Below are positions 1-64,000 of a stretch of DNA of 64,000 bases, piece after piece. The DNA lies in NCBI RefSeq assembly GCF_014642855.1, contig NZ_BMJB01000001.1, forward strand, positions 1,178,001-1,242,000. Reading direction: 5' to 3'. The translations under genes and the position numbers were made by a program. The DNA comes from Edaphobacter acidisoli (GTDB lineage Bacteria; Acidobacteriota; Terriglobia; Terriglobales; Acidobacteriaceae). Numbering within the stretch: the stretch's first letter is position 1; each line of letters begins with the position of its first letter. The notes below the pieces were generated by a model. It searched no databases and was not told where the DNA came from. It worked only from the letters and a program-made list of their open reading frames with translations.

Positions 1-878
1 AACGCATCCGACAACACAAGCCCCTGAAACCCCCAGTCTTTCCGCAGCACATCCGTCAGCAGCCAATGGTTCCCGCTCGCAGGAACGTCGTTCAGGTCCA
101 TATATGCGCTCATAAAGCTGCCTGCCCCCGCCTGTTCCGCCGCATGAAACGGGACCAGGTAGACATTACGCATCAGCTCTTCCGGCACATACGACGAATC
201 GTAGTCGCGACCACCATCGGCTGCGCCATAGCCCGCAAAGTGCTTCACGCAGGCCAGCACACTTTCTGGCCCCATATGCTCACCTTGAAACCCAAGCACC
301 TGAGCCCGCGCCATCGCAGCACCCAGATACGGGTCTTCACCAGCGCCTTCCACAATGCGGCCCCAGCGCGCATCGCGCGCAATGTCCACCATCGGCGTAA
401 ACGTCCACTCGATTCCCGCCGCACGCGCATCCTCAGCCGCCAAATGCTGCGCCCGTTCCTCCACCGAAGGGTCCCACGACGAGGCCATCGCCAACGGCAC
501 CGGGAACACCGTGCGATATCCATGGATCACGTCGAATCCAAACAAAATGGGGATATGCAGCCGCGACTTCTCGACCGCAAGATGCTGCAGCCGATTAATC
601 TCGTGAACATCGTTCAGCCAAAGGACAGAACCAACTCGTCCCTGAACGATCAGGTTGTCCGGCTTTTCATCCGCAAGTCCCTGCAGCACGATTCCAGACG
701 CCTGATTCAATTGCCCAATCTTTTCATCAAGTGTCATCTGCTTCAGCAAAGACTCCGCCTTCTGCTTAGCGGCTGAGCTGAAGAGAGCATCCTGAGCGGC
801 AGCCGAAGCCGCGGCCATCACCAACAACACGCACAATAGAGCCAATCTGGAACCCCACTTCAAAGGCATCGTCACCAT
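1..878 (-). CDS. bglX: Glycoside hydrolase family 3 beta-glucosidase, 5' part (runs off the left edge)
   Basis: Periplasmic exo-acting GH3 enzyme that releases terminal beta-glucose from oligosaccharides. The frame is open to the window edge, so only about 292 N-terminal residues are seen. A signal peptide (LALLCVLLVMAAASAAAQ) is followed by the GH3 opening motif LLKQMTLDEKIGQL, then FGFDVIHGYRTVFPVPLAMA, the segment RDARWGRIVEGAGEDPYL, and KHFAGYGA. The fragment ends at GFQGLVLSDA, where the Asp of SD is the expected nucleophile. Family members usually have Trp after this Asp; here it is Ala. Three in-frame ATGs lie close together (887, 878, 869). GGAGGG sits 10 bases before the last, so residue 1 may be at 869. 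The gene is divergent from argJ. Identification rests on motifs of the first third only. Confidence 0.88.
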   Translation of the reverse strand, partial: MVTMPLKWGSRLALLCVLLVMAAASAAAQDALFSSAAKQKAESLLKQMTLDEKIGQLNQASGIVLQGLADEKPDNLIVQGRVGSVLWLNDVHEINRLQHLAVEKSRLHIPILFGFDVIHGYRTVFPVPLAMASSWDPSVEERAQHLAAEDARAAGIEWTFTPMVDIARDARWGRIVEGAGEDPYLGAAMARAQVLGFQGEHMGPESVLACVKHFAGYGAADGGRDYDSSYVPEELMRNVYLVPFHAAEQAGAGSFMSAYMDLNDVPASGNHWLLTDVLRKDWGFQGLVLSDA

Positions 879-1074
879 TCCCTCCATGAACTTCGCAATC
901 CCTCAAATCATCCAAGTCTCCCTCAATCGATTTATTTGAGAGAAAACTGAATTTACCTTGCCAATTTGCGCCTACGTTTATACAGGTGACCAGGCAAAAT
1001 ACTCAAGAACAATTGATCTGCCCTTCTGTATTCGTGACGGCCAACCCGCTTCACCAACTTGATAGAGTAGTGTC

Positions 1075-2304
1075 ATGGATATCGTTGAGCAGGATATGAA
1101 AGCAGCAGGTCTGCCCACAGGCTTCCAGTGGGGCGCAGGCAAGGCAGGAATCAAGGCCAGTGGAAATCTGGACGTAGCCGTAGCCATCGCGCCCAAAATG
1201 GCAACTGCAGCGGCCATGTTCACCCGCAACCAGGTCGTAGCCGCCCCAGTCACAGTGGGCCGCAGACATCTTGCCGCAACAGACGGGCGCGTAGGCGCAG
1301 TGCTGGTCAACGCTGGCAACGCCAACTGCGCCACCGGTCAGCCAGGCATCGACGCCTGTCTCTCCACCTGCTCAGCCGCAGCCGAAACCTTCGGCTGCAT
1401 CTTCGACGAGGTCTTCCCTTCCTCCACCGGAATCATCGGCGTACCGCTTCCTGCCGAAAAAGTCATCGCCGCTCTCCCGAAGCTCAAAGACTCAATCGGC
1501 AGCGCAGACGAACACGCCGAGCTCTTCGCCCAGGCGATCATGACAACCGACACCAAAAAGAAGGTCGCCCGCGCTGTCGTAGATGTCGACGGCGCCGAGG
1601 TCCGTATCTTTGGCGCAGCCAAAGGCGCAGGCATGATCTACCCACGCCTCGGTCCGCCACATGCAACCATGCTGGTCTACATCTTCACCGACCTTAGCGC
1701 CACCAGCGAAGAGCTCCGCGCCGCATTAGCGCCAGCCGTCGAACGCAGCTTCAACTGCATCTCCATCGACGGTGACACCTCCACCAACGACACCGTGCTT
1801 CTCCTCGCCAGCGGTGCCAGCGGCGTCAAAATGAGCGACCGCGTTCGCGAGCCCTTTGAAAACGCCCTCAAGCTCGTCTGCGCTTCGCTTGCCCATCAGA
1901 TTGTCGACGACGGCGAAGGCGTCGGTCACGTCGTCACGCTCCACATCACAGGAGCCCGCACCGAAGCCGACGCAAAGCAGGTAGCCACATCTATCGCCCA
2001 TTCACCACTTTGCAAAACAGCGTGGTCCAGCGCCGATCCGAACTGGGGCCGCCTTCTCGCCGCCGCCGGATACAGCGGCGTGTCCTTCAATCCCGCCAAC
2101 GTGCGTATCACCATCGGCGCGCAACCCGTCTTCGAACTCGGTGTCAGGTCTGAAGCCTTCAACGAAGCCGCCGCCCACGCCGCCATGTCCGAGCGCGAGT
2201 ACACCATCACCATCGACCTCGGAACAGGCCATGCCGAATGCCGCTTCGTCACCTGCGATCTCACGCAGGAATACGTCAAGATCAACGCCGACTATTCCAC
2301 TTAG
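1075..2304 (+). CDS. argJ: Bifunctional ornithine acetyltransferase / N-acetylglutamate synthase
   Basis: Cytoplasmic enzyme of the cyclic arginine pathway that moves acetyl groups from N-acetylornithine to glutamate. The 409-residue length is normal for ArgJ. The family autoprocesses into two chains at an Ala-Thr bond. Here the site is in KGAGMIYP...PHATMLVYIFTD, with Thr198 as the expected new N-terminal nucleophile; about five residues (RLGPP) separate the usual GMI-P and ATML elements. DGEGVGHVVTLHITGA, SSADPNWGR and the C-terminal NADYST are also typical. The C terminus is convergent with the cellulose operon and ends 8 bases from it. No clear Shine-Dalgarno precedes the ATG, and no other arg gene is adjacent. 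Confidence 0.95.
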   Translation: MDIVEQDMKAAGLPTGFQWGAGKAGIKASGNLDVAVAIAPKMATAAAMFTRNQVVAAPVTVGRRHLAATDGRVGAVLVNAGNANCATGQPGIDACLSTCSAAAETFGCIFDEVFPSSTGIIGVPLPAEKVIAALPKLKDSIGSADEHAELFAQAIMTTDTKKKVARAVVDVDGAEVRIFGAAKGAGMIYPRLGPPHATMLVYIFTDLSATSEELRAALAPAVERSFNCISIDGDTSTNDTVLLLASGASGVKMSDRVREPFENALKLVCASLAHQIVDDGEGVGHVVTLHITGARTEADAKQVATSIAHSPLCKTAWSSADPNWGRLLAAAGYSGVSFNPANVRITIGAQPVFELGVRSEAFNEAAAHAAMSEREYTITIDLGTGHAECRFVTCDLTQEYVKINADYST

Positions 2305-2312
2305 ATCGCGCT

Positions 2313-5300
2313 TCAGTCCTTTTTCTTATCCAGCCGCAGATACGCCCGTCGGCGAAGAACACCGCGTGCAACGACCGCCAGCAGAATGCAGCACAGCGCA
2401 ATCAGCGCAGCCATCGCCCACGGATAATTTGCAAAGAAGATATGCGTGCGTACCCAGATCGAAAGCGATCCCACACCATACATCACATTGCCGATCCGGT
2501 AAGAATTGAACTGCCCACCATGCAGCACACTTACCGTCTGTGAGATGTCCGACGATTGCGAGTTCCTCAAGAACGCTGAAATTAACCCACTCGCATTCTC
2601 TCTGTCGCGCATCACGACCAACACCACCGACCGGCCCGAGCGCGCAGGCCACTGTGTCGCCTCGATCAAAGCATCAGGCAAACCGCCCGAAGTCTCCAGC
2701 TCGCCCGACTGCACGCGATCCGAGCTCCGCACCTTCCACCACGCATGTTGAAACTGGCTGAAAAAACCCTGCGTGTCCTGAATATGCAGGCCACTTCCAT
2801 CCACCATCACAGGCAGCGACGGATTCAACCGCGCGATCGCATCCTGGTCGCCAACCGTCCCAATGACGAGATAGTCTTTGCCGCCCGGCGCCATCCCTTC
2901 AGCGTTCGTGACGCCCACATTCAACACCGGATAGCCCGTCTGCGCCCCGAAGTGTCCCATCAACGCCAGGTAAAGCTCCATCTCTTCCGGCCCGGGCACG
3001 TCCGGCATCACCACCGCGGTATCGCTCAAATCAGCCTTGCGTGTAAACGGATATCCCGCATTCGCAAAGATCTCCAGATCAGGCAACACTGCCCAATGCG
3101 GAATCCCGCGCAGGTCGAGATAAGAATCCTTCAGCACAGCGCCCTGCAAATCAGACGCAGCAGCGTCGCGGCACTTCGCGTCTTCCGCCACCCTCCATGC
3201 AAACTTGATCCGCAGCGTATTCGACGAAGGCCGCATGTCCGAGACCGGCACCGGCACCAGCACTTCCGGCCCGGTCGCTACCTTGTCCGAATGAGGTAAA
3301 GGCACAGCGTTCACAAACCCGCCATTCACACTCACCTGCATCGTGCTGCCATCGGCCAGCGGAACACCGTTGTAACGATAACGAAGATGCAAGCCAAGGT
3401 TCTGAATCGTGCCGTAGTAAAGATCAGGCGGCAGACGCAGATAAGCCGTCACCGGCGTGCTCCCGTCGCTTTCAAGATCGCCCGGCTGAGTAAACTCTCC
3501 AATCGGCGTAATCTTCTCCGTGTCCAGCCAGCGCGGAGCGTCATCAGGTCTGCGCGGCGCAGGCATTGCCAGCGACTTGATCGCAACCTGATCGCCCTGC
3601 AACATATCTCGTTGCAGTGAAAGTGCACGCGCAGCCATCAGCAGTTCATCTGCATCTCTACCCGTAATCACCAGCGCCTTAGAGTACAGGTCCGACGGAT
3701 TGTCGCGCATCGCAATCACCGCACTCGCGCCCCCATGAACCTGAAGCGTAGGCGGAAGTGCCGCCGTATTCTCGCTCAGCACAATCACGTTTCCTTGAGG
3801 AATCTTCCCGACACTCACAGGAAATTGAACCGGCCGCGAATCGGCTAACATGCCAAACCATGAAGCCACGACGCCAGCCGCCTCCAGCGCCTTCTCCGAG
3901 GGCTGACTCAAAAACACAATCGGAACGGAAGGATGGTAATCGACCGCCGCATCATAAAACGGAATAGGAAGCAGTCGAAGATCATCATGAAGAGGCTCTA
4001 GCGCACCAGTAAACTCAATACTGGAGCTCGTATCCACATGGCTCCACAGCGTCGAGTTCGCAGTATCTTCGCACTCCGCTTTATAGTGGCCAACAAACTC
4101 GAAGTTTAGATCGTTATCGCGCGCCAGCAACTCCGCAGGTAAGGTAACAGTCGCATCAAGCGCAGGACTGCGCTCAGCACGCGAGGCATCCGCCGCATCG
4201 TTGCCTGAGGGCGCATTCCCTAGTGGCACATTCACAGTCTGCGAAGTTACAGCAGGAGGAGGCGCGACCGTCAGCGTCGTCACCAGCACTCCATTCAAGC
4301 TCACATTCAAATGGCTGATCGTCGGAACCAATCCCGGCGAAAAGTGATAGTGCAACTTCAACACCGCAGTCGTCACATGCTCTGTCAGCGGCAGCGAAAA
4401 CCGCACCGTGCGGTGCGCATCTTCGCCATGCAAAACAATCGTGTTCTGCACTCCGAGATCGGTCAGTGTCGCAGTACGATCAAACGTCCCCTGCAATGCC
4501 TGCGCGGCCGCCGACTCCGGTGCAGCGGCGCTCATTTGTCCACGCAGCGTTCCCGTCGCAGCCAGAGCAAGCAGAACAAGGCCTGCAGCAGCACCCGTCT
4601 TCGAACCTCCAACCATCCCCCTCAGCGTCTGAGCGATGCCACGAGTCGACAGCTTAAAAATATGCCGCAGACTCTTCAAAGGCCGGTCAGCCAGATGCGC
4701 CTCGCCCCAGCCCAGCCACGCATCGGCACGCGAATACAACACCAGCGTCAGTGCTTCCTCTTCCTGCACGCTCAACGTGCCAAACTTCGCGCGAAGAATA
4801 TTGCCATCGACTCCAGCCACCACTGCGGGAAACTCCGCAGTTCCGCTCAACACCGGAAGCCCAACCTTAATGTGCCCGCCGACCTTGGCCTTAAACCCGC
4901 GCTCCATCCGCACCATCACGCCGCCACTCGAAACATTCGCGGTCACGCCATGCACCGGACTTCCACTCGCGAGCTTTACCTCTGCCGGAAGATGCATCGT
5001 CACCCGCACGCTCTGCCGCCTCTGCCGCTCCTCCCACGCTACAGCAATCGCAACGCCCAGAATGACAAGGTTGAAGCACGCCCAAAGCAAATTCATCACA
5101 ATCGTACCGACATGCTGGCCATCGTACATCGAAGCCAGCACACTCAGCGCCCAGTTGTGACCGGAACTCGGAACATGCCAGATGCGCGGAATCGCGCACA
5201 GCACTCCCGCAAAGTTCAACCCGAAGAGCAGAAGAAACGGCTGCGCAATGCGCACATCGAAGAACCGCCGCTCCACCACGCCGCCCTTCGCCGTCACGTT

Positions 5301-6785
5301 GAACTTACCCAGCTTCGGACTGATCAGTGCCAACAACGTCGGCAGCAATATATAAGGAGCCAACACAGTCTCATAGATCTCGTTCCAGAACGAGTACCTG
5401 TGCCGTCCCTGAATCCGCGAGTTTGTCAGGTTCGCGAGCACAAGATGAGGCAGCGCATACGCAAGAATCGCCGCCCAGTAGCCAGGAATATTCACATGCC
5501 CCAGCATTAAATAGATCAACGGCGCCGTCAGAAAAATCAGCCGCGGCAGCGCGTATAGAAAGTGCGTCATCGCGTTGAAGTAGCACAGCCTCTGCGCCGT
5601 CGTCAGTCCCGGCGCAAACAGCGGATTGTCCGTCCGAAGCACCTGCACCATCCCGCGTGCCCACCGAATCCGCTGCCGCACATGTCCTCTCAACTGCTCC
5701 GTCGCTAATCCAGCGGCCTGCGGAATATTCACATACGCGGTGTTCCACCCATGCATCTGCATCCGCAACGACGTGTGCGCGTCCTCCGTCACTGTCTCGA
5801 CTGCCATTCCCCCAGCTTCATCCAGCGCGGTTCGCCGAATCACAGCGCACGATCCGCAGAAAAACGCCGCGTTCCAGAAATCATTACCATCCTGCACAAC
5901 ACCGTAAAAAAGCTCGCCCTCATTCGGCACCGCGCGAAACTGATGTAGGTTCCGTTCAAACGGATCGGGCGAATAAAAATGATGCGGCGTCTGCACCATC
6001 CCCAACCGTTCATCGCGCAGAAACAACCCCATCGTCATCTGCATGAAGCTGCGCGTAGGCACGTGGTCGCAATCGAAGACAGCAACAAATGGCGCATCAA
6101 TCTGCTTCAGCGCATGATTGATATTGCCTGCCTTCGCATAAAGATTGTCATCGCGCGTGATATATCCAATGCCAAGTTCTTCGGCAAACTTGCGAAACTC
6201 CTCGCGCCGGCCATCATCCAGAATGTAGACATTCAGCTTTCCGACAGGCCAGTCAATATTCATCGCCGCAAACGCCGTATGCCGCACCAGGCTCAGTGGC
6301 TCGTTATACGTTGGGATCAGTAGATCGATCGCGGGCCACGTCGCCGTATCCTCCGGCATCGGCTCAGGTGCACGTCCCAACGGCCACAGTGTTTGAAAGT
6401 ACCCCAGGAAGAGCACTGCCGCCGCATAAGTCTCCGCCGCCAATAGCAGGCATATGAAGAACGTATCCAGCCCGCTCCAGTTCGATCCCGGATCGCGAAA
6501 GTAGCGCGTCGTGCGCTCCAGCCGCCAGAAGCCATACCTGCATGTCGAAAAGATCGAGGCCATCATCAGCGTCAGCGTGATGATCTTTGAGTCAGAGCTG
6601 CGGTCCAGCCACACCACCACCAGCACCGTCAGCAGTCCCAGCACAATCTGCTGTGGCCACGTCAACAGAAGAGTAGCTGTAAAGCAAAGCAGAAAGCCGC
6701 AGACCGCAACGCAAAGCGCCCGCAGTGCCTTGTAACTCAATCCTTCGCTTGATTCGAACTTCCTCCACTGAGGAAGGTCCGTCAT
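2313..6785 (-). CDS. bcsAB: Fused cellulose synthase catalytic (BcsA) and periplasmic (BcsB) subunits
   Basis: Inner-membrane processive GT2 that polymerises UDP-glucose into cellulose, fused to its periplasmic partner (about 1490 residues). BcsA half: N-terminal membrane helices, then substrate motifs DDG (190-192), DCD (238-240), FFCGS (308-312), TED (333-335) and QRIRW (371-375), followed by more helices. A cytosolic PilZ-like domain (around 590-690) has an Arg-rich lead-in and NVSSGG, as expected for c-di-GMP control. BcsB half: from about residue 720, a hydrophobic segment, beta-rich carbohydrate-binding-like repeats, and a C-terminal membrane anchor before LRLDKKKD. The start is set at an ATG overlapping the upstream stop by 4 bases (ATGA); an in-frame ATG 21 codons upstream lies inside the bcsQ-like gene and is less likely. 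Known fused BcsA-BcsB enzymes exist. No bcsZ or bcsC follows. Confidence 0.94.
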   Translation of the reverse strand: MTDLPQWRKFESSEGLSYKALRALCVAVCGFLLCFTATLLLTWPQQIVLGLLTVLVVVWLDRSSDSKIITLTLMMASIFSTCRYGFWRLERTTRYFRDPGSNWSGLDTFFICLLLAAETYAAAVLFLGYFQTLWPLGRAPEPMPEDTATWPAIDLLIPTYNEPLSLVRHTAFAAMNIDWPVGKLNVYILDDGRREEFRKFAEELGIGYITRDDNLYAKAGNINHALKQIDAPFVAVFDCDHVPTRSFMQMTMGLFLRDERLGMVQTPHHFYSPDPFERNLHQFRAVPNEGELFYGVVQDGNDFWNAAFFCGSCAVIRRTALDEAGGMAVETVTEDAHTSLRMQMHGWNTAYVNIPQAAGLATEQLRGHVRQRIRWARGMVQVLRTDNPLFAPGLTTAQRLCYFNAMTHFLYALPRLIFLTAPLIYLMLGHVNIPGYWAAILAYALPHLVLANLTNSRIQGRHRYSFWNEIYETVLAPYILLPTLLALISPKLGKFNVTAKGGVVERRFFDVRIAQPFLLLFGLNFAGVLCAIPRIWHVPSSGHNWALSVLASMYDGQHVGTIVMNLLWACFNLVILGVAIAVAWEERQRRQSVRVTMHLPAEVKLASGSPVHGVTANVSSGGVMVRMERGFKAKVGGHIKVGLPVLSGTAEFPAVVAGVDGNILRAKFGTLSVQEEEALTLVLYSRADAWLGWGEAHLADRPLKSLRHIFKLSTRGIAQTLRGMVGGSKTGAAAGLVLLALAATGTLRGQMSAAAPESAAAQALQGTFDRTATLTDLGVQNTIVLHGEDAHRTVRFSLPLTEHVTTAVLKLHYHFSPGLVPTISHLNVSLNGVLVTTLTVAPPPAVTSQTVNVPLGNAPSGNDAADASRAERSPALDATVTLPAELLARDNDLNFEFVGHYKAECEDTANSTLWSHVDTSSSIEFTGALEPLHDDLRLLPIPFYDAAVDYHPSVPIVFLSQPSEKALEAAGVVASWFGMLADSRPVQFPVSVGKIPQGNVIVLSENTAALPPTLQVHGGASAVIAMRDNPSDLYSKALVITGRDADELLMAARALSLQRDMLQGDQVAIKSLAMPAPRRPDDAPRWLDTEKITPIGEFTQPGDLESDGSTPVTAYLRLPPDLYYGTIQNLGLHLRYRYNGVPLADGSTMQVSVNGGFVNAVPLPHSDKVATGPEVLVPVPVSDMRPSSNTLRIKFAWRVAEDAKCRDAAASDLQGAVLKDSYLDLRGIPHWAVLPDLEIFANAGYPFTRKADLSDTAVVMPDVPGPEEMELYLALMGHFGAQTGYPVLNVGVTNAEGMAPGGKDYLVIGTVGDQDAIARLNPSLPVMVDGSGLHIQDTQGFFSQFQHAWWKVRSSDRVQSGELETSGGLPDALIEATQWPARSGRSVVLVVMRDRENASGLISAFLRNSQSSDISQTVSVLHGGQFNSYRIGNVMYGVGSLSIWVRTHIFFANYPWAMAALIALCCILLAVVARGVLRRRAYLRLDKKKD

Positions 6786-8764
6786 CGTTCGCTCCACCGC
6801 ACATTGCGGAAGCCCGCCGTCGCCGGCGCGGCAACACCGCGCAGCCACGTAGCCAGGTTCCTGTAATCCTCCGCCACAGGAACGTCCGGCGCATAGTCCA
6901 CCACCGTCATTCCCTCTGCCAGAGCCTCACTCACCACCGGCGACTGCCGAATGACAAACGGCAGCAACCGATCGCCCAGTTGTCGTCGCAACACCTCTCG
7001 CACATCAAGGTGCAGTGGCAGCGACGAATCAAACTGGTTCAGCACATAATACGGCTGTAGCGGACGCCCATCCACATTCGCAACTCCCTGGAAGTACCGC
7101 TCCACCGCTTGCAGACTGATCACCGAATTCATATCCGGCGCCAGCGGCACAAGCACCGTCGGGCTCATCCTCGCCAGCCTCTTCACAATCCAGCCTGAGC
7201 TCGAAGTCAGGTCCAGCAGAATCCTCTGCGTGCCACGGCTGTTATTGACGATCTCGTCCGCCAGAGCCTCCTGCGCGGCATCATCGCTGCCCTTCTGCTC
7301 AATATCGTGGCTCACCAAATAGATCGGCGCATCCGTGCTTCCGCTTGGCGGCGAGAACGTCCTCACCGTATCGGGCCTCAACTCACTCGCGCCAAAATAA
7401 AACGGCAGCAGCCCATGCGAAGTCGTATCCGTCAGCAAAACCTTTTCCCCAAGCGAAGAAAGCGCACGTCCCACCGTAGCGACCATGCTCGTCTTACCCA
7501 CACCGCCCGCCAGCGAAAACACCGCCAGCACCGGCGTACGCGTCTCTTTCTGACGTACCGGAATAGCCTCCGGCAACTCCTGCCCAGGCTGTTCAAAGAC
7601 TCCCTTCAACGCAAACCAGCGCGAGGCAACTCGTTCGCGCGAATGCTGCAGCGTCTCCGCAACGGAAGGCTGCACCGGCGGCGCAGGAGCAGGCACAGGC
7701 TTCGGCTTCACTGCTGCCTGCGGTGACGGCGGCGCATACAGCCACGCCGGGCCCGCTGGCTCTGGCGCAAACTGCGCACGCTGTGTGGAATAGTTCGGTT
7801 CCGACAGCGGTTCAGGCACTGCACGCCGCACGGGCTCACTTCCCGGCACAGCCTGCTTGTAATCAAAATCGTCCTGTGCACGTCGCCCACGAGGCGCCAG
7901 CACACTGCCCGCCTGCTCTGACGAACCAGCAAAATCCCCTTCTCTCTGCTGTGCCGCCAGCGCGGCCTGCTGAGCCAGATCGTCCCTCCGCGCAGCAAAA
8001 CCCGGATCCGCGTTCGCAAACTGGGCTGGCAACTCCATCTCCTGCCTCTGCACACGCCGCTCTTGAATCGGCGAATCTCCACGCCGTGGCCCAGCGCCCG
8101 GAGGTGTTTTAAAGATCACAGCCGAAGGCCTGTCCGGATACATCGAAGCCGAAGCAGGTGTAATCTCCTGCCTCGCTGCCTGCGGAGCACGGCGTTCCCG
8201 CTCCACGCGAACGGCATCGTCTGCAATAGCGCCCAATTCTGCTCCACGATAGATCTCACGCACTCCCGAAGCATCATCCGGACGATATCCCTGCGGCCTG
8301 CGTGAACCCTGTCGCTCCTGCTCAGCAGTAAAGTCACCCGCGCGGCGGCTACGTCCCGGACGAACCTCTTCCAGCGAAGGATGCGATTGCACCGGCACAC
8401 TCCTGAATCGTTCCGCATCCACATAACGTTCGGCCTGCCGTTGTGCCGCAGCACGTGCCTCTGCAATCTCCTGATCAGCAGGCACAACGGCATTCGAAGC
8501 AGCCACGCGAACATCCTGGCCTGCATCGTGCGGCCCATGCTGCCTCGAAGCTTCAGTATCACCTTCAACATTCGCAGCGGCGGGCCCGTGCAACTGTTCA
8601 GCCGCACGCTGCCTCAACTGCGCCCGATGCTCGCGCCGAGAGTCGGAAAAGTCACGATACCGCGCACCATGCATATTGGCCCAGGAGTACAGCACCGCGA
8701 CGTCTTCCGGTGGCTGCGCGCCCTCCTGGGCTTCGATCTTGTCCGTGTCCTGTGAGTCCTTCAT
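6782..8764 (-). CDS. bcsQ: BcsQ-like ParA/MinD-type ATPase with long disordered N-terminal region
   Basis: First gene of the cellulose operon (660 residues). The C-terminal ~270 residues are a SIMIBI-class ATPase: VFSLAGGVGKTSM is a deviant Walker A (KGGVGKT family), followed by VLLTDTTSHGLLPFYFGAS, then ILLDLTSSSGW in the Walker B region. This matches BcsQ/YhjQ, which helps place or regulate cellulose synthase. The N-terminal ~380 residues are rich in Arg, Gln, Pro, Ala and look disordered. The very N terminus holds a conserved-looking block, DVAVLYSWANMHGARYRDFS (about 22-41), that resembles short BcsR-type proteins; that resemblance is my inference. AGGA lies 6 bases before the ATG. The stop overlaps bcsAB by 4 bases, so the two are translationally coupled. 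Confidence 0.85.
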   Translation of the reverse strand: MKDSQDTDKIEAQEGAQPPEDVAVLYSWANMHGARYRDFSDSRREHRAQLRQRAAEQLHGPAAANVEGDTEASRQHGPHDAGQDVRVAASNAVVPADQEIAEARAAAQRQAERYVDAERFRSVPVQSHPSLEEVRPGRSRRAGDFTAEQERQGSRRPQGYRPDDASGVREIYRGAELGAIADDAVRVERERRAPQAARQEITPASASMYPDRPSAVIFKTPPGAGPRRGDSPIQERRVQRQEMELPAQFANADPGFAARRDDLAQQAALAAQQREGDFAGSSEQAGSVLAPRGRRAQDDFDYKQAVPGSEPVRRAVPEPLSEPNYSTQRAQFAPEPAGPAWLYAPPSPQAAVKPKPVPAPAPPVQPSVAETLQHSRERVASRWFALKGVFEQPGQELPEAIPVRQKETRTPVLAVFSLAGGVGKTSMVATVGRALSSLGEKVLLTDTTSHGLLPFYFGASELRPDTVRTFSPPSGSTDAPIYLVSHDIEQKGSDDAAQEALADEIVNNSRGTQRILLDLTSSSGWIVKRLARMSPTVLVPLAPDMNSVISLQAVERYFQGVANVDGRPLQPYYVLNQFDSSLPLHLDVREVLRRQLGDRLLPFVIRQSPVVSEALAEGMTVVDYAPDVPVAEDYRNLATWLRGVAAPATAGFRNVRWSER

Positions 8765-8867
8765 TTCAGGTCCTGCTGCCAGTCCGTTTCGTGTTCCGTT
8801 TTCCTAAAAACCCACCTCATTCGCGATTGCACAGGCACACGTCCGACACCTCTCGTGCAATAGCCTC

Positions 8868-8896
8868 AGGCTACGTTCGCCGTCCTCTCAAGTCAA
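8868..8896 (-). promoter_or_regulatory. Candidate sigma-70-type promoter of the bcsQ-bcsAB operon
   Basis: On the minus strand TTGACT (8891-8896) is followed after 17 bases by TAGCCT (8868-8873), about 105 bases upstream of the bcsQ-like start. The -35 is near consensus and the spacing is ideal, but the -10 matches only 3 of 6 positions. The -10 overlaps a small palindrome, TAGCCTCAGGCTA. The rest of the 298-base gap between the operon and the tRNA shows no gene and no recognised riboswitch. Confidence 0.35.
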
Positions 8897-9062
8897 TGAA
8901 TTGCCGTGCGACTTTCGGGTTACAGCGCCAGAAAACAGTGGGAAAAACCCGGATAAATCAAGTCAATTGCCCAACCGAATCACTCTCCGCTTTCATCTCG
9001 CCCGTCCCGCCGCGGCCTGCGGAAATACACGGTCAAATGTGCTAACTTGAATACAGTGGTTT

Positions 9063-9138
9063 GAGAGCGTAGCTCAGTTGGTAGAGCATCGCCCTTTTAA
9101 GGCGTTGGTCCTGGGTTCGAGCCCCAGCGCTCTCACCA
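9063..9138 (+). tRNA. tRNA-Lys (anticodon TTT)
   Basis: Complete cloverleaf. The acceptor stem GAGAGCG pairs perfectly with CGCTCTC. D arm GCTC/GAGC has loop AGTTGGTA. The anticodon loop CTTTTAA gives TTT at positions 34-36. The T arm contains GGTTCGAGCC. The CCA end is encoded (9136-9138). The base pair at the open end of the anticodon stem is a T-T mismatch. The neighbouring hldD is convergent. No integrase or attachment repeat is seen nearby. Confidence 0.96.
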
Positions 9139-9221
9139 TCTTCTCTCCACTGCTACTTTCACTATTTGGCCCAATTACAATAAAACAGGCGTTTTTACGT
9201 CATGTGCCGCAGGCGCTAGCT

Positions 9222-10193
9222 CTATCCTTCAGCGAACGTCTCCCTCACGCCCTCTTCCAGCGAAGTAAATGGCTCCGCATACCCAGCCGCCCTCAGGCCC
9301 GCAACATCCGCCTGCGTGTAGTGCTGATATCGGTTCTTCAAATCACCCGGGAACGGAATGTACTCAATCTTCCCCGGCCCATGCACCTGCATCAGCGCCT
9401 CGGCAACAGCCTTGAACGTCCGCGCCTCGCCCGTCCCCGCATTCACAACCGCATGGACCTGCTTCTTCACCGCATTCGGCCCAATCCCGGCAAAGAACAT
9501 ATTGATCGCCGCCAGGTCGCGCACAAACACAAAGTCGCGCCTCTGTTCCCCGTCCGCATAGCCGCCCGAGCCCTCAAACATCCGGATCGTCCCCGTCTCT
9601 TTGAGCTGCCGCGTAAAGTGGTGCATCACGCTCGCCATCCTGCCCTTGTGCTGCTCGCGCGGCCCATAGACATTGAAGTACCTCAACCCAACCACCGTGC
9701 TCTTGAACGTAGGCATCAATCGCCGCACGTAATCATCAAACACCAGCTTCGAGTATCCATACACATTCAGGGGACGCTCATTCGCAGACTCCTCAGTAAA
9801 CTCCGTACTCGCGCCATACACCGCCGCCGTCGAGGCATACACAAACGGAATCCGCTGGTCCGTCACATAGTGCAGCAACTCCTTCGAATAGGTGAAGTTG
9901 TTGTCCATCATGTAGCGCCCATCATCTTCCAGCGTGTTCGAGCACGCCCCCTGATGCAGTACTGCCCTCACCTTCACGCTGTCAAAATCACCATCCTTCA
10001 GCGCCGCGCGAAACTCCCGCTTGTCCATATAGTCCGAGTACTCAGCGCCAGCGAGATTCAAAAACTTCGGCCCACTCAAATTCGGCGCAGGCGCAAGGTT
10101 GTCGACAACCAGAATGTCGCGTTCACCCATGCGGTTGAGCTCGTGAACGATATTGCTGCCAATAAAACCCGCGCCACCCGTAACAATAATCAC
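9222..10193 (-). CDS. hldD: ADP-L-glycero-D-manno-heptose 6-epimerase
   Basis: Converts ADP-D-glycero- to ADP-L-glycero-manno-heptose, the donor for the LPS inner core. It is an extended short-chain dehydrogenase of 323 residues: NADP-binding GGAGFIGS at 5-12, ILVVDNLA for the second strand, STAAVYG, the catalytic YGYSK (Tyr-x3-Lys) and GLRYFNVYGPRE. Family-specific FVFVRDLA and the C-terminal YIPFPGDLKNRYQHYTQAD support HldD over general epimerases. It is the last gene of the minus-strand operon, starting 3 bases after the hldE stop, so hldE and hldD are cotranscribed. Confidence 0.95.
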   Translation of the reverse strand: MIIVTGGAGFIGSNIVHELNRMGERDILVVDNLAPAPNLSGPKFLNLAGAEYSDYMDKREFRAALKDGDFDSVKVRAVLHQGACSNTLEDDGRYMMDNNFTYSKELLHYVTDQRIPFVYASTAAVYGASTEFTEESANERPLNVYGYSKLVFDDYVRRLMPTFKSTVVGLRYFNVYGPREQHKGRMASVMHHFTRQLKETGTIRMFEGSGGYADGEQRRDFVFVRDLAAINMFFAGIGPNAVKKQVHAVVNAGTGEARTFKAVAEALMQVHGPGKIEYIPFPGDLKNRYQHYTQADVAGLRAAGYAEPFTSLEEGVRETFAEG

Positions 10194-10196
10194 GAT

Positions 10197-11672
10197 CTAT
10201 TTCCCTTCGTTGTTCGCCAGTTTCTTCACAATATTGGTGGTCGAAAACCCTTCCACCGTCGGAACAATCTCAACGCGCCCACCCGCGGCAATCACGTCTT
10301 CATGTCCCACAACTGTCTCCACAGTGTAGTCGCCGCCCTTCACCAGCACATTCGGTCGAACAGCACGAATCAACTCCAGCGGAGTGTCTTCTTCAAATAA
10401 CGTCACCGCATCCACAGCCGCCAGCGCAGCCATCACCCGCGCACGTTCCCGCTCGCCCACAATCGGACGCGACGGTCCCTTCAAGCGGCAGATCGAATCA
10501 TCCGCATTCAGCCCCAACACCAGCTTCGAGCCAAACCTCCTGCACTCCTCCAGCAGCGTAATGTGCCCCACGTGTAGAAGGTCGAAGCAGCCATTTGTAA
10601 ACACAATCGTCTCGCCCGAAGCTCTCCACTCCGCCACACGTCGCTTCAGTCGCTCCAGATCAAGCACCTTCTCACCAGATGTCGTAGCCGTGCTCGGTGT
10701 CAGCGCAGCCACCAGCTCATGCCGCGCAATCGGCACCGTCCCCACCTTGCCTACTACGATTCCAGCGGCTAAGTTCGCTACTTCCACACCCGTCTCCGGC
10801 TTCAACCCGCCCGCCAGACAAGCCGCCAGCGTAGCAATCACCGTATCGCCCGCACCCGAAACATCAAAGACCTCTCGCGCCCGCGCCGGCGAGTGATATC
10901 TGCTGTCACTTCTGAGCAGCGTAATTCCCTTCTCACTCATCGTCACCGTCAGAAACTCGAAGTCATGCTCGCCAACAAGCGCCTGTCCTGCCTCCAGCAG
11001 CGCCTCCGTCTGGTGCGCAGCCACACGCGTTGCCAGCGCCAGCTCTCCAAGGTTCGGACAAACCGTAGTCGCCCCCGAGTACTTGCTGAAGTCCGGCGTC
11101 TTCGGATCAGCCAGCACCGGAACCCCAGCCGTCCTCGCCACATGAATCACCGCGCCGCAAAGCTCATTCGAAAGCGCACCCTTCGCGTAGTCCGAAAGCA
11201 CCACCGCATGAACTTTAGTCGCCAACGCAGCCGCCCGATCCACCAGCCGCTTCATCTCAACCGTAGGCGGCACATCGCGGCTCTCAATATCCAGCCGCAG
11301 CAACTGCTGATTCCGCCCCACAATCCTCGTCTTCGAAATCGTAGGCAGCGAGCTCGAAACTACACCCGTCGTATCGACACCAACCCGCTGCAGAATCCCA
11401 GCCAACTCCGCTTGCTCCGCGTCGTTGCCCCAGAACCCCGCCAGAAAAGTCTGGCACCCCAACCCCGCCAGGTTCATTGCAACATTAGCCGCGCCACCCG
11501 CCCGCTCATACCGCTGCGCATGACGAATCACCGGCACCGGCGCCTCAGGCGAAATCCGATCAACATCGCCATGAATATAGCGGTCGAGCATAATATCGCC
11601 CACCACCAGCACCTTCAGTTGTCCAAACCCGCCCTCAAGCAGGTTCAATATCGCATGCAGTTCCGGCAGCAT
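10197..11672 (-). CDS. hldE: Bifunctional heptose-7-phosphate kinase / heptose-1-phosphate adenylyltransferase
   Basis: Two-step enzyme of ADP-heptose synthesis (491 residues). The N-terminal ~330 residues are a ribokinase-like (PfkB) kinase: VVGDIMLDRYIHGDVDRISP at the start, GGAANVAMNLAGLG, and the PfkB signature VFDVSGAGDTVIATLA with the catalytic Asp. The C-terminal ~140 residues are a nucleotidyltransferase with FTNGCFDLLHVGH (HxGH motif) and LVKGGDYT. Both domains look complete. It lies between the GT9 gene (39-base gap) and hldD (3-base gap). Missing from the window are gmhA and gmhB. Confidence 0.95.
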   Translation of the reverse strand: MLPELHAILNLLEGGFGQLKVLVVGDIMLDRYIHGDVDRISPEAPVPVIRHAQRYERAGGAANVAMNLAGLGCQTFLAGFWGNDAEQAELAGILQRVGVDTTGVVSSSLPTISKTRIVGRNQQLLRLDIESRDVPPTVEMKRLVDRAAALATKVHAVVLSDYAKGALSNELCGAVIHVARTAGVPVLADPKTPDFSKYSGATTVCPNLGELALATRVAAHQTEALLEAGQALVGEHDFEFLTVTMSEKGITLLRSDSRYHSPARAREVFDVSGAGDTVIATLAACLAGGLKPETGVEVANLAAGIVVGKVGTVPIARHELVAALTPSTATTSGEKVLDLERLKRRVAEWRASGETIVFTNGCFDLLHVGHITLLEECRRFGSKLVLGLNADDSICRLKGPSRPIVGERERARVMAALAAVDAVTLFEEDTPLELIRAVRPNVLVKGGDYTVETVVGHEDVIAAGGRVEIVPTVEGFSTTNIVKKLANNEGK

Positions 11673-11711
11673 CGTCGTCTCGTCAACTCCTCAAGAAGTA
11701 TCATCGCACCC

Positions 11712-12800
11712 TCACCGTTCAGCGCCATGAACAGGAACCGCACTGAGCACCTCTGCGACCTGCGCCAGCACCTCATCCACCGTAATCGAAGTAATGCACT
11801 TCTTCTTCTCCACAACGCACGTCTCCAGCCCGCAGCCCCAGCAATCCACCTTGTGATACACCACGCGATGCCGCCCGCCATACGGAAACCACACCCGCGG
11901 CTTATTCCTCGCCGCAAAGATCGCCACACACGGAGTCCCCACCGTCGCTGCAAGATGCATCGGCCCGCTATCATGCCCCACAAATATCCGTGCCCGCGCG
12001 AACACCGCCGCGCTCTCCCTGGGCGTCAGCGCGCCACACAGATTCACCACCGGCCCGCCACCTGCGCCGCGCCATCCTTCCGCGGCAAACTCACTCGCCT
12101 CGCTCTCCTCCGGCGACCCACTCAGCGTCAGCGCATATCCCGGACAAAGCCGCGCAATCTCCCCCAGCAGCGCGCGCCAGTTTTCGCGGCCCCAATCCTT
12201 CGCCTGCACCTTGGTCCCCACACTCACTGCAACAAACGGCCTTCCACCCGTCGGAACTAGCGCAGCACCCGCGCGCGCATGCTCTTCTTCAGTCAGCCGC
12301 AGGTCCCAGCTCGCAGCATCCTCCAGGTCCACGCTCCCCAACTCCGCCAGATTCCGCGCCAGTCGCGAAGCCTCAGGCTCAAGCGTCCCATCCCGCTCCG
12401 TCCGATTCTGCTGCATGTCTTCCGTGACCGGCACGCCAACCAGCCGCCGCACACCGCAAAGCCGAAAGAACCGCGCATCGCGCCTGGCCGACTCCACACC
12501 CCGCGCCGCGCCCAGATACACCACTACCTCCGGACGCCACCGCCAAATCCTCCACCACAACGCCGCCAGTTCCACCGGACTCCGCGTCCCCACCACATAG
12601 CGAAAGTACCCCTGCACCAGGCCAGAGCTCGCCAGAATATCCGCCGCCGGCGGCGCCTTCACATTCACCGGAAAGTTCGTCAGCATCCTGCGCTCGGCCT
12701 CCGGAAATGCCCGTGCCACCAGATGCATCGCTGGCAGAGCCACCACCGTGTCGCCCAGACTTCCCAGCCGATAGATCAGTACCCGCTTCGCCGCATCCAT
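11712..12800 (-). CDS. Glycosyltransferase family 9 (heptosyltransferase-type)
   Basis: Probable LPS core heptosyltransferase (362 residues). The N-terminal RVLIYRLGSLGDTVVALPAM is the GT9 signature, with the conserved Asp in GSLGD. The C-terminal half has VGHDSGPMHLAATVGTPCVAIF, the ADP-heptose-binding region. A Cys-rich stretch, CWGCGLETCVVEKKKC, near residues 325-340 is unusual for the family. It is the first gene of the operon with hldE and hldD, which fits use of ADP-heptose as donor. Whether it adds the first, second or a later heptose cannot be told, so no waa symbol is given. Confidence 0.88.
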   Translation of the reverse strand: MDAAKRVLIYRLGSLGDTVVALPAMHLVARAFPEAERRMLTNFPVNVKAPPAADILASSGLVQGYFRYVVGTRSPVELAALWWRIWRWRPEVVVYLGAARGVESARRDARFFRLCGVRRLVGVPVTEDMQQNRTERDGTLEPEASRLARNLAELGSVDLEDAASWDLRLTEEEHARAGAALVPTGGRPFVAVSVGTKVQAKDWGRENWRALLGEIARLCPGYALTLSGSPEESEASEFAAEGWRGAGGGPVVNLCGALTPRESAAVFARARIFVGHDSGPMHLAATVGTPCVAIFAARNKPRVWFPYGGRHRVVYHKVDCWGCGLETCVVEKKKCITSITVDEVLAQVAEVLSAVPVHGAER

Positions 12801-12919
12801 CGTTAATTAGTCTGCTTGCTCCTGGCAGTTCCAGCAACTCAAAGACTCATCAACTCCGAACTACCGAGGAACCTGATAGAGTTCTCTCTGGGGCAGATTC
12901 CGAGAAGAATAGCCCGCTT

Positions 12920-13513
12920 ATGCTCGACGCAATCCTCATCACCCGCATGCAGGACGAAGTAACCGAGGCCCTGCACAACACCGAAGGCGAACTGGCAATC
13001 GAAGCCCCCGCCGACGGCCTCATGGCCATTGCCATCGCCCAGCACCGCGCCAACTTCGATCTCTGGCACGAGGAAGACAAGGCCCGCTGTCCCGGCGCCT
13101 CCGACTCCGAGATCACCCGCATCAAGCACGCCATCGACGCCCTCAACCAGCGCCGCAACGACCTCATGGAGAAGATCGACCTCTGGCTCCTCGACCACCT
13201 CGACCAGAACGAATCCGCGCCACTCCACTCCGAGACACCCGGCCTCATGATCGACCGCCTCTCCATCCTCGCGCTCAAGATCTACCACACCCGCGAAGAA
13301 AGCCACCGCGACTCTGCCACCGAAAAACACCACCAGCGCAACCGCAACCGCCTCGCCCTTCTCGAAGAGCAGCGCGCCGATCTCGCCGCCTGTCTCGACA
13401 CCCTCTGGGCCGAAGTCCTCAACGGCACAAGACGCTTCAAACTCTACCGCCAGATGAAGATGTACAACGATCCCGAACTCAATCCAGCTATGTACGGCAC
13501 TGCTCGGAGTTGA
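12920..13513 (+). CDS. DUF4254 family protein
   Basis: Protein of 197 residues with no known enzymatic activity. It is alpha-helical, rich in His, Asp, Glu and Arg, and contains HRANFDLWHEEDKAR, IDALNQRRNDLMEKID, and RFKLYRQMKMYNDPELNP, which match what I recall of DUF4254. Members often sit beside heptose and LPS glycosyltransferase genes, as here, next to the GT9-hldE-hldD operon in divergent orientation. The ATG at 12920 was chosen because longer in-frame versions run into the oppositely oriented GT9 gene. Function in LPS assembly is only inferred from location. Confidence 0.8.
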   Translation: MLDAILITRMQDEVTEALHNTEGELAIEAPADGLMAIAIAQHRANFDLWHEEDKARCPGASDSEITRIKHAIDALNQRRNDLMEKIDLWLLDHLDQNESAPLHSETPGLMIDRLSILALKIYHTREESHRDSATEKHHQRNRNRLALLEEQRADLAACLDTLWAEVLNGTRRFKLYRQMKMYNDPELNPAMYGTARS

Positions 13514-13619
13514 CCGGAAGGCGTCTCTCTGCGTATAAAACCGAGACGAGACTTAACACGACGCAACTGCCCACATTAAAATGGCAAGCTCAGGAAAGCT
13601 CCTCGCAACAGGAAAGACC

Positions 13620-14174
13620 ATGGCCAACTCTAAGAACGAACACTCTGCCGCCAAAAAATCTCCCCGAACCCTCGCTGGCGCACCTGCAAACGATGCAGCC
13701 CGCACTCAGATGCTCCAGAGCTACGAAGCCGCCATCCGCCTCATGCAGGAGGGCAAGTTCGACAAGGCTCACACCGCGTTCGAGAAGATGCTGGCCGCTG
13801 GCCCCGGCGATCTAGCCGACCGCATCCGTATGTACGTCAGCGCCTGCCTCCAACAGACGAAAAAGGGTAAAGCCGCCTTCGCCAATCACGAGGAGCACTA
13901 CGACTATGCCGTCTCCCTACTCAACGACGGCCACTACGAAGACGCGCGCGAGCAGTTCCAGGCCATCCTCAAGGAAAACGACAAGGCCGACTACGCCTTC
14001 TACGGCCTCGCCGTGCTCGCCAGCATGACCGGCGACTCGCACACCTGCCTCGAGCATCTCACCGAAGCCATCCGTCAGAACCCGCGCAACCGCATCCAGG
14101 CCCGCGCCGACTCCGACTTCCAGGACATGGCCGACGACCCCCGCTTCACCGAACTCCTCTACCCGGAAGCCTAG
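13620..14174 (+). CDS. Small TPR-repeat protein
   Basis: Cytoplasmic protein of 184 residues without a signal peptide. Tetratricopeptide-like helices are visible: YEAAIRLMQEGKFDKAHTAFEKML (about 35-58), then YAVSLLNDGHYEDAREQFQAIL and a third around GLAVLASMTGDSHTCLEHLTEAI. A Lys/Ala/Ser-rich tail comes first. It presumably acts as a binding scaffold; the partner is unknown. The ATG at 13620 follows AGGA by 8 bases (AGGAAAGACC), while an ATG 39 bases upstream has no ribosome binding site. It is probably cotranscribed with the DUF4254 gene 106 bases upstream. Confidence 0.78.
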   Translation: MANSKNEHSAAKKSPRTLAGAPANDAARTQMLQSYEAAIRLMQEGKFDKAHTAFEKMLAAGPGDLADRIRMYVSACLQQTKKGKAAFANHEEHYDYAVSLLNDGHYEDAREQFQAILKENDKADYAFYGLAVLASMTGDSHTCLEHLTEAIRQNPRNRIQARADSDFQDMADDPRFTELLYPEA

Positions 14175-14195
14175 CCAGACCAGGTCCAAATAAGT

Positions 14196-14226
14196 TGTCA
14201 TCCTTCCGCGCAGCGGGAGGACCTGC
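14196..14226 (+). repeat. Intergenic TGTCAT-hairpin repeat, type A
   Basis: TGTCA is followed by a nine-pair hairpin (TCCTTCCGC, loop GCA, GCGGGAGGA, one T-G pair) and ACCTGC. The same unit recurs at 14284, 16590 and 61532, always between genes. It is followed by a simple run of GTTGCA/GTTGTC-like hexamers to about 14270. Confidence 0.85.
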
Positions 14227-14283
14227 TGTTGCAGTTGCAGTTGTCGTTGCTGTTGTCTTTCTTGTCATCCCCCGCCACCCAGT

Positions 14284-14314
14284 TGTCATCCTTCCGCGAA
14301 ACGGGAGGACCTGC
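14284..14314 (+). repeat. Intergenic TGTCAT-hairpin repeat, type A
   Basis: Second copy of the type A unit with a loop variant (CCGCGAAACGG). It is followed by TTTTGCACTTGCATTTGC spacer sequence and then a type B unit, so the units stand in tandem array between the TPR gene and yvcK. Confidence 0.85.
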
Positions 14315-14333
14315 TTTTGCACTTGCATTTGCT

Positions 14334-14364
14334 TGTCATTCTGAGCGGAGCGAAGAACCCCCGC
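14334..14364 (+). repeat. Intergenic TGTCAT-hairpin repeat, type B
   Basis: TGTCATTCTGAGCGGAGCG followed by AAGAACCCCCGCA. The outer TTCT/AGAA bases can pair. Related units are at 15658 and 63463. The interval 14175-14487 otherwise holds only repeat spacers and no gene. Confidence 0.8.
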
Positions 14365-14487
14365 ATTTTTGCCAGCCCTGCCGAAACGCTTCAGGCATTT
14401 CACCAAAGGCCCCCAGAACCAGCCTCACCACTGCCCTTCCTGCCCATCCCATCGTCTACCATGGTGAGAGTCAAAAAAGGAGCGCAC

Positions 14488-15591
14488 GTGGCGCCGTCCA
14501 ACCTCCCCGGGTCCAGTGAAAAAATGCTGCGCGTAGTCGCCATCGGCGGAGGCACCGGTCTCTCGACCCTTCTCCGCGGCCTCAAACAATACGTCGCCAC
14601 GCCCGACCGCCGCCGAGGCATCCGCCTCCCGCAGGACACAAAGCCCGAAAAAGCCCCGTCCGCACCATGCCCCAACCGCCCCTGCCTCATCCGCGAGCTC
14701 TCCGCGGTCGTCACCGTCACCGACGACGGCGGCTCCTCCGGCCGGCTCCGCGAAGACTTCAAAATGCTCCCACCCGGAGACATCCGCAACTGCATGGTCG
14801 CGCTCTCCGAAGACGAGCATCTCCTCTCGAAGCTCTTCCAGTACCGATTCGAGCACGGAGACCTCGAAGGCCACAGCTTCGGCAACCTCTTCGTCGCCGC
14901 ACTCTCCCACATCACCGGAGACTTCGCCCAGGCCGTCCAGATGTCCTCGCAGATCCTCGCCGCCCGCGGCAACATCTTCCCCGTGACCAACACCGACGTC
15001 ACCCTCGCCGCCATGATGCACGACGGCACCACCGTGCGCGGCGAAACCAACATCACCCATAGCAAGCAAAGCATCATGGAGCTCGTCCTCGAACCCGCCG
15101 ACGCCAAGCCACTGCCCGAGATGCTCGAAGCCATCGCCAACGCCGACCTCATCACCCTCGGCCCCGGCTCGCTCTACACCTCGCTCATCACCAACCTGCT
15201 CGTGCGCGGCGTCCCCGAAGCCCTCGCCGCATCGAAGGCCACCAAGGTCTACGTCTGCAACCTCATGACCCAGGCCAACGAGTCCCTCGGCCTCTCCGCA
15301 TCGCAGCACATCGAAAAAATCCTCCAGCACTGCGGCGAGATCGCCTCCTCCGTCTTCGACTACGCCCTCATCAACACCGCGCCCATCTCCGCCGCGCGCC
15401 TCGACCAGTACGCCCGCGAAGGCCAGAGCCCCATCGAGCCCGACCTCGACCGCATCCGCGCCCTCGGCGTCGAGCCCATCACCGGAAACTTCATCCACGA
15501 AAACGAAGTCCTCCGCCACGACTACGATCGCCTCGCCGAAAAGCTCCTCGAAATCGGCTTCGCAAAACCAGCCCCCACCCTCACACACTAG
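14488..15591 (+). CDS. yvcK: YvcK/CofD-like UDP-sugar-binding protein (gluconeogenesis factor family)
   Basis: Rossmann-like protein of 367 residues. YvcK binds UDP-GlcNAc and affects carbon metabolism and cell shape in other bacteria. Visible motifs are VVAIGGGTGLSTLLRGLKQY, VTVTDDGGSSGRLRED, LPPGDIRNCMVAL, GHSFGNLFVAAL and ITLGPGSLYTSLITNLLV, all characteristic. A Pro/Arg/Lys-rich insert (about 38-62) separates the first two strands. The GTG start at 14488 is chosen because AAGGAG lies 5 bases before it; the in-frame ATG at 14461 has no ribosome binding site and another ATG at 14524 would also keep the domain. It stands alone between two repeat-rich gaps. Confidence 0.9.
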   Translation: MAPSNLPGSSEKMLRVVAIGGGTGLSTLLRGLKQYVATPDRRRGIRLPQDTKPEKAPSAPCPNRPCLIRELSAVVTVTDDGGSSGRLREDFKMLPPGDIRNCMVALSEDEHLLSKLFQYRFEHGDLEGHSFGNLFVAALSHITGDFAQAVQMSSQILAARGNIFPVTNTDVTLAAMMHDGTTVRGETNITHSKQSIMELVLEPADAKPLPEMLEAIANADLITLGPGSLYTSLITNLLVRGVPEALAASKATKVYVCNLMTQANESLGLSASQHIEKILQHCGEIASSVFDYALINTAPISAARLDQYAREGQSPIEPDLDRIRALGVEPITGNFIHENEVLRHDYDRLAEKLLEIGFAKPAPTLTH

Positions 15592-15610
15592 CATTCGCAT
15601 TTTGGCATTT

Positions 15611-15645
15611 CCATTCCGTAGCGTAGCGGAGGAATCTGCTTTTGC
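15611..15645 (+). repeat. Intergenic hairpin repeat, type D
   Basis: CCATTCCG...GGAGGAATCTGCTTTT: ATTCC and GGAAT bracket a short palindromic core and end in ATCTGC, as in the unit at 63538. It is followed by GCAGTTGTCTTTGCT spacer bases. Confidence 0.7.
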
Positions 15646-15657
15646 AGTTGTCTTTGC

Positions 15658-15702
15658 TTGTCATTCTGACCCTGAGCAATGCGAAGGGGTAGAACCCCCG
15701 CA
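15658..15702 (+). repeat. Intergenic TGTCAT-hairpin repeat, type B variant
   Basis: TTGTCATTCTGACCCTGAG ... AGAACCCCCGCA, a longer form of the unit at 14334. The internal CCCT/AGGGG bases can pair. It ends in a GTTGCAGTTGCTGTTGC spacer leading to the next unit. Confidence 0.75.
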
Positions 15703-15732
15703 GTTGCAGTTGCTGTTGCAGTCGCTTTTGCC

Positions 15733-15829
15733 TGTCATCCTGAGCGAAGCGACCGCAGGGAGCGGAGTCGAAGGACCCCGAAGCAATCTGAGGCACCCAT
15801 GCCCTCGATCCTTTTCCGCCACAGATCCC
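15733..15829 (+). repeat. Long composite intergenic repeat, type C (about 100 bases)
   Basis: Begins TGTCATCCTGAGCGAAGCG, continues through a GGAGTCGAAGGACCCCGA block, then a variable gap, then CACCCATGCC and a CCTTTTCCGCCACA end. Copies lie at 19990-20090 and 21520-21610. The remaining part of the 383-base gap up to 15974 has no gene. It ends in the ribosome binding site of the GNAT gene. Confidence 0.8.
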
Positions 15830-15974
15830 ATCCTCAATTGCGGCTCTACCGCCCGCGGCACGCATGACGAAGAAACCTGCTCCCCGGCAGGTGCCTTGAA
15901 GATTGAAAGAAACCCACACCTCAGGCGTTATCCTTACAGCAAAATCAACAAAGCATCATTAAAAAGGAGCACCC

Positions 15975-16547
15975 ATGCCCCCGACGCTCGAAGGCCGCAA
16001 AGTTCGTCTCGAACCAATGACGCTTGCGCACATCCCCGCCCTCGAAAAGATCGCCTTCGACGATCGCATTTGGCGCTACATGACGCACCCCGTCAAAACC
16101 CCAGCCGACCTCCGCGCCTGGGTCGAAGCCTCACTCCAGAAAGAAGCAGCCGGAACCGATCAGCCCTGGGTCACAGTGCTCAAATCCACCAACCGCGTCA
16201 TCGGCAGCACGCGCTTCCTCGACTTCGACCACGAGCACCGCACCACCGAGCTGGGAAACACCTGGCTCGCACCCGAGTTCCACGGCGCAGGCATCAACCC
16301 CGAAGCCAAGCTCCTCCAGCTAACCTACGCATTCGAGCAGCTCAACCTCAACCGCGTCGCCCTCAAGACCCACCACGAAAACCTTCAATCGCAGACGGCG
16401 ATGAAAAAAATCGGCGCAACCTACGAAGGCACCTTCCGCAACCACTACATCATGCCCGACGGCTCCCTCCGCCACAGCGTCTGGTTCTCCATCATCAAAG
16501 AAGACTGGCCCCAGGTGAAATCCCGACTGCTCGAACGCCTCGCCTGA
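15975..16547 (+). CDS. GNAT family N-acetyltransferase (RimJ/RimL-like)
   Basis: Protein of 190 residues using acetyl-CoA, substrate unknown. It opens with LEGRKVRLEPMTLAHIPAL and contains WVTVLKSTNRVIGSTRFLD, then ELGNTWLAPEFHGAGINPEAK in the acetyl-CoA loop region, RVALKTHHENLQSQTAMKKIGATYEGTFRN, and a C-terminal VWFSIIKEDWPQVK, all typical of RimJ/RimL-type acetyltransferases. These can modify ribosomal protein N termini or small molecules. AAGGAG lies 7 bases before the ATG. Both sides are repeat-bearing gaps; no operon partner. Confidence 0.88.
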   Translation: MPPTLEGRKVRLEPMTLAHIPALEKIAFDDRIWRYMTHPVKTPADLRAWVEASLQKEAAGTDQPWVTVLKSTNRVIGSTRFLDFDHEHRTTELGNTWLAPEFHGAGINPEAKLLQLTYAFEQLNLNRVALKTHHENLQSQTAMKKIGATYEGTFRNHYIMPDGSLRHSVWFSIIKEDWPQVKSRLLERLA

Positions 16548-16589
16548 GCAGGACAAAGCGATATCAAACAAACCGTACCCTCATGCAAT

Positions 16590-16625
16590 TGTCATCCTTC
16601 CGCCGCAGGCGGGAGGACCTGCTTT
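16590..16625 (+). repeat. Intergenic TGTCAT-hairpin repeat, type A
   Basis: TGTCATCCTTCCG, loop, CGGGAGGACCTGCTTTT. It lies 22 bases before the rlmN remnant. Confidence 0.83.
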
Positions 16626-16647
16626 TCTCGTCACCCATAGAAATGGC

Positions 16648-16731
16648 TCACCCCAACTCCACCAAAGACACGTCGTCCACCGTCCGCTTAAGCTGCCCAC
16701 AAGCCGCATAGATGTCCCTCCCACGCGGCTT
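16648..16731 (-). pseudogene. Orphan 3'-terminal fragment of an rlmN gene
   Basis: On the minus strand this reads KPRGRDIYAACGQLKRTVDD, seven further residues and an in-frame TGA. The intact rlmN downstream ends PRGRDIYAACGQLKRTVEDG. Over the 19 shared codons I count six base differences; five are synonymous and the sixth is Glu/Asp. No upstream rlmN sequence precedes the fragment, so it cannot make an enzyme. The near-absence of amino acid changes suggests it diverged as part of a working gene before it was cut off. Confidence 0.75.
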
Positions 16732-16797
16732 TTTGGTTGCCTTCGTCGAGGCATCGTTGATACCATCGCCGCAACCTATTCATCAGGAAAGAATTAC

Positions 16798-17337
16798 ATG
16801 AGACTGCGCTTCCTCGTTCTGCTTGCCTTCTTTGCTTTGGCCACAGCATCGTCTCCAGCACAACTCGGAATTTACGGCAACTTCGACGCAACTCATCTCA
16901 CCAACAATCAGAGCCTGACATGGCTCTACGGGCCCAACTTTGGGGCGTATTACAACTTCATCCACGCCGGGCCTATTGCCGCAGGTCTTGATGCGCGCGG
17001 TAACTTCCTATTCGGGAACCACCTGAAGTACCGGAGCGGGCTGGTCGGTGTGCGCGTCGCAATCAATCCGCCTGTTCTTCCGATCAAGCCGTATGCGCAG
17101 TTCTCCGTCGGTGGCGGTGCGGTCAGGCCGGATTCTTCCGGCTCGATTCAGACGCACTACACGACGAAGTTTCAATATGGGGTCTTTGGTGGCGCGGACA
17201 TTACCGTGCTCCCGCATGTCGATTTTCGTCTGATTGAAGTGGGCTACGCCAGAATGACTGGAATCAACGGCGGGCCGGTTGCGCCTGCGACTTCTCTCGT
17301 GACCATCGGCAGCGGCATCGTCATTCGGCTCCCTTGA
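16798..17337 (+). CDS. Small outer-membrane beta-barrel protein, unknown function
   Basis: 179 residues with a cleavable signal peptide (LRFLVLLAFFALATASSPAQ). The mature part alternates polar and hydrophobic residues in short Gly/Tyr/Phe-bearing strands (LYGPNFGAYYNFIHAGPIAA, LVGVRVAINPP, YAQFSVGGGAVRP, FQYGVFGGADITVLPHVDF) and ends in a strand, IGSGIVIRLP, as an eight-strand OmpA/OmpW-like barrel would. GGAAAG precedes the ATG. It sits between the orphan rlmN fragment and intact rlmN and may have come in with that rearrangement. Codon use has more G/T in third position than its neighbours, by eye. Confidence 0.72.
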   Translation: MRLRFLVLLAFFALATASSPAQLGIYGNFDATHLTNNQSLTWLYGPNFGAYYNFIHAGPIAAGLDARGNFLFGNHLKYRSGLVGVRVAINPPVLPIKPYAQFSVGGGAVRPDSSGSIQTHYTTKFQYGVFGGADITVLPHVDFRLIEVGYARMTGINGGPVAPATSLVTIGSGIVIRLP

Positions 17338-17344
17338 GTCCTGT

Positions 17345-18556
17345 TCACCCGCCTATAGCTACCAGGCCGTCTTCCACCGTCCGCTTAAGCTGCCCGCAAG
17401 CCGCATAAATATCCCGCCCCCGCGGCCGCCGGATATACGCCGGAATCCCCGCATCAATCACCCTGTTCTGAAACGCCAGCACCCCATCCCTGGGAGGCTC
17501 GTGATAAGGCATATTCGGCCCCGCGTTCCACACAATCAGATTGATCTTGCACTTGATTCCCCGCACCAGCGCAATCAGCTCATCCGCATCCGCCAGCGAG
17601 TCGTTGATCCCGCCCAGCATCACATACTCAAACGTAATCCACTCGCGCCGGCTCAGCGGAATCGTCCCCAGCGCCTCCAGCAGCGCCGCAATGTTCCATT
17701 TCCGCGTAATCGGCATAATCGCCTCACGCACCGCATCGTTTGGAGCATTCAAACTCACCGCCAGCTTCGGCCTGCTCGTCTCCTTCGCAAACGCCAGAAT
17801 CCCCGGCAGAATCCCCGACGTGCTTACCGTCATCCGCGCCTCAGGAATCCGCATATAAACCAGCAGCCGCACCGCCGCCATGAAGTTCTCGTAGTTCAAA
17901 AACGGCTCACCCATCCCCATAAACACCAGGTTGATCCTCGCCGGTGTCGGGTTCCCGCGACTACTCCCCAGCTCCACCTTGTGCCGATTCAGCACCGCCG
18001 CCACCTGCCCCGCAATCTCACCCGCCGTCAGGTTCCGCCGAATCCCCAGCTTCGCCGTCAGGCAGAACTGGCAGTTCACCGCGCACCCCACCTGACTCGA
18101 CACACAGATCGTCGCCCGCCGATACTTCAGCGCCGCCTCAGCATCTCCCCGAGCAGCAAGCGCGTCTTCTGTCTCTTCATCCTCGGCAGCCGCTGAACCA
18201 TCCCCACGCTCGCCCCCATCGCCATCCGGCATCCAAACCGTCTCGACCGTCTCGCCATCGGCCATCCGCATCAGGTAGCGCTCCGTCCCATCCACCGACA
18301 CAGCCGCCTGCACGATCTCTGGCAGCCCAACCCCGTACCCCTCCGCAGCCAAAGCCTCGCGCAACCCTTCAGACAAAGTAGTTATTTCACTTAAATCCGT
18401 AACACGCTGACGATAAATAGCTTCCGCCAACTGGCCACCACGATACCCAGGCTGCCCCAGCCCTTTCACCACCCCAGCCAGCTCATCCAGCGGCAAGCCA
18501 AAAAGTGGCCTCGCCACTTGAATATTTTTATTTAAATAATTGATATAATTAGACAT
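17345..18556 (-). CDS. rlmN: 23S rRNA (A2503-C2) / tRNA (A37-C2) methyltransferase
   Basis: Radical-SAM enzyme (403 residues). The cluster motif CAVNCQFC gives Cys158, Cys162, Cys165; LVFMGMGEPFLNY is the GEP motif; RKWNIAALLEAL, VMLGGINDS and the C-terminal Cys387 in IYAACGQL, which carries the methyl group in RlmN, are all present. An acidic, Gly-rich insert (about 111-140) is not typical. The first 14 codons (MSNYINYLNKNIQV) are strikingly AT-rich compared with the rest; no ribosome binding site is seen, and a GTG at codon 14 is an alternative start. Modification of A2503 tunes the peptidyl transferase centre. Confidence 0.94.
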   Translation of the reverse strand: MSNYINYLNKNIQVARPLFGLPLDELAGVVKGLGQPGYRGGQLAEAIYRQRVTDLSEITTLSEGLREALAAEGYGVGLPEIVQAAVSVDGTERYLMRMADGETVETVWMPDGDGGERGDGSAAAEDEETEDALAARGDAEAALKYRRATICVSSQVGCAVNCQFCLTAKLGIRRNLTAGEIAGQVAAVLNRHKVELGSSRGNPTPARINLVFMGMGEPFLNYENFMAAVRLLVYMRIPEARMTVSTSGILPGILAFAKETSRPKLAVSLNAPNDAVREAIMPITRKWNIAALLEALGTIPLSRREWITFEYVMLGGINDSLADADELIALVRGIKCKINLIVWNAGPNMPYHEPPRDGVLAFQNRVIDAGIPAYIRRPRGRDIYAACGQLKRTVEDGLVAIGG

Positions 18557-18653
18557 AATAAATCATCGCAAACATCATCTCGACCCTCTACAGTTTACCC
18601 TCATCCAACCCGGTAAGCCAGTTTCGCACCGCCTCCTGTGAAAGAATAGAGCC

Positions 18654-19967
18654 ATGTCCCAAACCCTGATCGAAGAAGTCTCAACCCAGAAGAACGCCGC
18701 GCGCAACATCCGCAAGACCATCCTCTCGAACGGACTCACCGTCCTCACCGAGAGCATGCCTCATCTGCGCAGCGTCTCCATGGGCGCATGGGTCGGCTCC
18801 GGCTCACGCGACGAGAACCCCGAGGTCAACGGCATCTCCCACTTCGTCGAGCACATGGTCTTCAAAGGCACCACCACCCGCTCCGCCCAACAAATCGCCC
18901 GCGAGGTCGACACCATCGGCGGCAATCTCGACGCCTTCACCGGCAAAGAGACCATCTGTTTCAACATCAAGGTCCTCGACGAAAACGTCGCCCCTGCCCT
19001 CGACGTCCTCGCCGACCTCGTCCTCAACCCCACCTTCACCCCCGAAGAGATGGCGCGCGAACAAGGCGTCATCCTCGAAGAGATCAAGATGGACGAGGAC
19101 AACCCCGACTACCTCGTCCACGAAGTCTGGACCCAGAACTTCTGGAAGGGCGACCCGCTCGGCCGCCCCATCCTCGGCACCGTCAAAACCGTCTCCAGCT
19201 TCAACCAGCAAACCCTCTTCGACTACTACGCCGGCCAGTTCAACGCGCAGAACATCGTCTTCTCCGCCGCCGGCAACCTCGAGCACGACGCCTTCGTCGC
19301 CTCCGTCGAGCAAAAATTCAACGCCCTCGCCTCAGCCAGCGGCAGCGCAGCGCGTCTCACCACGCCGCACGCCACGCCCCACATCACCCTCAAGCGCAAG
19401 AAGGCGCTCGAGCAGGTGCAGCTCTGCCTCGGCGTCCCCGCCCCACCGGTCAACGACGCCAACCGCTACGTCGTCTTCCTGCTCAACACCATCCTCGGCG
19501 GCGGCATGAGCTCGCGCCTCTTCCAGACCATCCGCGAAGACCAGGGCCTCGCCTACTCCATCTACTCCGAGATGAACCCCTTCCGCGACACCGGCTCCCT
19601 CTGCATCTACGCTGGCACGGCCGTCGACAAGACCCGCAAGGTCCTCGACCTCACCCTCCGCGAACTCCGCCGCCTCAAAGAGGAGACAGCCAACGAAGCC
19701 GAGCTGAAGCGCGCCAAGGACCAGCTCAAGAGCAACATGGTCATCGGCCTCGAAAGCTCGGGCAGCCGCATGGCCAACCTCGCCCGCCAGCAGATGTACT
19801 TCGGTCGCTTCTTCGGAGTCGACGAGATGATGCGCGAGATCGACGCCGTCACCCCCGACGACATCCAGAACATGGCGAAGCAGCTCTTCCAGCCCGAAGC
19901 CATCGCCCTCACACTGCTCGGCAATCTCGGCGCCATGAAGCTAGACCGCGCCGACCTCGCCTGCTGA
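18654..19967 (+). CDS. M16 family zinc metallopeptidase (processing-peptidase type)
   Basis: Soluble zinc protease subunit of 437 residues. The inverted zinc motif HFVEH (63-67) and the downstream acidic helix REQGVILEEIKMDEDNPD supply the metal ligands and general base. The C-terminal domain has SIYSEMNPFRDTGSLCIYAGT, and GGGMSSRLFQTIREDQGLAY is the M16 substrate-binding signature. This resembles PqqL/YmxG/mitochondrial processing peptidase beta. A PqqF-type role is unlikely without pqq genes. No signal peptide is seen. It is divergent from rlmN and followed by a repeat. Confidence 0.92.
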   Translation: MSQTLIEEVSTQKNAARNIRKTILSNGLTVLTESMPHLRSVSMGAWVGSGSRDENPEVNGISHFVEHMVFKGTTTRSAQQIAREVDTIGGNLDAFTGKETICFNIKVLDENVAPALDVLADLVLNPTFTPEEMAREQGVILEEIKMDEDNPDYLVHEVWTQNFWKGDPLGRPILGTVKTVSSFNQQTLFDYYAGQFNAQNIVFSAAGNLEHDAFVASVEQKFNALASASGSAARLTTPHATPHITLKRKKALEQVQLCLGVPAPPVNDANRYVVFLLNTILGGGMSSRLFQTIREDQGLAYSIYSEMNPFRDTGSLCIYAGTAVDKTRKVLDLTLRELRRLKEETANEAELKRAKDQLKSNMVIGLESSGSRMANLARQQMYFGRFFGVDEMMREIDAVTPDDIQNMAKQLFQPEAIALTLLGNLGAMKLDRADLAC

Positions 19968-19989
19968 AGAACAGTCGAAAATGTGCCCC

Positions 19990-20090
19990 GTCATCCTGAG
20001 CGAAGGTGGCGCTTTTTGCCACCGAAGTCGAAGGACCCCGAGAACTCCTCACGCACCCATGCCTCCCAACCCTTTCGGCCACAAAACTCA
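19990..20090 (+). repeat. Long composite intergenic repeat, type C
   Basis: Starts GTCATCCTGAGCGAAGGTGG, contains an internal GGTGGCGCTTTTTGCCACC hairpin absent from the other copies, then GAAGTCGAAGGACCCCGA and the CACCCATGCC ... CCCTTTCGGCCACAAAACTC end. The hairpin insertion replaces the CGACCGCAGGGAGCGG core of the other copies. Confidence 0.82.
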
Positions 20091-20247
20091 TCCCTTCAGA
20101 TCAGCTCCCATTACCTTCCAACAGCAAAACACGTCTCAAAGATGTGACAGAAATAAGGGCCAAAGCCCGCGCCAAACTCCTCACTATCAAGAAAACTCCC
20201 ACACCTGATACAGTTCTCTTGAACCACACCCAAGGACAACGACCCAA

Positions 20248-20763
20248 ATGAATCTCCAAGCCAGCCAGAAGGAACACAACACAGAAGAAGGCTTCACCCT
20301 GATCGAGCTGCTCATCGTCATGAGCGTGATGCTGATCCTGATGACACTGGCCATCCCCCAGTTGCTCAAGCTCACCAAGCAGGCGCACGAGACCTCCGCA
20401 ATGACATCCATTCGCGCCATCACCGAAGCCGAGCTGCAATACAACTCCACCTACCCCACGCGCGGCTTTGCCTGCTCTCTGGCCCAGCTCGGCGGCGACC
20501 CCAAATCCGGCGCCCCCACAGCCGATTCCGCCCAGCTCATCGCCCCCGACCTCGCCTCCGGTGAAAAGGCCGGCTACACCTTCGCCATCACCAACTGCTC
20601 CAAGGTCACCATCAACAATCAGGACCAGTACACCTCCTACGAGATCACGGCGGTGCCCAATAAAGTAGGCAAGACAGGCGACCGCGGCTTCTGCTCCGAC
20701 GAGAACAACGCCATCCACTACGACCCGCAGGGCGGCACCAACTGCACCCAACTCATCCAGTAA
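20248..20763 (+). CDS. Type IV pilin / type II pseudopilin-like protein
   Basis: Prepilin of 171 residues. The leader ends in EEGFTLIELLIVMSVMLILM, where the prepilin peptidase would cut after Gly and methylate Phe; Glu5 of the mature protein is kept. After the long N-terminal helix there is a globular domain with Cys pairs (FACSLAQLGGD; TNCSKV; RGFCSDENN; TNCTQL) likely forming disulfides. AAGGA lies 11 bases before the ATG. The stop TAA overlaps the lolA ATG by one base (TAATG). Pilin assembly genes are not in the window, so it may be a minor pilin or secretion pseudopilin. Confidence 0.85.
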   Translation: MNLQASQKEHNTEEGFTLIELLIVMSVMLILMTLAIPQLLKLTKQAHETSAMTSIRAITEAELQYNSTYPTRGFACSLAQLGGDPKSGAPTADSAQLIAPDLASGEKAGYTFAITNCSKVTINNQDQYTSYEITAVPNKVGKTGDRGFCSDENNAIHYDPQGGTNCTQLIQ

Positions 20764-21449
20764 TGCAGCACGAGCAACCCAGAAAAATCGGGTGCCCCAC
20801 CTTCGCGACAGTTTTATCGTCGCTAAGGTGGGTTGTCGCCCTCACCCTCCTCGCCGCGCCACTGGCCGCCCAAACCAACACCGCCCTCATCCACAAAGTC
20901 GACGACCACTACAACCATCTCGCCTCGCTCCGCACCTACTTCACCGAGCAATACAGCGGCATGGGCATGAACAAGACCGAATCCGGCGTCCTCGTCCTCC
21001 AGAAGCCCGGCAAAATGCGCTGGAGCTACGACGACCCCATCGGCAAAGTCTTCGTCCTCGACGGCAAGTACGCGTGGTTCTACACGCCCGGCGACGCGCA
21101 GGCGCAACGAGTCCCTGCCAAACAACTCGACGACCTCCGCTCCCCACTCCGTTTTCTGCTCGGCCATACCCAGTTGCAGAAAGAACTCGACAACCTCGCC
21201 GTCGCCCCCGACGGAGCGAACTTCCGCATCACCGGCATCCCCAAAGGCATGGAGCAGCGCGTGAAGCTCCTCACCCTCTGGGTCACCAGTTCAGGTGCAA
21301 TCGAAAAGATGCGCCTCGAAGAAGTCGGCGGCGCAATCACCGAGTTCACCTTCTCAAAATCCGAAGAGAACGTCCCCGTCAAATCCTCCGACTTCATCTT
21401 CCACGCCCCCGCAGGCGTCACCATCGTCAACGGCCTCCCACCCATCTAG
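20763..21449 (+). CDS. lolA: Outer-membrane lipoprotein carrier protein LolA
   Basis: Periplasmic chaperone that shuttles lipoproteins from LolCDE to the outer membrane (228 residues). A signal peptide (WVVALTLLAAPLAAQ) is preceded by a long n-region; the mature protein has LASLRTYFTEQYSGMGMNKTESGVLVLQKPGKMRWSY split by normal LolA strands, then VFVLDGKYAWFYTP and RFLLGHTQLQKELDN. The ATG overlaps the pilin stop by one base and has no ribosome binding site, pointing to coupled translation. A 14-pair hairpin lies in codons 12-24, within the n-region of the signal peptide, and may be a repeat that was recruited into the coding sequence. Confidence 0.9.
   Translation: MQHEQPRKIGCPTFATVLSSLRWVVALTLLAAPLAAQTNTALIHKVDDHYNHLASLRTYFTEQYSGMGMNKTESGVLVLQKPGKMRWSYDDPIGKVFVLDGKYAWFYTPGDAQAQRVPAKQLDDLRSPLRFLLGHTQLQKELDNLAVAPDGANFRITGIPKGMEQRVKLLTLWVTSSGAIEKMRLEEVGGAITEFTFSKSEENVPVKSSDFIFHAPAGVTIVNGLPPI
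20796..20832. repeat. Near-perfect inverted repeat inside the lolA signal-peptide coding region
   Basis: Arms CCCACCTTCGCGAC and GTCGCTAAGGTGGG pair at 13 of 14 positions around a 9-base loop (AGTTTTATC). The arms encode part of the signal peptide n-region, CPTFATVLSSLRWV. Palindromes of this strength are expected in REP-type elements rather than in coding sequence. Confidence 0.85.
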
Positions 21450-21519
21450 CGCAAAAACGCAACGCTCCGCAAAAAGAGCCGTCATCCTGAGCCAGGATTG
21501 TCATTGTGAGGAAAGAGCC

Positions 21520-21610
21520 GTCATCCTGAGCGAAGCGACCGCAGGGAGCGGAGTCGAAGGACCCCGATGCCGCACAACTCACCCATACCTTCGAACCCTT
21601 TCGGCCACAA
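21520..21610 (+). repeat. Long composite intergenic repeat, type C
   Basis: The first half is the same as the copy at 15733 (GTCATCCTGAGCGAAGCGAC ... GTCGAAGGACCCCGA), then CTCACCCATACC and CCCTTTCGGCCACAA. A partial TCATCCTGAGCCAGG unit stands just before it at 21482. The whole gap 21450-21734 is otherwise gene-free. Confidence 0.83.
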
Positions 21611-21734
21611 CCTCTCGCACCCACTCGTCTTGTCAAGCCCCAACACCACCCAACCAGCACAAACCAAACCACTTACCATTGGCGGTTTTCCCATTCGAAT
21701 CTGCTAGACTTAAATCAGAGGCAAAATAGCCAGA

Positions 21735-22514
21735 ATGCCAGACCAGTCCGCAAATCCCGTACTTAACCCAAGCAAAATGAATACTTTAGTGCCTAAGTAC
21801 GGGGAGGGGGGTACCCCCCTCGCGACCGAGCAATTCCACCAGGCCGTCCGCGACCTCAACCCCGCCGTGGCCGTCTTCGACTGCGACGGCACCCTCTGGT
21901 CCGGCGACGCCGGCTCGTCCTTCATGAACTGGACCCTCGAGCGCGGCCTCGTCTCCCGCGACATGGTCGACTGGATCAACCGCCGCTACCTCGGCTACCA
22001 GCACGGCGAGGTCAACGAGCTCGCCATCTGCGGCGAGATGGTCCAGATGTACCAGGGCCTCCGCGAGTCCGAGATGCGCCACGCCGCCCGCGACTTCTTC
22101 GCCGAGCGCATCGAGCGGAACATCTTCCCCGAGATGCTCGCTCTCGTCAACGAGCTCCGCGCCAAAGGCGTCGACATCTGGGCCGTCAGCTCCACCAACG
22201 ACTGGGTCATCGAAGAAGGCGTCACCCGCTTCGGCATACCGCCCAATCGCGTTCTCGCCGCCCGCGTCGAGGTCCGCGACGGCATCGTCACCGAGACCGT
22301 CCTCGACGTCCCCACCGACGAGGGCAAGGTCGTCTCGCTCGCTCGCATGGGCATCATCACCCCAGACGCCGTCTTCGGCAACTCCATCCACGACGCCGCG
22401 ATGCTCGCCATCTCCCGCCGCGCCTTCCCCGTCAATCCCACCGCAGCCCTGCTCGAACAGAGCGCCCGCGAAGGCTGGGCCGTTTACTACCCAGCATCGG
22501 TCACACCGAAGTAA
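21735..22514 (+). CDS. HAD superfamily hydrolase (phosphoserine phosphatase-like)
   Basis: Cytoplasmic phosphatase of up to 259 residues. Motif I is VFDCDGTLW (nucleophile Asp49, acid/base Asp51), motif II is AVSSTNDW, and the motif III/IV region is DEGKVVSLARMGI followed by FGNSIHDAAML. The pattern is closest to the SerB-like HAD-IB group; substrate unknown. The first 40 residues are doubtful: an ATG at 21777 is also in frame, neither has a good ribosome binding site, and a palindrome encodes the segment GEGGTPLA. There is no operon partner, though the Nudix gene follows by 39 bases. Confidence 0.82.
   Translation: MPDQSANPVLNPSKMNTLVPKYGEGGTPLATEQFHQAVRDLNPAVAVFDCDGTLWSGDAGSSFMNWTLERGLVSRDMVDWINRRYLGYQHGEVNELAICGEMVQMYQGLRESEMRHAARDFFAERIERNIFPEMLALVNELRAKGVDIWAVSSTNDWVIEEGVTRFGIPPNRVLAARVEVRDGIVTETVLDVPTDEGKVVSLARMGIITPDAVFGNSIHDAAMLAISRRAFPVNPTAALLEQSAREGWAVYYPASVTPK
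21804..21821. repeat. Perfect 18-base palindrome at the 5' end of the HAD gene
   Basis: GAGGGGGGTACCCCCCTC reads the same on both strands, centred on GGTACC. It lies 70-87 bases after the upstream ATG, inside the predicted coding sequence. It may be a repeat or operator; if so the true start would lie downstream. Confidence 0.8.
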
Positions 22515-22553
22515 CGCAGCATTTACCGGCAACGGTCGTCTAAACTGTTAGCT

Positions 22554-23015
22554 GTGAAAGCGCAGATCAGGAAGTTGGGCGAACACGCTGAAACGGGAGC
22601 ACATAAGCCGGTCCGGTTTGTGGTTGCAGCCCTGATTCTGCGCAGCTCCGGCGATACCCCCGAAGTCCTCATCTGCCAACGGAAGCCCGACCAGCCCATG
22701 TGTCTCAAGTGGGAGTTTCCCGGCGGCAAGATCGAACCCGGCGAAGGCCCCGAAGCCGCCCTGGCCCGCGAGCTGGACGAAGAGCTCGGCATCTCCGCCG
22801 CCATCGGCCCACGCGTCGCGCGCATCCGCCACAAGTACCGCAATGGCGGCGCGGTCGATCTCCAGTTCTTCACCGTCCGCGAGTTCACCGGAGAGATCGA
22901 AAACCGCATCTTCAACGACGTCCGCTGGGCTCCGATGACCACGCTGCCCGACTACGACTTCCTCGCCGCCGACCTCGGACTCATCCACGACCTGGCCGAA
23001 GGCAAGCTGCTGTAG
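22554..23015 (+). CDS. Nudix hydrolase, MutT-like 8-oxo-dGTP diphosphatase
   Basis: Protein of 153 residues that probably cleans oxidised nucleoside triphosphates. The Nudix box starts at GGKIEPGEGPEAALARELDE and continues with ELGI, matching GX5EX7REUXEEXGU except that Leu-Asp follows Arg-Glu. WEFPGG before the box and VRWAPMTTLPDYDFLAAD near the C terminus fit MutT. The start is GTG at 22554; there is no obvious ribosome binding site, and a later start would still keep the domain. It converges with the NRAMP-like gene with 4 bases between stops. Confidence 0.88.
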   Translation: MKAQIRKLGEHAETGAHKPVRFVVAALILRSSGDTPEVLICQRKPDQPMCLKWEFPGGKIEPGEGPEAALARELDEELGISAAIGPRVARIRHKYRNGGAVDLQFFTVREFTGEIENRIFNDVRWAPMTTLPDYDFLAADLGLIHDLAEGKLL

Positions 23016-23019
23016 AAAC

Positions 23020-24270
23020 TCAACCTCGCACAATCCCCCACAGCCACACCAGCGACAACCCAGTCACAACAGCCGCAGTCAGCCACGCAACAATATTGAA
23101 AAAACGCGAGTTCGTATGCTCTCCCATCAATTCATACTTGTTGATGAGCTGAAGCATAAAGACCAGCACAATCGGCAGCAACACTCCATTCAGCACCTGC
23201 GACAGAATGCTGAACTTCACCAACGGAAAGTTCGGAATCAGCACAACAGCAGCGCCGGCAGCAAGCAGCAGACTGTAAAACCAGTAAAAGAACTTCGCCT
23301 CACGAAAGCTCTTATCCAGTCCACTCTCAAACCCCAGTCCTTCGCACACGGTATAAGCCGTAGAGAGCGGCAGAATCGACGCAGCAAAAAGCGACGCATT
23401 GAATAATCCTGCAGCGAAGAGGATGAAGGCGTAGTCGCCAGCCAACGGCTTCATCGCCCCAGCCGCATCTGCTGGATCGACGATGTTACGAATGCCGTGA
23501 ACATACAGGGTAGCTGCGCACGCGATGATGATGAACCACGCAACAATATCCGTGAAGAACGAGCCGACAATGACATCGAGACGCGAAGCCTTGTACTGTC
23601 GCACGCCGATTCCCTTCTCGACGATGGACGATTGCAGATAGAACTGCATCCACGGTGCAATCGTCGTGCCGATTACACCGACGGTCATGTAGATATAAGT
23701 TTTGTCGCTCCAGACTGCACGCTGAGGCAGCTTGACCGTCTCCAGCAGAGACAAATGCCAGTCAGGTCTGCTCAAAACACCAGCAGCAATGTAAGCAATA
23801 TAAAAGCAGCTCGCAACAAGGAATATCTTCTCGACGCTCTTGTAATCGCCTTTGACGACGAGCACCCACACAAGAAACGCGCAGATCGGTACGCTCGCAT
23901 ATTTAGTGATGTGAAAGAGCTGCATCGAACCCGCAATACCGGAGAACTCAGTGATGACATTGCCGAAGTTGACGATGACGAGCAGCACCATCATCACAAA
24001 CGTCAGGCGCAGCCCGAACTCTTCGCGGATCAGGTCACTCAGTCCTTTGCCCGTGACTGCTCCCATACGCGCGCACATCTCCTGCACGACGATCAGTGCA
24101 AGCGTGATAGGGATCATCGTCCACAGCAGCGTATAGCCGAACTGCGCGCCGGCCTGCGAGTAGGTCAAAATGCCGCCAGCATCGTTATCGACATTGGCAG
24201 TGATAAAACCTGGCCCAAGCACAGCCAGAAATAAAATGATGCGAGTCCTCCAGCGGCGCGCTTCGGTCAT
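23020..24270 (-). CDS. NRAMP-family divalent metal transporter with altered metal-site motifs
   Basis: Integral inner-membrane carrier, 416 residues, with about 11 membrane helices. Helix 1 reads GPGFITANVDNDAGG instead of the canonical DPGN motif, with Asp28, Asn29 and Asp30 near the site. Helix 6 reads IGTTIAPWMQFYLQSS; Ala205-Pro-Trp207 stands where canonical NRAMPs have Met-Pro-His. Loss of the sulfur ligand is known from the NRAMP-related Mg2+ transporters (NRMTs), so Mg2+ rather than Mn2+ or Fe2+ is a reasonable substrate; that is inference. The start ATG overlaps the upstream gene by 4 bases (ATGA). The operon also carries a poreless MgtE-type regulator. Confidence 0.86.
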   Translation of the reverse strand: MTEARRWRTRIILFLAVLGPGFITANVDNDAGGILTYSQAGAQFGYTLLWTMIPITLALIVVQEMCARMGAVTGKGLSDLIREEFGLRLTFVMMVLLVIVNFGNVITEFSGIAGSMQLFHITKYASVPICAFLVWVLVVKGDYKSVEKIFLVASCFYIAYIAAGVLSRPDWHLSLLETVKLPQRAVWSDKTYIYMTVGVIGTTIAPWMQFYLQSSIVEKGIGVRQYKASRLDVIVGSFFTDIVAWFIIIACAATLYVHGIRNIVDPADAAGAMKPLAGDYAFILFAAGLFNASLFAASILPLSTAYTVCEGLGFESGLDKSFREAKFFYWFYSLLLAAGAAVVLIPNFPLVKFSILSQVLNGVLLPIVLVFMLQLINKYELMGEHTNSRFFNIVAWLTAAVVTGLSLVWLWGIVRG

Positions 24271-25334
24271 CTGACCTCCGCCGCTGCGTTTGATCTGGAC
24301 CGCGCACGAATAGCCTGTATGCGCTCGATAATCAGCCCCACCTGCCGATCGTTGTGATAGCCGTCACGCTCGGCTCGCAGGCGGCCAGCCGCAGCAATGC
24401 GTTGACGCGCAGCCTCATCCGGCAGATAGCGCCGAATCTTCTGCACCAGTTCGTCGAAGTTAGAGAAGAAGACAGCTTCTTCATCTTCCTTGAAGCGCTG
24501 CAGATGCCCCTCGGAACGTTCCGCCAAAAGGAAGCTTCCGCAGGCTGCAATCTCAAAGCTCTTATGAACGAACTCGTCCTGATTGGCGTGCGTTAGAAAA
24601 CTAAGATTAATCTTTGATCGCCAAATTGCTTCACGATAATTCTCTTGAAAAAGTTCGCCCTCACGATACATCTGCTTGAAGCTCTTCGGCGCAAGTTCCC
24701 TCTGCCATTGTCGTTGACTGCCAGAGATCACGACCTGAAACTCATTAAGCTGTGCAAGCTTGCTGAGGATGGTAGCCCGATCATCGTAAGGCGTCCCAAT
24801 AAACGAGACCTCACGGTCACGGTTTTTATCACTCCAGTCCACAGGCGGTGGATAATGCAGCGTAGGCTCATAGGCCGTCTGAATCTTGATGACATCTCGG
24901 CCACCGCGCGAGGTGTAGTCAAGAATGTTTTTGTCGCGCTGGACGACATGCAAGTCATAGTGCGGGATGCACTTCATATAGAGACGCCATCCCGGATCCT
25001 GGCGCGTGCCAAATGGGTTGTCAATCATATAGCTGACCAGGCTAATACCCATCGTGCGCAGCCGGTCGAGTGTCGCCGAACGCATCGCAAGCAGCTTGTC
25101 CGCCCAGAGCACATCTGGCTTTTCGCGTTCTGCTATGCCAAGCAAGTCTCTATTCATCCGAGCAACAGAAGAACCTGTGTGATAACGCAGAACAATCTGA
25201 CGAGTCACAGGATTAGCAGGAACGTAATCATAAGTGTTGAACGGAATAACCTCATGGCCCAGCCGCTCAAGCGCCCAAAGGCGATAGAGCGAGCTGTCGT
25301 TGGGCGAGAGGCCAGATGCGTACAAAATCTTCAT
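24267..25334 (-). CDS. CgeB-like glycosyltransferase
   Basis: Probable cytoplasmic GT-B glycosyltransferase (355 residues). It begins MKILYASGLSPNDSSLYRLW, continues with LVSYMIDNPFGTRQDPGWR and VSFIGTPYDDRATILSKL, and ends with NLSFLTHANQDEFVHKSFEIAA, CGSFLLAERSEGHLQRFKED and the terminal helix, a pattern shared with the CgeB / DUF3880 family. Acceptor and donor are unknown. It is translationally coupled to the NRAMP-like gene and starts 39 bases after the MgtE-like gene, so it is the odd middle member of a metal-transport operon. Confidence 0.8.
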   Translation of the reverse strand: MKILYASGLSPNDSSLYRLWALERLGHEVIPFNTYDYVPANPVTRQIVLRYHTGSSVARMNRDLLGIAEREKPDVLWADKLLAMRSATLDRLRTMGISLVSYMIDNPFGTRQDPGWRLYMKCIPHYDLHVVQRDKNILDYTSRGGRDVIKIQTAYEPTLHYPPPVDWSDKNRDREVSFIGTPYDDRATILSKLAQLNEFQVVISGSQRQWQRELAPKSFKQMYREGELFQENYREAIWRSKINLSFLTHANQDEFVHKSFEIAACGSFLLAERSEGHLQRFKEDEEAVFFSNFDELVQKIRRYLPDEAARQRIAAAGRLRAERDGYHNDRQVGLIIERIQAIRARSRSNAAAEVR

Positions 25335-25373
25335 GAAGTCGCGTTTTTCTTCCCAATTCTTTCTGATCTACGT

Positions 25374-26654
25374 TTAATGCTCGGCGCGTAGGAGCCCAAT
25401 CACCTGTTCAGCGTGGACGACACCCACCAGTCGCTTGTCATGATCCAGCACGGGGAGTGAGCGCAAATTGTACTTGTCGAATAATTCGGCTACTTTGCGG
25501 CCATTTGCATCGATGTCGCAGGTAACAAGGTGAGCCCCGGGCAGGTCGGCCAATGGTGCAGCAGGTGTGGCGAGCAGAAGCTGTACCAGAGGAATTACCG
25601 AACTGATGCGCTGTTCGTCATCGAGTAGGTACACGTCACTGATCGTCTCGTTGTCGCCCTCGAAATGGCGCAGCGCCTCGACTGCATCGGACAGGATGGC
25701 ATTTTGGGGCAGCGCAATGTAATCGGTCGTCATGCGTCCCGCGGCAGAGTTGCCTGAGAACTCGAGCAGATCTTCGACCTCCTGCCGCTCCTCAGGGTCC
25801 ATCTCTTCGAGAATGGCTTCCGATCGCTCCTCAGGCAGTTCGGAGAGCAAGTCTGCAGCTGCCGCAGGGTCCATTTCCTCGACAATGTCGGCGACTTTCT
25901 CAGAATCGAGCGCCTCGATAAGCGCCTGTTGCATCTTCGGCTTGACCTCTTCGAGCGCCTCAGCGGCAACCTCCTCGTCGAGACTCAAAAAAACAGCGTG
26001 ACGCTCGGCCGGAGCAAGATCTTCCAGAATGTCTGCGATATCCGAGGGGTGCATCTGCGAGAGGCGATCCTGCTCGATCTTCAGCTTCACACGCCGTGCA
26101 GGGTCGCGGCCAATCAGGTCGACAAAGTCCCACGGAATAATGCTAGGAGTCAGTCGTGTAGTAATTCTCGCGACCATTGCACCCGGAAGACCCTTTAGCA
26201 AACGCCGCAAAGCACCACGCAGGCCGATTTCAACCTCTGCGACGCGCAACCGAAGATCACCTCCTGGCTGCTGCGGCGACTCCCACACCAGGTCCACGTC
26301 ATTCACTCGTACGACCTTGTGACCGTGCACATCAATAATCTGCTGATCGAGCAAGTCTCGCTCCAGCAATAGATAGGACTCGTCATCGGGCAGCAGACCG
26401 GGCCGGACGGACTCGCGAAGCTGCATCGCTCCCTGCGCAGTCAGCATCAGCTCAGTTATCAGGACCATTACATCGCGGTCACCGCGGTCATTCTTTGCCC
26501 CACGAAGAATCAATCCGTAGACGTGCGAAGGATCTACAGCAGGCGAGACTACGACCTCTCGGACACGCCCATGCACAGCCCCCCCGGCGTCTGTAATCGG
26601 GGTGCCCATCAAGGTAGCGACGCTGGTCTTTTGTTGACTGAGGTGTTTCGTCAT
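25374..26654 (-). CDS. MgtE-type cytosolic Mg2+ sensor without transmembrane pore (PRC-barrel-like, MgtE_N, CBS pair)
   Basis: Soluble protein of 426 residues. Residues 1-185 contain two PRC-barrel-like strands sets (GTPITDAGGAVHGRVREVVV; IIDVHGHKVVRVNDV). Residues 198-300 match the MgtE N domain: LSQMHPSDIADILEDL, then Asp/Glu-rich helical repeats (LDSEKVADIVEEMDP, LPEERSEAILEEMDP). Residues 305-426 are two CBS motifs (GRMTTDYIALPQNAILSDAV; NLRSLPVLDHDKRLVGVV). The protein ends there: the five-helix MgtE channel is absent. In MgtE these domains bind Mg2+ and close the pore, so here they may gate the NRAMP-like protein of the same operon. Start chosen at ATG 26654; an in-frame start 33 codons earlier is possible. 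Confidence 0.88.
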   Translation of the reverse strand: MTKHLSQQKTSVATLMGTPITDAGGAVHGRVREVVVSPAVDPSHVYGLILRGAKNDRGDRDVMVLITELMLTAQGAMQLRESVRPGLLPDDESYLLLERDLLDQQIIDVHGHKVVRVNDVDLVWESPQQPGGDLRLRVAEVEIGLRGALRRLLKGLPGAMVARITTRLTPSIIPWDFVDLIGRDPARRVKLKIEQDRLSQMHPSDIADILEDLAPAERHAVFLSLDEEVAAEALEEVKPKMQQALIEALDSEKVADIVEEMDPAAAADLLSELPEERSEAILEEMDPEERQEVEDLLEFSGNSAAGRMTTDYIALPQNAILSDAVEALRHFEGDNETISDVYLLDDEQRISSVIPLVQLLLATPAAPLADLPGAHLVTCDIDANGRKVAELFDKYNLRSLPVLDHDKRLVGVVHAEQVIGLLRAEH

Positions 26655-26828
26655 AGGCGGCTCAACAGGGCGCTCTATCCAAACTTTACATGCTTGAGAC
26701 TCCGCCGTGCGATCAGCCACTCTAGAAGGTGCAAGTTGTGTTACCGGTATCAACCTGCGTATATTCCTCGTACCGCATGTTAATTCCGCGGCGAGCCGAT
26801 ATTGCCAGCAGGAGTGAAGGTCGCCAGG

Positions 26829-27389
26829 ATGGGGAACGGGAAGCAGATGGGACGGGAAGTCTTGACAAGTGAGAAATCCACAAGCACACTGCCATCATTG
26901 CTGTTGTCCGCAGTTGACGACTGGCACAGAGTTCACGCAGGGAAAGATTTGGCCGATCCAACGACAAGCCGCGTCAGCTACACGCTCGACTCGTCCCTCG
27001 ACAGCGTGAACAAGATTGAGCAGACAGCCGAGGTCTCGGCCCAACGGGCAGGCTTCGATGAGGACACGGCCTCCCATGTAGCGATGGCCGTACGCGAAGC
27101 TGCAGTTAACGCCGTGCTCCACGGAAATGCTTATGATCCCAAAAAGCACATCACGGCATCATTTGAGACCACGCCGGAATCGTTGATCGTCCGCATCGCC
27201 GACCAGGGCCCCGGTCTCAATCCGGACACATTGCCCGATCCATTGGCGCCTGAGAACATCCTGCGTGGATCCGGACGCGGCATCTTCCTTATCCGTGCTT
27301 TTATGGATGAGGTAAACTTTCGCCAGTTGCATCCCGGCACAGAATTGACTCTTATCAAACACCGCACACCGGCTCAGCCGGGGACTTAA
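26829..27389 (+). CDS. Anti-sigma factor kinase (RsbW/SpoIIAB-type ATPase)
   Basis: HATPase_c_2 domain protein of about 186 residues that likely binds and phosphorylates the STAS protein next to it. N-box: ASHVAMAVREAAVNAVLHGNAYD split across strands; G1 box IADQGPGLNP; G2 GSGRGIFLIRAFMDEV. The long N-terminal part (about 50 residues) has no assigned fold. Possible starts: ATG 26829, ATG 26847, or a TTG at 26802; the choice is uncertain. The stop is followed 14 bases later by the STAS gene, so the two form a partner-switch module. The target sigma factor is not adjacent. Confidence 0.86.
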   Translation: MGNGKQMGREVLTSEKSTSTLPSLLLSAVDDWHRVHAGKDLADPTTSRVSYTLDSSLDSVNKIEQTAEVSAQRAGFDEDTASHVAMAVREAAVNAVLHGNAYDPKKHITASFETTPESLIVRIADQGPGLNPDTLPDPLAPENILRGSGRGIFLIRAFMDEVNFRQLHPGTELTLIKHRTPAQPGT

Positions 27390-27403
27390 GGAGAAAACTA
27401 CAC

Positions 27404-27751
27404 ATGAGCATGAAAGTACAGACCCGCCTCGTCGACGGCGTTACCATTTTGGACCTAAGCGGCCGCATCACTCTCGGCGAAGGTAGCGTGACAATTCGCG
27501 ACGCCGTGCGCGATGTGCTCGCCAAGGGTTCAAAGAAGATCCTGCTCAACCTGGCCGAGATTACCTATATCGACAGCTCCGGCATCGGTGAGTTGGTCAG
27601 CGCCTTCACCACCGTGAAGAACGCAGGTGGCGAGTTGAAGCTGTTGAACCTGACCAAGAAGGTCCACGACCTACTCCAGATTACGAAGCTCTACACCGTC
27701 TTCGACGTGAAAGACGATGAAGCGTCGGCAATCTCCTCATTCAGCAAATAG
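27404..27751 (+). CDS. Anti-anti-sigma factor (STAS domain, RsbV/SpoIIAA-type)
   Basis: Small STAS protein of 115 residues that in its dephosphorylated form captures the RsbW-like kinase and frees a sigma factor. VTILDLSGRITLGEG opens the fold, and YIDSSGIGELVSAFTTVKN contains the phosphorylatable Ser (58 or 59). AAGGAG lies 10 bases before the ATG. It ends just before a strong terminator shared with lemA. Confidence 0.92.
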   Translation: MSMKVQTRLVDGVTILDLSGRITLGEGSVTIRDAVRDVLAKGSKKILLNLAEITYIDSSGIGELVSAFTTVKNAGGELKLLNLTKKVHDLLQITKLYTVFDVKDDEASAISSFSK

Positions 27752-27781
27752 TTCAGGAAGTATCGTTTCCCTTTTCTGTAG

Positions 27782-27817
27782 AGCAAAAAGGCCGCCGCGG
27801 ATGCGACGGCCTTTTGC
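27782..27817. terminator. Bidirectional intrinsic terminator between the STAS and lemA genes
   Basis: AGCAAAAAGGCCG and CGGCCTTTTGCT form a GC-rich hairpin (one bulged A) with a further short CCGC/GCGA pairing in the loop and A/T tracts on both sides, so it can serve both converging genes. Confidence 0.85.
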
Positions 27818-27838
27818 TGCACCTGCTTTCTTGAGCAG

Positions 27839-28420
27839 CTACTTCGAGAAATCCACCTTCGGGGCCTCGCTGTTCGCTGGATTGCCCTTGAAGTACTCAT
27901 CGCGATAGTGGAACCCTGCCATATTGGCCCAGATACTGTTCGGGAACTGCCGGACGTAGACGTTGTAGTCCTCAAGCGCCTTGTTGTAACGCTGGCGCTC
28001 GACGGCAATGCGGTTCTCCGTCCCAGCCAGCTCATCTTCCAGACGCATAAACTGCTCGTTGCCCTTCAGGTTGGGATACTCCTCCTGCAGCCGGAAAAAC
28101 GGTCCCAGAGCAACATCCATCCGCGTGTTGGCGGCAATGCTGCTCGCACGGTCAGGCGCGCTGGTAATGGCTGCCCGGGCGTTGGCGATGTTTGTCAGCA
28201 CGGTAGATTCTTCGGCGACATACCCCTTCACCGAAGCCACCAGGTTCGGAATCAGGTCAAGCCGGCGCTGCTGCACCACGTTCACCTGCGCATATTGCTG
28301 CTCAATGGCCTCATTCTTCTGGACGAGTGTGTTCTTTGTGCTGATATAGCTGCCCGCACCAAGCAGCAGCACAAGAATCAGAAGCCCTACAACCCCAAGT
28401 ACGATCCATAATGATTTCAT
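27839..28420 (-). CDS. lemA: LemA family membrane protein
   Basis: 193 residues: one N-terminal membrane helix (LWIVLGVVGLLILVLLLGAG) then a long coiled-coil-like helical bundle with NEAIEQQYAQVNVVQQRRLD, LIPNLVASVKGYV and NIANARAAI, the LemA signature. The N terminus is short and outside; the bundle is in the periplasm or cytoplasm. LemA proteins commonly pair with TPM-domain proteins, as here with the gene 119 bases upstream. Molecular function is not established. Confidence 0.92.
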   Translation of the reverse strand: MKSLWIVLGVVGLLILVLLLGAGSYISTKNTLVQKNEAIEQQYAQVNVVQQRRLDLIPNLVASVKGYVAEESTVLTNIANARAAITSAPDRASSIAANTRMDVALGPFFRLQEEYPNLKGNEQFMRLEDELAGTENRIAVERQRYNKALEDYNVYVRQFPNSIWANMAGFHYRDEYFKGNPANSEAPKVDFSK

Positions 28421-28539
28421 AATGTCTCAATTTCCTTTGGCTGGATTTCCATCCGTCCCATTATTCGGTTAATCACTGGCAACTGGCTTACTTACGTTAC
28501 CACTCGACCTGCTGTTCCCTGCTCTTCTGGTTCCAAACA

Positions 28540-29355
28540 TCAAAAGTCGCCGCTGGCGCCTCCACCACCGGAGCTACCACCACCAAAACCACCGAATCCT
28601 CCGCCACCGCCACCGCCAAATCCTCCACCCTGGTTCCAGTCGTCTCGACCCCGGCCGCCGCCAAAGCCGCCACCGAGCAGATTGCCCAGCAGGAACCATA
28701 TCAGCCCGGTGTTGCCCGTGCTGATCAAAAAGATGAGCACCAGCAGCAGCAACCCGCCGCCGATAATCAACTCGGCCAGGCTGATGTGAACGGGCTGCGA
28801 CGAATAGTTGTACTGCTGCACGGGCTGTGCTGTCTGGGCGTTCGTGAGCGTAACACCTGCATCCGAAGCAATAATCTGTGCAATCTGCCCGATGCCGAGG
28901 GGTACAGCAGTGTTGTAGTCTCCACGCGATGCCGCAGGCACCATCGAACGCCCGATATCTCCTACTTTGGCGTCGTTCAGGATGCCTTCCAGCCCATAGC
29001 CCACCTCAATGCGGCCACGACGCGGCGTCATGACAAGGATCATCAAAACACCGCGATCAGTGCCCCGCTCGCCGACCTTCCACTTATCCTCAAGCGCAGT
29101 GGCGAACTCTTCAATGGATTGATTATTGTCGAGCGTCTTGATGGTGACTACGGCAATCTGCGCGTGGGCCTTGACCTCAACCTGCTCGCAGAGATCATCT
29201 ACATTCCGAATGGTGGAAGGGGAAAGAACACCGGCAAAGTCGTTAACATAGCCAACTGGCGCGGGCAGCGAATCGACCGACTCAGCCGCCAAAAAGGCTG
29301 ACGGTACAAACAAAAGAACGGCGACTGCCAGCCAACGCGAAATGCGTTTCATCAA
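28540..29355 (-). CDS. TPM-domain protein (YgcG-like) with Gly-rich tail
   Basis: 271 residues. A signal peptide (WLAVAVLLFVPSAFLAAES) precedes a TPM domain (about 35-170) with VNDFAGVLSPSTIRNVDDL, AQIAVVTIKTLDNNQSIEEF, GVLMILVMTPRRGRIEVGYG and LEGILNDAKVGDIGRSM. A hydrophobic helix (LAELIIGGGLLLLVLIFLI) and a tail of Gly-Phe repeats ending GGGGASGDF follow. TPM proteins are thought to act in envelope maintenance; some are acid phosphatases. The gene runs in the lemA direction and the pair is a frequent combination. Confidence 0.9.
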   Translation of the reverse strand: MMKRISRWLAVAVLLFVPSAFLAAESVDSLPAPVGYVNDFAGVLSPSTIRNVDDLCEQVEVKAHAQIAVVTIKTLDNNQSIEEFATALEDKWKVGERGTDRGVLMILVMTPRRGRIEVGYGLEGILNDAKVGDIGRSMVPAASRGDYNTAVPLGIGQIAQIIASDAGVTLTNAQTAQPVQQYNYSSQPVHISLAELIIGGGLLLLVLIFLISTGNTGLIWFLLGNLLGGGFGGGRGRDDWNQGGGFGGGGGGGFGGFGGGSSGGGGASGDF

Positions 29356-29419
29356 AAGCTATTTTACGCCGAGCAAATATCTCTGCTACATACAATTCGC
29401 ATCCTGAACGTTTGCCGCA

Positions 29420-30118
29420 CTAAATGGAAGGTGGCGTCGATGGCGGTGCAGGAGACGGCTCAGGGTTATGGGCATGCTCCGGCATCGGCACACCCTTATC
29501 GTGCGCAAGTTTGTTGACCTCCACCAGATGTTCGTGGATAACATGCTTATCTTTATCCACAGCCTCGCGCAACGAGGCGTCGTTGACCGTATTCGACTCC
29601 ATACGGAATTCACGCATGGCACGATGGTGTTCCCGCACCATCAGTGAGAGATAAGCATTATCAAAATCGCTACCGGAGAGAGATTGAAGCTTCGTGTATT
29701 CAGCCTTATCAGCCTTATTCATCTCCTTTGGCATCATGATGCCAAGCGAGTCAGCGACACGGCCAAGATCTGCATTCATCTTCGCATGCTCGTCCACCAT
29801 CTTCTGTGCGAAAGCCCTCACATCGTCGCTGGGAGATTTTTCGACCGCAAGCTGGCTGAACTTCCCAACCGCAATGCCGGATTCTGCCGCGCCCCGCAGG
29901 AACATCTTGTCCCGCACCACCTGCCTGTTGTCGGTGGCGTTCTGAGCTGAATCCTGTTCGGACGGAGGCGTAATCTGCTCCGACGCTGGCTGGCCCGGTT
30001 GACTCGTCTGCGCCGAAGAGATCAGAACAGCGGTCGAGTCCATCTGGCAAATGGCGTACCCCGGAAGTATCCAAGCTGCCGCACCGAGTATCACAACGCG
30101 AATCCCAATCGATTTCAT
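29420..30118 (-). CDS. DUF4142 family exported protein
   Basis: 232 residues. A signal peptide (IRVVILGAAAWILPGYAICQ) is followed by a low-complexity Gln/Ser/Pro stretch and a helical DUF4142 domain (about 70-205): FLRGAAESGIAVGKFSQLAV, DDVRAFAQKMVDEHAKMNADL, SDFDNAYLSLMVREHHRAM, and DKHVIHEHLVEVNKLA. The family is ferritin-like in fold and secreted or periplasmic; its function is not established. The C terminus is Pro/Ser/Thr rich. It may be cotranscribed with the TPM gene 64 bases downstream. Confidence 0.88.
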   Translation of the reverse strand: MKSIGIRVVILGAAAWILPGYAICQMDSTAVLISSAQTSQPGQPASEQITPPSEQDSAQNATDNRQVVRDKMFLRGAAESGIAVGKFSQLAVEKSPSDDVRAFAQKMVDEHAKMNADLGRVADSLGIMMPKEMNKADKAEYTKLQSLSGSDFDNAYLSLMVREHHRAMREFRMESNTVNDASLREAVDKDKHVIHEHLVEVNKLAHDKGVPMPEHAHNPEPSPAPPSTPPSI

Positions 30119-30232
30119 GGCCCACGCTCCTGTTGGCCGACAAGTGTAACCCCATCCGGCCTATATTCGTCTAGTCAATTTGGTGTAGCGCACACACGAA
30201 AGGGTTGCCCTGTGAGGTTCGGGCCAGCACGG

Positions 30233-30256
30233 TATTCTTGTTCTGGAGCAAGAATA
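30233..30256 (+). promoter_or_regulatory. Leader hairpin presenting the ribosome binding site of the oligopeptidase gene
   Basis: TATTCTTG and CAAGAATA pair perfectly (8 bp) around the loop TTCTGGAG. The loop holds GGAG, the only Shine-Dalgarno candidate, and the ATG starts 3 bases after the stem. The same palindrome could instead be an operator. Confidence 0.55.
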
Positions 30257-30259
30257 TTA

Positions 30260-32344
30260 ATGACGCAAGAAGCCCTTACGCCCCCGCTCGCCCGCAAGGA
30301 CCCTACGCCCACAACGTTGCACGGACAAACTCTCGAAGACGATTACCGCTGGATGCGGGACAAGTCTTCACCTGAGGTGATCACATACCTGGAAGCGGAA
30401 AACGCATACACCAGCGCCATCATGAAGCCAACCGAATCGCTTCAAGGCAAGCTGTATGCCGAAATGCTGTCTCACATCAAGGAGACCGACGAATCTGTCC
30501 CGTACCGCGACAGCAACTGGTACTACTACATCCGCACCGTCGAAGGCAGCCAATACGCTATCTATTGCCGGAAGACCGCTTCGGGATCGGAGTACGACGA
30601 GTCACAGCCAGAGCAGATCTTACTCGATGTCAATAAGTTGGCCGAGGGGCAGCCCTTCATGTCACTCGGTGCGCTAACCGTCAGCCCTGACGGCACGAAG
30701 CTCGCCTATTCGACCGACAACACCGGCTTCCGACAATACACCCTGCACATCCGCGACCTGAACACCGGAAACGACCTGCCGGACACTGCCGAGCGCACCG
30801 GCTCCATCGCCTGGGCTGCCGACTCGCACACGCTCTTCTATACCACCGAAGACGAAGTAACGAAGCGCCAGGACAAACTCTTCCGCCATCGCCTCGGAGA
30901 CGCCGCCATAGACGACGCACTGATCTACGAAGAAAGCGATGAGCGCTTCAACATCGGCATCGGCAAGACGCGCGACGGCAAATATCTGCTGCTGGAAGCA
31001 GGCAGCCACACCACAACCGAGTACAGCTATCTGGACGCAACAACGCCTGGAGGCGTCTTCCTCGTCATCGCCCCACGCGTGGACGAGCAGGAGTACTACG
31101 TCGAGCACCGCGACGGTCTGTTCTACATCCGCACCAACGACGTAGGAAAAAACTTCCGCGTGGTAACAGTGCCCGTAGACGGAGGAGGGCGCGAATCGTG
31201 GACGGAACTGATCGCGCTCGACCCCGAGAATCCCCTCGAAGACTTCGAGGTGTTCCAATCGTTCACGGCCAGCACACGCCGAAAGCTCGGCCTGCCTGTT
31301 CTAACCGTTACACTGATGAACGCCAATGGCGCACTCGGCGAATCAAAAGAGATCGCCTTCCCCGAGCCCGCCTACAGCGCTGGCGCTCAGATCAACCGCG
31401 AATTCGACACGCAGAGATTCCGCTACGCATATCAGTCGCTGGTATCGCCAGCCTCAGTCTATGACTACGACATCCACGCCGGAACCTCAAAACTGCTCAA
31501 GCAACAAGAAGTCCCCGGAGGATTCGACTCGTCTCGCTACGCATCGGAGCGGCTCTGGGTGACAGCAGACGACGGCGTGAAGGTGCCTGTGTCACTCGTC
31601 TACCGGCGCGACAGCTTCAAGCGCGACGGAACGAATCCCGTCTACGTCTACGGCTACGGCTCCTACGGCTATCCGCTGCCGATCAGCTTTGGTCCATCGC
31701 GTCTGTCGCTGCTCGACCGCGGCGTCGTCATGGCCTACGCGCACATCCGCGGCGGTGGCGAGATGGGCGATGCGTGGCACGACGCCGGCAAGATGCAGGT
31801 GAAAAAGAATACCTTCTCCGATTTCATCGCCGTCACCGAATATCTAGTGGCCAAAAGCTACGGCGCACAAGACCGCGTAGCCATTGAGGGCGGAAGCGCG
31901 GGCGGACTGCTCATGGGTGCTGTCGTCAACCAGCGCCCCGATCTCTTCAGCGTAGTGCTTTCACACGTGCCATTCGTCGACGTGATGAACACCATGCTCG
32001 ATTCGAGCCTGCCGCTGACTGTCGGCGAGTACGAAGAGTGGGGCAACCCGAACGAACCCGAGGCATTCGCATATATGCGGTCGTATTCGCCCTACGACAA
32101 TTTGAAGCAGAGCTCGTACCCGGCGATGCTGGTGAAGACCAGCCTGAACGACTCGCAGGTCATGTACTGGGAGCCCGCAAAGTACGTGGCAAAGCTGCGA
32201 ACCCTGAAGACGAACGACTCTCCCCTGCTGCTGCACATCAACATGGACGCAGGCCACGGCGGCGCATCCGGGCGCTACGACTATCTGAAAGAGATCGCCT
32301 TCGACTACGCGTTTCTGCTGACGCAGTTAGGCATAGAAAAATAA
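30260..32344 (+). CDS. ptrB: Prolyl oligopeptidase family serine peptidase (oligopeptidase B-like, S9A)
   Basis: Cytoplasmic or periplasmic peptidase of 694 residues that cuts short peptides, probably after Arg/Lys. N-terminal DDYRWMRDKSSPEVITYLEAEN and the seven-bladed propeller are followed by the hydrolase domain: GYGSYGYPLPISFGPSR, GGGEMGDAWHDAGK, and GGSAGGLLMGAV with catalytic Ser546. Asp631 (SLNDSQVMYWEPAKY) and His666 (DAGHGGASGRY) complete the triad. The S1 acidic residues that would fix basic-residue preference were not checked. The start is the ATG after the leader hairpin; the frame is open further upstream but has no homologous sequence. No signal peptide was seen. Confidence 0.9.
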   Translation: MTQEALTPPLARKDPTPTTLHGQTLEDDYRWMRDKSSPEVITYLEAENAYTSAIMKPTESLQGKLYAEMLSHIKETDESVPYRDSNWYYYIRTVEGSQYAIYCRKTASGSEYDESQPEQILLDVNKLAEGQPFMSLGALTVSPDGTKLAYSTDNTGFRQYTLHIRDLNTGNDLPDTAERTGSIAWAADSHTLFYTTEDEVTKRQDKLFRHRLGDAAIDDALIYEESDERFNIGIGKTRDGKYLLLEAGSHTTTEYSYLDATTPGGVFLVIAPRVDEQEYYVEHRDGLFYIRTNDVGKNFRVVTVPVDGGGRESWTELIALDPENPLEDFEVFQSFTASTRRKLGLPVLTVTLMNANGALGESKEIAFPEPAYSAGAQINREFDTQRFRYAYQSLVSPASVYDYDIHAGTSKLLKQQEVPGGFDSSRYASERLWVTADDGVKVPVSLVYRRDSFKRDGTNPVYVYGYGSYGYPLPISFGPSRLSLLDRGVVMAYAHIRGGGEMGDAWHDAGKMQVKKNTFSDFIAVTEYLVAKSYGAQDRVAIEGGSAGGLLMGAVVNQRPDLFSVVLSHVPFVDVMNTMLDSSLPLTVGEYEEWGNPNEPEAFAYMRSYSPYDNLKQSSYPAMLVKTSLNDSQVMYWEPAKYVAKLRTLKTNDSPLLLHINMDAGHGGASGRYDYLKEIAFDYAFLLTQLGIEK

Positions 32345-32357
32345 AGCAGGCAGTCGC

Positions 32358-34265
32358 TCATTTCCCTGACCAGAGGCCGATCCGCTGGAGCAGCGCGCGA
32401 TAGTGCGCGTCTTCGTGAATGAAGTCGAAGGACGGGTCGGTCTGGATGAAGACCAGCTTCGGATCGTCTTCATCGGCGGCACGCTCGAGCAGGGCAATCG
32501 TCTCGTCGCGTTCGCCAAGCTGAGCGTGGTAGCGGGCCAGCAGCGCCGGAGACACATACTGGGACTTTGCCGCGGTCTGTTTCAGCTCATTCAGCATCCA
32601 CTCCACCACACCGCGATGTCCTTTAGCGGCAAAGACCTGCATCACCGCCGGGTTCGGCTTGCCGCTCTGGCCGTAGAGCCGCGCGACCATCTCGGCAGAC
32701 TCTCGATCCATCCCTTTCCAGTGATAAATCTCCACCAGGTTCGAAAGCAGATCCCGAGCATCAGGAAAGTCGTGGAGCCGGATGCGGGCATCATTCAGCG
32801 CCTGATCATATTGGCGCGACATCAGAAGGATCTCCGCCATCGCCGCCGGATGCGTGATCGGATTGATTGCGGTGCTGCGCTTCTGCACCGCCAGCGCTTC
32901 ATCATATCTTCCCAGAGCAGACAGAATCAGCGCTTGCAGATGGTATTCCTCCGACAATTCAGGATCGAGTTCCGTGGCGCGCCTCACCTCTCTGAGTGCG
33001 GCGTCCCCATCGTGGTCGCTAAAAAAGATGGCCGCCCCGAGCGCGGCGTGCGCCAGCGGAAGCTTATCGTCCAGTTGGACTGCCTTCAGCGCAGCCGCCT
33101 TGCCCCGTGGCAAAGCATCTTCGGGGTCCAATCCGTTGCCAAGGGCGCCTGCGGTGTAATACGAGCTCAACCCTGCCCATCCGGCCGCATAATCGGGTTG
33201 AATCTCAACCGCTTGGCGAAAGTACTTCCCGGCCTCATCATTCCTTCCAACCATCCAGAAATAGCGGCCGCGCAGATACGCATCGTGCGCTGCAGAACTG
33301 ACTGCAGGAACGATTACCGACTGCGCCGCAACGCTATGGAGCCGAGAGGCTATCTCACGAGCAACTTCATCTGACAGGGATGCAGTCGCCTCTGTGCTTC
33401 GCTCATAGCTTTGGGTCCAGATAACTCTTCCGGTATCTGCGCGCACCAGGTGCACCGCCAGGTGGACTCCCTCCTGCGTGCGAGCGATAGAACCCTCAAC
33501 GAGCGCATCTGCATGAAGTGCATGGGCGATCTCGGGCAGTGGCTGATTGCTGCCCTTGTACTGCATAGCCGATGCTGTTGAACTTACTCGCAAAGTTGAA
33601 TCTCTGACGAGCATCGTCGCCAGCTCTCCAGTCATGCCATCGACAAAATATGTCTGGCTCGGATCCCCGGATGCGTTCTTAAGCGGAAGTACAGCAATCG
33701 CGTGAATCGAGCCGGACGACTGGGACCGGAGATGACTGATCCAGACAGCGGTCGCCGCGAGCCCGAGCACTGCAACGCAGGCCACTGCCTTCCAGGATCG
33801 ATACCATACTCGATGCGAAGAGATCTCATCAGAAGGCTGAGCTACTTCATCCTGATCTTCGACAGCGAGTGCCGTCTCGCCGTCACCTGGCCGTGCACTG
33901 CCGTTCTTCTGTGCGACATCTCCGCCTGTCTCGCTGGAGACGGGCGCGATGAATCGGTACCCTGTGCGTTGAATCGTCTCGATATATCGGGGCGACTCCG
34001 CAGAATCGCCAAGCGCTTCCCGCAACTTCTGCATTGCCTTGTTCAGACCATGCTCAAAGTCGACGAAGACCTCCGGCCCCCACAGCCGCTCACGCAACTC
34101 TTCGCGGGTTACGACTTCGCCTGGGCGCTCCAGCAGAATTGCAAGCAGATCAAATGGCTGGCCGGCCAGCCTGATTCTCATGCCATTTCGGTTAAGCCGT
34201 TTCGCCTCCAGATCAACTTCAAAGAGGCCAAACCTGACCGAAGATTTGGAGTAGGAAACCGGCAC
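32358..34265 (-). CDS. Membrane-bound winged-helix regulator with TPR domain (CadC/ToxR-like)
   Basis: About 635 residues. Residues 10-105 form an OmpR-type winged helix: FGLFEVDLEAKRLNRNG, LAGQPFDLLAILLERPGEVV, TREELRERLWG and the recognition end RYIETIQRTGYRFIAPV. A single membrane helix (WKAVACVAVLGLAATAVWI, about 155-175) is followed by IAVLPLKNASGDPSQTYFVD and GALVEGSIA-type beta sheet region like that of TolB-N/adenylate-cyclase-linked domains, then several TPR repeats (RYFWMVGRNDEAGKYFRQAV; LSALGRYDEALAVQKR). This suggests transcription control by a periplasmic or cytosolic signal. GTG 34265 is chosen as start because GGAGG lies 6 bases before it. The gene is convergent with ptrB. Confidence 0.85.
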   Translation of the reverse strand: MPVSYSKSSVRFGLFEVDLEAKRLNRNGMRIRLAGQPFDLLAILLERPGEVVTREELRERLWGPEVFVDFEHGLNKAMQKLREALGDSAESPRYIETIQRTGYRFIAPVSSETGGDVAQKNGSARPGDGETALAVEDQDEVAQPSDEISSHRVWYRSWKAVACVAVLGLAATAVWISHLRSQSSGSIHAIAVLPLKNASGDPSQTYFVDGMTGELATMLVRDSTLRVSSTASAMQYKGSNQPLPEIAHALHADALVEGSIARTQEGVHLAVHLVRADTGRVIWTQSYERSTEATASLSDEVAREIASRLHSVAAQSVIVPAVSSAAHDAYLRGRYFWMVGRNDEAGKYFRQAVEIQPDYAAGWAGLSSYYTAGALGNGLDPEDALPRGKAAALKAVQLDDKLPLAHAALGAAIFFSDHDGDAALREVRRATELDPELSEEYHLQALILSALGRYDEALAVQKRSTAINPITHPAAMAEILLMSRQYDQALNDARIRLHDFPDARDLLSNLVEIYHWKGMDRESAEMVARLYGQSGKPNPAVMQVFAAKGHRGVVEWMLNELKQTAAKSQYVSPALLARYHAQLGERDETIALLERAADEDDPKLVFIQTDPSFDFIHEDAHYRALLQRIGLWSGK

Positions 34266-34521
34266 AGAGTCCCTCCGTCTCTGCCGCACGAACGAGTGTA
34301 GCACTAGCCGACCGTTCCATATATGCCAAAAGTCCGCTGCGCCAGGCTTGGAAAATCAGGGTATATCTTGACGTAACCATATGAATGAACAGAGGTTGCA
34401 CGGGGACGCAACATTCACCCGCTATCCATTGCAATTCTGGCGAGGCTGTCTCAAACTCCTGACCACTCCGAACAGACCGGCAAAGAAGAGAGCTGGATTT
34501 GGAGAAGAAAAGGAGCTTGTC

Positions 34522-35130
34522 ATGAATCGGAACATCTTGAAATTGAATGAAGGCCGCGAAAATAATCCGGCCCGACGTTTGTTGTCCATCGGACTCTCTC
34601 TGCTGGTCCTTGCCGCAGCCTCTCTGCTTCCAACCAACGCCCTGGCAGCCTGCGGCAGCTTCGGAGCCATCAACTCCAAAGGCGCCGCCCGTCTTCCCAT
34701 GCTCGCCGCAGGCGGTCAGCTTCCAGACCTCGGCGGCTGGAACCGGAGCATCGTCGGACTCTGGCATGTCATCTATACCGAGTCGGACAACAACAGCACC
34801 TTCAACGACACCTTCGACGTCTGGCACGCCGACGGCACCGAGTTTGAAAGCGCCTATCTCGCACCCGCGGGAGGAAACGTCTGCGTCGGCGTATGGAAGT
34901 CTGTCGGAGCCAACACCGTCAAGCTCCATCACATCGGATGGATCTTCAATCCCAGCAATCCCACCGGAAATGCGACCAACAGCTTCACCATCGACGAGGT
35001 CAACACCGTCTCGCCCGACGGAAAGACCTACTCCGGCACCTTCACCTTCAAGATCTGGAACCTGGACGGCACATTTACAGGCCAGGTGATCACAGGAACG
35101 ATCTCTGCAACGCGCATCGTCGTTGAATGA
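34522..35130 (+). CDS. Secreted protein of unknown function
   Basis: 202 residues. A long signal peptide (RRLLSIGLSLLVLAAASLLP...ALA) is followed by a beta-rich domain of about 160 residues with IVGLWHVIYTESDNNSTFND, FDVWHADGTEFESAYLAPAG, VCVGVWKSVGANTVKLHHIG, NSFTIDEVNTVSPDGKTYSG and a final strand TGTISATRIVVE. The pattern GLWHV..D G.......G is like lipocalin/calycin-type or DUF-style proteins found in acidobacteria. AAGGAG lies 6 bases before the ATG at 34522; the frame is open upstream but without a site. It ends just before a strong terminator. Confidence 0.75.
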   Translation: MNRNILKLNEGRENNPARRLLSIGLSLLVLAAASLLPTNALAACGSFGAINSKGAARLPMLAAGGQLPDLGGWNRSIVGLWHVIYTESDNNSTFNDTFDVWHADGTEFESAYLAPAGGNVCVGVWKSVGANTVKLHHIGWIFNPSNPTGNATNSFTIDEVNTVSPDGKTYSGTFTFKIWNLDGTFTGQVITGTISATRIVVE

Positions 35131-35144
35131 CACGATGCTCTCTC

Positions 35145-35175
35145 ATGTGGTCACGGTTCGCCGTGACCGCATTTT
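35145..35175 (+). terminator. Intrinsic terminator after the secreted-protein gene
   Basis: ATGTGGTCACGG and CCGTGACCGCAT form a 12-pair stem (one T-G pair) with a TTCG tetraloop, followed by TTTTT. Confidence 0.93.
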
Positions 35176-35196
35176 TCAGAGATGAGATTGAAGGAA

Positions 35197-37101
35197 TCAA
35201 ACCTTCGATGCCTCAGGCTCTTCAACCCTGTCTCCCTCGCCCGGAGCCAGAAAGAGATTCGTCTCAAGCCCATGCTGTCTGGTGTAGAGATCGTAGTAGC
35301 GCCCGCCTAGAGCATAGAGCGACTCATGCGTACCGCGCTCAACAATCTCTCCCTGTTCGACGACAAGAATCTGCTCCGCGCGGCGAATGGTGGAGAGGCG
35401 ATGCGCAATGACGAAGGTCGTCCTGCCCTGCATCAGATAGCTGAGACCATGTTGAATCATCGCCTCTGACTCCGAGTCGAGCGAGCTGGTAGCCTCGTCA
35501 AGAATCAGCACGCGGGGATCAGCCAGGATCGCGCGTGCAATCGAAAGCCGCTGTCGCTGCCCGCCAGAGAGCTTCACGCCTCGCTCGCCGACGACAGTAT
35601 CGTACTTCTCCGGAAAGCGCTCCGCGAATTCATCCACACGCGCAATGCGGCAGGCATTCATCAGTTGCTCTTCGGTCGCATTGGGGCGCGAAAACAGAAT
35701 GTTTTCACGAATCGTCCCATCGAAGAGAAACGTCTCCTGCAGCACCACGCCAAGCTGCTGACGATAGCTGCTCAACCGAATCGTAGCCAGGTCGATCCCA
35801 TCCACAAGCACCTGTCCGGTCGTAGCAGTATGAAAACCACAGATCAGCGAGATGATGGTAGATTTACCTGAACCCGAAGAGCCAACCAGCGCAGTCACCG
35901 TCCCAGGCTTCGACTCAAAGCTGATGCCGTGCAGCACAGGTTTGCCCGGCTCATAAGCGAAGGTCACGTCTCGAAAAGCTATATCACCATGAATCGTGGC
36001 GAGATTGTGAACCCGTACTGTCTCTGAGTCTTCCTCGTTCTCAGCAAGAATCTCATGCGTGCGGTCCAGCCCGGCGAGAGCTTCGGTGAGCTGCGTGCCG
36101 ATGGAGACAAGCTGCACGATGGGAACGGTCATAAACGCGAGAAACATGGTGTACGTGACATAACCACCAGGGGTCAGGCGCCCCGCAACAACCTGATGCG
36201 CTCCCATAAACATGACCAGCGCGCCCACGACGCCGATCACCGCAGTCGATGCAAGGGACATGAGCGACTGCGCGGTGAGCGATGAGATCACATTGGCAAG
36301 CAGGCGTTGGACACCTGAGGCGAATACGTTCGCCTCACTCGCCTCCGCATGATAGCCCTTGACGACACGCACGCCGCCGAGCGATTCGGTGAGTCGACCT
36401 GTGACTTCAGCGTTGATCTTTGCGCGTTCGCGGAAGATGGGGCGGATGGTCTTGAATGCACGCTGCAGGATCAAGGCAAATGCGGCCAGCAGGACGAAGG
36501 TAATCATCGTCATCTGCACGCTCAGCTTGATGAGGTAACAGAAGGCAAACAGCGCTGTGAGGATGCCGCCGAAGAAGTCGATGACGCCCGTCCCCATCAG
36601 GTTACGCACGCCTTCTACATCGGTCATGATCCGCGAGACCAGTGTCCCGGTGCGGTTCTCATCGTAGAACGCGACGGGTAAGCGCCCCACGTGTGACTGG
36701 ACCTTCTTGCGCAGCTCGGCAATCAGACGCTGGCCCGCCTTCGATAGTATCTGCGTGAGCGTGAACGAAGTGATTCCCTGCACCACCGTCGCCGCTACAA
36801 CAACCTCGATAATCTTGTACAGCAGCCCCATCTGATGCTTGTACATGACGTTATCGATGAGGAATCTGGCTGAAGCGGGAAGCACAAGCCCACTGGCACG
36901 GTTGATGACCATCAGCACAAAACTGCCCGCAAGCAACGGGCGATATGGCTTGATGAGTTCCCAAACCTCGGGCAGAACTTTTTTAAGCTTGGGCTTCGGC
37001 CGCGAAGCCTGATCCGATGCCCCTACGCGGCCGTGACTACGCGACGGGCGATCCACCGCCTTCATGCCGCCGCCGAAACTGGATGGACCGTATGAAGCCA
37101 T
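35197..37101 (-). CDS. ABC exporter, fused permease-ATPase (MsbA/LmrA-like)
   Basis: Half-transporter of 634 residues; dimeric inner-membrane exporter. The N-terminal ~60 residues are basic and Gly/Ser rich, then six membrane helices. The NBD (about 380-600) has Walker A GSSGSGKST, Q-loop LQETFLFDGTI, signature VKLSGGQRQRLSIARAIL, Walker B RVLILDEATSSLDS and H-loop VIAHRLSTI. Helix and NBD features suit MsbA-type lipid A flippases, but other lipids or drugs are possible; a second exporter of this class lies at 57475. The ATG lacks a ribosome binding site and an ATG 12 codons later could be used. It is convergent with the secreted protein gene. Confidence 0.9.
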   Translation of the reverse strand: MASYGPSSFGGGMKAVDRPSRSHGRVGASDQASRPKPKLKKVLPEVWELIKPYRPLLAGSFVLMVINRASGLVLPASARFLIDNVMYKHQMGLLYKIIEVVVAATVVQGITSFTLTQILSKAGQRLIAELRKKVQSHVGRLPVAFYDENRTGTLVSRIMTDVEGVRNLMGTGVIDFFGGILTALFAFCYLIKLSVQMTMITFVLLAAFALILQRAFKTIRPIFRERAKINAEVTGRLTESLGGVRVVKGYHAEASEANVFASGVQRLLANVISSLTAQSLMSLASTAVIGVVGALVMFMGAHQVVAGRLTPGGYVTYTMFLAFMTVPIVQLVSIGTQLTEALAGLDRTHEILAENEEDSETVRVHNLATIHGDIAFRDVTFAYEPGKPVLHGISFESKPGTVTALVGSSGSGKSTIISLICGFHTATTGQVLVDGIDLATIRLSSYRQQLGVVLQETFLFDGTIRENILFSRPNATEEQLMNACRIARVDEFAERFPEKYDTVVGERGVKLSGGQRQRLSIARAILADPRVLILDEATSSLDSESEAMIQHGLSYLMQGRTTFVIAHRLSTIRRAEQILVVEQGEIVERGTHESLYALGGRYYDLYTRQHGLETNLFLAPGEGDRVEEPEASKV

Positions 37102-37242
37102 AAGTTATAGGCAGTTTACGCCGCAAATCAAACGGGAATACAAGACGCAACAAAACAATGACAAAGCAGCCTTGCAAACCCGCCTTGCATTGGATGTATC
37201 CCGCATCTGCCGGGATACAGTTTTTGTGCGCGTTATGCCGAC

Positions 37243-37617
37243 CTACGAAAGCCGCGCACGGCGCGCCGCAATAAACGATCGGACGCAAAGAAGCACAAAG
37301 ATCAGGCAAAGACTGCCCATCAGCGCCTGAACCTTTGCCGCATCCGGTCGAATAACCGACTGCCCTGCCCACAGCTTCACAATGCCGATGATCCCAGGAA
37401 TCGTTCCCAGAAATCCTAAAAGCCCAACCGTCACGGCAATATGCATAAAAAGCATCCTCCGCTTCGCATCCGGAGTATGCGCCAGCATGCCGAGAATAAT
37501 AAGAACAACCCCAAACGCGCCGGGAATCAACGTATGTGGATAGTGGCTGACAAAAGCAAAGGCGCCTGCGCTAAGCAGCACCAGCAGGACACCGAAGACA
37601 ACCGTAAGTTTTGCCAT
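37243..37617 (-). CDS. Small membrane protein, unknown function
   Basis: 124 residues with four probable membrane helices (LTVVFGVLLVLLSAGAFAFV; GAFGVVLIILGMLAHT; MLFMHIAVTVGLLGFLGTIP; LMGSLCLIFVLLCVRSFIAA) separated by short basic loops. No catalytic motif is seen. It lies 45 bases after the CusF-Sco gene in the same direction and may be cotranscribed with it, so a part in copper or cytochrome oxidase assembly is possible, though not shown by sequence. Confidence 0.7.
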   Translation of the reverse strand: MAKLTVVFGVLLVLLSAGAFAFVSHYPHTLIPGAFGVVLIILGMLAHTPDAKRRMLFMHIAVTVGLLGFLGTIPGIIGIVKLWAGQSVIRPDAAKVQALMGSLCLIFVLLCVRSFIAARRARLS

Positions 37618-37662
37618 GACGCAAAAGGCTCCTTTGGATTCAGAATCAGAATATCAACGCCA

Positions 37663-38559
37663 TCACGAGTTCGCGGCCTTCTTCATCGCAGCCGCTACGT
37701 CTTCCGGTTTCCAATCGTTCGTGGGATACCACGCCAGCACCTTGCCGTCCTTGCCGATCAGCACAGTCGAAAGCGAATGCGTCAGCGTCCTCGCGTCGCC
37801 CGGCGTTACGCCCACATCAAAATACTGCGTAATCTTCGGAAGCTCCTCTTCGCTGGGTGCCGCAAAATCCCAATGCTCAAAAGTCTCTTTCGTATAGCGC
37901 CCGGTATAAGCCCCACCGTAACTGCGCAGCACCTTCGGAGTATCGTACTTCGGGTCGAAGCTGATGCTGAGCAGATGCGTCTTCGCATAAATCACCGGAT
38001 CAGCGGAGAGGTCCTTATCGACAGTAGCAAAGTCCCGACTCATCCGCACACAGAAGTCCGGCAACGGGCAGCGCGTATAGATAAAAGTAACCAGCAGCAC
38101 CTTCCCCTTGAACTCTGCGAAGTCGATGGTGCGCCCGCTCTGATTCAGCAGCTTAAAGTTCGGCACAACGTCACCAGGAGTCGGGACATGGTACTGCACT
38201 GCCGGCTTATAGTCTGGGCGCGCCTGCGCCGTGACAACAATGTTGTCCAGTCGAACATCGTGGAAACCATCTTCTTCCTGATCGGCAAGCACGGTGGCTG
38301 TGATATGGTCGCCAGGATGAAGCTCGCTTGCCACACTCGGGTCCTTCAGCTTGTATGGCATGGTCATCGCGTCCATGAAGCCAGGCACCGCATCGCCATC
38401 GAGCATGACACTGCCCTGATCTGTGCTCACGACTTTACCGCGAATCGTGAATGTCTTCTGCGCAGCGCTTGCGCTCGATGCAGCAGAATTTGAAGATCGA
38501 TGGCATCCGGCAATAAGACCCAGGGCAAGAACAAGCAACACAGAAGATTTACGCAACAC
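37663..38559 (-). CDS. Lipoprotein with CusF-like copper-binding domain fused to a SCO1/SenC domain
   Basis: 298-residue periplasmic membrane-anchored protein. A lipobox (LGLIAGC, Cys19) is followed by a CusF-type beta domain (about 35-115: RGKVVSTDQGSVMLDG, GFMDAMTMPYKLKDP, with the Met/Met pair that binds copper). The Sco domain follows (thioredoxin fold), with FIYTRCPLPDFCVRM giving CX5C (usual Sco: CXXXC), then a distal conserved His in LTHSLSTVLIG. Such proteins load CuA of cytochrome c oxidase. Start GTG 38559 follows GAGGAG by 7 bases. It is divergent from the MFS gene. No oxidase gene is in the window. Confidence 0.87.
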   Translation of the reverse strand: MLRKSSVLLVLALGLIAGCHRSSNSAASSASAAQKTFTIRGKVVSTDQGSVMLDGDAVPGFMDAMTMPYKLKDPSVASELHPGDHITATVLADQEEDGFHDVRLDNIVVTAQARPDYKPAVQYHVPTPGDVVPNFKLLNQSGRTIDFAEFKGKVLLVTFIYTRCPLPDFCVRMSRDFATVDKDLSADPVIYAKTHLLSISFDPKYDTPKVLRSYGGAYTGRYTKETFEHWDFAAPSEEELPKITQYFDVGVTPGDARTLTHSLSTVLIGKDGKVLAWYPTNDWKPEDVAAAMKKAANS

Positions 38560-38618
38560 GAAAAAGCTCCTCTCTCGATGATACTTGTTGTATAAGACTT
38601 ACCGCGGCGGGGGTTAGT

Positions 38619-39800
38619 TTGGCTGGACGAACGAAGTCTGTTCCATCATTAGGACTCATGCACTTTTCGCTATTGCTGGCAGGTCTGGGAACCGCGCTAC
38701 TGGGGCCAATCCTGCCCGTCCTCGCGACAGAGTGGCACATGAAGGACTCGCAGAGCGGCGTCCTGATGCTCACGAAATTCTGCGGCGCATTTCTTGGCGG
38801 CGTCAGCGTCTCACGCAACCTGCGACGCAGCCTGCTCGTGGGCTTAGCAGCCAGCGCTGCGGGATTCGGCTACTTCTCCATCGCACCAGGCATGGTTTTA
38901 GGAGCCGCAGCATTATTCGTCGCGGGATTCGGGATCGGCCAGATCATCACATCAACCAACATCCTCGCAGGACGCAGATTCACTGTCCACCGCGGCTCGG
39001 CTCTCTCGCTACTAAACTTCTCTTTCAGCTTGGGCGCAATGCTTTCGGCACTGCTGGCTGCTTGGCTGCTGCCGCTCTTCGCTCTGCGACCTCTGCTCGA
39101 ACTATTTGCAGGCGCATTCGTCATCGGTGTCTGCGGTCTTTTGCTCGAGATGCGCGGCTCTCAAGCAGAATTGATAGAGCCTTTCGAACCAGCAGCAACC
39201 ACAAGCTCAAATCAAAGCCTGCGACCTCAGATCTATCTCTATTTCGCAGGCCTTCTGGTCCTCTACGGCGGTTTGGAAACATGCCTGAGTGGGTGGCTGA
39301 CTACATTTGCCCTACGCTATGGTGATAAAACCTTGGCCGTCAGCGAATACACAACGCTCCTGCTCTGGATGGCACTTACCATAGGGCGCGCAGCCGCATC
39401 TGCTGTCATGTTGCGCGTCGGTGAAAAGACCGTACAACGCTGGGGCCTGCTCCTGACTGCGATCTTTACGACAGGACTCGCCTTCTCCCACTCCGCAATC
39501 GCCATCGCCGCATTCGCGATGCTGCTGGGCCTGAGCCTCGCACCGTTCTTCCCTTCAACATGGGCTTTGCTCATGGTCGAAGGCCCCACTGCTCGACAGG
39601 CTGGCATCGTGCTGGCCGCCTCTGGACTTGGTGCCGCGGCCTTGCCATGGCTGATGGGCGTCGTCTCCACCGGAGCGAAGTCATTGCAGGTTGCGCTGGC
39701 CATTCCGCTAGCGACCGCTCTTGCACTACTCGTCATGAGTGCCTTCTCGCCAAAGCACTCTGACAGACAAGCGTCTTTTCCAGAACCTCCAGGCGTATAA
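38619..39800 (+). CDS. Major facilitator superfamily transporter
   Basis: 393 residues, about 12 membrane helices. GLGTALLGPILPVLATEWHM in the first helix and the split between helices 6 and 7 with a polar loop (RGSQAELIEPFEPAATTSSN) are consistent with MFS sugar or drug transporters such as FucP-like or YfkF-like members, but the substrate cannot be told. The start is TTG 38619, with GGGGG 5 bases before it; ATG 38658 is an alternative. It is followed after 8 bases by the AddB-like gene, hence likely cotranscribed. Confidence 0.82.
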   Translation: MAGRTKSVPSLGLMHFSLLLAGLGTALLGPILPVLATEWHMKDSQSGVLMLTKFCGAFLGGVSVSRNLRRSLLVGLAASAAGFGYFSIAPGMVLGAAALFVAGFGIGQIITSTNILAGRRFTVHRGSALSLLNFSFSLGAMLSALLAAWLLPLFALRPLLELFAGAFVIGVCGLLLEMRGSQAELIEPFEPAATTSSNQSLRPQIYLYFAGLLVLYGGLETCLSGWLTTFALRYGDKTLAVSEYTTLLLWMALTIGRAAASAVMLRVGEKTVQRWGLLLTAIFTTGLAFSHSAIAIAAFAMLLGLSLAPFFPSTWALLMVEGPTARQAGIVLAASGLGAAALPWLMGVVSTGAKSLQVALAIPLATALALLVMSAFSPKHSDRQASFPEPPGV

Positions 39801-39808
39801 CCGAAGAC

Positions 39809-42508
39809 ATGAACAGCACCGGGCCGCTGCATCCTGAGATAGCCAAGGCACTCGACAACGGTGCAGCCATCGTGACGGGCAATCAGCGTGCAGCGCGGAC
39901 CCTGATGCGAGCATTTGATCTCCGCAACAGACAATTAGGGCTCGGCAGCTGGCAACCTGCACAGGTCTTTTCATGGGATACATGGACGTCAACACTCTGG
40001 CGTCGGCTGCTCATCGACGGCCATGTTTCACGTCTACTCGTGAATCGGACGCAGGAGCACTCCATCTGGCTCGGCATTCTCGCAACCGACAACGAGCTGA
40101 AAAGTCTACGCTCAAAAGATGCGCTCGCTACACTGGCAGCCGACGCCTGGCAACGCCTGTGCAGCTATTGCGGGCAAAGTAAACTGCGCGGCACAGCATC
40201 TACCCCGGACACGATGGCCTTTGAACGATGGGCAATCGAATTCCATCGCAAATGCAGAGACGGCAACTTTCTGGCTCAGGCAGAACTCGAAGATGCCCTG
40301 ACTCGCGCGGCCACAACCAATGATCTGCGTCTTGAACAGACAGAGATCGCCCTCCTCGGCTTCGATCGCTTTACCCCCGCACAATCAGCTTTGCTCAAAG
40401 CCATCCAGTCGGCGGGCTGCAATGTCAGTGAGCTGCAGCCAACTTTTCCAACAGAGAAGCGACTGCTCATCAAGGCGGCTGACGAAGAAGACGAGATCGT
40501 GACCGCTGCTAGATGGGCCAGGCAACTTCTCAAAGAGCGCCCTGAAACACAGATCGCGATCGTCGTCCCATCTCTCGAAAAACACCGAGCCCAAATGGAT
40601 AGGACCTTCCGCGGGATTCTCGCACCCGAACTGCAAAACATCGCGGCTTCCGAAGATACCTGTCCATATGAATTCTCGCTTGGGACCCCACTTGCGCAAA
40701 CACCAATGGTGCGAACCGCATTGGACCTGCTTCACCTCGCCATTGGACCTATTTCAGTCGATCGCGCAAGTGCCCTAGTGCTCTCACCCTACTTTTCCAT
40801 GGAGCCGGCCGAACGAGCAGCACGCGCAGAGTTTGACGTCTTCGAAATGCGCAAGGCGCACAGACTTCGTCCAGAAATCTTACTCGACTGGTTGAGCACA
40901 GCGACATATAAATCGCCGCGCAGGAAGAATCTCAGACGCCTTTCTTCCGCACTGCAAGCTTTGCATCCGCTGTCCTTGCGTCTTAGCAAACCCCAGCAAA
41001 AAACCCACGCCGAATGGGCACAAACCATGCACGAGTTGCTCGATATTGCCCGCTGGCGTTCGGAACACGAGACAAGCATTGAGTTTCAGATACGCAGAAA
41101 GTGGGAAAGCGCGCTCGATGAACTGGCAGCTCTGGACTTCGACGGATCGCGCGTCGAGTTCAGCCATGCCTTGAAATCGCTCGAACGCATCGTAGAGCAA
41201 AATATGTTTGCTCCAGAGTCGCACGAAGCGCCTATTCAGATCATAGGCGCTCTCGAAGCCGCAGGTGCAACATTCGACGCCATCTGGCTAATGCGCGCCG
41301 GAGATCTGAGCTGGCCTCTTCCGACCAGTACGAATCCTCTACTCTCCTGGCGTCTTCAGCGCGAACTGCAGATGCCCGGTTCAGATGTTGCACGCGACAG
41401 CAGCGATGCACATAAGCTGACCGAGCGAATCGTTGCAAGTGCGACCACAGCCATCGTGAGCTACGCAACCGAAACACCTGAGGGCAAGCAACAACATTCA
41501 TCTTCACTTGAAGGATTGGGTCTATCTGAAATTGACACCGGAGACATCGCGGCCCCTGAGGCACCTTACGCTCTTGTCGAGCTTGAACTGCTGAACGATG
41601 ACGAACCCATCCAGCCCTTGCCGGACGCTATCGTCCACGGTGGCGCGCAAGTTCTGAAGAGCCAGGCAAAATGCCCATTTCGCGCATTCGCCGAACATCG
41701 GCTGCGGTCTTCCAAAATTGAACAATCAGTTCCTGGAATGAGCGCAGCCGAAAGCGGTATTGCTGTACATCGCGCGCTTGAGCTTTTCTGGAGCGAAGTA
41801 AGAACACAGCAACGTCTCAAGGAGATGCCTTCTCGCGAACTTGCCGAGATGGTCGATCGGTGCGTCCTGCGGAGCCTCGCAAAGATGGATTCCCTTAGCG
41901 GGACCGCGTGGGATACCGCATACATGCAGGTGCAACGCGCCCGCATGAACCGCCTGCTCATCCACTGGCTTGAGCTCGAGATAAAGCGCCCGAGCTTTGA
42001 AGTTGTTGCCCAGGAAGAAGGCCTCAGCGATGTCCACGTCGGCCCGCTGCGCCTGAAGGTTCGCGTCGACCGCGTCGATTCAACCAAAGACGGCAGAATC
42101 TTGATTGACTATAAGACCGGGAAAGTTACGCCAAACGAGTGGCTCACCGACCGGCCTGACGAGCCGCAGCTTCCGCTCTATGCCATAGTCACAGATGCCA
42201 CGAAGTTGCAGGGAGTAGCATTCGGACTGGTCCGCGCAGGTGACGACCGCGACCTGACCGGCTTTGGCGCAGCCACTGATGTCATACTGCATCAGCGCAA
42301 ACTCAAATTCGCATCTCTGGAAAATCAGGTTGAAGATTGGAGACGTGTCCTCGACAATCTTGCCGTCAATTTTTCCCAAGGCGATGCCAGCGTGGACCCC
42401 AAGGCTTATCCGAAGACATGCCAGCACTGCAGCCAAAGAATCCTCTGTCGTCTCGATCCATCGCAACTGCAAAAGGAGGATGACGAAGTGGAGGTGGAGC
42501 TTGGGTGA
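39809..42508 (+). CDS. addB: AddB-like PD-(D/E)XK nuclease of the AddAB/RecBCD type
   Basis: 899 residues, DNA repair nuclease-helicase partner. The N-terminal helicase-like part (PIVTGNQRAARTL; no Walker A) is degenerate, as in AddB. The C-terminal RecB-family nuclease has VRVDRVDSTKDGRILIDYKTGK (Asp, Glu/Asp, Lys of the active site; cut at 42100-42130) and EPQLPLYAIV. Four cysteines, Cys622 (AKCPFRAF), and Cys871, Cys874, Cys880 (CQHCSQRILC), give the 4Fe-4S site expected of AddB nucleases. Similar proteins are annotated as 'probable DNA repair protein'. The stop overlaps the addA-type start by 8 bases. Confidence 0.85.
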   Translation: MNSTGPLHPEIAKALDNGAAIVTGNQRAARTLMRAFDLRNRQLGLGSWQPAQVFSWDTWTSTLWRRLLIDGHVSRLLVNRTQEHSIWLGILATDNELKSLRSKDALATLAADAWQRLCSYCGQSKLRGTASTPDTMAFERWAIEFHRKCRDGNFLAQAELEDALTRAATTNDLRLEQTEIALLGFDRFTPAQSALLKAIQSAGCNVSELQPTFPTEKRLLIKAADEEDEIVTAARWARQLLKERPETQIAIVVPSLEKHRAQMDRTFRGILAPELQNIAASEDTCPYEFSLGTPLAQTPMVRTALDLLHLAIGPISVDRASALVLSPYFSMEPAERAARAEFDVFEMRKAHRLRPEILLDWLSTATYKSPRRKNLRRLSSALQALHPLSLRLSKPQQKTHAEWAQTMHELLDIARWRSEHETSIEFQIRRKWESALDELAALDFDGSRVEFSHALKSLERIVEQNMFAPESHEAPIQIIGALEAAGATFDAIWLMRAGDLSWPLPTSTNPLLSWRLQRELQMPGSDVARDSSDAHKLTERIVASATTAIVSYATETPEGKQQHSSSLEGLGLSEIDTGDIAAPEAPYALVELELLNDDEPIQPLPDAIVHGGAQVLKSQAKCPFRAFAEHRLRSSKIEQSVPGMSAAESGIAVHRALELFWSEVRTQQRLKEMPSRELAEMVDRCVLRSLAKMDSLSGTAWDTAYMQVQRARMNRLLIHWLELEIKRPSFEVVAQEEGLSDVHVGPLRLKVRVDRVDSTKDGRILIDYKTGKVTPNEWLTDRPDEPQLPLYAIVTDATKLQGVAFGLVRAGDDRDLTGFGAATDVILHQRKLKFASLENQVEDWRRVLDNLAVNFSQGDASVDPKAYPKTCQHCSQRILCRLDPSQLQKEDDEVEVELG

Positions 42509-45500
42509 ACTATTCCTCTTTCCAAACCCAGATGTAATCCAGCCAACTACAGAAGAGACCTTGCCGCCAGACTGGCAAGCTCGCAGAGATGCGCTCGACG
42601 TGCATCGGTCATGGATCGTTGAAGCCCCTGCCGGCTCCGGCAAAACCGGCTTACTGATTCAGCGCTTTCTCAAGCTGCTCGCCGATGAGAGCGTCCAGCA
42701 ACCCGAGCAGGTGCTCGCCATCACCTTCACCGTCAAGGCAACCGCGGAGATGCGCGAGCGCATCGTGAAGCAATTGCAGCTCGCCACCGGATCCGATCAA
42801 TCTAAGACCTCCTTCGAGCGTGAAACAAGGGCGTTGGCGCAGGTTGTATTACGTCGTGACCAAATGCTCGGATGGGAGTTGCTCAACCACCCACGCAGAC
42901 TGAATATTCGCACCATCCACTCTGTCTGTGGTGAGATCGCGCGTTCACTCCCCGTGCTCTCCGGCGCAGGCGGTGCATTGTCTCCTGTCGAAGACGCAAG
43001 CGTGCTCTATCAGGAAGCAGCACGCCGAACCCTGATGCAACTTGGCGGCACCGATGCGGAGCTTAGTGCAGCTCTGCGCACCCTCCTATTGCATCGCGAC
43101 GGCAATCTCGTCGACTGCGAACGTCTGCTCATGGAGATATTCTCTCTCCGCGACCAATGGGGTGGGCTAATCCCACTTTCCGGAGGAGCGTTGAGCGAAA
43201 CGTATCTTGATGGCATTGTTCGCACACAACTACAACGCGTGTTGGAGCAATCGGTACAGTCCGGGTTGGCACGTTTGACCTCAGTGTTTCCAAAAGAGCA
43301 GCTAACAGAACTTACAGCGCTCGTTGAGGATATGGCCCATGCCCCCGGTTATCAGGGTTCCGCATCGCCAATCGCACACTTTGCAGGTATTCACATCGAA
43401 CCAGGTGAAAGCGTAGAAGAGCTGGAGCGATGGCGTTCCCTGGCCCACATCCTCACCACAAATGACGGCTGGAGAAAGACCAGAAACAAAAAGCATCTCG
43501 GCTTCGAATTTGAATCTCACCATGCGCTCAGACTCAGGAATCTACACGACGATCTGTGCGCGAATGATGAATTGTTCGCCGCGCTTCGGCAAGTCACGAA
43601 GCTTCCCCCTGCACAATATCCTGACGAGCAATGGGCAGTTATTAAAGTATTGTTCCGCGTCCTGCGCCGCGCGCTCGCCGAGCTACAGCTTGTCTTCGCA
43701 GAGCACGACGAATGCGATTTCACCGAACTAGAGCTACTCGCGCATGCAGCACTGAATCAGGAAAACTCCTCCAACGCTTTGGCCGAGTCCCTGGGAGTAA
43801 AATTTCAACACCTGCTTGTCGATGAGATGCAGGACACCTCAACCATTCAATATCAATTGCTTGAAATGCTGACCCGCGGCTGGGACGGTCAGAGTCAGAC
43901 CATCTTTCTCGTCGGTGATCCCAAACAGTCCATCTATCTCTTCCGGCACGCTCGCGTGGAACGGTTCGTACGCACCATGCTCACTGGAGAGTTCGGCGAC
44001 CTTCCCATTGAGCGCTTGCAGTTGACGACAAACTTCCGCTCGCAGAGCGGTCTGGTAAGTGCATTCAACGAAGACTTCTCGAAGCTCTTCCCTTCCGCAT
44101 CAGACATCTCGAATCCAGAAGAAGTCCCTTATGCCAGAGCAGTTTCGAGACGAGAACCATCCAGCGACGCACAAAACATTGTGTGGCACGGCACCGTCTT
44201 ACCCCCCAAGGAGAATCGCCACAATAGCAAAGCGGCCATACCTGATCAAAGTCATCTCGATGCGGAGTCGATCCGTTCCACCATCGAACTGTGGCGCTCC
44301 CGCCCACTCCCCTCGGGCCGCACAGAACCATGGAAAATTGCTGTTCTCGTGCGCACGAAACACCTGCTGAACGACATCATCGCGGAATTGAAAGCATCTG
44401 CAATCGCATATCGCGCGGTAGACATTGAATCTCTGGGAGACAGGCAAGAGGTCCTTGACCTTTTCGCACTCACACGCGCTTTGCTGCATCCGGCAGATCG
44501 CACCGCATGGCTAGCCGTGCTTCGAGCACCATGGTGTGGTCTTAGCCTTGCTGAATTACACCTGTTAGCAGGCGCAGACAACCATGACTACGCGCAACGT
44601 TCCATGGAGAGCCTCATCGACGAACGCGGCGACCTATTGAGCGAAGAGAGCTGTGAGCGATTAACCCGCCTGTGGCCCATCATGCGTGCTGCAGCAGACA
44701 AACAAACTCAACTCACCGCGTCGCAGCTTGTGGAACGCACATGGCGATCGCTCGGAGGCGATGCTTACCTCGGCGCAAATGAAACTGCGAATGCGCTCCG
44801 TTACCTGCAGCTCCTTGCCGAATTGGAGATGGAAGCGGGCGATATCAATCTCCCTCTGCTTCAACGCCGCATGGCAAGCCTCTTCGCCAACACCAGCACA
44901 ACCGAAAATGCAGTCGATTTGCTGACCATTCACAAGGCAAAGGGTTTGGAGTGGGACCTGGTGATCGTTCCTGGTATGGAGAAATCCCCACGACGAGATC
45001 GTGGACGCTTGCTGAGCTGGGAAGAACTCAACCCGACTGGAGAAAATTCCTCACCATTTGTCCTGGCTCCAATCGCGGGCAAAGGCGAGGGATCGAAAAT
45101 ACTCAACGCATGGATTCAAGGTATTCACAGCGCGCGAGAGATCGCCGAACAGAAACGTCTGTTTTACGTTGCCTGCACACGCGCTAAAGAGGAGCTCCAT
45201 CTGTTCGCTGCTCCAAGATTGAACGCCAAAGGAGAAATTAGACCGCCCTCCGGCAGTCTTCTTGAAACCGCATGGCCAGCAGCACAAAAGCATTTTTCTG
45301 TATCGCCAACCACACAGCAAGCATCTGCTCAGCTCCATCTGCCTGAGAACGCTTCAGGCCTTGCTCTCGCAGCATCCGGCAATGCGAGCATGCATCCGCG
45401 TTTGCAGCGACTTCCTCTTGCGTTCCATCCTCAATCGCGTTTTAAGACAACGACCAGGTTGCCCTCTACCGGTACGACTCTGCGCAATGCCGCGTCGTTC

Positions 45501-46079
45501 ACAAGACCCGAAGGTTCTTTTGAGGCAAGAGTCTTAGGCAACACAGTACACGCTTTTCTGGAACAGATGGCGAGACGTGTTGCATCAGGCACGGAGACTG
45601 ATCAGCTTCTGCTCGAAATTGTCGCTTGGAAACCGCGTATCATCGCAGTACTGCGCGCCGAGAGCATGCCTCCTAACCGTCTCGAACGCTATGCACAACA
45701 GGTAATCACCGCACTGACCAATGCTCTTCAAGACGCCGCAGGTCGCTGGATACTGGCCTTCCGCAAAAATAGCTCAAGTGAATTCGCCATAACCTCGTGG
45801 CAGAAAGAAAGAACAAGCGTGCGACTCGACCGCATCTTTCGCGCCGGAACTGAGCCTTTGACAGAAGGGGATAACTGTGTGTGGATTGTGGATTACAAAA
45901 CCACCCTGCATGTGGGAGGAGACATTGGAGATTTTCTGGCCGGAGAACGCGCCAGATACGAAGGACAACTGACAAGCTACGCACGCATCATCCGAACCAG
46001 CCAGCCAGGAACAGATATTCGTGTAGCGCTCTATTTCCCAATGCTCCCGAAGCTAATTTGGTGGGAGCCGGATTTATAA
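42501..46079 (+). CDS. addA: AddA-like UvrD/Rep-type helicase with C-terminal nuclease domain
   Basis: About 1192 residues, ATP-dependent DNA end-processing enzyme. Walker A APAGSGKT at 42-49; ITFTVKATAEMRERI; Walker B-like LLVDEMQDTSTIQYQLLE; LVGDPKQSIYLFRHARV; motif V/VI region VDLLTIHKAKGLEWDLV and RLFYVACTRAKEELHL; and a PD-(D/E)XK nuclease with CVWIVDYKTTLHVGGDI and QLTSYARI. With the AddB-like protein it should resect double-strand breaks; Chi is not known. The start is a TTG at 42501, inside addB, with GGAGG 6 bases before it; the ATG at 42480 has its Shine-Dalgarno too close. Confidence 0.9.
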   Translation: MGELFLFPNPDVIQPTTEETLPPDWQARRDALDVHRSWIVEAPAGSGKTGLLIQRFLKLLADESVQQPEQVLAITFTVKATAEMRERIVKQLQLATGSDQSKTSFERETRALAQVVLRRDQMLGWELLNHPRRLNIRTIHSVCGEIARSLPVLSGAGGALSPVEDASVLYQEAARRTLMQLGGTDAELSAALRTLLLHRDGNLVDCERLLMEIFSLRDQWGGLIPLSGGALSETYLDGIVRTQLQRVLEQSVQSGLARLTSVFPKEQLTELTALVEDMAHAPGYQGSASPIAHFAGIHIEPGESVEELERWRSLAHILTTNDGWRKTRNKKHLGFEFESHHALRLRNLHDDLCANDELFAALRQVTKLPPAQYPDEQWAVIKVLFRVLRRALAELQLVFAEHDECDFTELELLAHAALNQENSSNALAESLGVKFQHLLVDEMQDTSTIQYQLLEMLTRGWDGQSQTIFLVGDPKQSIYLFRHARVERFVRTMLTGEFGDLPIERLQLTTNFRSQSGLVSAFNEDFSKLFPSASDISNPEEVPYARAVSRREPSSDAQNIVWHGTVLPPKENRHNSKAAIPDQSHLDAESIRSTIELWRSRPLPSGRTEPWKIAVLVRTKHLLNDIIAELKASAIAYRAVDIESLGDRQEVLDLFALTRALLHPADRTAWLAVLRAPWCGLSLAELHLLAGADNHDYAQRSMESLIDERGDLLSEESCERLTRLWPIMRAAADKQTQLTASQLVERTWRSLGGDAYLGANETANALRYLQLLAELEMEAGDINLPLLQRRMASLFANTSTTENAVDLLTIHKAKGLEWDLVIVPGMEKSPRRDRGRLLSWEELNPTGENSSPFVLAPIAGKGEGSKILNAWIQGIHSAREIAEQKRLFYVACTRAKEELHLFAAPRLNAKGEIRPPSGSLLETAWPAAQKHFSVSPTTQQASAQLHLPENASGLALAASGNASMHPRLQRLPLAFHPQSRFKTTTRLPSTGTTLRNAASFTRPEGSFEARVLGNTVHAFLEQMARRVASGTETDQLLLEIVAWKPRIIAVLRAESMPPNRLERYAQQVITALTNALQDAAGRWILAFRKNSSSEFAITSWQKERTSVRLDRIFRAGTEPLTEGDNCVWIVDYKTTLHVGGDIGDFLAGERARYEGQLTSYARIIRTSQPGTDIRVALYFPMLPKLIWWEPDL

Positions 46080-46081
46080 AT

Positions 46082-46753
46082 TCACACAGCCTGCGCTCCT
46101 GCAGGATTATGACGAACGTCGGCTCCCCGCACCCAGAAGATCACATCCTCTGCAATGTTTGTCGCATGATCGCCAACTCGCTCCAGATTGCGCGCAATAA
46201 TCAGCGCATTCAATGACTGCGGAGTAAGCTCAGGCCTTTCTTTGATAAGCGTGCTTAGTGCTTGATAGGCTGCATCGTTCATCCTGTCAACCTGATCATC
46301 GAGCGCCAGCACAGACTGCGCAAGCTCGACATTACCCTCAATAAAGGCCTGCAACGATTTCCGCACCATCGCCGACGCCAGCGATGCTAGCCGTGGAATA
46401 TCTACAGGCAGATCCACATTCGCAAAGGCGCCCATCTCGCGAACTCTCATGGCAATGTTCACTGCTTGATCTCCCACACGCTCAAGATCAGCATTGATGC
46501 GGATCACCGAAAGAATGAAGCGCAGGTCGATCGCCATGGGTTGTTCCATGGCAAGAAGATCGAGAGCCATCTGGTCGATCTCCCGCTCAAGTTTATTAAT
46601 GGAAGGTTCAGCCTGCAGCACAAGCTCGCAGATGCTGGTGTCACGCGTGATATACGCCTCAATCGAGCGTTGAATGGCCTGCTCCGCCAGCCCTGCCATA
46701 ATGAGTAGCCGCTCTTTCAAATCATCGAGGCTCTGCTGAAATTTAATACGCAT
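46082..46753 (-). CDS. phoU: Phosphate signalling protein PhoU
   Basis: 223 residues, two repeats of a three-helix bundle with the metal-binding-like segments (LERVGDQAVNIAMRVREM; ARNLERVGDHATNIAEDVIF). PhoU tells PhoR/PstB about phosphate supply so the kinase is silenced. The ATG overlaps the pstB stop by one base (TGATG), and it ends the operon. It is convergent with addA, with 2 bases between stops. Confidence 0.95.
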   Translation of the reverse strand: MRIKFQQSLDDLKERLLIMAGLAEQAIQRSIEAYITRDTSICELVLQAEPSINKLEREIDQMALDLLAMEQPMAIDLRFILSVIRINADLERVGDQAVNIAMRVREMGAFANVDLPVDIPRLASLASAMVRKSLQAFIEGNVELAQSVLALDDQVDRMNDAAYQALSTLIKERPELTPQSLNALIIARNLERVGDHATNIAEDVIFWVRGADVRHNPAGAQAV

Positions 46754-47511
46754 CAGCCAAACCTCCCCGTAATGTAATCCTCCGTTCGCTTGTCGCGCGG
46801 ATTAGTAAATATCTTATGCGTCGAGTCGAACTCAACGAGCTTGCCGTTCAGAAAGAACCCCGTGTTCTCTGCGACGCGTGCGGCTTGCTGCATATTATGC
46901 GTCACAATCACGATGGTGTACTGGCTCTTGAGCTGAAAGATAAGATCTTCAATCTTTGAAGTCGATACCGGATCGAGCGCCGATGCGGGCTCATCCATCA
47001 GCAGCACCTCAGGATCGACGGCCAATGCACGAGCAATACAAAGACGCTGCTGCTGGCCTCCGGAGAGGCTCGCCCCTGATTTTTTCTTCAGATCGTCCTT
47101 AACCTCTTCCCATAGTGCAGCCTGCCTGAGCGACCGCTCGCAGATCTCATCCAGCACACGCCGGTTGCGAAAGCCATTCAGCTTCAGCCCACTCACAACA
47201 TTGTCGTAAATAGACATCGTAGGAAAGGGGTTAGGCCGCTGAAACACCATCCCCACTCGGCGGCGAATCTCAACAGGAGACACATCTTTATAGATGTCCA
47301 GATCGCCCATTTTCACAATGCCGGTCGCGCGCGCAATCGGATTCGTCTCATGCATACGATTCAGGCAGCGAACAAACGTCGATTTGCCGCAGCCCGAGGG
47401 CCCGATCAGCGCAGTAGCATGGTTCGCCGGAATGTGCAGGTTGATGTCCTGCAGCGTATGCGTCGAACCGTACCAGGCGTTCAGGTCTTCCACCAGAATG
47501 CCAACTCCCAC
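46753..47511 (-). CDS. pstB: Phosphate ABC transporter ATP-binding protein
   Basis: About 252 residues. Walker [30 protein letters not shown] (Q-loop and PstB-specific), [16 protein letters not shown], Walker [15 protein letters not shown] and the H-loop [12 protein letters not shown]. PstB drives high-affinity phosphate import with PstA and PstC. The start is a GTG sharing one base with the pstA stop (TAGTG), with GGAGG 6 bases before it; an upstream ATG in the same frame lies in pstA and is a chance start. [15 protein letters not shown] is the usual PstB N terminus. Confidence 0.96.
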
Positions 47512-48416
47512 TAGCTTCCTCCCTTGAGCACGCCGCGATTTGCATAGATGCGCACCAACGTAACCGACGCCATGATGAGAACGATCAAGACCAGCGACCC
47601 AGCCCAGGCCAACCGGTGCCACTCATCATACGGCGAGATTGCGTAGACATAAATCTGCAAAGGCAACGCAGCGATAGGCTCGTTCAGCTTAAAGCTCCAG
47701 AACTGGTTGCCGAATGCCGTAAATAACAACGGGGCAGTCTCACCCGCAACGCGCGCAAACGCCAGCATGCAACCCGTGATAATGCCGGGCGATGCCGTCC
47801 GTAGACTGACCGAAAGCGTCGTCCTCCACTTTGGCACACCCAGCCCAAGCGCGGCTTCACGAATCGCATGTGGCACCGTCGCCAGCATCTCTTCCGTGGT
47901 CCTCGTAATCGTCGGCACCATCATGATGGCCAACGCGATGCCGCCAGCCAGGGCCGAAAAATGCTTCTGTGGAACAACCACCAGCGAATACGCAGCAATG
48001 CCCATCACAATCGACGGAACACCATTCAGCACATCTGCCGTAAAGCGCACTGCATTGCCCAGCATCGTACCGCGTCCATATTCGGCAAGATAAACGCCCG
48101 CTGCAATTCCAATCGGCACACCGATCAGGCTTGACACCATCAGGATGAGCCCCGAGCCGATGATCGAGTTCGCCATGCCGCCGCCCGTCTCGCCCACAGG
48201 CGCGGGAACCTGTGTAAAAAAAGCCAGATTCAGTGAGCTCGCACCCTTGAAGATCAGGTAAACCAGAATCGCCGCCAGCGGCGCAAGCACTACGATAGTC
48301 GCCAAAACAGAAAGCCCACCGACAACATAGTTCGTAGCCGAGCGCCTCACCCTATTGAACCGGGCTAGCTTGCGGCGTGTCTCGATCGGCTGCGAGTTGA
48401 ATGGCTGCGTACTCAT
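47511..48416 (-). CDS. pstA: Phosphate ABC transporter permease PstA
   Basis: 301 residues, six inner-membrane helices after a basic cytosolic N terminus. The permease EAA-like loop is [20 protein letters not shown]; the loop [16 protein letters not shown] is PstA-typical. It partners PstC and is cotranscribed, starting 3 bases after the pstC stop. Confidence 0.95.
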
Positions 48417-48419
48417 CGT

Positions 48420-49484
48420 CTAGCTCACCTTCGCCGGAGCGCCGCGTGTTACCGCCCACACCATCAGACGCGCAATCGCGTTGACCACAATCGTCACCAA
48501 AAACAGCGCAAGTCCAATCTCAATCAGCGCGCTCAAATACCTATCGCCAGTCGCCTCGGAAAACTCGTTTGCCAGCACGCTTGCCAGCGTATACCCCGGC
48601 GCAAAGAGCGATTTCACAATCTGTGGATTGTTGCCAATCACCATCGTCACAGCCATCGTCTCGCCCAGCGCGCGCCCTAACCCCAGCATCACCGCACCAA
48701 CAATGCCGATGCGAGAGTTGCGCAGCACGCCAATACGAATCATCTCCCACTTCGTCGCGCCCAGCGCTAGCACTGCCTCGCGCTGGCTGTTCGGCACCGA
48801 TAGCATGATGTCTCGTGTCAACGACGAGATAATCGGCAAAACCATGATCGACAGAACAATCCCTGCCGTCAGCATCCCCACGCCAAAGTTTTGCCCATCA
48901 AAGAACCCTGTCCAACCAAGCGTCTTCGCCAGAAACGGCCCCACCACATCGCGAATCAACGGTACCAGCACAAAGATTCCCCACAACCCATAAACGACGC
49001 TTGGAATCGCAGCCAGCAACTCGGTCAAAAATGAGATCGGCGCACGCAGCGGGCGCGGGCAAAGCTCTGTAACAAAGATCGCAACTCCCAGAGCCAGCGG
49101 CACAGCGATAATCAGCGCAAGAATAGAGGTGGTGATGGTGCCATAAATAAACGGCAGCGCACCGAAATTCCCCGATACAGGGTCCCATGCTTGATTCGTA
49201 AAGAACTTCCACCCAAACTGCACCAGTGTCAGGTGCGAGCGGACTATGAGAATCACAAGGATCATCAGAACGATGGCAAAGATGCTGCACGCACAGGCAA
49301 GCACAATGCCGGCAAAACTGTTATCTGCCATCCTGCCGCTACCACGTTGGCTCAGATAAGTCCGAATTGGCGAAAGCGATCCACCAAACGCATCCAACCG
49401 TTCTCCGCCATGAGCCTCGTCTGTCGCTCCCGAGGGGGAGGAAGCGGCAACTTCCAAAGGCGTGGGTTCTTTTTCAGTCGTCAT
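48420..49484 (-). CDS. pstC: Phosphate ABC transporter permease PstC
   Basis: About 354 residues, six membrane helices after a ~50-residue soluble N terminus rich in Pro, Glu and Gly. EAVLALGATKWEMIRIGVLR is the coupling helix and GRALGETMAVTMVIGN the PstC signature. It heads the pst part of the cluster, which follows phoR; a GTG at 49499 is an equally possible start (AGGA 3 bases before it). A Pho-box-like repeat lies 90-108 bases upstream. No pstS gene is found beside it, although PstS usually comes first. Confidence 0.94.
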   Translation of the reverse strand: MTTEKEPTPLEVAASSPSGATDEAHGGERLDAFGGSLSPIRTYLSQRGSGRMADNSFAGIVLACACSIFAIVLMILVILIVRSHLTLVQFGWKFFTNQAWDPVSGNFGALPFIYGTITTSILALIIAVPLALGVAIFVTELCPRPLRAPISFLTELLAAIPSVVYGLWGIFVLVPLIRDVVGPFLAKTLGWTGFFDGQNFGVGMLTAGIVLSIMVLPIISSLTRDIMLSVPNSQREAVLALGATKWEMIRIGVLRNSRIGIVGAVMLGLGRALGETMAVTMVIGNNPQIVKSLFAPGYTLASVLANEFSEATGDRYLSALIEIGLALFLVTIVVNAIARLMVWAVTRGAPAKVS

Positions 49485-49573
49485 GCGTCCGGAAGACACA
49501 GATCCTATCCCTATGGTTCAAATTTCTGCTGGCAACGAGCGGATGTGAAGCTTCCTTAAGTCTGAAGAAGAAT

Positions 49574-49592
49574 TGTTACACCAAGGTTACAA
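49574..49592 (-). promoter_or_regulatory. Pho-box-like direct repeat upstream of pstC
   Basis: On the minus strand TTGTAACCTTGGTGTAACA contains TGTAAC twice, 11 bases apart (49586-49591 and 49575-49580). Two half-sites on an 11-base period (7+4) are the PhoB pattern known from E. coli. Confidence 0.6.
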
Positions 49593-49627
49593 AACGGGGA
49601 AATCCCGACGAATCTCTTTATTTTCCG

Positions 49628-51010
49628 TCACTTTCCCACACGCGGCAGTGTAAACAGAAATGTGCTTCCCTGGTTCATCTCACTCTTCGCCCAGATTCTT
49701 CCCCCCAGGCTCTCGACGACATGCCGCGCAATCGCCAGCCCCAAACCGGTGCCACCGGACTCCCTCGAACGCGCCTTATCCACACGATAAAACCGCTCGA
49801 AGATTCGGCCAATGTGCTCAGAAGCAATTCCCTGACCGAAGTCACGCACACTGAACTCCACCGCTGCACCACCCGGAGTCTCAGAGACATCACATGAGCT
49901 CACGACAACACGTGACTGCCCCCCGCCATGGGGCCGTCCATACTTGATCCCGTTCTCAATCAGATTACTAAGCACCTGGAGCACGGCGTCAGTATCAGCC
50001 ATCACGTCAGAGTCACTCACATCGCCGATCTCCACGAGGGCAAGACTGTCATGCACCAGGCCACTCATCGCCTTGACCGCATCACGAACCAGTACATCCG
50101 CACGCACTCGAACAGGGTGCAGCTCCTGTTCGGAAGACTCGATTCGCGCCATCACCAGCAGGTCCTCAGTCAGCCGGCCCATACGCGTAGCATTCTTGTG
50201 GATGGTCCCCAGAAACTCTCGTGCCTGTGGGCTAAGCGTCTCATGGTCGAGCAGAGTCTCGACATAGCCGCTGATCGAGGTCAATGGCGTGCGCAGCTCG
50301 TGCGAAACATTCGCCACAAAATCTCTCTGTGCGCGCTCCACCTGCTCAATCCGCGTAATATCGTGCAGCACCGCAACCGCCCCACCTCCAGGCATCGGCG
50401 ATGCACTTACCTCAAATATCTTCCCAGGAAGCAGCGACGTCGAACGACGTTCACACACCTCGCGAGCCTCAATCGCCACGCGCACGCAGCCCAGCACCTC
50501 CGGGTCACGAACCGTCTGCACCAAAGCATGCCCCACACGCACAGCATTGCCTGCCGCCGGCCCAGACATCAGTCGCTGCATCTGCTGATTGGTCCACTGG
50601 ATGCGCCCTCCTGCGTCTACTGCAACGACCGCGTCCTGCATACTGTCGATCATTGCCTCTAGCTCACGTCGGCTTTCGGATGCATCACTCAGCACTCGTT
50701 CCACCCGAATGGAAGCCTCGGAGAGTGCGCGAGCAAGCCCATCAAAGTCGCTGAATCTCTCGGCTGGTGCAGCGATCTTCCGCTCAGGAATGGCGATAGT
50801 CGCTGTCTCCAGTGCACCGATGTCTTTCTCAATCGACCGCGTCAGCACAGCTGCATTGCCCGCGGCCCACACAAACATCAAAATCCCCGCAACGAACCAC
50901 GCCCCCCACCCGTGCGGCTTCAGCCACACCACAAGCGCCACAGCCAAGGCCAGCGCAACCACCATCCGCAGAAAAAACGCAAAAGACAGTCCTCGTGTCA
51001 CAGACAGCAC
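49628..51010 (-). CDS. phoR: Phosphate-regulon-type sensor histidine kinase
   Basis: 460 residues: two N-terminal membrane helices (FFLRMVVALALAVALVVWL; FVAGILMFVWAAGNAAVL), a PAS domain (about 115-220; LEAMIDSMQDAVVAVDAGGR), then HisKA with FVANVSHELRTPLTS (His237) and HATPase_c (NLIENGIKYGRPHG; DFGQGIASEHI; GGTGLGLAIARHV). It lacks a periplasmic sensor domain, as in PhoR. Its position between phoB and pstC fixes the assignment. The start is GTG directly after the phoB stop, with no gap, so it is cotranscribed. Confidence 0.93.
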   Translation of the reverse strand: MLSVTRGLSFAFFLRMVVALALAVALVVWLKPHGWGAWFVAGILMFVWAAGNAAVLTRSIEKDIGALETATIAIPERKIAAPAERFSDFDGLARALSEASIRVERVLSDASESRRELEAMIDSMQDAVVAVDAGGRIQWTNQQMQRLMSGPAAGNAVRVGHALVQTVRDPEVLGCVRVAIEAREVCERRSTSLLPGKIFEVSASPMPGGGAVAVLHDITRIEQVERAQRDFVANVSHELRTPLTSISGYVETLLDHETLSPQAREFLGTIHKNATRMGRLTEDLLVMARIESSEQELHPVRVRADVLVRDAVKAMSGLVHDSLALVEIGDVSDSDVMADTDAVLQVLSNLIENGIKYGRPHGGGQSRVVVSSCDVSETPGGAAVEFSVRDFGQGIASEHIGRIFERFYRVDKARSRESGGTGLGLAIARHVVESLGGRIWAKSEMNQGSTFLFTLPRVGK

Positions 51011-51730
51011 CTATGCGACAGTTTGAGCTGCAACTGCGGTCTTTGGGATCTCGAACCTGTAACCTGCTCCGCGCATGGTCTTAAGATAGCGCGGCTCTTC
51101 TGCATCGGCTTCTATCTTTTCGCGAATGCGCCGCACGTACACATCGACCGAGCGCGGTGTCACAAACCGTGCATCACCCCACACCGCATCCAACAGATGA
51201 TCCCGGCTGAACACGCGCCCCGGGTGCCGCGCCAGATAATCCAGCAGCCGAAACTCCGTTGCCGTCGTCGTCACCAGCTCCCCGTTGACTCGAAGCTGCA
51301 TCGCTCCAGCATCGATTTCAATGCCCTCAAACTTCACCATCGAAGGCGCTGCCGGGCGCTCAAATCTCCGCAGTACTGCCTTCACCCGAGCCAACAGCTC
51401 GCGTGTTGAAAACGGCTTGGTGATGTAGTCATCGGCACCCGCATCTAGTCCCAGGACGCGATCATTCTCCGCAGCCCGCGCCGTGAGAAAAATAATTGGC
51501 ACAATACTCAGCGCCGGGTTCTGCCGCAGCCTGCGGCACAGGTCCAGTCCATCGCCACCCGGGACCATGATGTCCAGCAGAAACAGGGACGGTGGCTGGC
51601 GTTCCGCATCGCTCAAAACATGGTTTGCCGCCAAGTACGGGCGGACGACATAGCCTGCGCTCTCCAGGTGATACTGGATCAGTCGTGAAATATCTGGTTC
51701 ATCTTCCAGCACAAAAATAGTCTGGCTCAC
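51011..51730 (-). CDS. phoB: Phosphate regulon response regulator PhoB
   Basis: 239 residues. Receiver domain 1-120 (IFVLEDEPDISRLIQ, phospho-acceptor Asp53 in LLDIMVPGGDGLDLC, TARAAENDRVLGLDAGADDY, KPFSTRELLARV). OmpR-type winged helix 135-230 with LRVNGELVTTTATEFRLLDYLARHPG, DHLLDAVWG and recognition helix VTPRSVDVYVRRIREKI. It should bind Pho boxes upstream of pst genes. The GTG at 51730 is chosen as start; the open frame upstream lies over a Pho-box-like site and is non-coding by content. Transcribed with phoR. Confidence 0.93.
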   Translation of the reverse strand: MSQTIFVLEDEPDISRLIQYHLESAGYVVRPYLAANHVLSDAERQPPSLFLLDIMVPGGDGLDLCRRLRQNPALSIVPIIFLTARAAENDRVLGLDAGADDYITKPFSTRELLARVKAVLRRFERPAAPSMVKFEGIEIDAGAMQLRVNGELVTTTATEFRLLDYLARHPGRVFSRDHLLDAVWGDARFVTPRSVDVYVRRIREKIEADAEEPRYLKTMRGAGYRFEIPKTAVAAQTVA

Positions 51731-51757
51731 GTTCCGAAACCCCTTATTTATCGTCTC

Positions 51758-51786
51758 AATTACAAACAGGTTAACCCAAGGTTGCA
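51758..51786 (-). promoter_or_regulatory. Pho-box-like triplet repeat upstream of phoB, with -10 at 51745-51750
   Basis: On the minus strand TGCAACCTTGG, then GTTAACCTGTT, then TGTAATTG follow on an 11-base period; the first unit is nearly the same as TGTAACCTTGG upstream of pstC. TAAATA (51745-51750) fits a -10 seven bases after the last unit. This suggests autoregulation of phoBR. Confidence 0.5.
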
Positions 51787-51871
51787 GAAACAATTGCTAA
51801 CATTCGATGAATCCTTGGCCCCACTGCCCTAAGCACAGCCTCTTATACTGTTAACAAGCACCCGGAGTTCT

Positions 51872-52276
51872 ATGGCACAGGTACCCCATCTAGTCCTCTG
51901 CGTCGACGACGAATTAATCGGCCTCAAGGTCCGCAAGATCCTCTTGGAACGTTCCGGGTACAGGGTCCTCACCGCGTCCAACGGACAGGAAGGGCTCGAC
52001 ATCTTTCGTGCCGAGCCGGTCGAAGCTGTTGTGCTCGACTACTCTATGCCCGGGATGCACGGCGGCGAAGTCGCTGCCAAAATGCGCGAAATTAAGCCGG
52101 AAGTGCCAATCCTTTTGCTTTCCGCCTACATTGGTCTCCCCACCGAAGTCACCTCCCTGGTCGATCTCTATATGACGAAAGGCGAAGGAGCGCCTATCCT
52201 TCTCCACAAGCTGCAAACCCTCTTTCAAACCGCAAGCGAACCTGCTGCTACCGGACAAGGACGAGGAACCGCGTGA
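51872..52276 (+). CDS. Single-domain response regulator (CheY-like)
   Basis: 134 residues, receiver domain only: LVLCVDDELIGLKVRKILL (acidic pair), Asp56 phospho-acceptor in VVLDYSMPGMHG, LLLSAYIGLPTE and a Lys in MTKGEGAPILLHKL. The C terminus after residue 125 (TASEPAATGQGRGTA) is disordered. It overlaps the CHASE3 kinase by four bases (GTGA), so this is a cognate pair, divergent from phoB. The output is unknown since there is no DNA-binding domain. Confidence 0.9.
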   Translation: MAQVPHLVLCVDDELIGLKVRKILLERSGYRVLTASNGQEGLDIFRAEPVEAVVLDYSMPGMHGGEVAAKMREIKPEVPILLLSAYIGLPTEVTSLVDLYMTKGEGAPILLHKLQTLFQTASEPAATGQGRGTA

Positions 52277-54066
52277 ATCTCAGCCAGTTCAACAGGATTC
52301 TCAAGCAGGTACTCCTGCTCCCGATTGTTGCGCTCCTCATTGCCGCAGCTGCGCTGGTCTGGCAAATTCAAGGCGCGAATCACACCGTCCGGCTCATCCA
52401 GGACTCCGATGCCCGCATCACCCAGGCAACACTTGTCTCCAAACTACTCGTCGACGAAGAATCCGGCCTCCGCGGCTACGAGACCACCTCCGACGTTCGC
52501 TTCCTCCAGCCATTTCTCGACGCCGAAACTCGCCTGCCAGCCGAATTCAAACGCCTCAACGACATCTCCGGTAGCGATATCGAAGAAATGAGCTATGTCG
52601 CCGATCTCCAGGACAAGCAACAGACCTGGCACGACGCCTTCGCCCTACCCCTCATCGCCACCGTCAAAGCAGGAGGCAAAACCAACGACGTCAATCTGAA
52701 CCTACACGGTAAAGAGTTGATGGACGAAATCCGCGCCGACGTCGCCAGCATCATCCACACCGCTGAACAGAACCGTGCTGAACGCATCACCCACTGGCGC
52801 CACCAGGTTCACGCCACACTCGCCGCATTGCTCGTGCTTGCGCTGGCGATTGGCATATTAATCGGACTCTTCACCCGCAGTCGCCTTCATGCCGTCTCCG
52901 CAGCCTACCGTACATCTCTTGAAGTCCTCGGCCGTCGAGCTGAAGAAATATATCAATCCGAGCAGCGCCTACGCACCACGCTCGCCTCCATCGGCGATGG
53001 CGTCATCTCCTGCGATACCTCCGGCTATGTGCAGATGATGAACCCCGTGGCATGCAACATGACAGGCTGGGTACTCGAAGATGCGCTTGGCAAGCCGCTC
53101 CACGAAGTCTTCCACATCGTCCACGAGACCACCCGCAACCCGATGGAAGACCCTGTTGCAAAAGTGAAGCAGGTAGATCGCGTCATCGATCTCGCCAACC
53201 ACACCATCCTTATCCGCAAAGACAGCACCGAGCTTAACATCGCCGACAGCGGCGCGCCCATCCGCGGCCAGAACGGCGAGATCACTGGCATCGTCCTCGT
53301 CTTCCGCGACATCACCCTCGAGCGCCGCACGCAGGAGGCGCTGCTCGCCAACGAAAAGCTGGCCGTCGCTGGCCGTCTCGCCGCCACCATCGCGCACGAA
53401 ATCCACAACCCGCTCGACTCCGTCTCCAACCTGCTTTATCTCATGCGCAATGGCGTAACCCCGGAGGAATCACGGCAGTTCATGGACATGGCTGAACAGG
53501 AACTGGCGCGTGTTACTCAGATCAGCCGTGCCATGCTCGGCCTCTACCGCGAATCCAAGGCCCCGGTCTCCGTCGATCTCAAAAGGATGCTCAAGGAGAT
53601 TCTCCTGCTGATGGACCGCCGCTTCGCCGACCTCGGCGTCTCCGTCGCCATCGACCTGCCAGCCGACGTCGCCGTAGCAGGCTACCCCGCCGAGTTGCGA
53701 CAAGTCTTCACCAACCTCATCACCAACGCCGCCGAAGCAGCAGGTCGAGGTGGCGAGGTCTCGATAAGAATCGCACCCAATCCCCCTGGCCCCGGTCCAA
53801 ACGGTCAGAAGCTCCCCGACGGCGCCACCATCATCATCGCCGATAACGGCGCGGGCATCTCAGACGATGTACGCCCCCATCTCTTCCAGCCCTTCTTCAC
53901 CACCAAAGGCGAACACGGCACCGGACTCGGTCTCTGGGTCAGCCGCGGCATCATCAGCAAACACGGAGGAGCAATCGAGATCGCCAGCAACACCAACGGC
54001 AACTCACACGGCACCTCCGTCAGCGTCTTCCTCGCCTCCAACCCCATCATCGCCGCCGGCGACTGA
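52273..54066 (+). CDS. CHASE3-type membrane histidine kinase with PAS domain
   Basis: 597 residues: membrane helix (LLLPIVALLIAAAALVW), a periplasmic CHASE3 domain (about 35-170), second helix (LAALLVLALAIGILIGLF), PAS (about 230-350: LRTTLASIGDGVISCDTSG; IVLVFRDITLERR), HisKA with AATIAHEIHNPLDSVSNL (His375) and HATPase_c (NLITNAAEAAG; IADNGAGIS; GEHGTGLGLWVSRGI). HisKA with HEIHNPL fits the HK that reads a periplasmic stimulus. Start GTG overlaps the receiver gene by 4 bases; it probably phosphorylates that protein. Ligand unknown. Confidence 0.92.
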   Translation: MNLSQFNRILKQVLLLPIVALLIAAAALVWQIQGANHTVRLIQDSDARITQATLVSKLLVDEESGLRGYETTSDVRFLQPFLDAETRLPAEFKRLNDISGSDIEEMSYVADLQDKQQTWHDAFALPLIATVKAGGKTNDVNLNLHGKELMDEIRADVASIIHTAEQNRAERITHWRHQVHATLAALLVLALAIGILIGLFTRSRLHAVSAAYRTSLEVLGRRAEEIYQSEQRLRTTLASIGDGVISCDTSGYVQMMNPVACNMTGWVLEDALGKPLHEVFHIVHETTRNPMEDPVAKVKQVDRVIDLANHTILIRKDSTELNIADSGAPIRGQNGEITGIVLVFRDITLERRTQEALLANEKLAVAGRLAATIAHEIHNPLDSVSNLLYLMRNGVTPEESRQFMDMAEQELARVTQISRAMLGLYRESKAPVSVDLKRMLKEILLLMDRRFADLGVSVAIDLPADVAVAGYPAELRQVFTNLITNAAEAAGRGGEVSIRIAPNPPGPGPNGQKLPDGATIIIADNGAGISDDVRPHLFQPFFTTKGEHGTGLGLWVSRGIISKHGGAIEIASNTNGNSHGTSVSVFLASNPIIAAGD

Positions 54067-54071
54067 AGCCC

Positions 54072-55106
54072 TTACCTCGCCCGCAGCAACTCCGACGCAA
54101 TCCCTGCAGCTCGTTCGCAAGCCTCACGGCTCACATCGTAGTGCGTCACAAACCGCACCGCATGAGGCCCGATCGCGCTCGCCAGCACACCTCTCTGTTT
54201 TAGCGCAGCAACAAACGCACCAGCATCACCATCGCACAACGAAAAGATAACGATGTTCGTCTGAACGCACTCCAAATCGATCTCCACACCAGGAAGCCCC
54301 GCAACCGCCTCCGCGAGCAATCGCGCATTGGCATGATCTTCATGCAACCGCTTCGGCATCTCGTTAAGAGCAATTAATCCAGCAGCAGCCAGCACACCAG
54401 CCTGCCGCATTCCCCCACCCAAAGCCTTACGAAAGATCCGCGCACGCTCGATAGCAGGGCGACTCCCCACAAGCATCGACCCCACCGGCGCGCCCAGCCC
54501 CTTCGATAAACAAAACATCACCGTATCGAAGCCGCTCGAAAGCTCCGCCACACTCACCCCAAGTGCTGCAGCCGCATTGAAGATACGCGCGCCATCCAGA
54601 TGCACCGGCAGTCCCGCCTCACGCGCGCCCGCCCAAATCTCCCGCAGATTGCCGAGCGGAGTCACCGTGCCGCCAGCCATATTGTGCGTGTTCTCCACGC
54701 AGATCAACCCCGTCTGCGCGCGAAAATACAGCTTCGGCCCAATCACCTTCCGCACCAGCTCCCACGTCAGAATCCCGCGTTCAGCAGCAACCGTGCGCGC
54801 CACGCAGCCGGAGAACGACGCCATCGTCGCCATCTCCCAATCCAGCACATGCGCGCGCGACTCGCAGATGACCTCCTGCCCATGCTGCGTGTGCAGTCGA
54901 ATCGCAATCTGATTCCCCATCGTGCCCGTCGGCACAAAGATCGCAACATCTTTGCCAAAGACGTCCGCAGCCTCACGCTCCAGCCGATTCACCGTGGGGT
55001 CTTCACCATAGACGTCGTCGCCCACCTCAGCCGCCGCCATCGCCTCACGCATCGCCGCCGTAGGCTTCGTAACGGTATCGCTCCTCAGATCAATCCACTC
55101 AGTCAT
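54072..55106 (-). CDS. ltaE: Low-specificity L-threonine aldolase (PLP)
   Basis: 344 residues of fold-type I PLP enzyme that splits threonine and allo-threonine to glycine and acetaldehyde. [75 protein letters not shown] and the PLP lysine in [10 protein letters not shown] (Lys202) are diagnostic. It begins 20 bases after the hemW stop and is likely cotranscribed. It converges with the CHASE3 kinase gene, with 5 bases between stops. Confidence 0.95.
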
Positions 55107-55126
55107 CCGCGCCTCAAATATCAGAA

Positions 55127-56320
55127 CTAAACCGCTGCCTCAATCAGCAACCGGCTGAAGACCTCATTCGACACCATCCGCCCCCGCGCCGTAAGCCGCA
55201 CACAATCGCCCTCAACCTCGACCAGCCCTGCATCCCGAACCTCAGCCAGCGCAGGCATCACAGCCGCAACCATCGCATCACCAAACTCATTCTGCAACTG
55301 CTCCAGCCTAACCCCCTCATTCAGTCGCAACCCGAGAAACAACGACTCTTCAAACGCCTGCTCCGCGCCAATCCAATCCGGGGTCGCCGCAACACGCGGA
55401 GCAAACGGCCCGCCCACATACGCATCCAGATCATCTACATTGGCAAACCGAACCCCACCCGTCTCCGTCAGCAACATCGAATGCGCATCCAGCCCAAACC
55501 CCACATAAGGCTGCCGCTGCCAATACTTCAAATTGTGTCGCGAACGATGCCCTTCCCGCGCAAAGTTCGAAATCTCATACTGCTGCACGCCCGCCGCCTC
55601 AAACATCTCGCACCCCAACTGATACCACTCAGCCGCCTGATCGTCCGAAGGCACTGCAGCCGCATGGTATTTCGTTCCCTGCCGCATCACCTCACGCCCA
55701 AGCCGCGACTCTTCATCCACCTCCAGCATGTAAACACTCACATGCTCGACGCCACTCGCAATCGCCTGCTCCACCGAAAACCGCCAGCTCTCTTCCGTCT
55801 GATACGGCAACCCAGCAATCAAATCAAGGCTGGTATCTCGAACGCCAGCCGCTCTCACCCGCGCAATCTCCGCAAGACACTCCTCGCGTGTGTGCAGCCG
55901 TCCCACTGCACTACTTTCCTTATCCACAAACGACTGCACGCCAAAACTGATGCGGTTCATCTCCAGCCGCAGCAACTCCTCCAGCGTCTCGTCGGCAACC
56001 TGCCCCGGAGCGCACTCAAGCGTAATCTCCGCACCCGTCGCCAGCTCAAACTCCTCACGCAACCGATCAAATATCTGCCGGAACTGCCCACCAGACAATA
56101 AACTCGGCGTCCCTCCGCCAAAGTAAACGGTATCCGCAACCGTGGGCAGTGTTGCTCCCAGCGCAGCCGCCCCATCATGCGCCTGGCTCATCTCCCTGCA
56201 AAGCCGGTCCACATATCCCTGCATCCTGTCCGAAGCAAAAGCATCCGAAGCGAAGTTACAGAAGCTGCACTTCGCCTTGCAGAACGGCACCGAGATATAG
56301 ACACCCACCGGCGAAGTCAT
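55127..56320 (-). CDS. hemW: Radical SAM heme chaperone HemW
   Basis: 397 residues. FCKAKCSFC gives Cys14, Cys18, Cys21 of the radical SAM cluster, within [52 protein letters not shown], and [13 protein letters not shown] follow, then [10 protein letters not shown] and [20 protein letters not shown]. These separate HemW from true oxygen-independent coproporphyrinogen oxidase HemN, which has an extra N-terminal region and another Cys. It brings heme to respiratory enzymes. Runs upstream of ltaE. Confidence 0.94.
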
Positions 56321-56421
56321 ACAGAGGCCTCTTCATGATTGTTTCATGCCATTCTCACCGCTAAGAAAGCGACTTTAAATCGGACTTTCGCGTCTAACAA
56401 AGTAAGGAACAGGTGAAGCAA

Positions 56422-56517
56422 ATGGGTGGGCATGTCAACAGGTGGATACGCACAATCGCCATCAGCGCCGCAGTGATAGCGCTGCTCACTGTTCTGCTGC
56501 ACATCGGCGGCATGTAG
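56422..56517 (+). CDS. Candidate 31-residue single-helix membrane peptide
   Basis: ATG preceded by AGGTGA at 6 bases. The product is MGGHVNRWIRTIAISAAVIA followed by LLTVLLHIGGM, with a basic N terminus and a hydrophobic segment of about 20 residues, matching a small inner-membrane protein. The stop is TAG at 56515. It lies in the gap between hemW and the DUF1223 gene. It is too short to be sure without conservation data. Confidence 0.5.
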   Translation: MGGHVNRWIRTIAISAAVIALLTVLLHIGGM

Positions 56518-56628
56518 CCGCACCCTCGCATGGCTCGACTCTGCGATCTAAAAATGCGCAAATCTTTGTAAATAATAGAATCCCTTCAATATCCGCTGCG
56601 TCAAAATGCCGTAAGCAGGAGTGTGCTC

Positions 56629-57414
56629 ATGGATCGTCAGCCCCGACTGCGCGCATTGACCGTTAGTGCCGCGCTTCTCGTCCTGTTCTCAGCGTCTCTT
56701 CGCGTCGCCGACGCACAGACCTCAACCCGTACACCGGTGCTGGTTGAGCTGTTCACCTCAGAAGGTTGTTCGAGCTGCCCACCCGCGGACACGCTGCTGG
56801 CAAAGCTCAGCGAGCTCCAGCCAGTCCAAACCGCCAATATCATCGTGCTCAGCGAACATGTCGATTACTGGGATCACCAGGGCTGGCGCGACCGCTTCTC
56901 CTCTGCCTCGCTTACCGATCGGCAGCGCGCTTACGGAACCATCTTCCGGGTTCCAGACATCTATACCCCACAGATCGTCGTTGACGGTGCCAGCCAGTTC
57001 GTCGGCACCGATTCAAGGCATATTCTCGACGCAATTCAGCATCAGTCGCAGGCCACAAAGCTCAATCTCGTTCTCTCGAAGGCCAACGTCGACGGCGATC
57101 GCATAGCCGCTTCTATATCGATTGCTACGCCAACGGATACCCTGAAGGGCGACCTCTACGCTGCACTCGTCGACCCTTCCGACACGACCAATGTCAGCGG
57201 CGGTGAAAACAAAGGCCACAGCCTCCAGTTTGTAAACGTCGTCCGCACCTTCCAGCACATCGGCAGCTTGAAGGACCTTCGTTCCGGCCCACACTCATTT
57301 ACCATCGAAGCCCCAAAAGATTCTAAGCCAGCCGCAATGCGCCTCATTGTCTTCGCTCAAAGCAAAGACAACGGCCCCGTCCTGGGCGCAGTTACCGCTT
57401 CCGTCACACCATAA
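56629..57414 (+). CDS. DUF1223 family periplasmic thioredoxin-like protein
   Basis: 261 residues. A signal peptide (LTVSAALLVLFSASLRVADA) is followed by a thioredoxin-like fold with VELFTSEGCSSCPPADTLL (Cys47, Cys50), VIVLSEHVDYWDHQGWRD split, FRVPDIYTPQIVVDGASQFV and a C-terminal beta domain with FVNVVRTFQHIG. This is the DUF1223 pattern; several such proteins are annotated as secreted and redox-related. ATG 56629 follows AGGAG by 7 bases; a GTG 6 bases earlier is less likely. No obvious partner. Confidence 0.9.
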   Translation: MDRQPRLRALTVSAALLVLFSASLRVADAQTSTRTPVLVELFTSEGCSSCPPADTLLAKLSELQPVQTANIIVLSEHVDYWDHQGWRDRFSSASLTDRQRAYGTIFRVPDIYTPQIVVDGASQFVGTDSRHILDAIQHQSQATKLNLVLSKANVDGDRIAASISIATPTDTLKGDLYAALVDPSDTTNVSGGENKGHSLQFVNVVRTFQHIGSLKDLRSGPHSFTIEAPKDSKPAAMRLIVFAQSKDNGPVLGAVTASVTP

Positions 57415-57474
57415 TTGCCGGGATCGCCGAATCGTATATCGACGTTGCGCATCTGGAATAATGTACCTGGGAAC

Positions 57475-59475
57475 ATGGCAGACGCGAAGCCGGACAAAAA
57501 GTCCGAACCACAAAAGAAGACCGCACTCGAAGACGACGTTGTCGGCAAAGCCTACGACGGACGCCTGATGCGCCGTCTGCTCACCTACCTCCGCCCGTAC
57601 AAGCTGCAGGCAATCCTCTCTGCCTTCGCCATCATCTTCAAAGCAGGCAGCGATGTAGCCGGCCCCTGGCTCGTCAAAGTCGCAGTCGACACCTACATGA
57701 CCAGGACGCCATACGAGAAACTCGGCTGGCTCGCCCGGCACCTCAACCGCAATCCCCTGGCCGGCATCGCCCAGATCGGTGCCCTCTACCTTGCGTCCCT
57801 CTTCATCACCTTCGGCCTGGAGTTCCTCCAGACCTACATGATGCAGTGGACCGGCCAGAAGATCATGTTTGACCTGCGCAGTCAGATCTTCCGTCATCTC
57901 CAGCGCATGTCTCCCGCCTTCTTCGACCGCAACCCAGTCGGCCGCCTCGTCACCCGCGTCACCTCCGACGTCGACGCGCTCAACGAGATGTTCACCTCCG
58001 GCGTCCTCGCCATCTTTGAAGACGTCTTCGTCCTCAGCTTCATCGTTATCATCATGTTGCGCATGAGCTGGCCTCTGGCACTGCTTGCCGTCTCCGTCAT
58101 CCCGATCATCCTCTACGCCACGCGCATCTTCCGCCGCTACGTCCGCGACAGCTACCGACGCCAGCGCGCTGCCACCGCCCGCATCAACTCCTTCACGCAG
58201 GAGTACGTCTCCGGCATGAGCGTCGTGCAGCTCTTCAACCGCGAGCGCCGCGCCTTCCACGACTTCTCCCAGGTCAACGCCGAAAACAAAAAGGCCTGGA
58301 CCGACGCCATCTTCGCCTACGCCCTCTACTACCCCATCGTCGAGTTCCTCAGCTCCACCGCCATCGCGCTCATCATCTGGTTTGGAGGATGGGCCGTCCT
58401 GCGTAACGAAGCTGCGCTCTCAGGCCGCATCGAAGGCATCTTCGGCACCGTCACCCTCGGCGTCCTCATCGCCTTCATCCAGTACGCGCAGCGATTCTTC
58501 CGCCCCATTCAGGACCTCAGCGACAAATACAACATCCTGCAAGCCGCCATGGCCGCCAGCGAGCGCGTCTTCAAGCTCCTCGACACGCAATCCGAGATCG
58601 TCTCGCCCGCTAACCCAATCCCCGGCAACAACTCAGGACGCATCGAGTTCCGCAACGTCTGGTTCACCTATCAAAAGCTCGACGACGCCCAACGCGCCCG
58701 CATCGCCACCGCCACCGAAGAAGACCTCCGCACCTTCGCCGACATCGAGTGGGTCCTCATGGGCGTCAGCTTCGTCATCGAGCCCGATGAGACCGCCGCC
58801 ATCGTCGGCCACACCGGCGCAGGCAAAACCACCATCACTGCACTGATGATGCGCTTCTACGATATCCAGCACGGCAGCATCCTCGTCGACGACGTGGACG
58901 TCCGCCAGCAGGACCTCACCAAACTTCGCCAACGCTTCGGCGTCGTCCTGCAGGACCCATTCCTCTTCACCGGCACCATCGCCGACAATGTCCGCCTCGG
59001 CTCCTCCTGGATCACTGACGAGCGCCTCCAGCGCGCCTGCGACGACGTCAACATCGGCGACTTCATCCGCACCCTGCCGGGCAAGTTCAACGAACCCGTG
59101 CAGGAGCGCGGCGCCACGCTCTCCACTGGCCAGAAGCAACTCATCAGCTTCGCTCGCGCACTCGCGCACTCGCCCCGCATCCTCATCCTCGACGAGGCCA
59201 CCAGCTCCGTCGACACCGACACCGAGCTCCGCGTCCGCCTCGCCCTCTCCCGCATGATCACCGGCCGCACGTCCATCCTCATCGCGCACCGGCTCTCCAC
59301 CATCCAGTCCGCCGATACCATCCTCGTCATGCACAAAGGACATCTCCGCGAGCGAGGTACCCACCAGGAACTGCTCTCCCACCGCGGCCTCTACTGGAAG
59401 CTCTACCAACTCCAGTACAAAGATCAGGAACCCGGCGCCGAAACCGCTGCCTTCCAACCACTCTCAGCCGACTAG
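57475..59475 (+). CDS. ABC exporter, fused permease-ATPase, with degenerate signature motif
   Basis: 666 residues. A charged cytosolic N terminus (MADAKPDKKSEPQKK) precedes six membrane helices and an NBD with Walker A GHTGAGKTT, Q-loop LQDPFLFTGTI, LSTGQKQLISFARAL as signature (Thr replaces the usual Gly), Walker B RILILDEATSSVD and H-loop IAHRLSTIQ. An insert of about 30 residues (LDDAQRARIATATEEDLRTF...) lies between the first NBD strand and Walker A. Related to heterodimer-type exporters such as BmrA/SmdB, but no partner gene is adjacent, so it is probably a homodimer. Start ATG 57475. Confidence 0.88.
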   Translation: MADAKPDKKSEPQKKTALEDDVVGKAYDGRLMRRLLTYLRPYKLQAILSAFAIIFKAGSDVAGPWLVKVAVDTYMTRTPYEKLGWLARHLNRNPLAGIAQIGALYLASLFITFGLEFLQTYMMQWTGQKIMFDLRSQIFRHLQRMSPAFFDRNPVGRLVTRVTSDVDALNEMFTSGVLAIFEDVFVLSFIVIIMLRMSWPLALLAVSVIPIILYATRIFRRYVRDSYRRQRAATARINSFTQEYVSGMSVVQLFNRERRAFHDFSQVNAENKKAWTDAIFAYALYYPIVEFLSSTAIALIIWFGGWAVLRNEAALSGRIEGIFGTVTLGVLIAFIQYAQRFFRPIQDLSDKYNILQAAMAASERVFKLLDTQSEIVSPANPIPGNNSGRIEFRNVWFTYQKLDDAQRARIATATEEDLRTFADIEWVLMGVSFVIEPDETAAIVGHTGAGKTTITALMMRFYDIQHGSILVDDVDVRQQDLTKLRQRFGVVLQDPFLFTGTIADNVRLGSSWITDERLQRACDDVNIGDFIRTLPGKFNEPVQERGATLSTGQKQLISFARALAHSPRILILDEATSSVDTDTELRVRLALSRMITGRTSILIAHRLSTIQSADTILVMHKGHLRERGTHQELLSHRGLYWKLYQLQYKDQEPGAETAAFQPLSAD

Positions 59476-59477
59476 TC

Positions 59478-60470
59478 CTACTTCACCCGAGCAGCCTTCT
59501 CCAACCGGTCCCGAAGAGCATCCCCCAACCCACCCATCTCCGGCACCGGGCAAACAATTACCGCAACCCCAGCCTCATCCAACTCCCGCAACCCCGCAAA
59601 CAACCTCTGCGCCAAAACCGCCGGATCATCCCAAGCCCCCCAGGAAAACTCCCGCACAGCCGCCCCAGCATTCCATCCATCCGGCAACATCACGCCAACA
59701 TCCACAAGACCAGCCACGACCTCCTGCAACGCAGCCTCCCCTGAAACCAGCACCAGCCGAGCCCGCGGAGCATAATGCCGCATTCCCACTCCGGGCGAAG
59801 GCAAACTCTCCGGCTTGCTCACAGCATCCCCGCCAGCAAACACCCGCATCTCGCCCGCCACCGCGCGAATCATCTCCGCCGTCACCGCACCTGGCCGATA
59901 GATCATCATCTGCCCCACATCCAGCACGGTAGACTCCACGCCAACCTGCGTCGGCCCGCCATCGAGCACCGCGTCGATCCTCCCGTCCAAATCTCCGAGC
60001 ACATGCGCAGCAGTCGTCGGACTAATCCGCCCAAACCGATTCGCACTCGGCGCCGCCACCGGAACCTGCGCCGTTAAAATCAGCTCCAGCGCAATCGGAT
60101 GCGACGGCATCCTCACCCCCACCAGCGGCCTACCCGCTGTCACCGAATCCGGCACCGCCGCACTGCGCGGCAGCAACAACGTCAGCGGTCCCGGCCAAAA
60201 CGCCGCCATCAGTGCCTCAACCCGCTCCGCCATCTCATCCGAAACCACTGCAACCCGCTCCAGCATCAGCCGATCGCTCACATGCACAATCACCGGGTCC
60301 CACCCCGGCCGCTCCTTCGCAGCAAAAATCCTCGCCACCGCCTCCGCGTCCAAAGCATTCGCGCCCAGCCCATACACCGTCTCCGTCGGAAACGCCACAG
60401 TCCCGCCGCGCCTCAGCAACTCCGCCGCGCGCAGCACACCCAACCCACCCTCCAGCCTCTCAGTCACCAT
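59478..60470 (-). CDS. tsaC: L-threonylcarbamoyladenylate synthase (Sua5/YrdC type)
   Basis: 330 residues; makes threonylcarbamoyl-AMP for the t6A37 modification of tRNAs decoding ANN codons. Residues 1-200 are the YrdC domain (GGTVAFPTETVYGLGANAL; FAAKERPGWDPVIVHV; WPGPLTLLL; VGVRMPSHPIAL; APSANRFGRISPTTA). The C-terminal ~130 residues (VGMRHYAPRARLVLVSGE...) are the Sua5 extension, so the gene is Sua5-type rather than short TsaC. Convergent with the exporter, with 2 bases between stops. tsaBDE are not in the window. Confidence 0.94.
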   Translation of the reverse strand: MVTERLEGGLGVLRAAELLRRGGTVAFPTETVYGLGANALDAEAVARIFAAKERPGWDPVIVHVSDRLMLERVAVVSDEMAERVEALMAAFWPGPLTLLLPRSAAVPDSVTAGRPLVGVRMPSHPIALELILTAQVPVAAPSANRFGRISPTTAAHVLGDLDGRIDAVLDGGPTQVGVESTVLDVGQMMIYRPGAVTAEMIRAVAGEMRVFAGGDAVSKPESLPSPGVGMRHYAPRARLVLVSGEAALQEVVAGLVDVGVMLPDGWNAGAAVREFSWGAWDDPAVLAQRLFAGLRELDEAGVAVIVCPVPEMGGLGDALRDRLEKAARVK

Positions 60471-60516
60471 ACTTCCATCCTATCCGCGCACCCCGCATCA
60501 GCCGTATACTCACCCC

Positions 60517-61119
60517 ATGCAGGCCCCCGAAATCGAGCTGAAGTTCCCCGTCGCCGACATCGCATCCCTCGAATCTCGCCTCGTCCAGCTCGGCTTCCAC
60601 CAGGACACCCCCCGCACCTTCGAATACAACACCCTCTACGACACCCCCGATCGCGCCCTCCGCGCCACCCGCCAGATCCTCCGTATCCGCCAGTACGGCT
60701 CCACCGCGACCGTCACGCACAAGCGCATGTCCACCGAAGCCGGCGTCGACCAGACCCGCTACAAACTCCGCATCGAAACCGAGACCACCGTCGCCGACGC
60801 CGACGCCCTCGCCGACATCTTCTCCCAGCTCGGCTACGCTCCCGTCTTCGTCTACGAGAAGTACCGCAGCGAATGGTCGCAGTCCATCAGCACCAAAGTA
60901 ACGGGCCATCTCGTCCTCGACGAGACCCCCATCGGCACCTTCGCCGAGCTCGAAGGCCCGCCCGCATGGATCGACGAAACCCTCGCCAAACTGGGCACCA
61001 ATCACGCCTCCTGCACCACCGACAGCTACGGCAAACTCTTCCTCGATTGGAAGCAGCGCACCGGAAGCCCCGCCGAAAACCTCACCTTCAGCGAGACCGC
61101 AGCCCTGCTTCAGCGTTAA
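60517..61119 (+). CDS. CYTH-domain triphosphate tunnel enzyme (class IV adenylate cyclase-like)
   Basis: 200 residues. EIELKF at 5-10 gives the ExExK motif; LYDTPDRALRATRQILRIRQ, ATVTHKRM and VFVYEKYRSEWSQ are strands of the tunnel, and ETPIGTFAELEG and YGKLFLDWKQ complete it. Enzymes of this fold hydrolyse triphosphates, make cAMP (CyaB) or ThTP; the exact substrate is not readable from sequence. It is divergent from tsaC (46-base gap) and is followed by a tonB-like gene. Confidence 0.88.
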   Translation: MQAPEIELKFPVADIASLESRLVQLGFHQDTPRTFEYNTLYDTPDRALRATRQILRIRQYGSTATVTHKRMSTEAGVDQTRYKLRIETETTVADADALADIFSQLGYAPVFVYEKYRSEWSQSISTKVTGHLVLDETPIGTFAELEGPPAWIDETLAKLGTNHASCTTDSYGKLFLDWKQRTGSPAENLTFSETAALLQR

Positions 61120-61167
61120 AGCCTCCCTCGCTCCAGCCGATACAACCTCTATCCCATGGAGGTTCCC

Positions 61168-61506
61168 TTGGCTACCCGAATCCGTAAATCATCTTCACTC
61201 CTCGCCCTTGGCAGCATGGTGCTTGGCGTGGCTGGCACTGCTCACGCCGTCAATGTCCATCGTGCCATCGTCTCCCGCGTCGCTCCGGTCTATCCAGAGC
61301 TCGCCCGCCGCATGCACGTTGGCGGCAAAGTCGTGCTCCTGGTCTCGGTCGACGCCAACGGCACCGTCTCCAACACCAAGGTCGAATCAGGCCACGCCCT
61401 GCTCGCTCCCGCAGCCGAGGACGCAGTCAAGCGTTGGCACTTCGCCCCTGCTCCCGCACCCACCGAATCCGAAATCGACGTCAACTTCGACATCGACGGC
61501 CAGTAG
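61168..61506 (+). CDS. TonB C-terminal-domain exported protein
   Basis: 112 residues. A signal peptide ([21 protein letters not shown]) precedes a minimal TonB domain: [52 protein letters not shown]. No membrane-spanning proline-rich linker is present, so it is not a full TonB energy transducer. The start is TTG 61168, with GGAGG 5 bases before it; ATG 61156 in frame has no site. Function unknown; similar short TonB-like proteins are common in acidobacteria. Confidence 0.8.
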
Positions 61507-61531
61507 ACCATCGCAGTTGCTGCAAGTGGAT

Positions 61532-61563
61532 TGTCATCCTTCCGCGCAGCGGGAGGACCTGCT
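61532..61563 (+). repeat. Intergenic TGTCAT-hairpin repeat, type A
   Basis: Same as the 14196 unit: TGTCATCCTTCCGCG, loop, CGGGAGGACCTGC. It lies between the TonB-like gene and the chemotaxis receptor. Confidence 0.86.
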
Positions 61564-61640
61564 TCTCGCCGCTGCCGCAACTCCGCTCTTGCACCGATCT
61601 CTCGTTACCGACAACCACCGCGCAAGGTAAGGACACACAC

Positions 61641-63350
61641 ATGAAACTCGAATCAAAGCTCGGCCTCAGCACTGGCTGCCTCATCGTGGCCATGCTCCTC
61701 AGCGCCTTCACGGCCCATGTCCGTATCGAGGAGGCCAATCACCTCTCCGACGTCATCAACAACAACCGCATCCCTCTCCTCGTCGGCAGCAACGACGTCG
61801 ACTCGCACCTCACCGCGACCATCAGCGGCCTCGAGTCCTACATCCTCTTCGGCCTCGACCCAGCTTCTTCCGCCGCCTATCGCCAGGCGCGCGCGCAGCA
61901 GTTCTCCATGGCCGAAGCCTCGCTCGAAAAGGTCCATCAGGACTCGATGCACTTTGACCTCGGAGGCGATGCACCACGCCTCGCCTCCATCGAATCCGGT
62001 CTCATCGCTCTCAAACCTCTTGAAGAAAAAGTCGAGACTCTCAACGAGACTAAGACCTCACAAGGCACAGCGCAGGCCTACGACACCCTGCAAAACCAGA
62101 TCCTCCCGCTTGAGAGAAACATTCACTCCACCATCGCCGACATGGCCCAGTCCCAGATGGTCCAGACCAACGAAGAGCTCGCCCAGCTCCGCGCCGCCAA
62201 CCGCTCCACGCTCTGGACGCTCTGGCTCGCCACCATCTTCGGCGCGCTCGTCGGCGGCATCATCTCGTTCCTGCTCGCCCGCCGCATCACCAGCGCCATC
62301 ACGCTCGTCGCCGAACGCGCCGACGCCATCGCCGACGGCGACCTCACCGGCCAACCGCTCGACCTCGAAAGCAACGACCAGATCGGCACCCTCGCCGCTG
62401 CCATGTCGAAGATGCAGTCCAGCCTGAGCAGCATCATCGGCACCGTCGCCAACACCTCCGGCTCGCTCAGCTCCAGCGCCGTCTCCATGCGCAACTCAAG
62501 CGACCAGATGCACCGCCGCATCGACCAGCAGAGCCAGCAAACCCAACAAGCCGCAACAGCCATGCAGGAGATGTCCGCCTCCATCGCCGAAGTCTCCCGC
62601 CACACCCAGTCCGCCGCCGAAACTGCACGCGACGCAGCCGAGACCGCACGCGACGGCGGCACCATCGTCAAAGAAGTACTCGGCAACATGCACTCCATCG
62701 CCTCCGCCGTCAGCGACACCTCCTCCACCGTCACCCTCCTTGGAGACGACTCCCGCAAAATCTCGCAGATCGTCACCGTCATCGACGAGATCGCCCGCAA
62801 GACTAACCTCCTCGCCCTCAACGCCGCGATCGAAGCGGCCCGCGCCGGCGACCAGGGCCGAGGCTTCGCCGTCGTCGCCGGAGAGGTCCGCCGCCTCGCC
62901 GAATCCACCGCGCAAGCCACCGGCGAAATCGCCAGCATGATTCAAGGCATTCAGGACCGCACCCGCACCGCCATCGCCAGTATGGAGAGCGGCACCGAGA
63001 CGGTCCAGAAAGGCGTCATCACCACCACCTCAGCCGGTGAAGCCCTCGAAAAAATCATCGGCATGGCCGAGCGCGTCGACCGCATGATCGCCCAGATCGC
63101 CATCGCCGCATCCCAGCAGGCCGCCGCCGCCGATCAATCCAGCGCCAGCCTCGATTCCATCCACTCACTCAGCCACGACAACCTCACCGAGATGGCCACC
63201 ACCGCATCCGGCATCGAGTCCCTCCGCTCCACCGCAGCCGCGCTCGAGCAGCAGGTCGATCGCTTCCGCCTGCAATCAGCCGAGGCAAGGCATTTCCGCA
63301 CGCCGATGCCTCCCGTGCCGCACACCTCACCCTCTCTTCAACCCGTATAA
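61641..63350 (+). CDS. Methyl-accepting chemotaxis protein
   Basis: 569 residues. First membrane helix about 8-25; a periplasmic four-helix-type domain (about 30-190: [20 protein letters not shown]); second helix ([20 protein letters not shown]); HAMP domain ([20 protein letters not shown]); then the coiled-coil signalling domain whose hairpin holds [17 protein letters not shown] and [16 protein letters not shown], ending with a disordered Pro-rich tail. It binds CheW/CheA at the tip. No che genes or flagellar genes are in the window. AAGGA precedes the ATG at 7 bases. Confidence 0.95.
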
Positions 63351-63376
63351 ACGCAGCTCCCCTGGTCCAAATCGAA

Positions 63377-63404
63377 AGGCCCGCCAACCGGCGGGCCTCT
63401 TTTT
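63377..63404 (+). terminator. Intrinsic terminator after the chemotaxis receptor
   Basis: AGGCCCGCC and GGCGGGCCT (9 bp) around AACC, then CTTTTTT. Confidence 0.93.
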
Positions 63405-63462
63405 ATCCACTTCACGAACTCTCTGTCATTTCTCCAAACGTCCGTCATCTTCGCAAAACGCC

Positions 63463-63491
63463 TGTCATTCTGAGCGAAGCGAAGAACCCTC
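63463..63491 (+). repeat. Intergenic TGTCAT-hairpin repeat, type B
   Basis: TGTCATTCTGAGCGAAGCG and AAGAACCCT, as at 14334. Partial TGTCAT and CGTCAT units precede it from 63423, so the gap 63405-63605 is a run of four or five units. Confidence 0.83.
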
Positions 63492-63505
63492 GTACATTTC
63501 TTGTT

Positions 63506-63529
63506 TGTCATCCCCGAAGGGGATCTGCG
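63506..63529 (+). repeat. Intergenic TGTCAT-hairpin repeat, type E
   Basis: TGTCATCCCCGAAGGGGATC followed by TGC. The hairpin ATCCCC/GGGGAT is perfect around GA. Its flanks (TGTC and ATCTGC) match the other units, with only the hairpin different. Confidence 0.8.
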
Positions 63530-63537
63530 TTTGCATT

Positions 63538-63584
63538 TCCATTCCGCACCCTGAGCGAAGTCGAAGGGGAAGGAATCTGCTTTT
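63538..63584 (+). repeat. Intergenic hairpin repeat, type D
   Basis: CATTCCGCACCCTGAGCG ... AAGGAATCTGCTTTT; ATTCC/GGAAT and CCCT/AGGG pair. Related to the unit at 15611 and, in its interior, to types B and C. Confidence 0.75.
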
Positions 63585-63605
63585 CGCCCGGTAGCACAAC
63601 GAATG

Positions 63606-64000
63606 CTAGAAGATCTGGAAGTTCACCTCAACATTCAGTTCCACCGTCACCGGCTTGCCATTCTCCATCGCTGGCTTGAACCTGTACTGCTTCACCGCAG
63701 CCACAGCATTCTCATCCAGTCCCATGCCCACGCCGCGAATCACACGCACATGGCTCGGCAACCCATTCTGATCAACCCACAGGCTCACCAGCACGTTACC
63801 CGCAACTTTGGCTTTTCGCGCTTCCTCAGAGAATTCTGGCTCGACAGAATAGATCAGCACCGGCGCCGAAACCCCGCCCCCAATATGCCTCACCCCGCCG
63901 CCCGTGTTACCGCCCGAACCCGGCCCGAGTCCATCACCATTGCCTGAACCCATACCCGTGCCGCGCCCATTGCCCATGGAAAACCCGACAATCGGAGAGT
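63606..64000 (-). CDS. TonB C-terminal-domain protein, 3' part (runs off the right edge)
   Basis: Frame open to the window edge; 131 residues seen. A Gly/Asn/Ser-rich linker (RGTGMGSGNGDGLGPGSGGN) is followed by a TonB C-terminal domain (LIYSVEPEFSEEARKAKVAG, NVLVSLWVDQNGLPSHVRVI, AVAAVKQYRFKPAMENGKPV), ending in ELNVEVNFQIF. An ATG at 63977 is internal, because the frame continues upstream as ...SPIVGFS. The missing N terminus should carry the membrane helix. It is the second TonB-type gene within 2.5 kb. Confidence 0.88.
   Translation of the reverse strand, partial: SPIVGFSMGNGRGTGMGSGNGDGLGPGSGGNTGGGVRHIGGGVSAPVLIYSVEPEFSEEARKAKVAGNVLVSLWVDQNGLPSHVRVIRGVGMGLDENAVAAVKQYRFKPAMENGKPVTVELNVEVNFQIF

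Follow-up and report, generated by a model that had tools for sequence, protein, structure and literature searches.

Why should a soluble protein resembling the cytosolic half of the MgtE channel be encoded together with an NRAMP-fold carrier? This question is raised by a locus of Edaphobacter acidisoli, which lies in a stretch of 64,000 nucleotides (contig NZ_BMJB01000001.1, positions 1,178,001 to 1,242,000), here termed the window. Positions 23020-26654 of the window hold a tight three-gene unit on the minus strand:

23020..24270, minus strand: NRMT-type carrier, 416 aa; Pfam Nramp, 314.8 bits
24267..25334, minus strand: CgeB-like glycosyltransferase, 355 aa; Glyco_trans_1_2
25374..26654, minus strand: MgtE-like soluble protein (MgtEL), 426 aa; PRC-type N-terminal region, MgtE_N superhelix and CBS pair

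The start of MgtEL was taken as the ATG at 26654, and an in-frame TTG is located at 26753. An earlier note on this DNA had described a three-product operon, and its coordinates and anatomy are correct.

The carrier bears the motifs NVDNDAGG in helix 1 and TTIAPW in helix 6, in agreement with the previously noted replacement of DPGN by NVDNDAGG and of Met-Pro-His by Ala-Pro-Trp; this motif reading is refined by the finding that the binding-site Asp is kept. The best PDB match of the carrier is EleNRMT (356 bits), and canonical NRAMPs reach at most 96 bits. In the alignment with EleNRMT (PDB 7qia, 45% identity), the carrier residues D30, G33, E108, T202, A205, W207 and Q358 correspond to the identical residues D55, G58, E133, T224, A227, W229 and Q379, and the metal-site signature of NRMTs, DxxG-TxxA/T (PMC8806188), is found at D30, G33, T202 and A205. 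The Pfam family domain and the binding-site Asp are also common to MntH and other canonical NRAMPs such as DraNramp; in contrast to these, the carrier lacks Met-Pro-His, has Gly for Asn and, at the first of the two helix 6b proton-pathway His positions, Trp (W207). In a quick tree of 137 rows, which was computed without bootstrap, includes only two canonical rows and carries a long-branch warning, EleNRMT falls inside the clade of classes 1 and 2 (SH-aLRT 97). For this tree every fifth of 80 named loci was sampled, fragments below 330 aa were left out, and six listed loci were dropped by hand, two of which had already been thinned out. Judged by sequence, tree clade and signature residues, the carrier is an NRMT, as had been supposed from its motifs. 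The term “pump” used at that time fits poorly, since EleNRMT, an NRMT studied in vitro, is not proton-coupled according to the abstract of PMC8806188; the transport by EleNRMT has been characterised, whereas the window carrier is known from its sequence. The DDDPSG/TISPY class of PF01566 (class 4) was considered as kin of the carrier and rejected: it forms a separate clade (SH-aLRT 100), and MgtEL is absent from its own locus in 22 of 22 rows, with many loci showing only about 1 kb of flank.

The combination of such a carrier with a pore-less MgtE-like protein has been known since Shin et al. 2014 (PMC4072509), who described the gene pairing and found an MgtE N-domain-like gene beside most, but not all, NRMT members; the window carrier stands in this gene context. 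The Acidobacterium capsulatum genes ACP2976/2977 and Clostridium acetobutylicum Ca_c0685 (PMC4072509) represent the same carrier class and kind of partner, and the A. capsulatum pair also shares with the window the phylum and the position of the MgtE-like gene upstream of the carrier. What is new here is an exception-free co-occurrence of carrier and MgtEL, also where the genes are unlinked, along with the replacement of the MgtE channel.

In a sample of Acidobacteriota (completeness at least 90), MgtEL is present in 91/91 carrier genomes and in 0/206 others; in a second sample (completeness at least 85), taken as a second phylum, the numbers are 44/44 and 0/146. Joined, the 487 genomes yield 135/135 and 0/352, counts that ignore phylogeny, which is accounted for only by the family-stratified test given below. 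Conservation of the pairing in related genomes, the test set by the earlier note, is borne out. Among the 91 Acidobacteriota carrier genomes, 78 were assigned by score (at least 368.6 bits) and 13 by the motif VADNDAGG, and class 4 was kept out of the count by motif. For weaker NRAMP matches in genomes without MgtEL, the motif check took in those of at least about 105 bits, except G176:C206; the Acidobacteriota matches listed reach down to 95.7 bits, and two of the checked matches (G259:C10 and G259:C29) contain none of the searched motifs. The second sample needed no motif rule, because carrier scores drop from 496 to 127 bits; one of its partner genes (G320) shows as two overlapping matches.

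In 67 of the 91 Acidobacteriota carrier genomes, at most 10 kb separate the MgtEL gene from the carrier gene, and in 24 genomes both are present though unlinked. A congener of the window's host (G267) lacks carrier and MgtEL alike, its single weak NRAMP match having been taken without motif check. Carrier-MgtEL pairs also reside on plasmids of Bacillota, Actinomycetota and Pseudomonadota. Apparent natural fusions of the two proteins (G129, G160, G253, G076) were rejected as stop-to-stop frames overlapping two separate genes. Given the counts in both phylum samples and the plasmid-borne pairs, mere chance adjacency of the genes is next to inconceivable. As carrier and MgtEL are always jointly present or absent, mostly where the MgtE channel is missing, MgtEL probably belongs with the carrier as its partner.

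The MgtE channel itself occurs in 14/91 carrier genomes versus 155/206 others among the Acidobacteriota, and in 2/44 versus 92/146 in the second sample, where one match below the cut-off (carrier genome G455) was left uncounted. Stratified by family, the association retains a Mantel-Haenszel odds ratio of 0.16 (p 0.009). The pair largely replaces the MgtE channel. CorA is independent of the carrier (60/91 carrier genomes versus 117/206 others, with four matches below cut-off dropped). Searches of the window's own genome for CorA, the MgtE channel and MgtA gave no match above cut-off, with zero matches to the MgtE channel domain (PF01769) throughout; the genome does contain a canonical MntH with DPGN and MPH, whose gene is divergent from that of a DtxR-type regulator bearing a FeoA domain. 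From the missing importers and the presence of MntH, Mg2+ would be the likeliest substrate of the carrier in this genome, which lends support to what the earlier note had raised as a possibility. The lack of detected CorA, MgtE channel and MgtA sets the host apart from the NrmT/NRMT systems of Shin et al. 2014, as do the CgeB gene between the pair members and the failure to find an M-box.

Alternatively, the carrier might mainly import Mn2+, and the MgtE-like protein respond to Mn2+ or have another role. This explanation draws on the direct test of the A. capsulatum pair, which shares the phylum and probably the family of the window's host: in PMC4072509, A. capsulatum NrmT fully rescued Mn uptake of Bacillus subtilis, and rescued Mg uptake partly and only in low-millimolar Mg. 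Moreover, EleNRMT also transports Mn2+ (Km about 120 µM; PMC8806188), and no M-box Mg2+ riboswitch is found in the window at gathering score. M-boxes are likewise absent from the 17 chromosomal loci examined. In favour of Mg2+, they lie upstream of 3/5 plasmid-borne pairs examined. Against a Mn2+ importer speak the MntH already at hand, the lack of other detected Mg2+ importers in the genome and the replacement of MgtE channels in both phylum samples. Furthermore, two loci titled Acidobacterium (L148, L150) have NDPNG in helix 1 where the window has NDAGG, and hence the tested A. capsulatum carrier may not be representative of the window's, as judged from these loci rather than from its own sequence. 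We regard a mainly Mn2+-importing carrier as unlikely, and Mg2+ uptake as the better reading.

How might MgtEL serve such a carrier? Pfam detects MgtE_N (about 100 bits) and CBS domains; the protein stops at the second CBS domain and lacks the transmembrane channel domain. A PRC domain is not called in the window protein at E<=0.05, but in 20/22 aligned MgtE-like proteins. The N-terminus of the structure model is rich in beta, and the top Foldseek matches are MgtE cytosolic domains; among the 50 matches listed (MgtE, CBS and other proteins, aligned ranges not given) there is no PRC-barrel entry, and thus the identity of the N-terminal region rests on the Pfam calls in relatives. Of the earlier description as a soluble PRC/MgtE_N/CBS protein, the latter two domains and the missing channel are confirmed directly, and the PRC part through relatives.

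Compared with the MgtE channel of Thermus thermophilus (PDB 2yvy/2zy9), its best fold match, MgtEL shares the MgtE_N and CBS domains, has the N-terminal PRC-type region in addition, and lacks the channel, the plug helix and most mapped Mg2+ and ATP residues. The MgtE sites E59, D91, D95, D226, D247 and D250 correspond to E232, A264, D268, N396, Q417 and G420. Accordingly, the Mg4 pair (A264/Q417), the D250 equivalent and also the ATP-contact residues are lost, and the acidic equivalents of E59 and D95 remain. These losses weaken the earlier view of a free-standing Mg2+ sensor, of which E232 and D268 are left. Asn at MgtE position 226 is also found in 10/15 full-length MgtE proteins examined. 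Among 100 sequences of the window's class, the D95 equivalent is kept in 97, the E59 equivalent is acidic in 84, and the Mg4 pair is kept in 56, lost in 40 and mixed in 4; identical and short sequences were removed from these counts, near-copies remain, the window protein is left out, and L237 (a class 3 genome with no carrier in view) is counted as class 1. That the Mg4 pair is mostly retained or lost jointly is what one would expect if this metal site still functions in many relatives.

It is conceivable, if somewhat doubtful, that the NRMT depends on MgtEL for its folding, stability, membrane placement or signalling, and not for metal-dependent gating. Besides the lost sites in this lineage and a PRC-type domain foreign to MgtE as solved, the B. 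subtilis results fit this possibility: in PMC4072509, the A. capsulatum partner did not improve Mg rescue, and the A. capsulatum and C. acetobutylicum carriers were active without it. Shin et al. 2014 did not settle what the MgtE-like gene does. The retained acidic positions and the joint pattern of the Mg4 pair argue against it.

On balance, we favour with some confidence an NRMT carrier for Mg2+ uptake that probably can also take Mn2+ and would work without proton coupling, assisted by MgtEL as an obligate soluble accessory derived from the cytosolic half of the MgtE channel. MgtEL would most likely bind the carrier from its cytosolic side and, by analogy to the gating of MgtE by the same domains, tune its activity to the divalent-ion level inside the cell, with a metal-site set that appears reduced and altered in this lineage; the pair would stand in for MgtE, CorA and MgtA in the window's genome. 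The A. capsulatum rescue results, the missing M-box, the lost MgtE metal and ATP sites and the independence of CorA weigh on the other side. More tentatively, and with slightly less than even confidence, the cytosolic gate of MgtE may have become detached and come to serve an unrelated LeuT-fold carrier as an obligate subunit that regulates it, so that the two genes together replace MgtE as Mg2+ importer in many bacteria; the window lineage would then have dropped the plug-facing Mg2+ and the ATP sites and kept other acidic positions of the N-domain. The co-occurrence across 487 genomes, the persistence of unlinked pairs and the substitution of MgtE together strongly predict an obligate subunit. 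The window's genome offers a clean test case, as the pair is the sole class detected there of the four searched (CorA, MgtE channel, MgtA, NRMT), and such a test would show one regulatory module re-used on two unrelated transporters.

The CgeB-like glycosyltransferase might be a functional third member that links glycosylation to metal uptake, as the tight operon could suggest, with its 4-base overlap with the carrier gene and 39 bases between the MgtEL stop and its own start. Its spread among the loci read is too narrow for a system component, and on these grounds it was rejected as such; a functional third member is very improbable. The earlier note had counted CgeB in the unit, yet it is no part of the conserved one. 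The gene probably lies outside the system and looks like a local insertion, a lineage-specific passenger. The five plasmid pairs, whose gene tables are incomplete, have no annotated glycosyltransferase next to them. Among the loci read, CgeB adjoins the pair in no group other than the window's family and its near kin: it is found near the pair in 26/40 loci that have lost the Mg4 pair and in 0/56 that have retained it, and beside the pair in 11 of the 80 named loci.

That NRAMP-related Mg2+ transporters (NRMTs) are paired with an MgtE-like protein is already known. According to Shin et al. (2014; PMC4072509), most of the NrmT genes examined there adjoin a gene resembling the N-terminal cytoplasmic domain of MgtE, and the pair from Acidobacterium capsulatum was put to the test. 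In mutants, rescue by the carrier was complete for Mn2+ transport and only partial for Mg2+, the MgtE-like protein gave no further gain in Mg2+ rescue, and a role of the latter in feedback regulation or as a chaperone was offered as speculation and left undecided. A literature search by title and start of abstract, with subscription journals mostly uncovered, retrieved no paper resolving the role of the partner, and the excerpts of two later NRAMP papers (PMC9606685, PMC12873925) make no mention of MgtE. New here is the strictness of the co-occurrence, and within the literature searched the case for the MgtE-like protein as an obligate partner of the carrier is firmer than in print.

A profile of the MgtE-like family separated the matches in 297 Acidobacteriota genomes cleanly into full-length ones (362-567 bits) and others of 222 bits or less, confined to approximately the C-terminal half of the profile, as expected from canonical MgtE. 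Carrier genomes, 78 admitted by score and 13 by the motif VADNDAGG, were identical with the MgtE-like genomes (91/91 versus 0/206 others; discordant 0/297). The two genes lie at most 10 kb apart in 67 of the 91 and are distant or on separate contigs in 24, including one probable contig break (G241); a congener (G267) lacks both genes and possesses CorA. The second sample comprised 190 genomes of another phylum around G298, a record titled Omnitrophota, where the MgtE-like gene is present in 44/44 carrier genomes versus 0/146 others, always on the contig of the carrier. Here the motif rule was unnecessary, because carrier scores jump from 496 to 127 bits with none in between. The pairing that the earlier note had put forward is thus conserved in related genomes. 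One MgtE-like gene of the second sample (G320:C62:110969-112270) appears as two overlapping matches, a probable frameshift or sequencing error. Among 80 named loci, the MgtE-like gene lies within the available DNA in 55; several others end at contig ends, and in further ones, as these counts cover locus DNA only, the gene may sit elsewhere in the genome.

Genes of the unit in the window, in transcription order:
26654 to 25374, minus strand, first: MgtE-like gene (Pfam MgtE_N and CBS)
25334 to 24267, minus strand, second: CgeB-like glycosyltransferase (Pfam Glyco_trans_1_2)
24270 to 23020, minus strand, third: NRAMP-fold carrier (Pfam Nramp)

The MgtE-like protein reaches 144 bits with the NCBIfam mgtE model, under the cut-off of 232.75, and ends just past its second CBS domain, which bears out its description as an MgtE_N/CBS protein without the channel. 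The Pfam PRC model found no match in it at E<=0.05; PRC is called in 20 of 22 aligned MgtE-like proteins. The AlphaFold model (mean pLDDT 86, pTM 0.48) places a beta-rich N-terminus before the helical MgtE_N domain and the CBS pair, and MgtE cytosolic domains are the top Foldseek matches.

Judged by its sequence, the carrier is an NRMT. It scores 143.8 bits with the NCBIfam MntH model (cut-off 430) and 65.3 bits, above the cut-off of 50, with the general model "Nramp family divalent metal transporter". The closest solved structure is EleNRMT (7qia; 356 bits, versus at most 96 bits for canonical NRAMPs), with 45% identity over 397 aligned positions. Residues D55, G58, E133, T224, A227 and Q379 of EleNRMT, whose roles are taken from excerpts of PMC8806188, are all conserved (D30, G33, E108, T202, A205, Q358), as is W229 (W207), which occupies the place of the canonical NRAMP His. 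The motif DPGN is indeed missing, as had been claimed, but the coordinating Asp is retained, D30 aligning to D55. A quick maximum-likelihood tree with 137 rows nests EleNRMT in the clade containing the window's class (SH-aLRT 97) and sets the DDDPSG class apart as its own clade (SH-aLRT 100), with the two canonical NRAMPs outside. The DDDPSG class of PF01566 proteins (L223, L225-L229, L231, L233, L240, L241, L243 and others) is well supported and features ADDDPSG in helix 1 and TISPY in helix 6; in the loci read, no MgtE-like gene was found beside its members.

The carrier/MgtE-like pair substitutes for the MgtE channel. The channel domain PF01769 occurs in 14/91 carrier genomes versus 155/206 others in Acidobacteriota (Mantel-Haenszel odds ratio 0.16, p 0.009, stratified over 11 families holding both states), and above cut-off in 2/44 versus 92/146 in the second sample; CorA bears no comparable relation to the carrier in Acidobacteriota (60/91 versus 117/206). 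A search of the window's genome for PF01769, CorA and MgtA gave none above cut-off. Two genes match P-type ATPases weakly, which from their motifs, by eye, we take to be one copper-type (CPC motif) and one KdpB-type, and one CNNM/CorC protein scores above cut-off; such proteins are usually exporters. The same genome encodes a canonical MntH with DPGN and MPH (L001 1408-2727, minus strand); its divergently transcribed neighbour is a DtxR-type regulator that bears a FeoA domain (L001 2771-3484, plus strand). With this MntH, Mn2+ import is probably covered, which would make Mg2+ the likelier job of the NRMT. The proposal of Mg2+ as substrate gains from this importer inventory, but is tempered by the partial Mg2+ rescue with the A. 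capsulatum carrier. Two Acidobacteriota have, near the NRMT pair, a canonical MntH (DPGN, MPH) whose C-terminus carries a universal stress protein domain (L056 5601-7544 and L058 4165-6039, both minus strand). Searches for NRMT, MgtE channel and CorA found none above cut-off in 14 Acidobacteriota genomes (G037, G068, G116, G166, G176, G189, G204, G227, G233, G235, G239, G269, G287, G293).

Sites of Thermus thermophilus MgtE, with Mg2+-site roles from excerpts of PMC5882242 and ATP contacts from those of PMC5529423, were located in 116 stand-alone proteins and also in 15 full-length MgtE from the same phylum sample. The window protein retains E59 and D95 (E232, D268), but D91, D247 and D250 are replaced by A264, Q417 and G420, the ATP contacts Y170, R187, D188 and F227 by D340, V357, Q358 and L397, and the plug helix is missing. 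D226 corresponds to N396, with N also in 10/15 full-length MgtE, among which Y170 is Y in 12/15, R187 is R in 10/15 and the F227 position is L in 11/15. D95 is retained in 97/100 proteins of the window's class versus 5/15 full-length MgtE. The Mg4 pair, D91 and D247, is retained jointly in 56 of these 100, lost jointly in 40 and mixed in 4, a pattern inflated by near-copies; joint retention or loss suggests that a functioning metal site disappeared as a whole from the window's lineage. Taken together, metal-dependent behaviour is plausible, but the protein is an incomplete MgtE sensor, which weakens the free-standing sensor proposed earlier.

The spacing in the proposed three-gene operon is tight (39 bases between the MgtE-like and CgeB-like genes, a 4-base overlap of the latter with the carrier), but a lineage-specific insertion is the best reading of CgeB, which, across the loci read, stands beside the pair in 26/40 with the Mg4 pair lost versus 0/56 with it retained. 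This narrow spread led to the rejection of CgeB as part of the conserved unit. In several relatives (Acidobacteriaceae), further genes separate CgeB from the carrier.

Oxidoreductase and aldo/keto reductase insertions:
L096 6905-9495: oxidoreductase GMC-type by Pfam
L106 2799-5382: by eye
L114 6230-8813: by eye
L135 3182-5910: by eye

Plasmid-borne copies of the pair are present in Alicyclobacillus, Citrobacter, Pseudarthrobacter, Cellulomonas and Mycolicibacterium; alongside a DDDPSG-type carrier on a Rhizobium plasmid, no MgtE-like gene was found. Neither the window nor 17 chromosomal loci searched gave an M-box Mg2+ riboswitch, which lies upstream of the pair in 3/5 plasmid loci (Alicyclobacillus, Pseudarthrobacter and Mycolicibacterium, the last with a short ORF in between). 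On the Citrobacter freundii plasmid pPSV (L270 1-5680) and a Cellulomonas sp. plasmid (L272 1-5851), the pair adjoins an ArsR/SmtB regulator and a heavy-metal P-type ATPase, and therefore can travel with metal-resistance genes.
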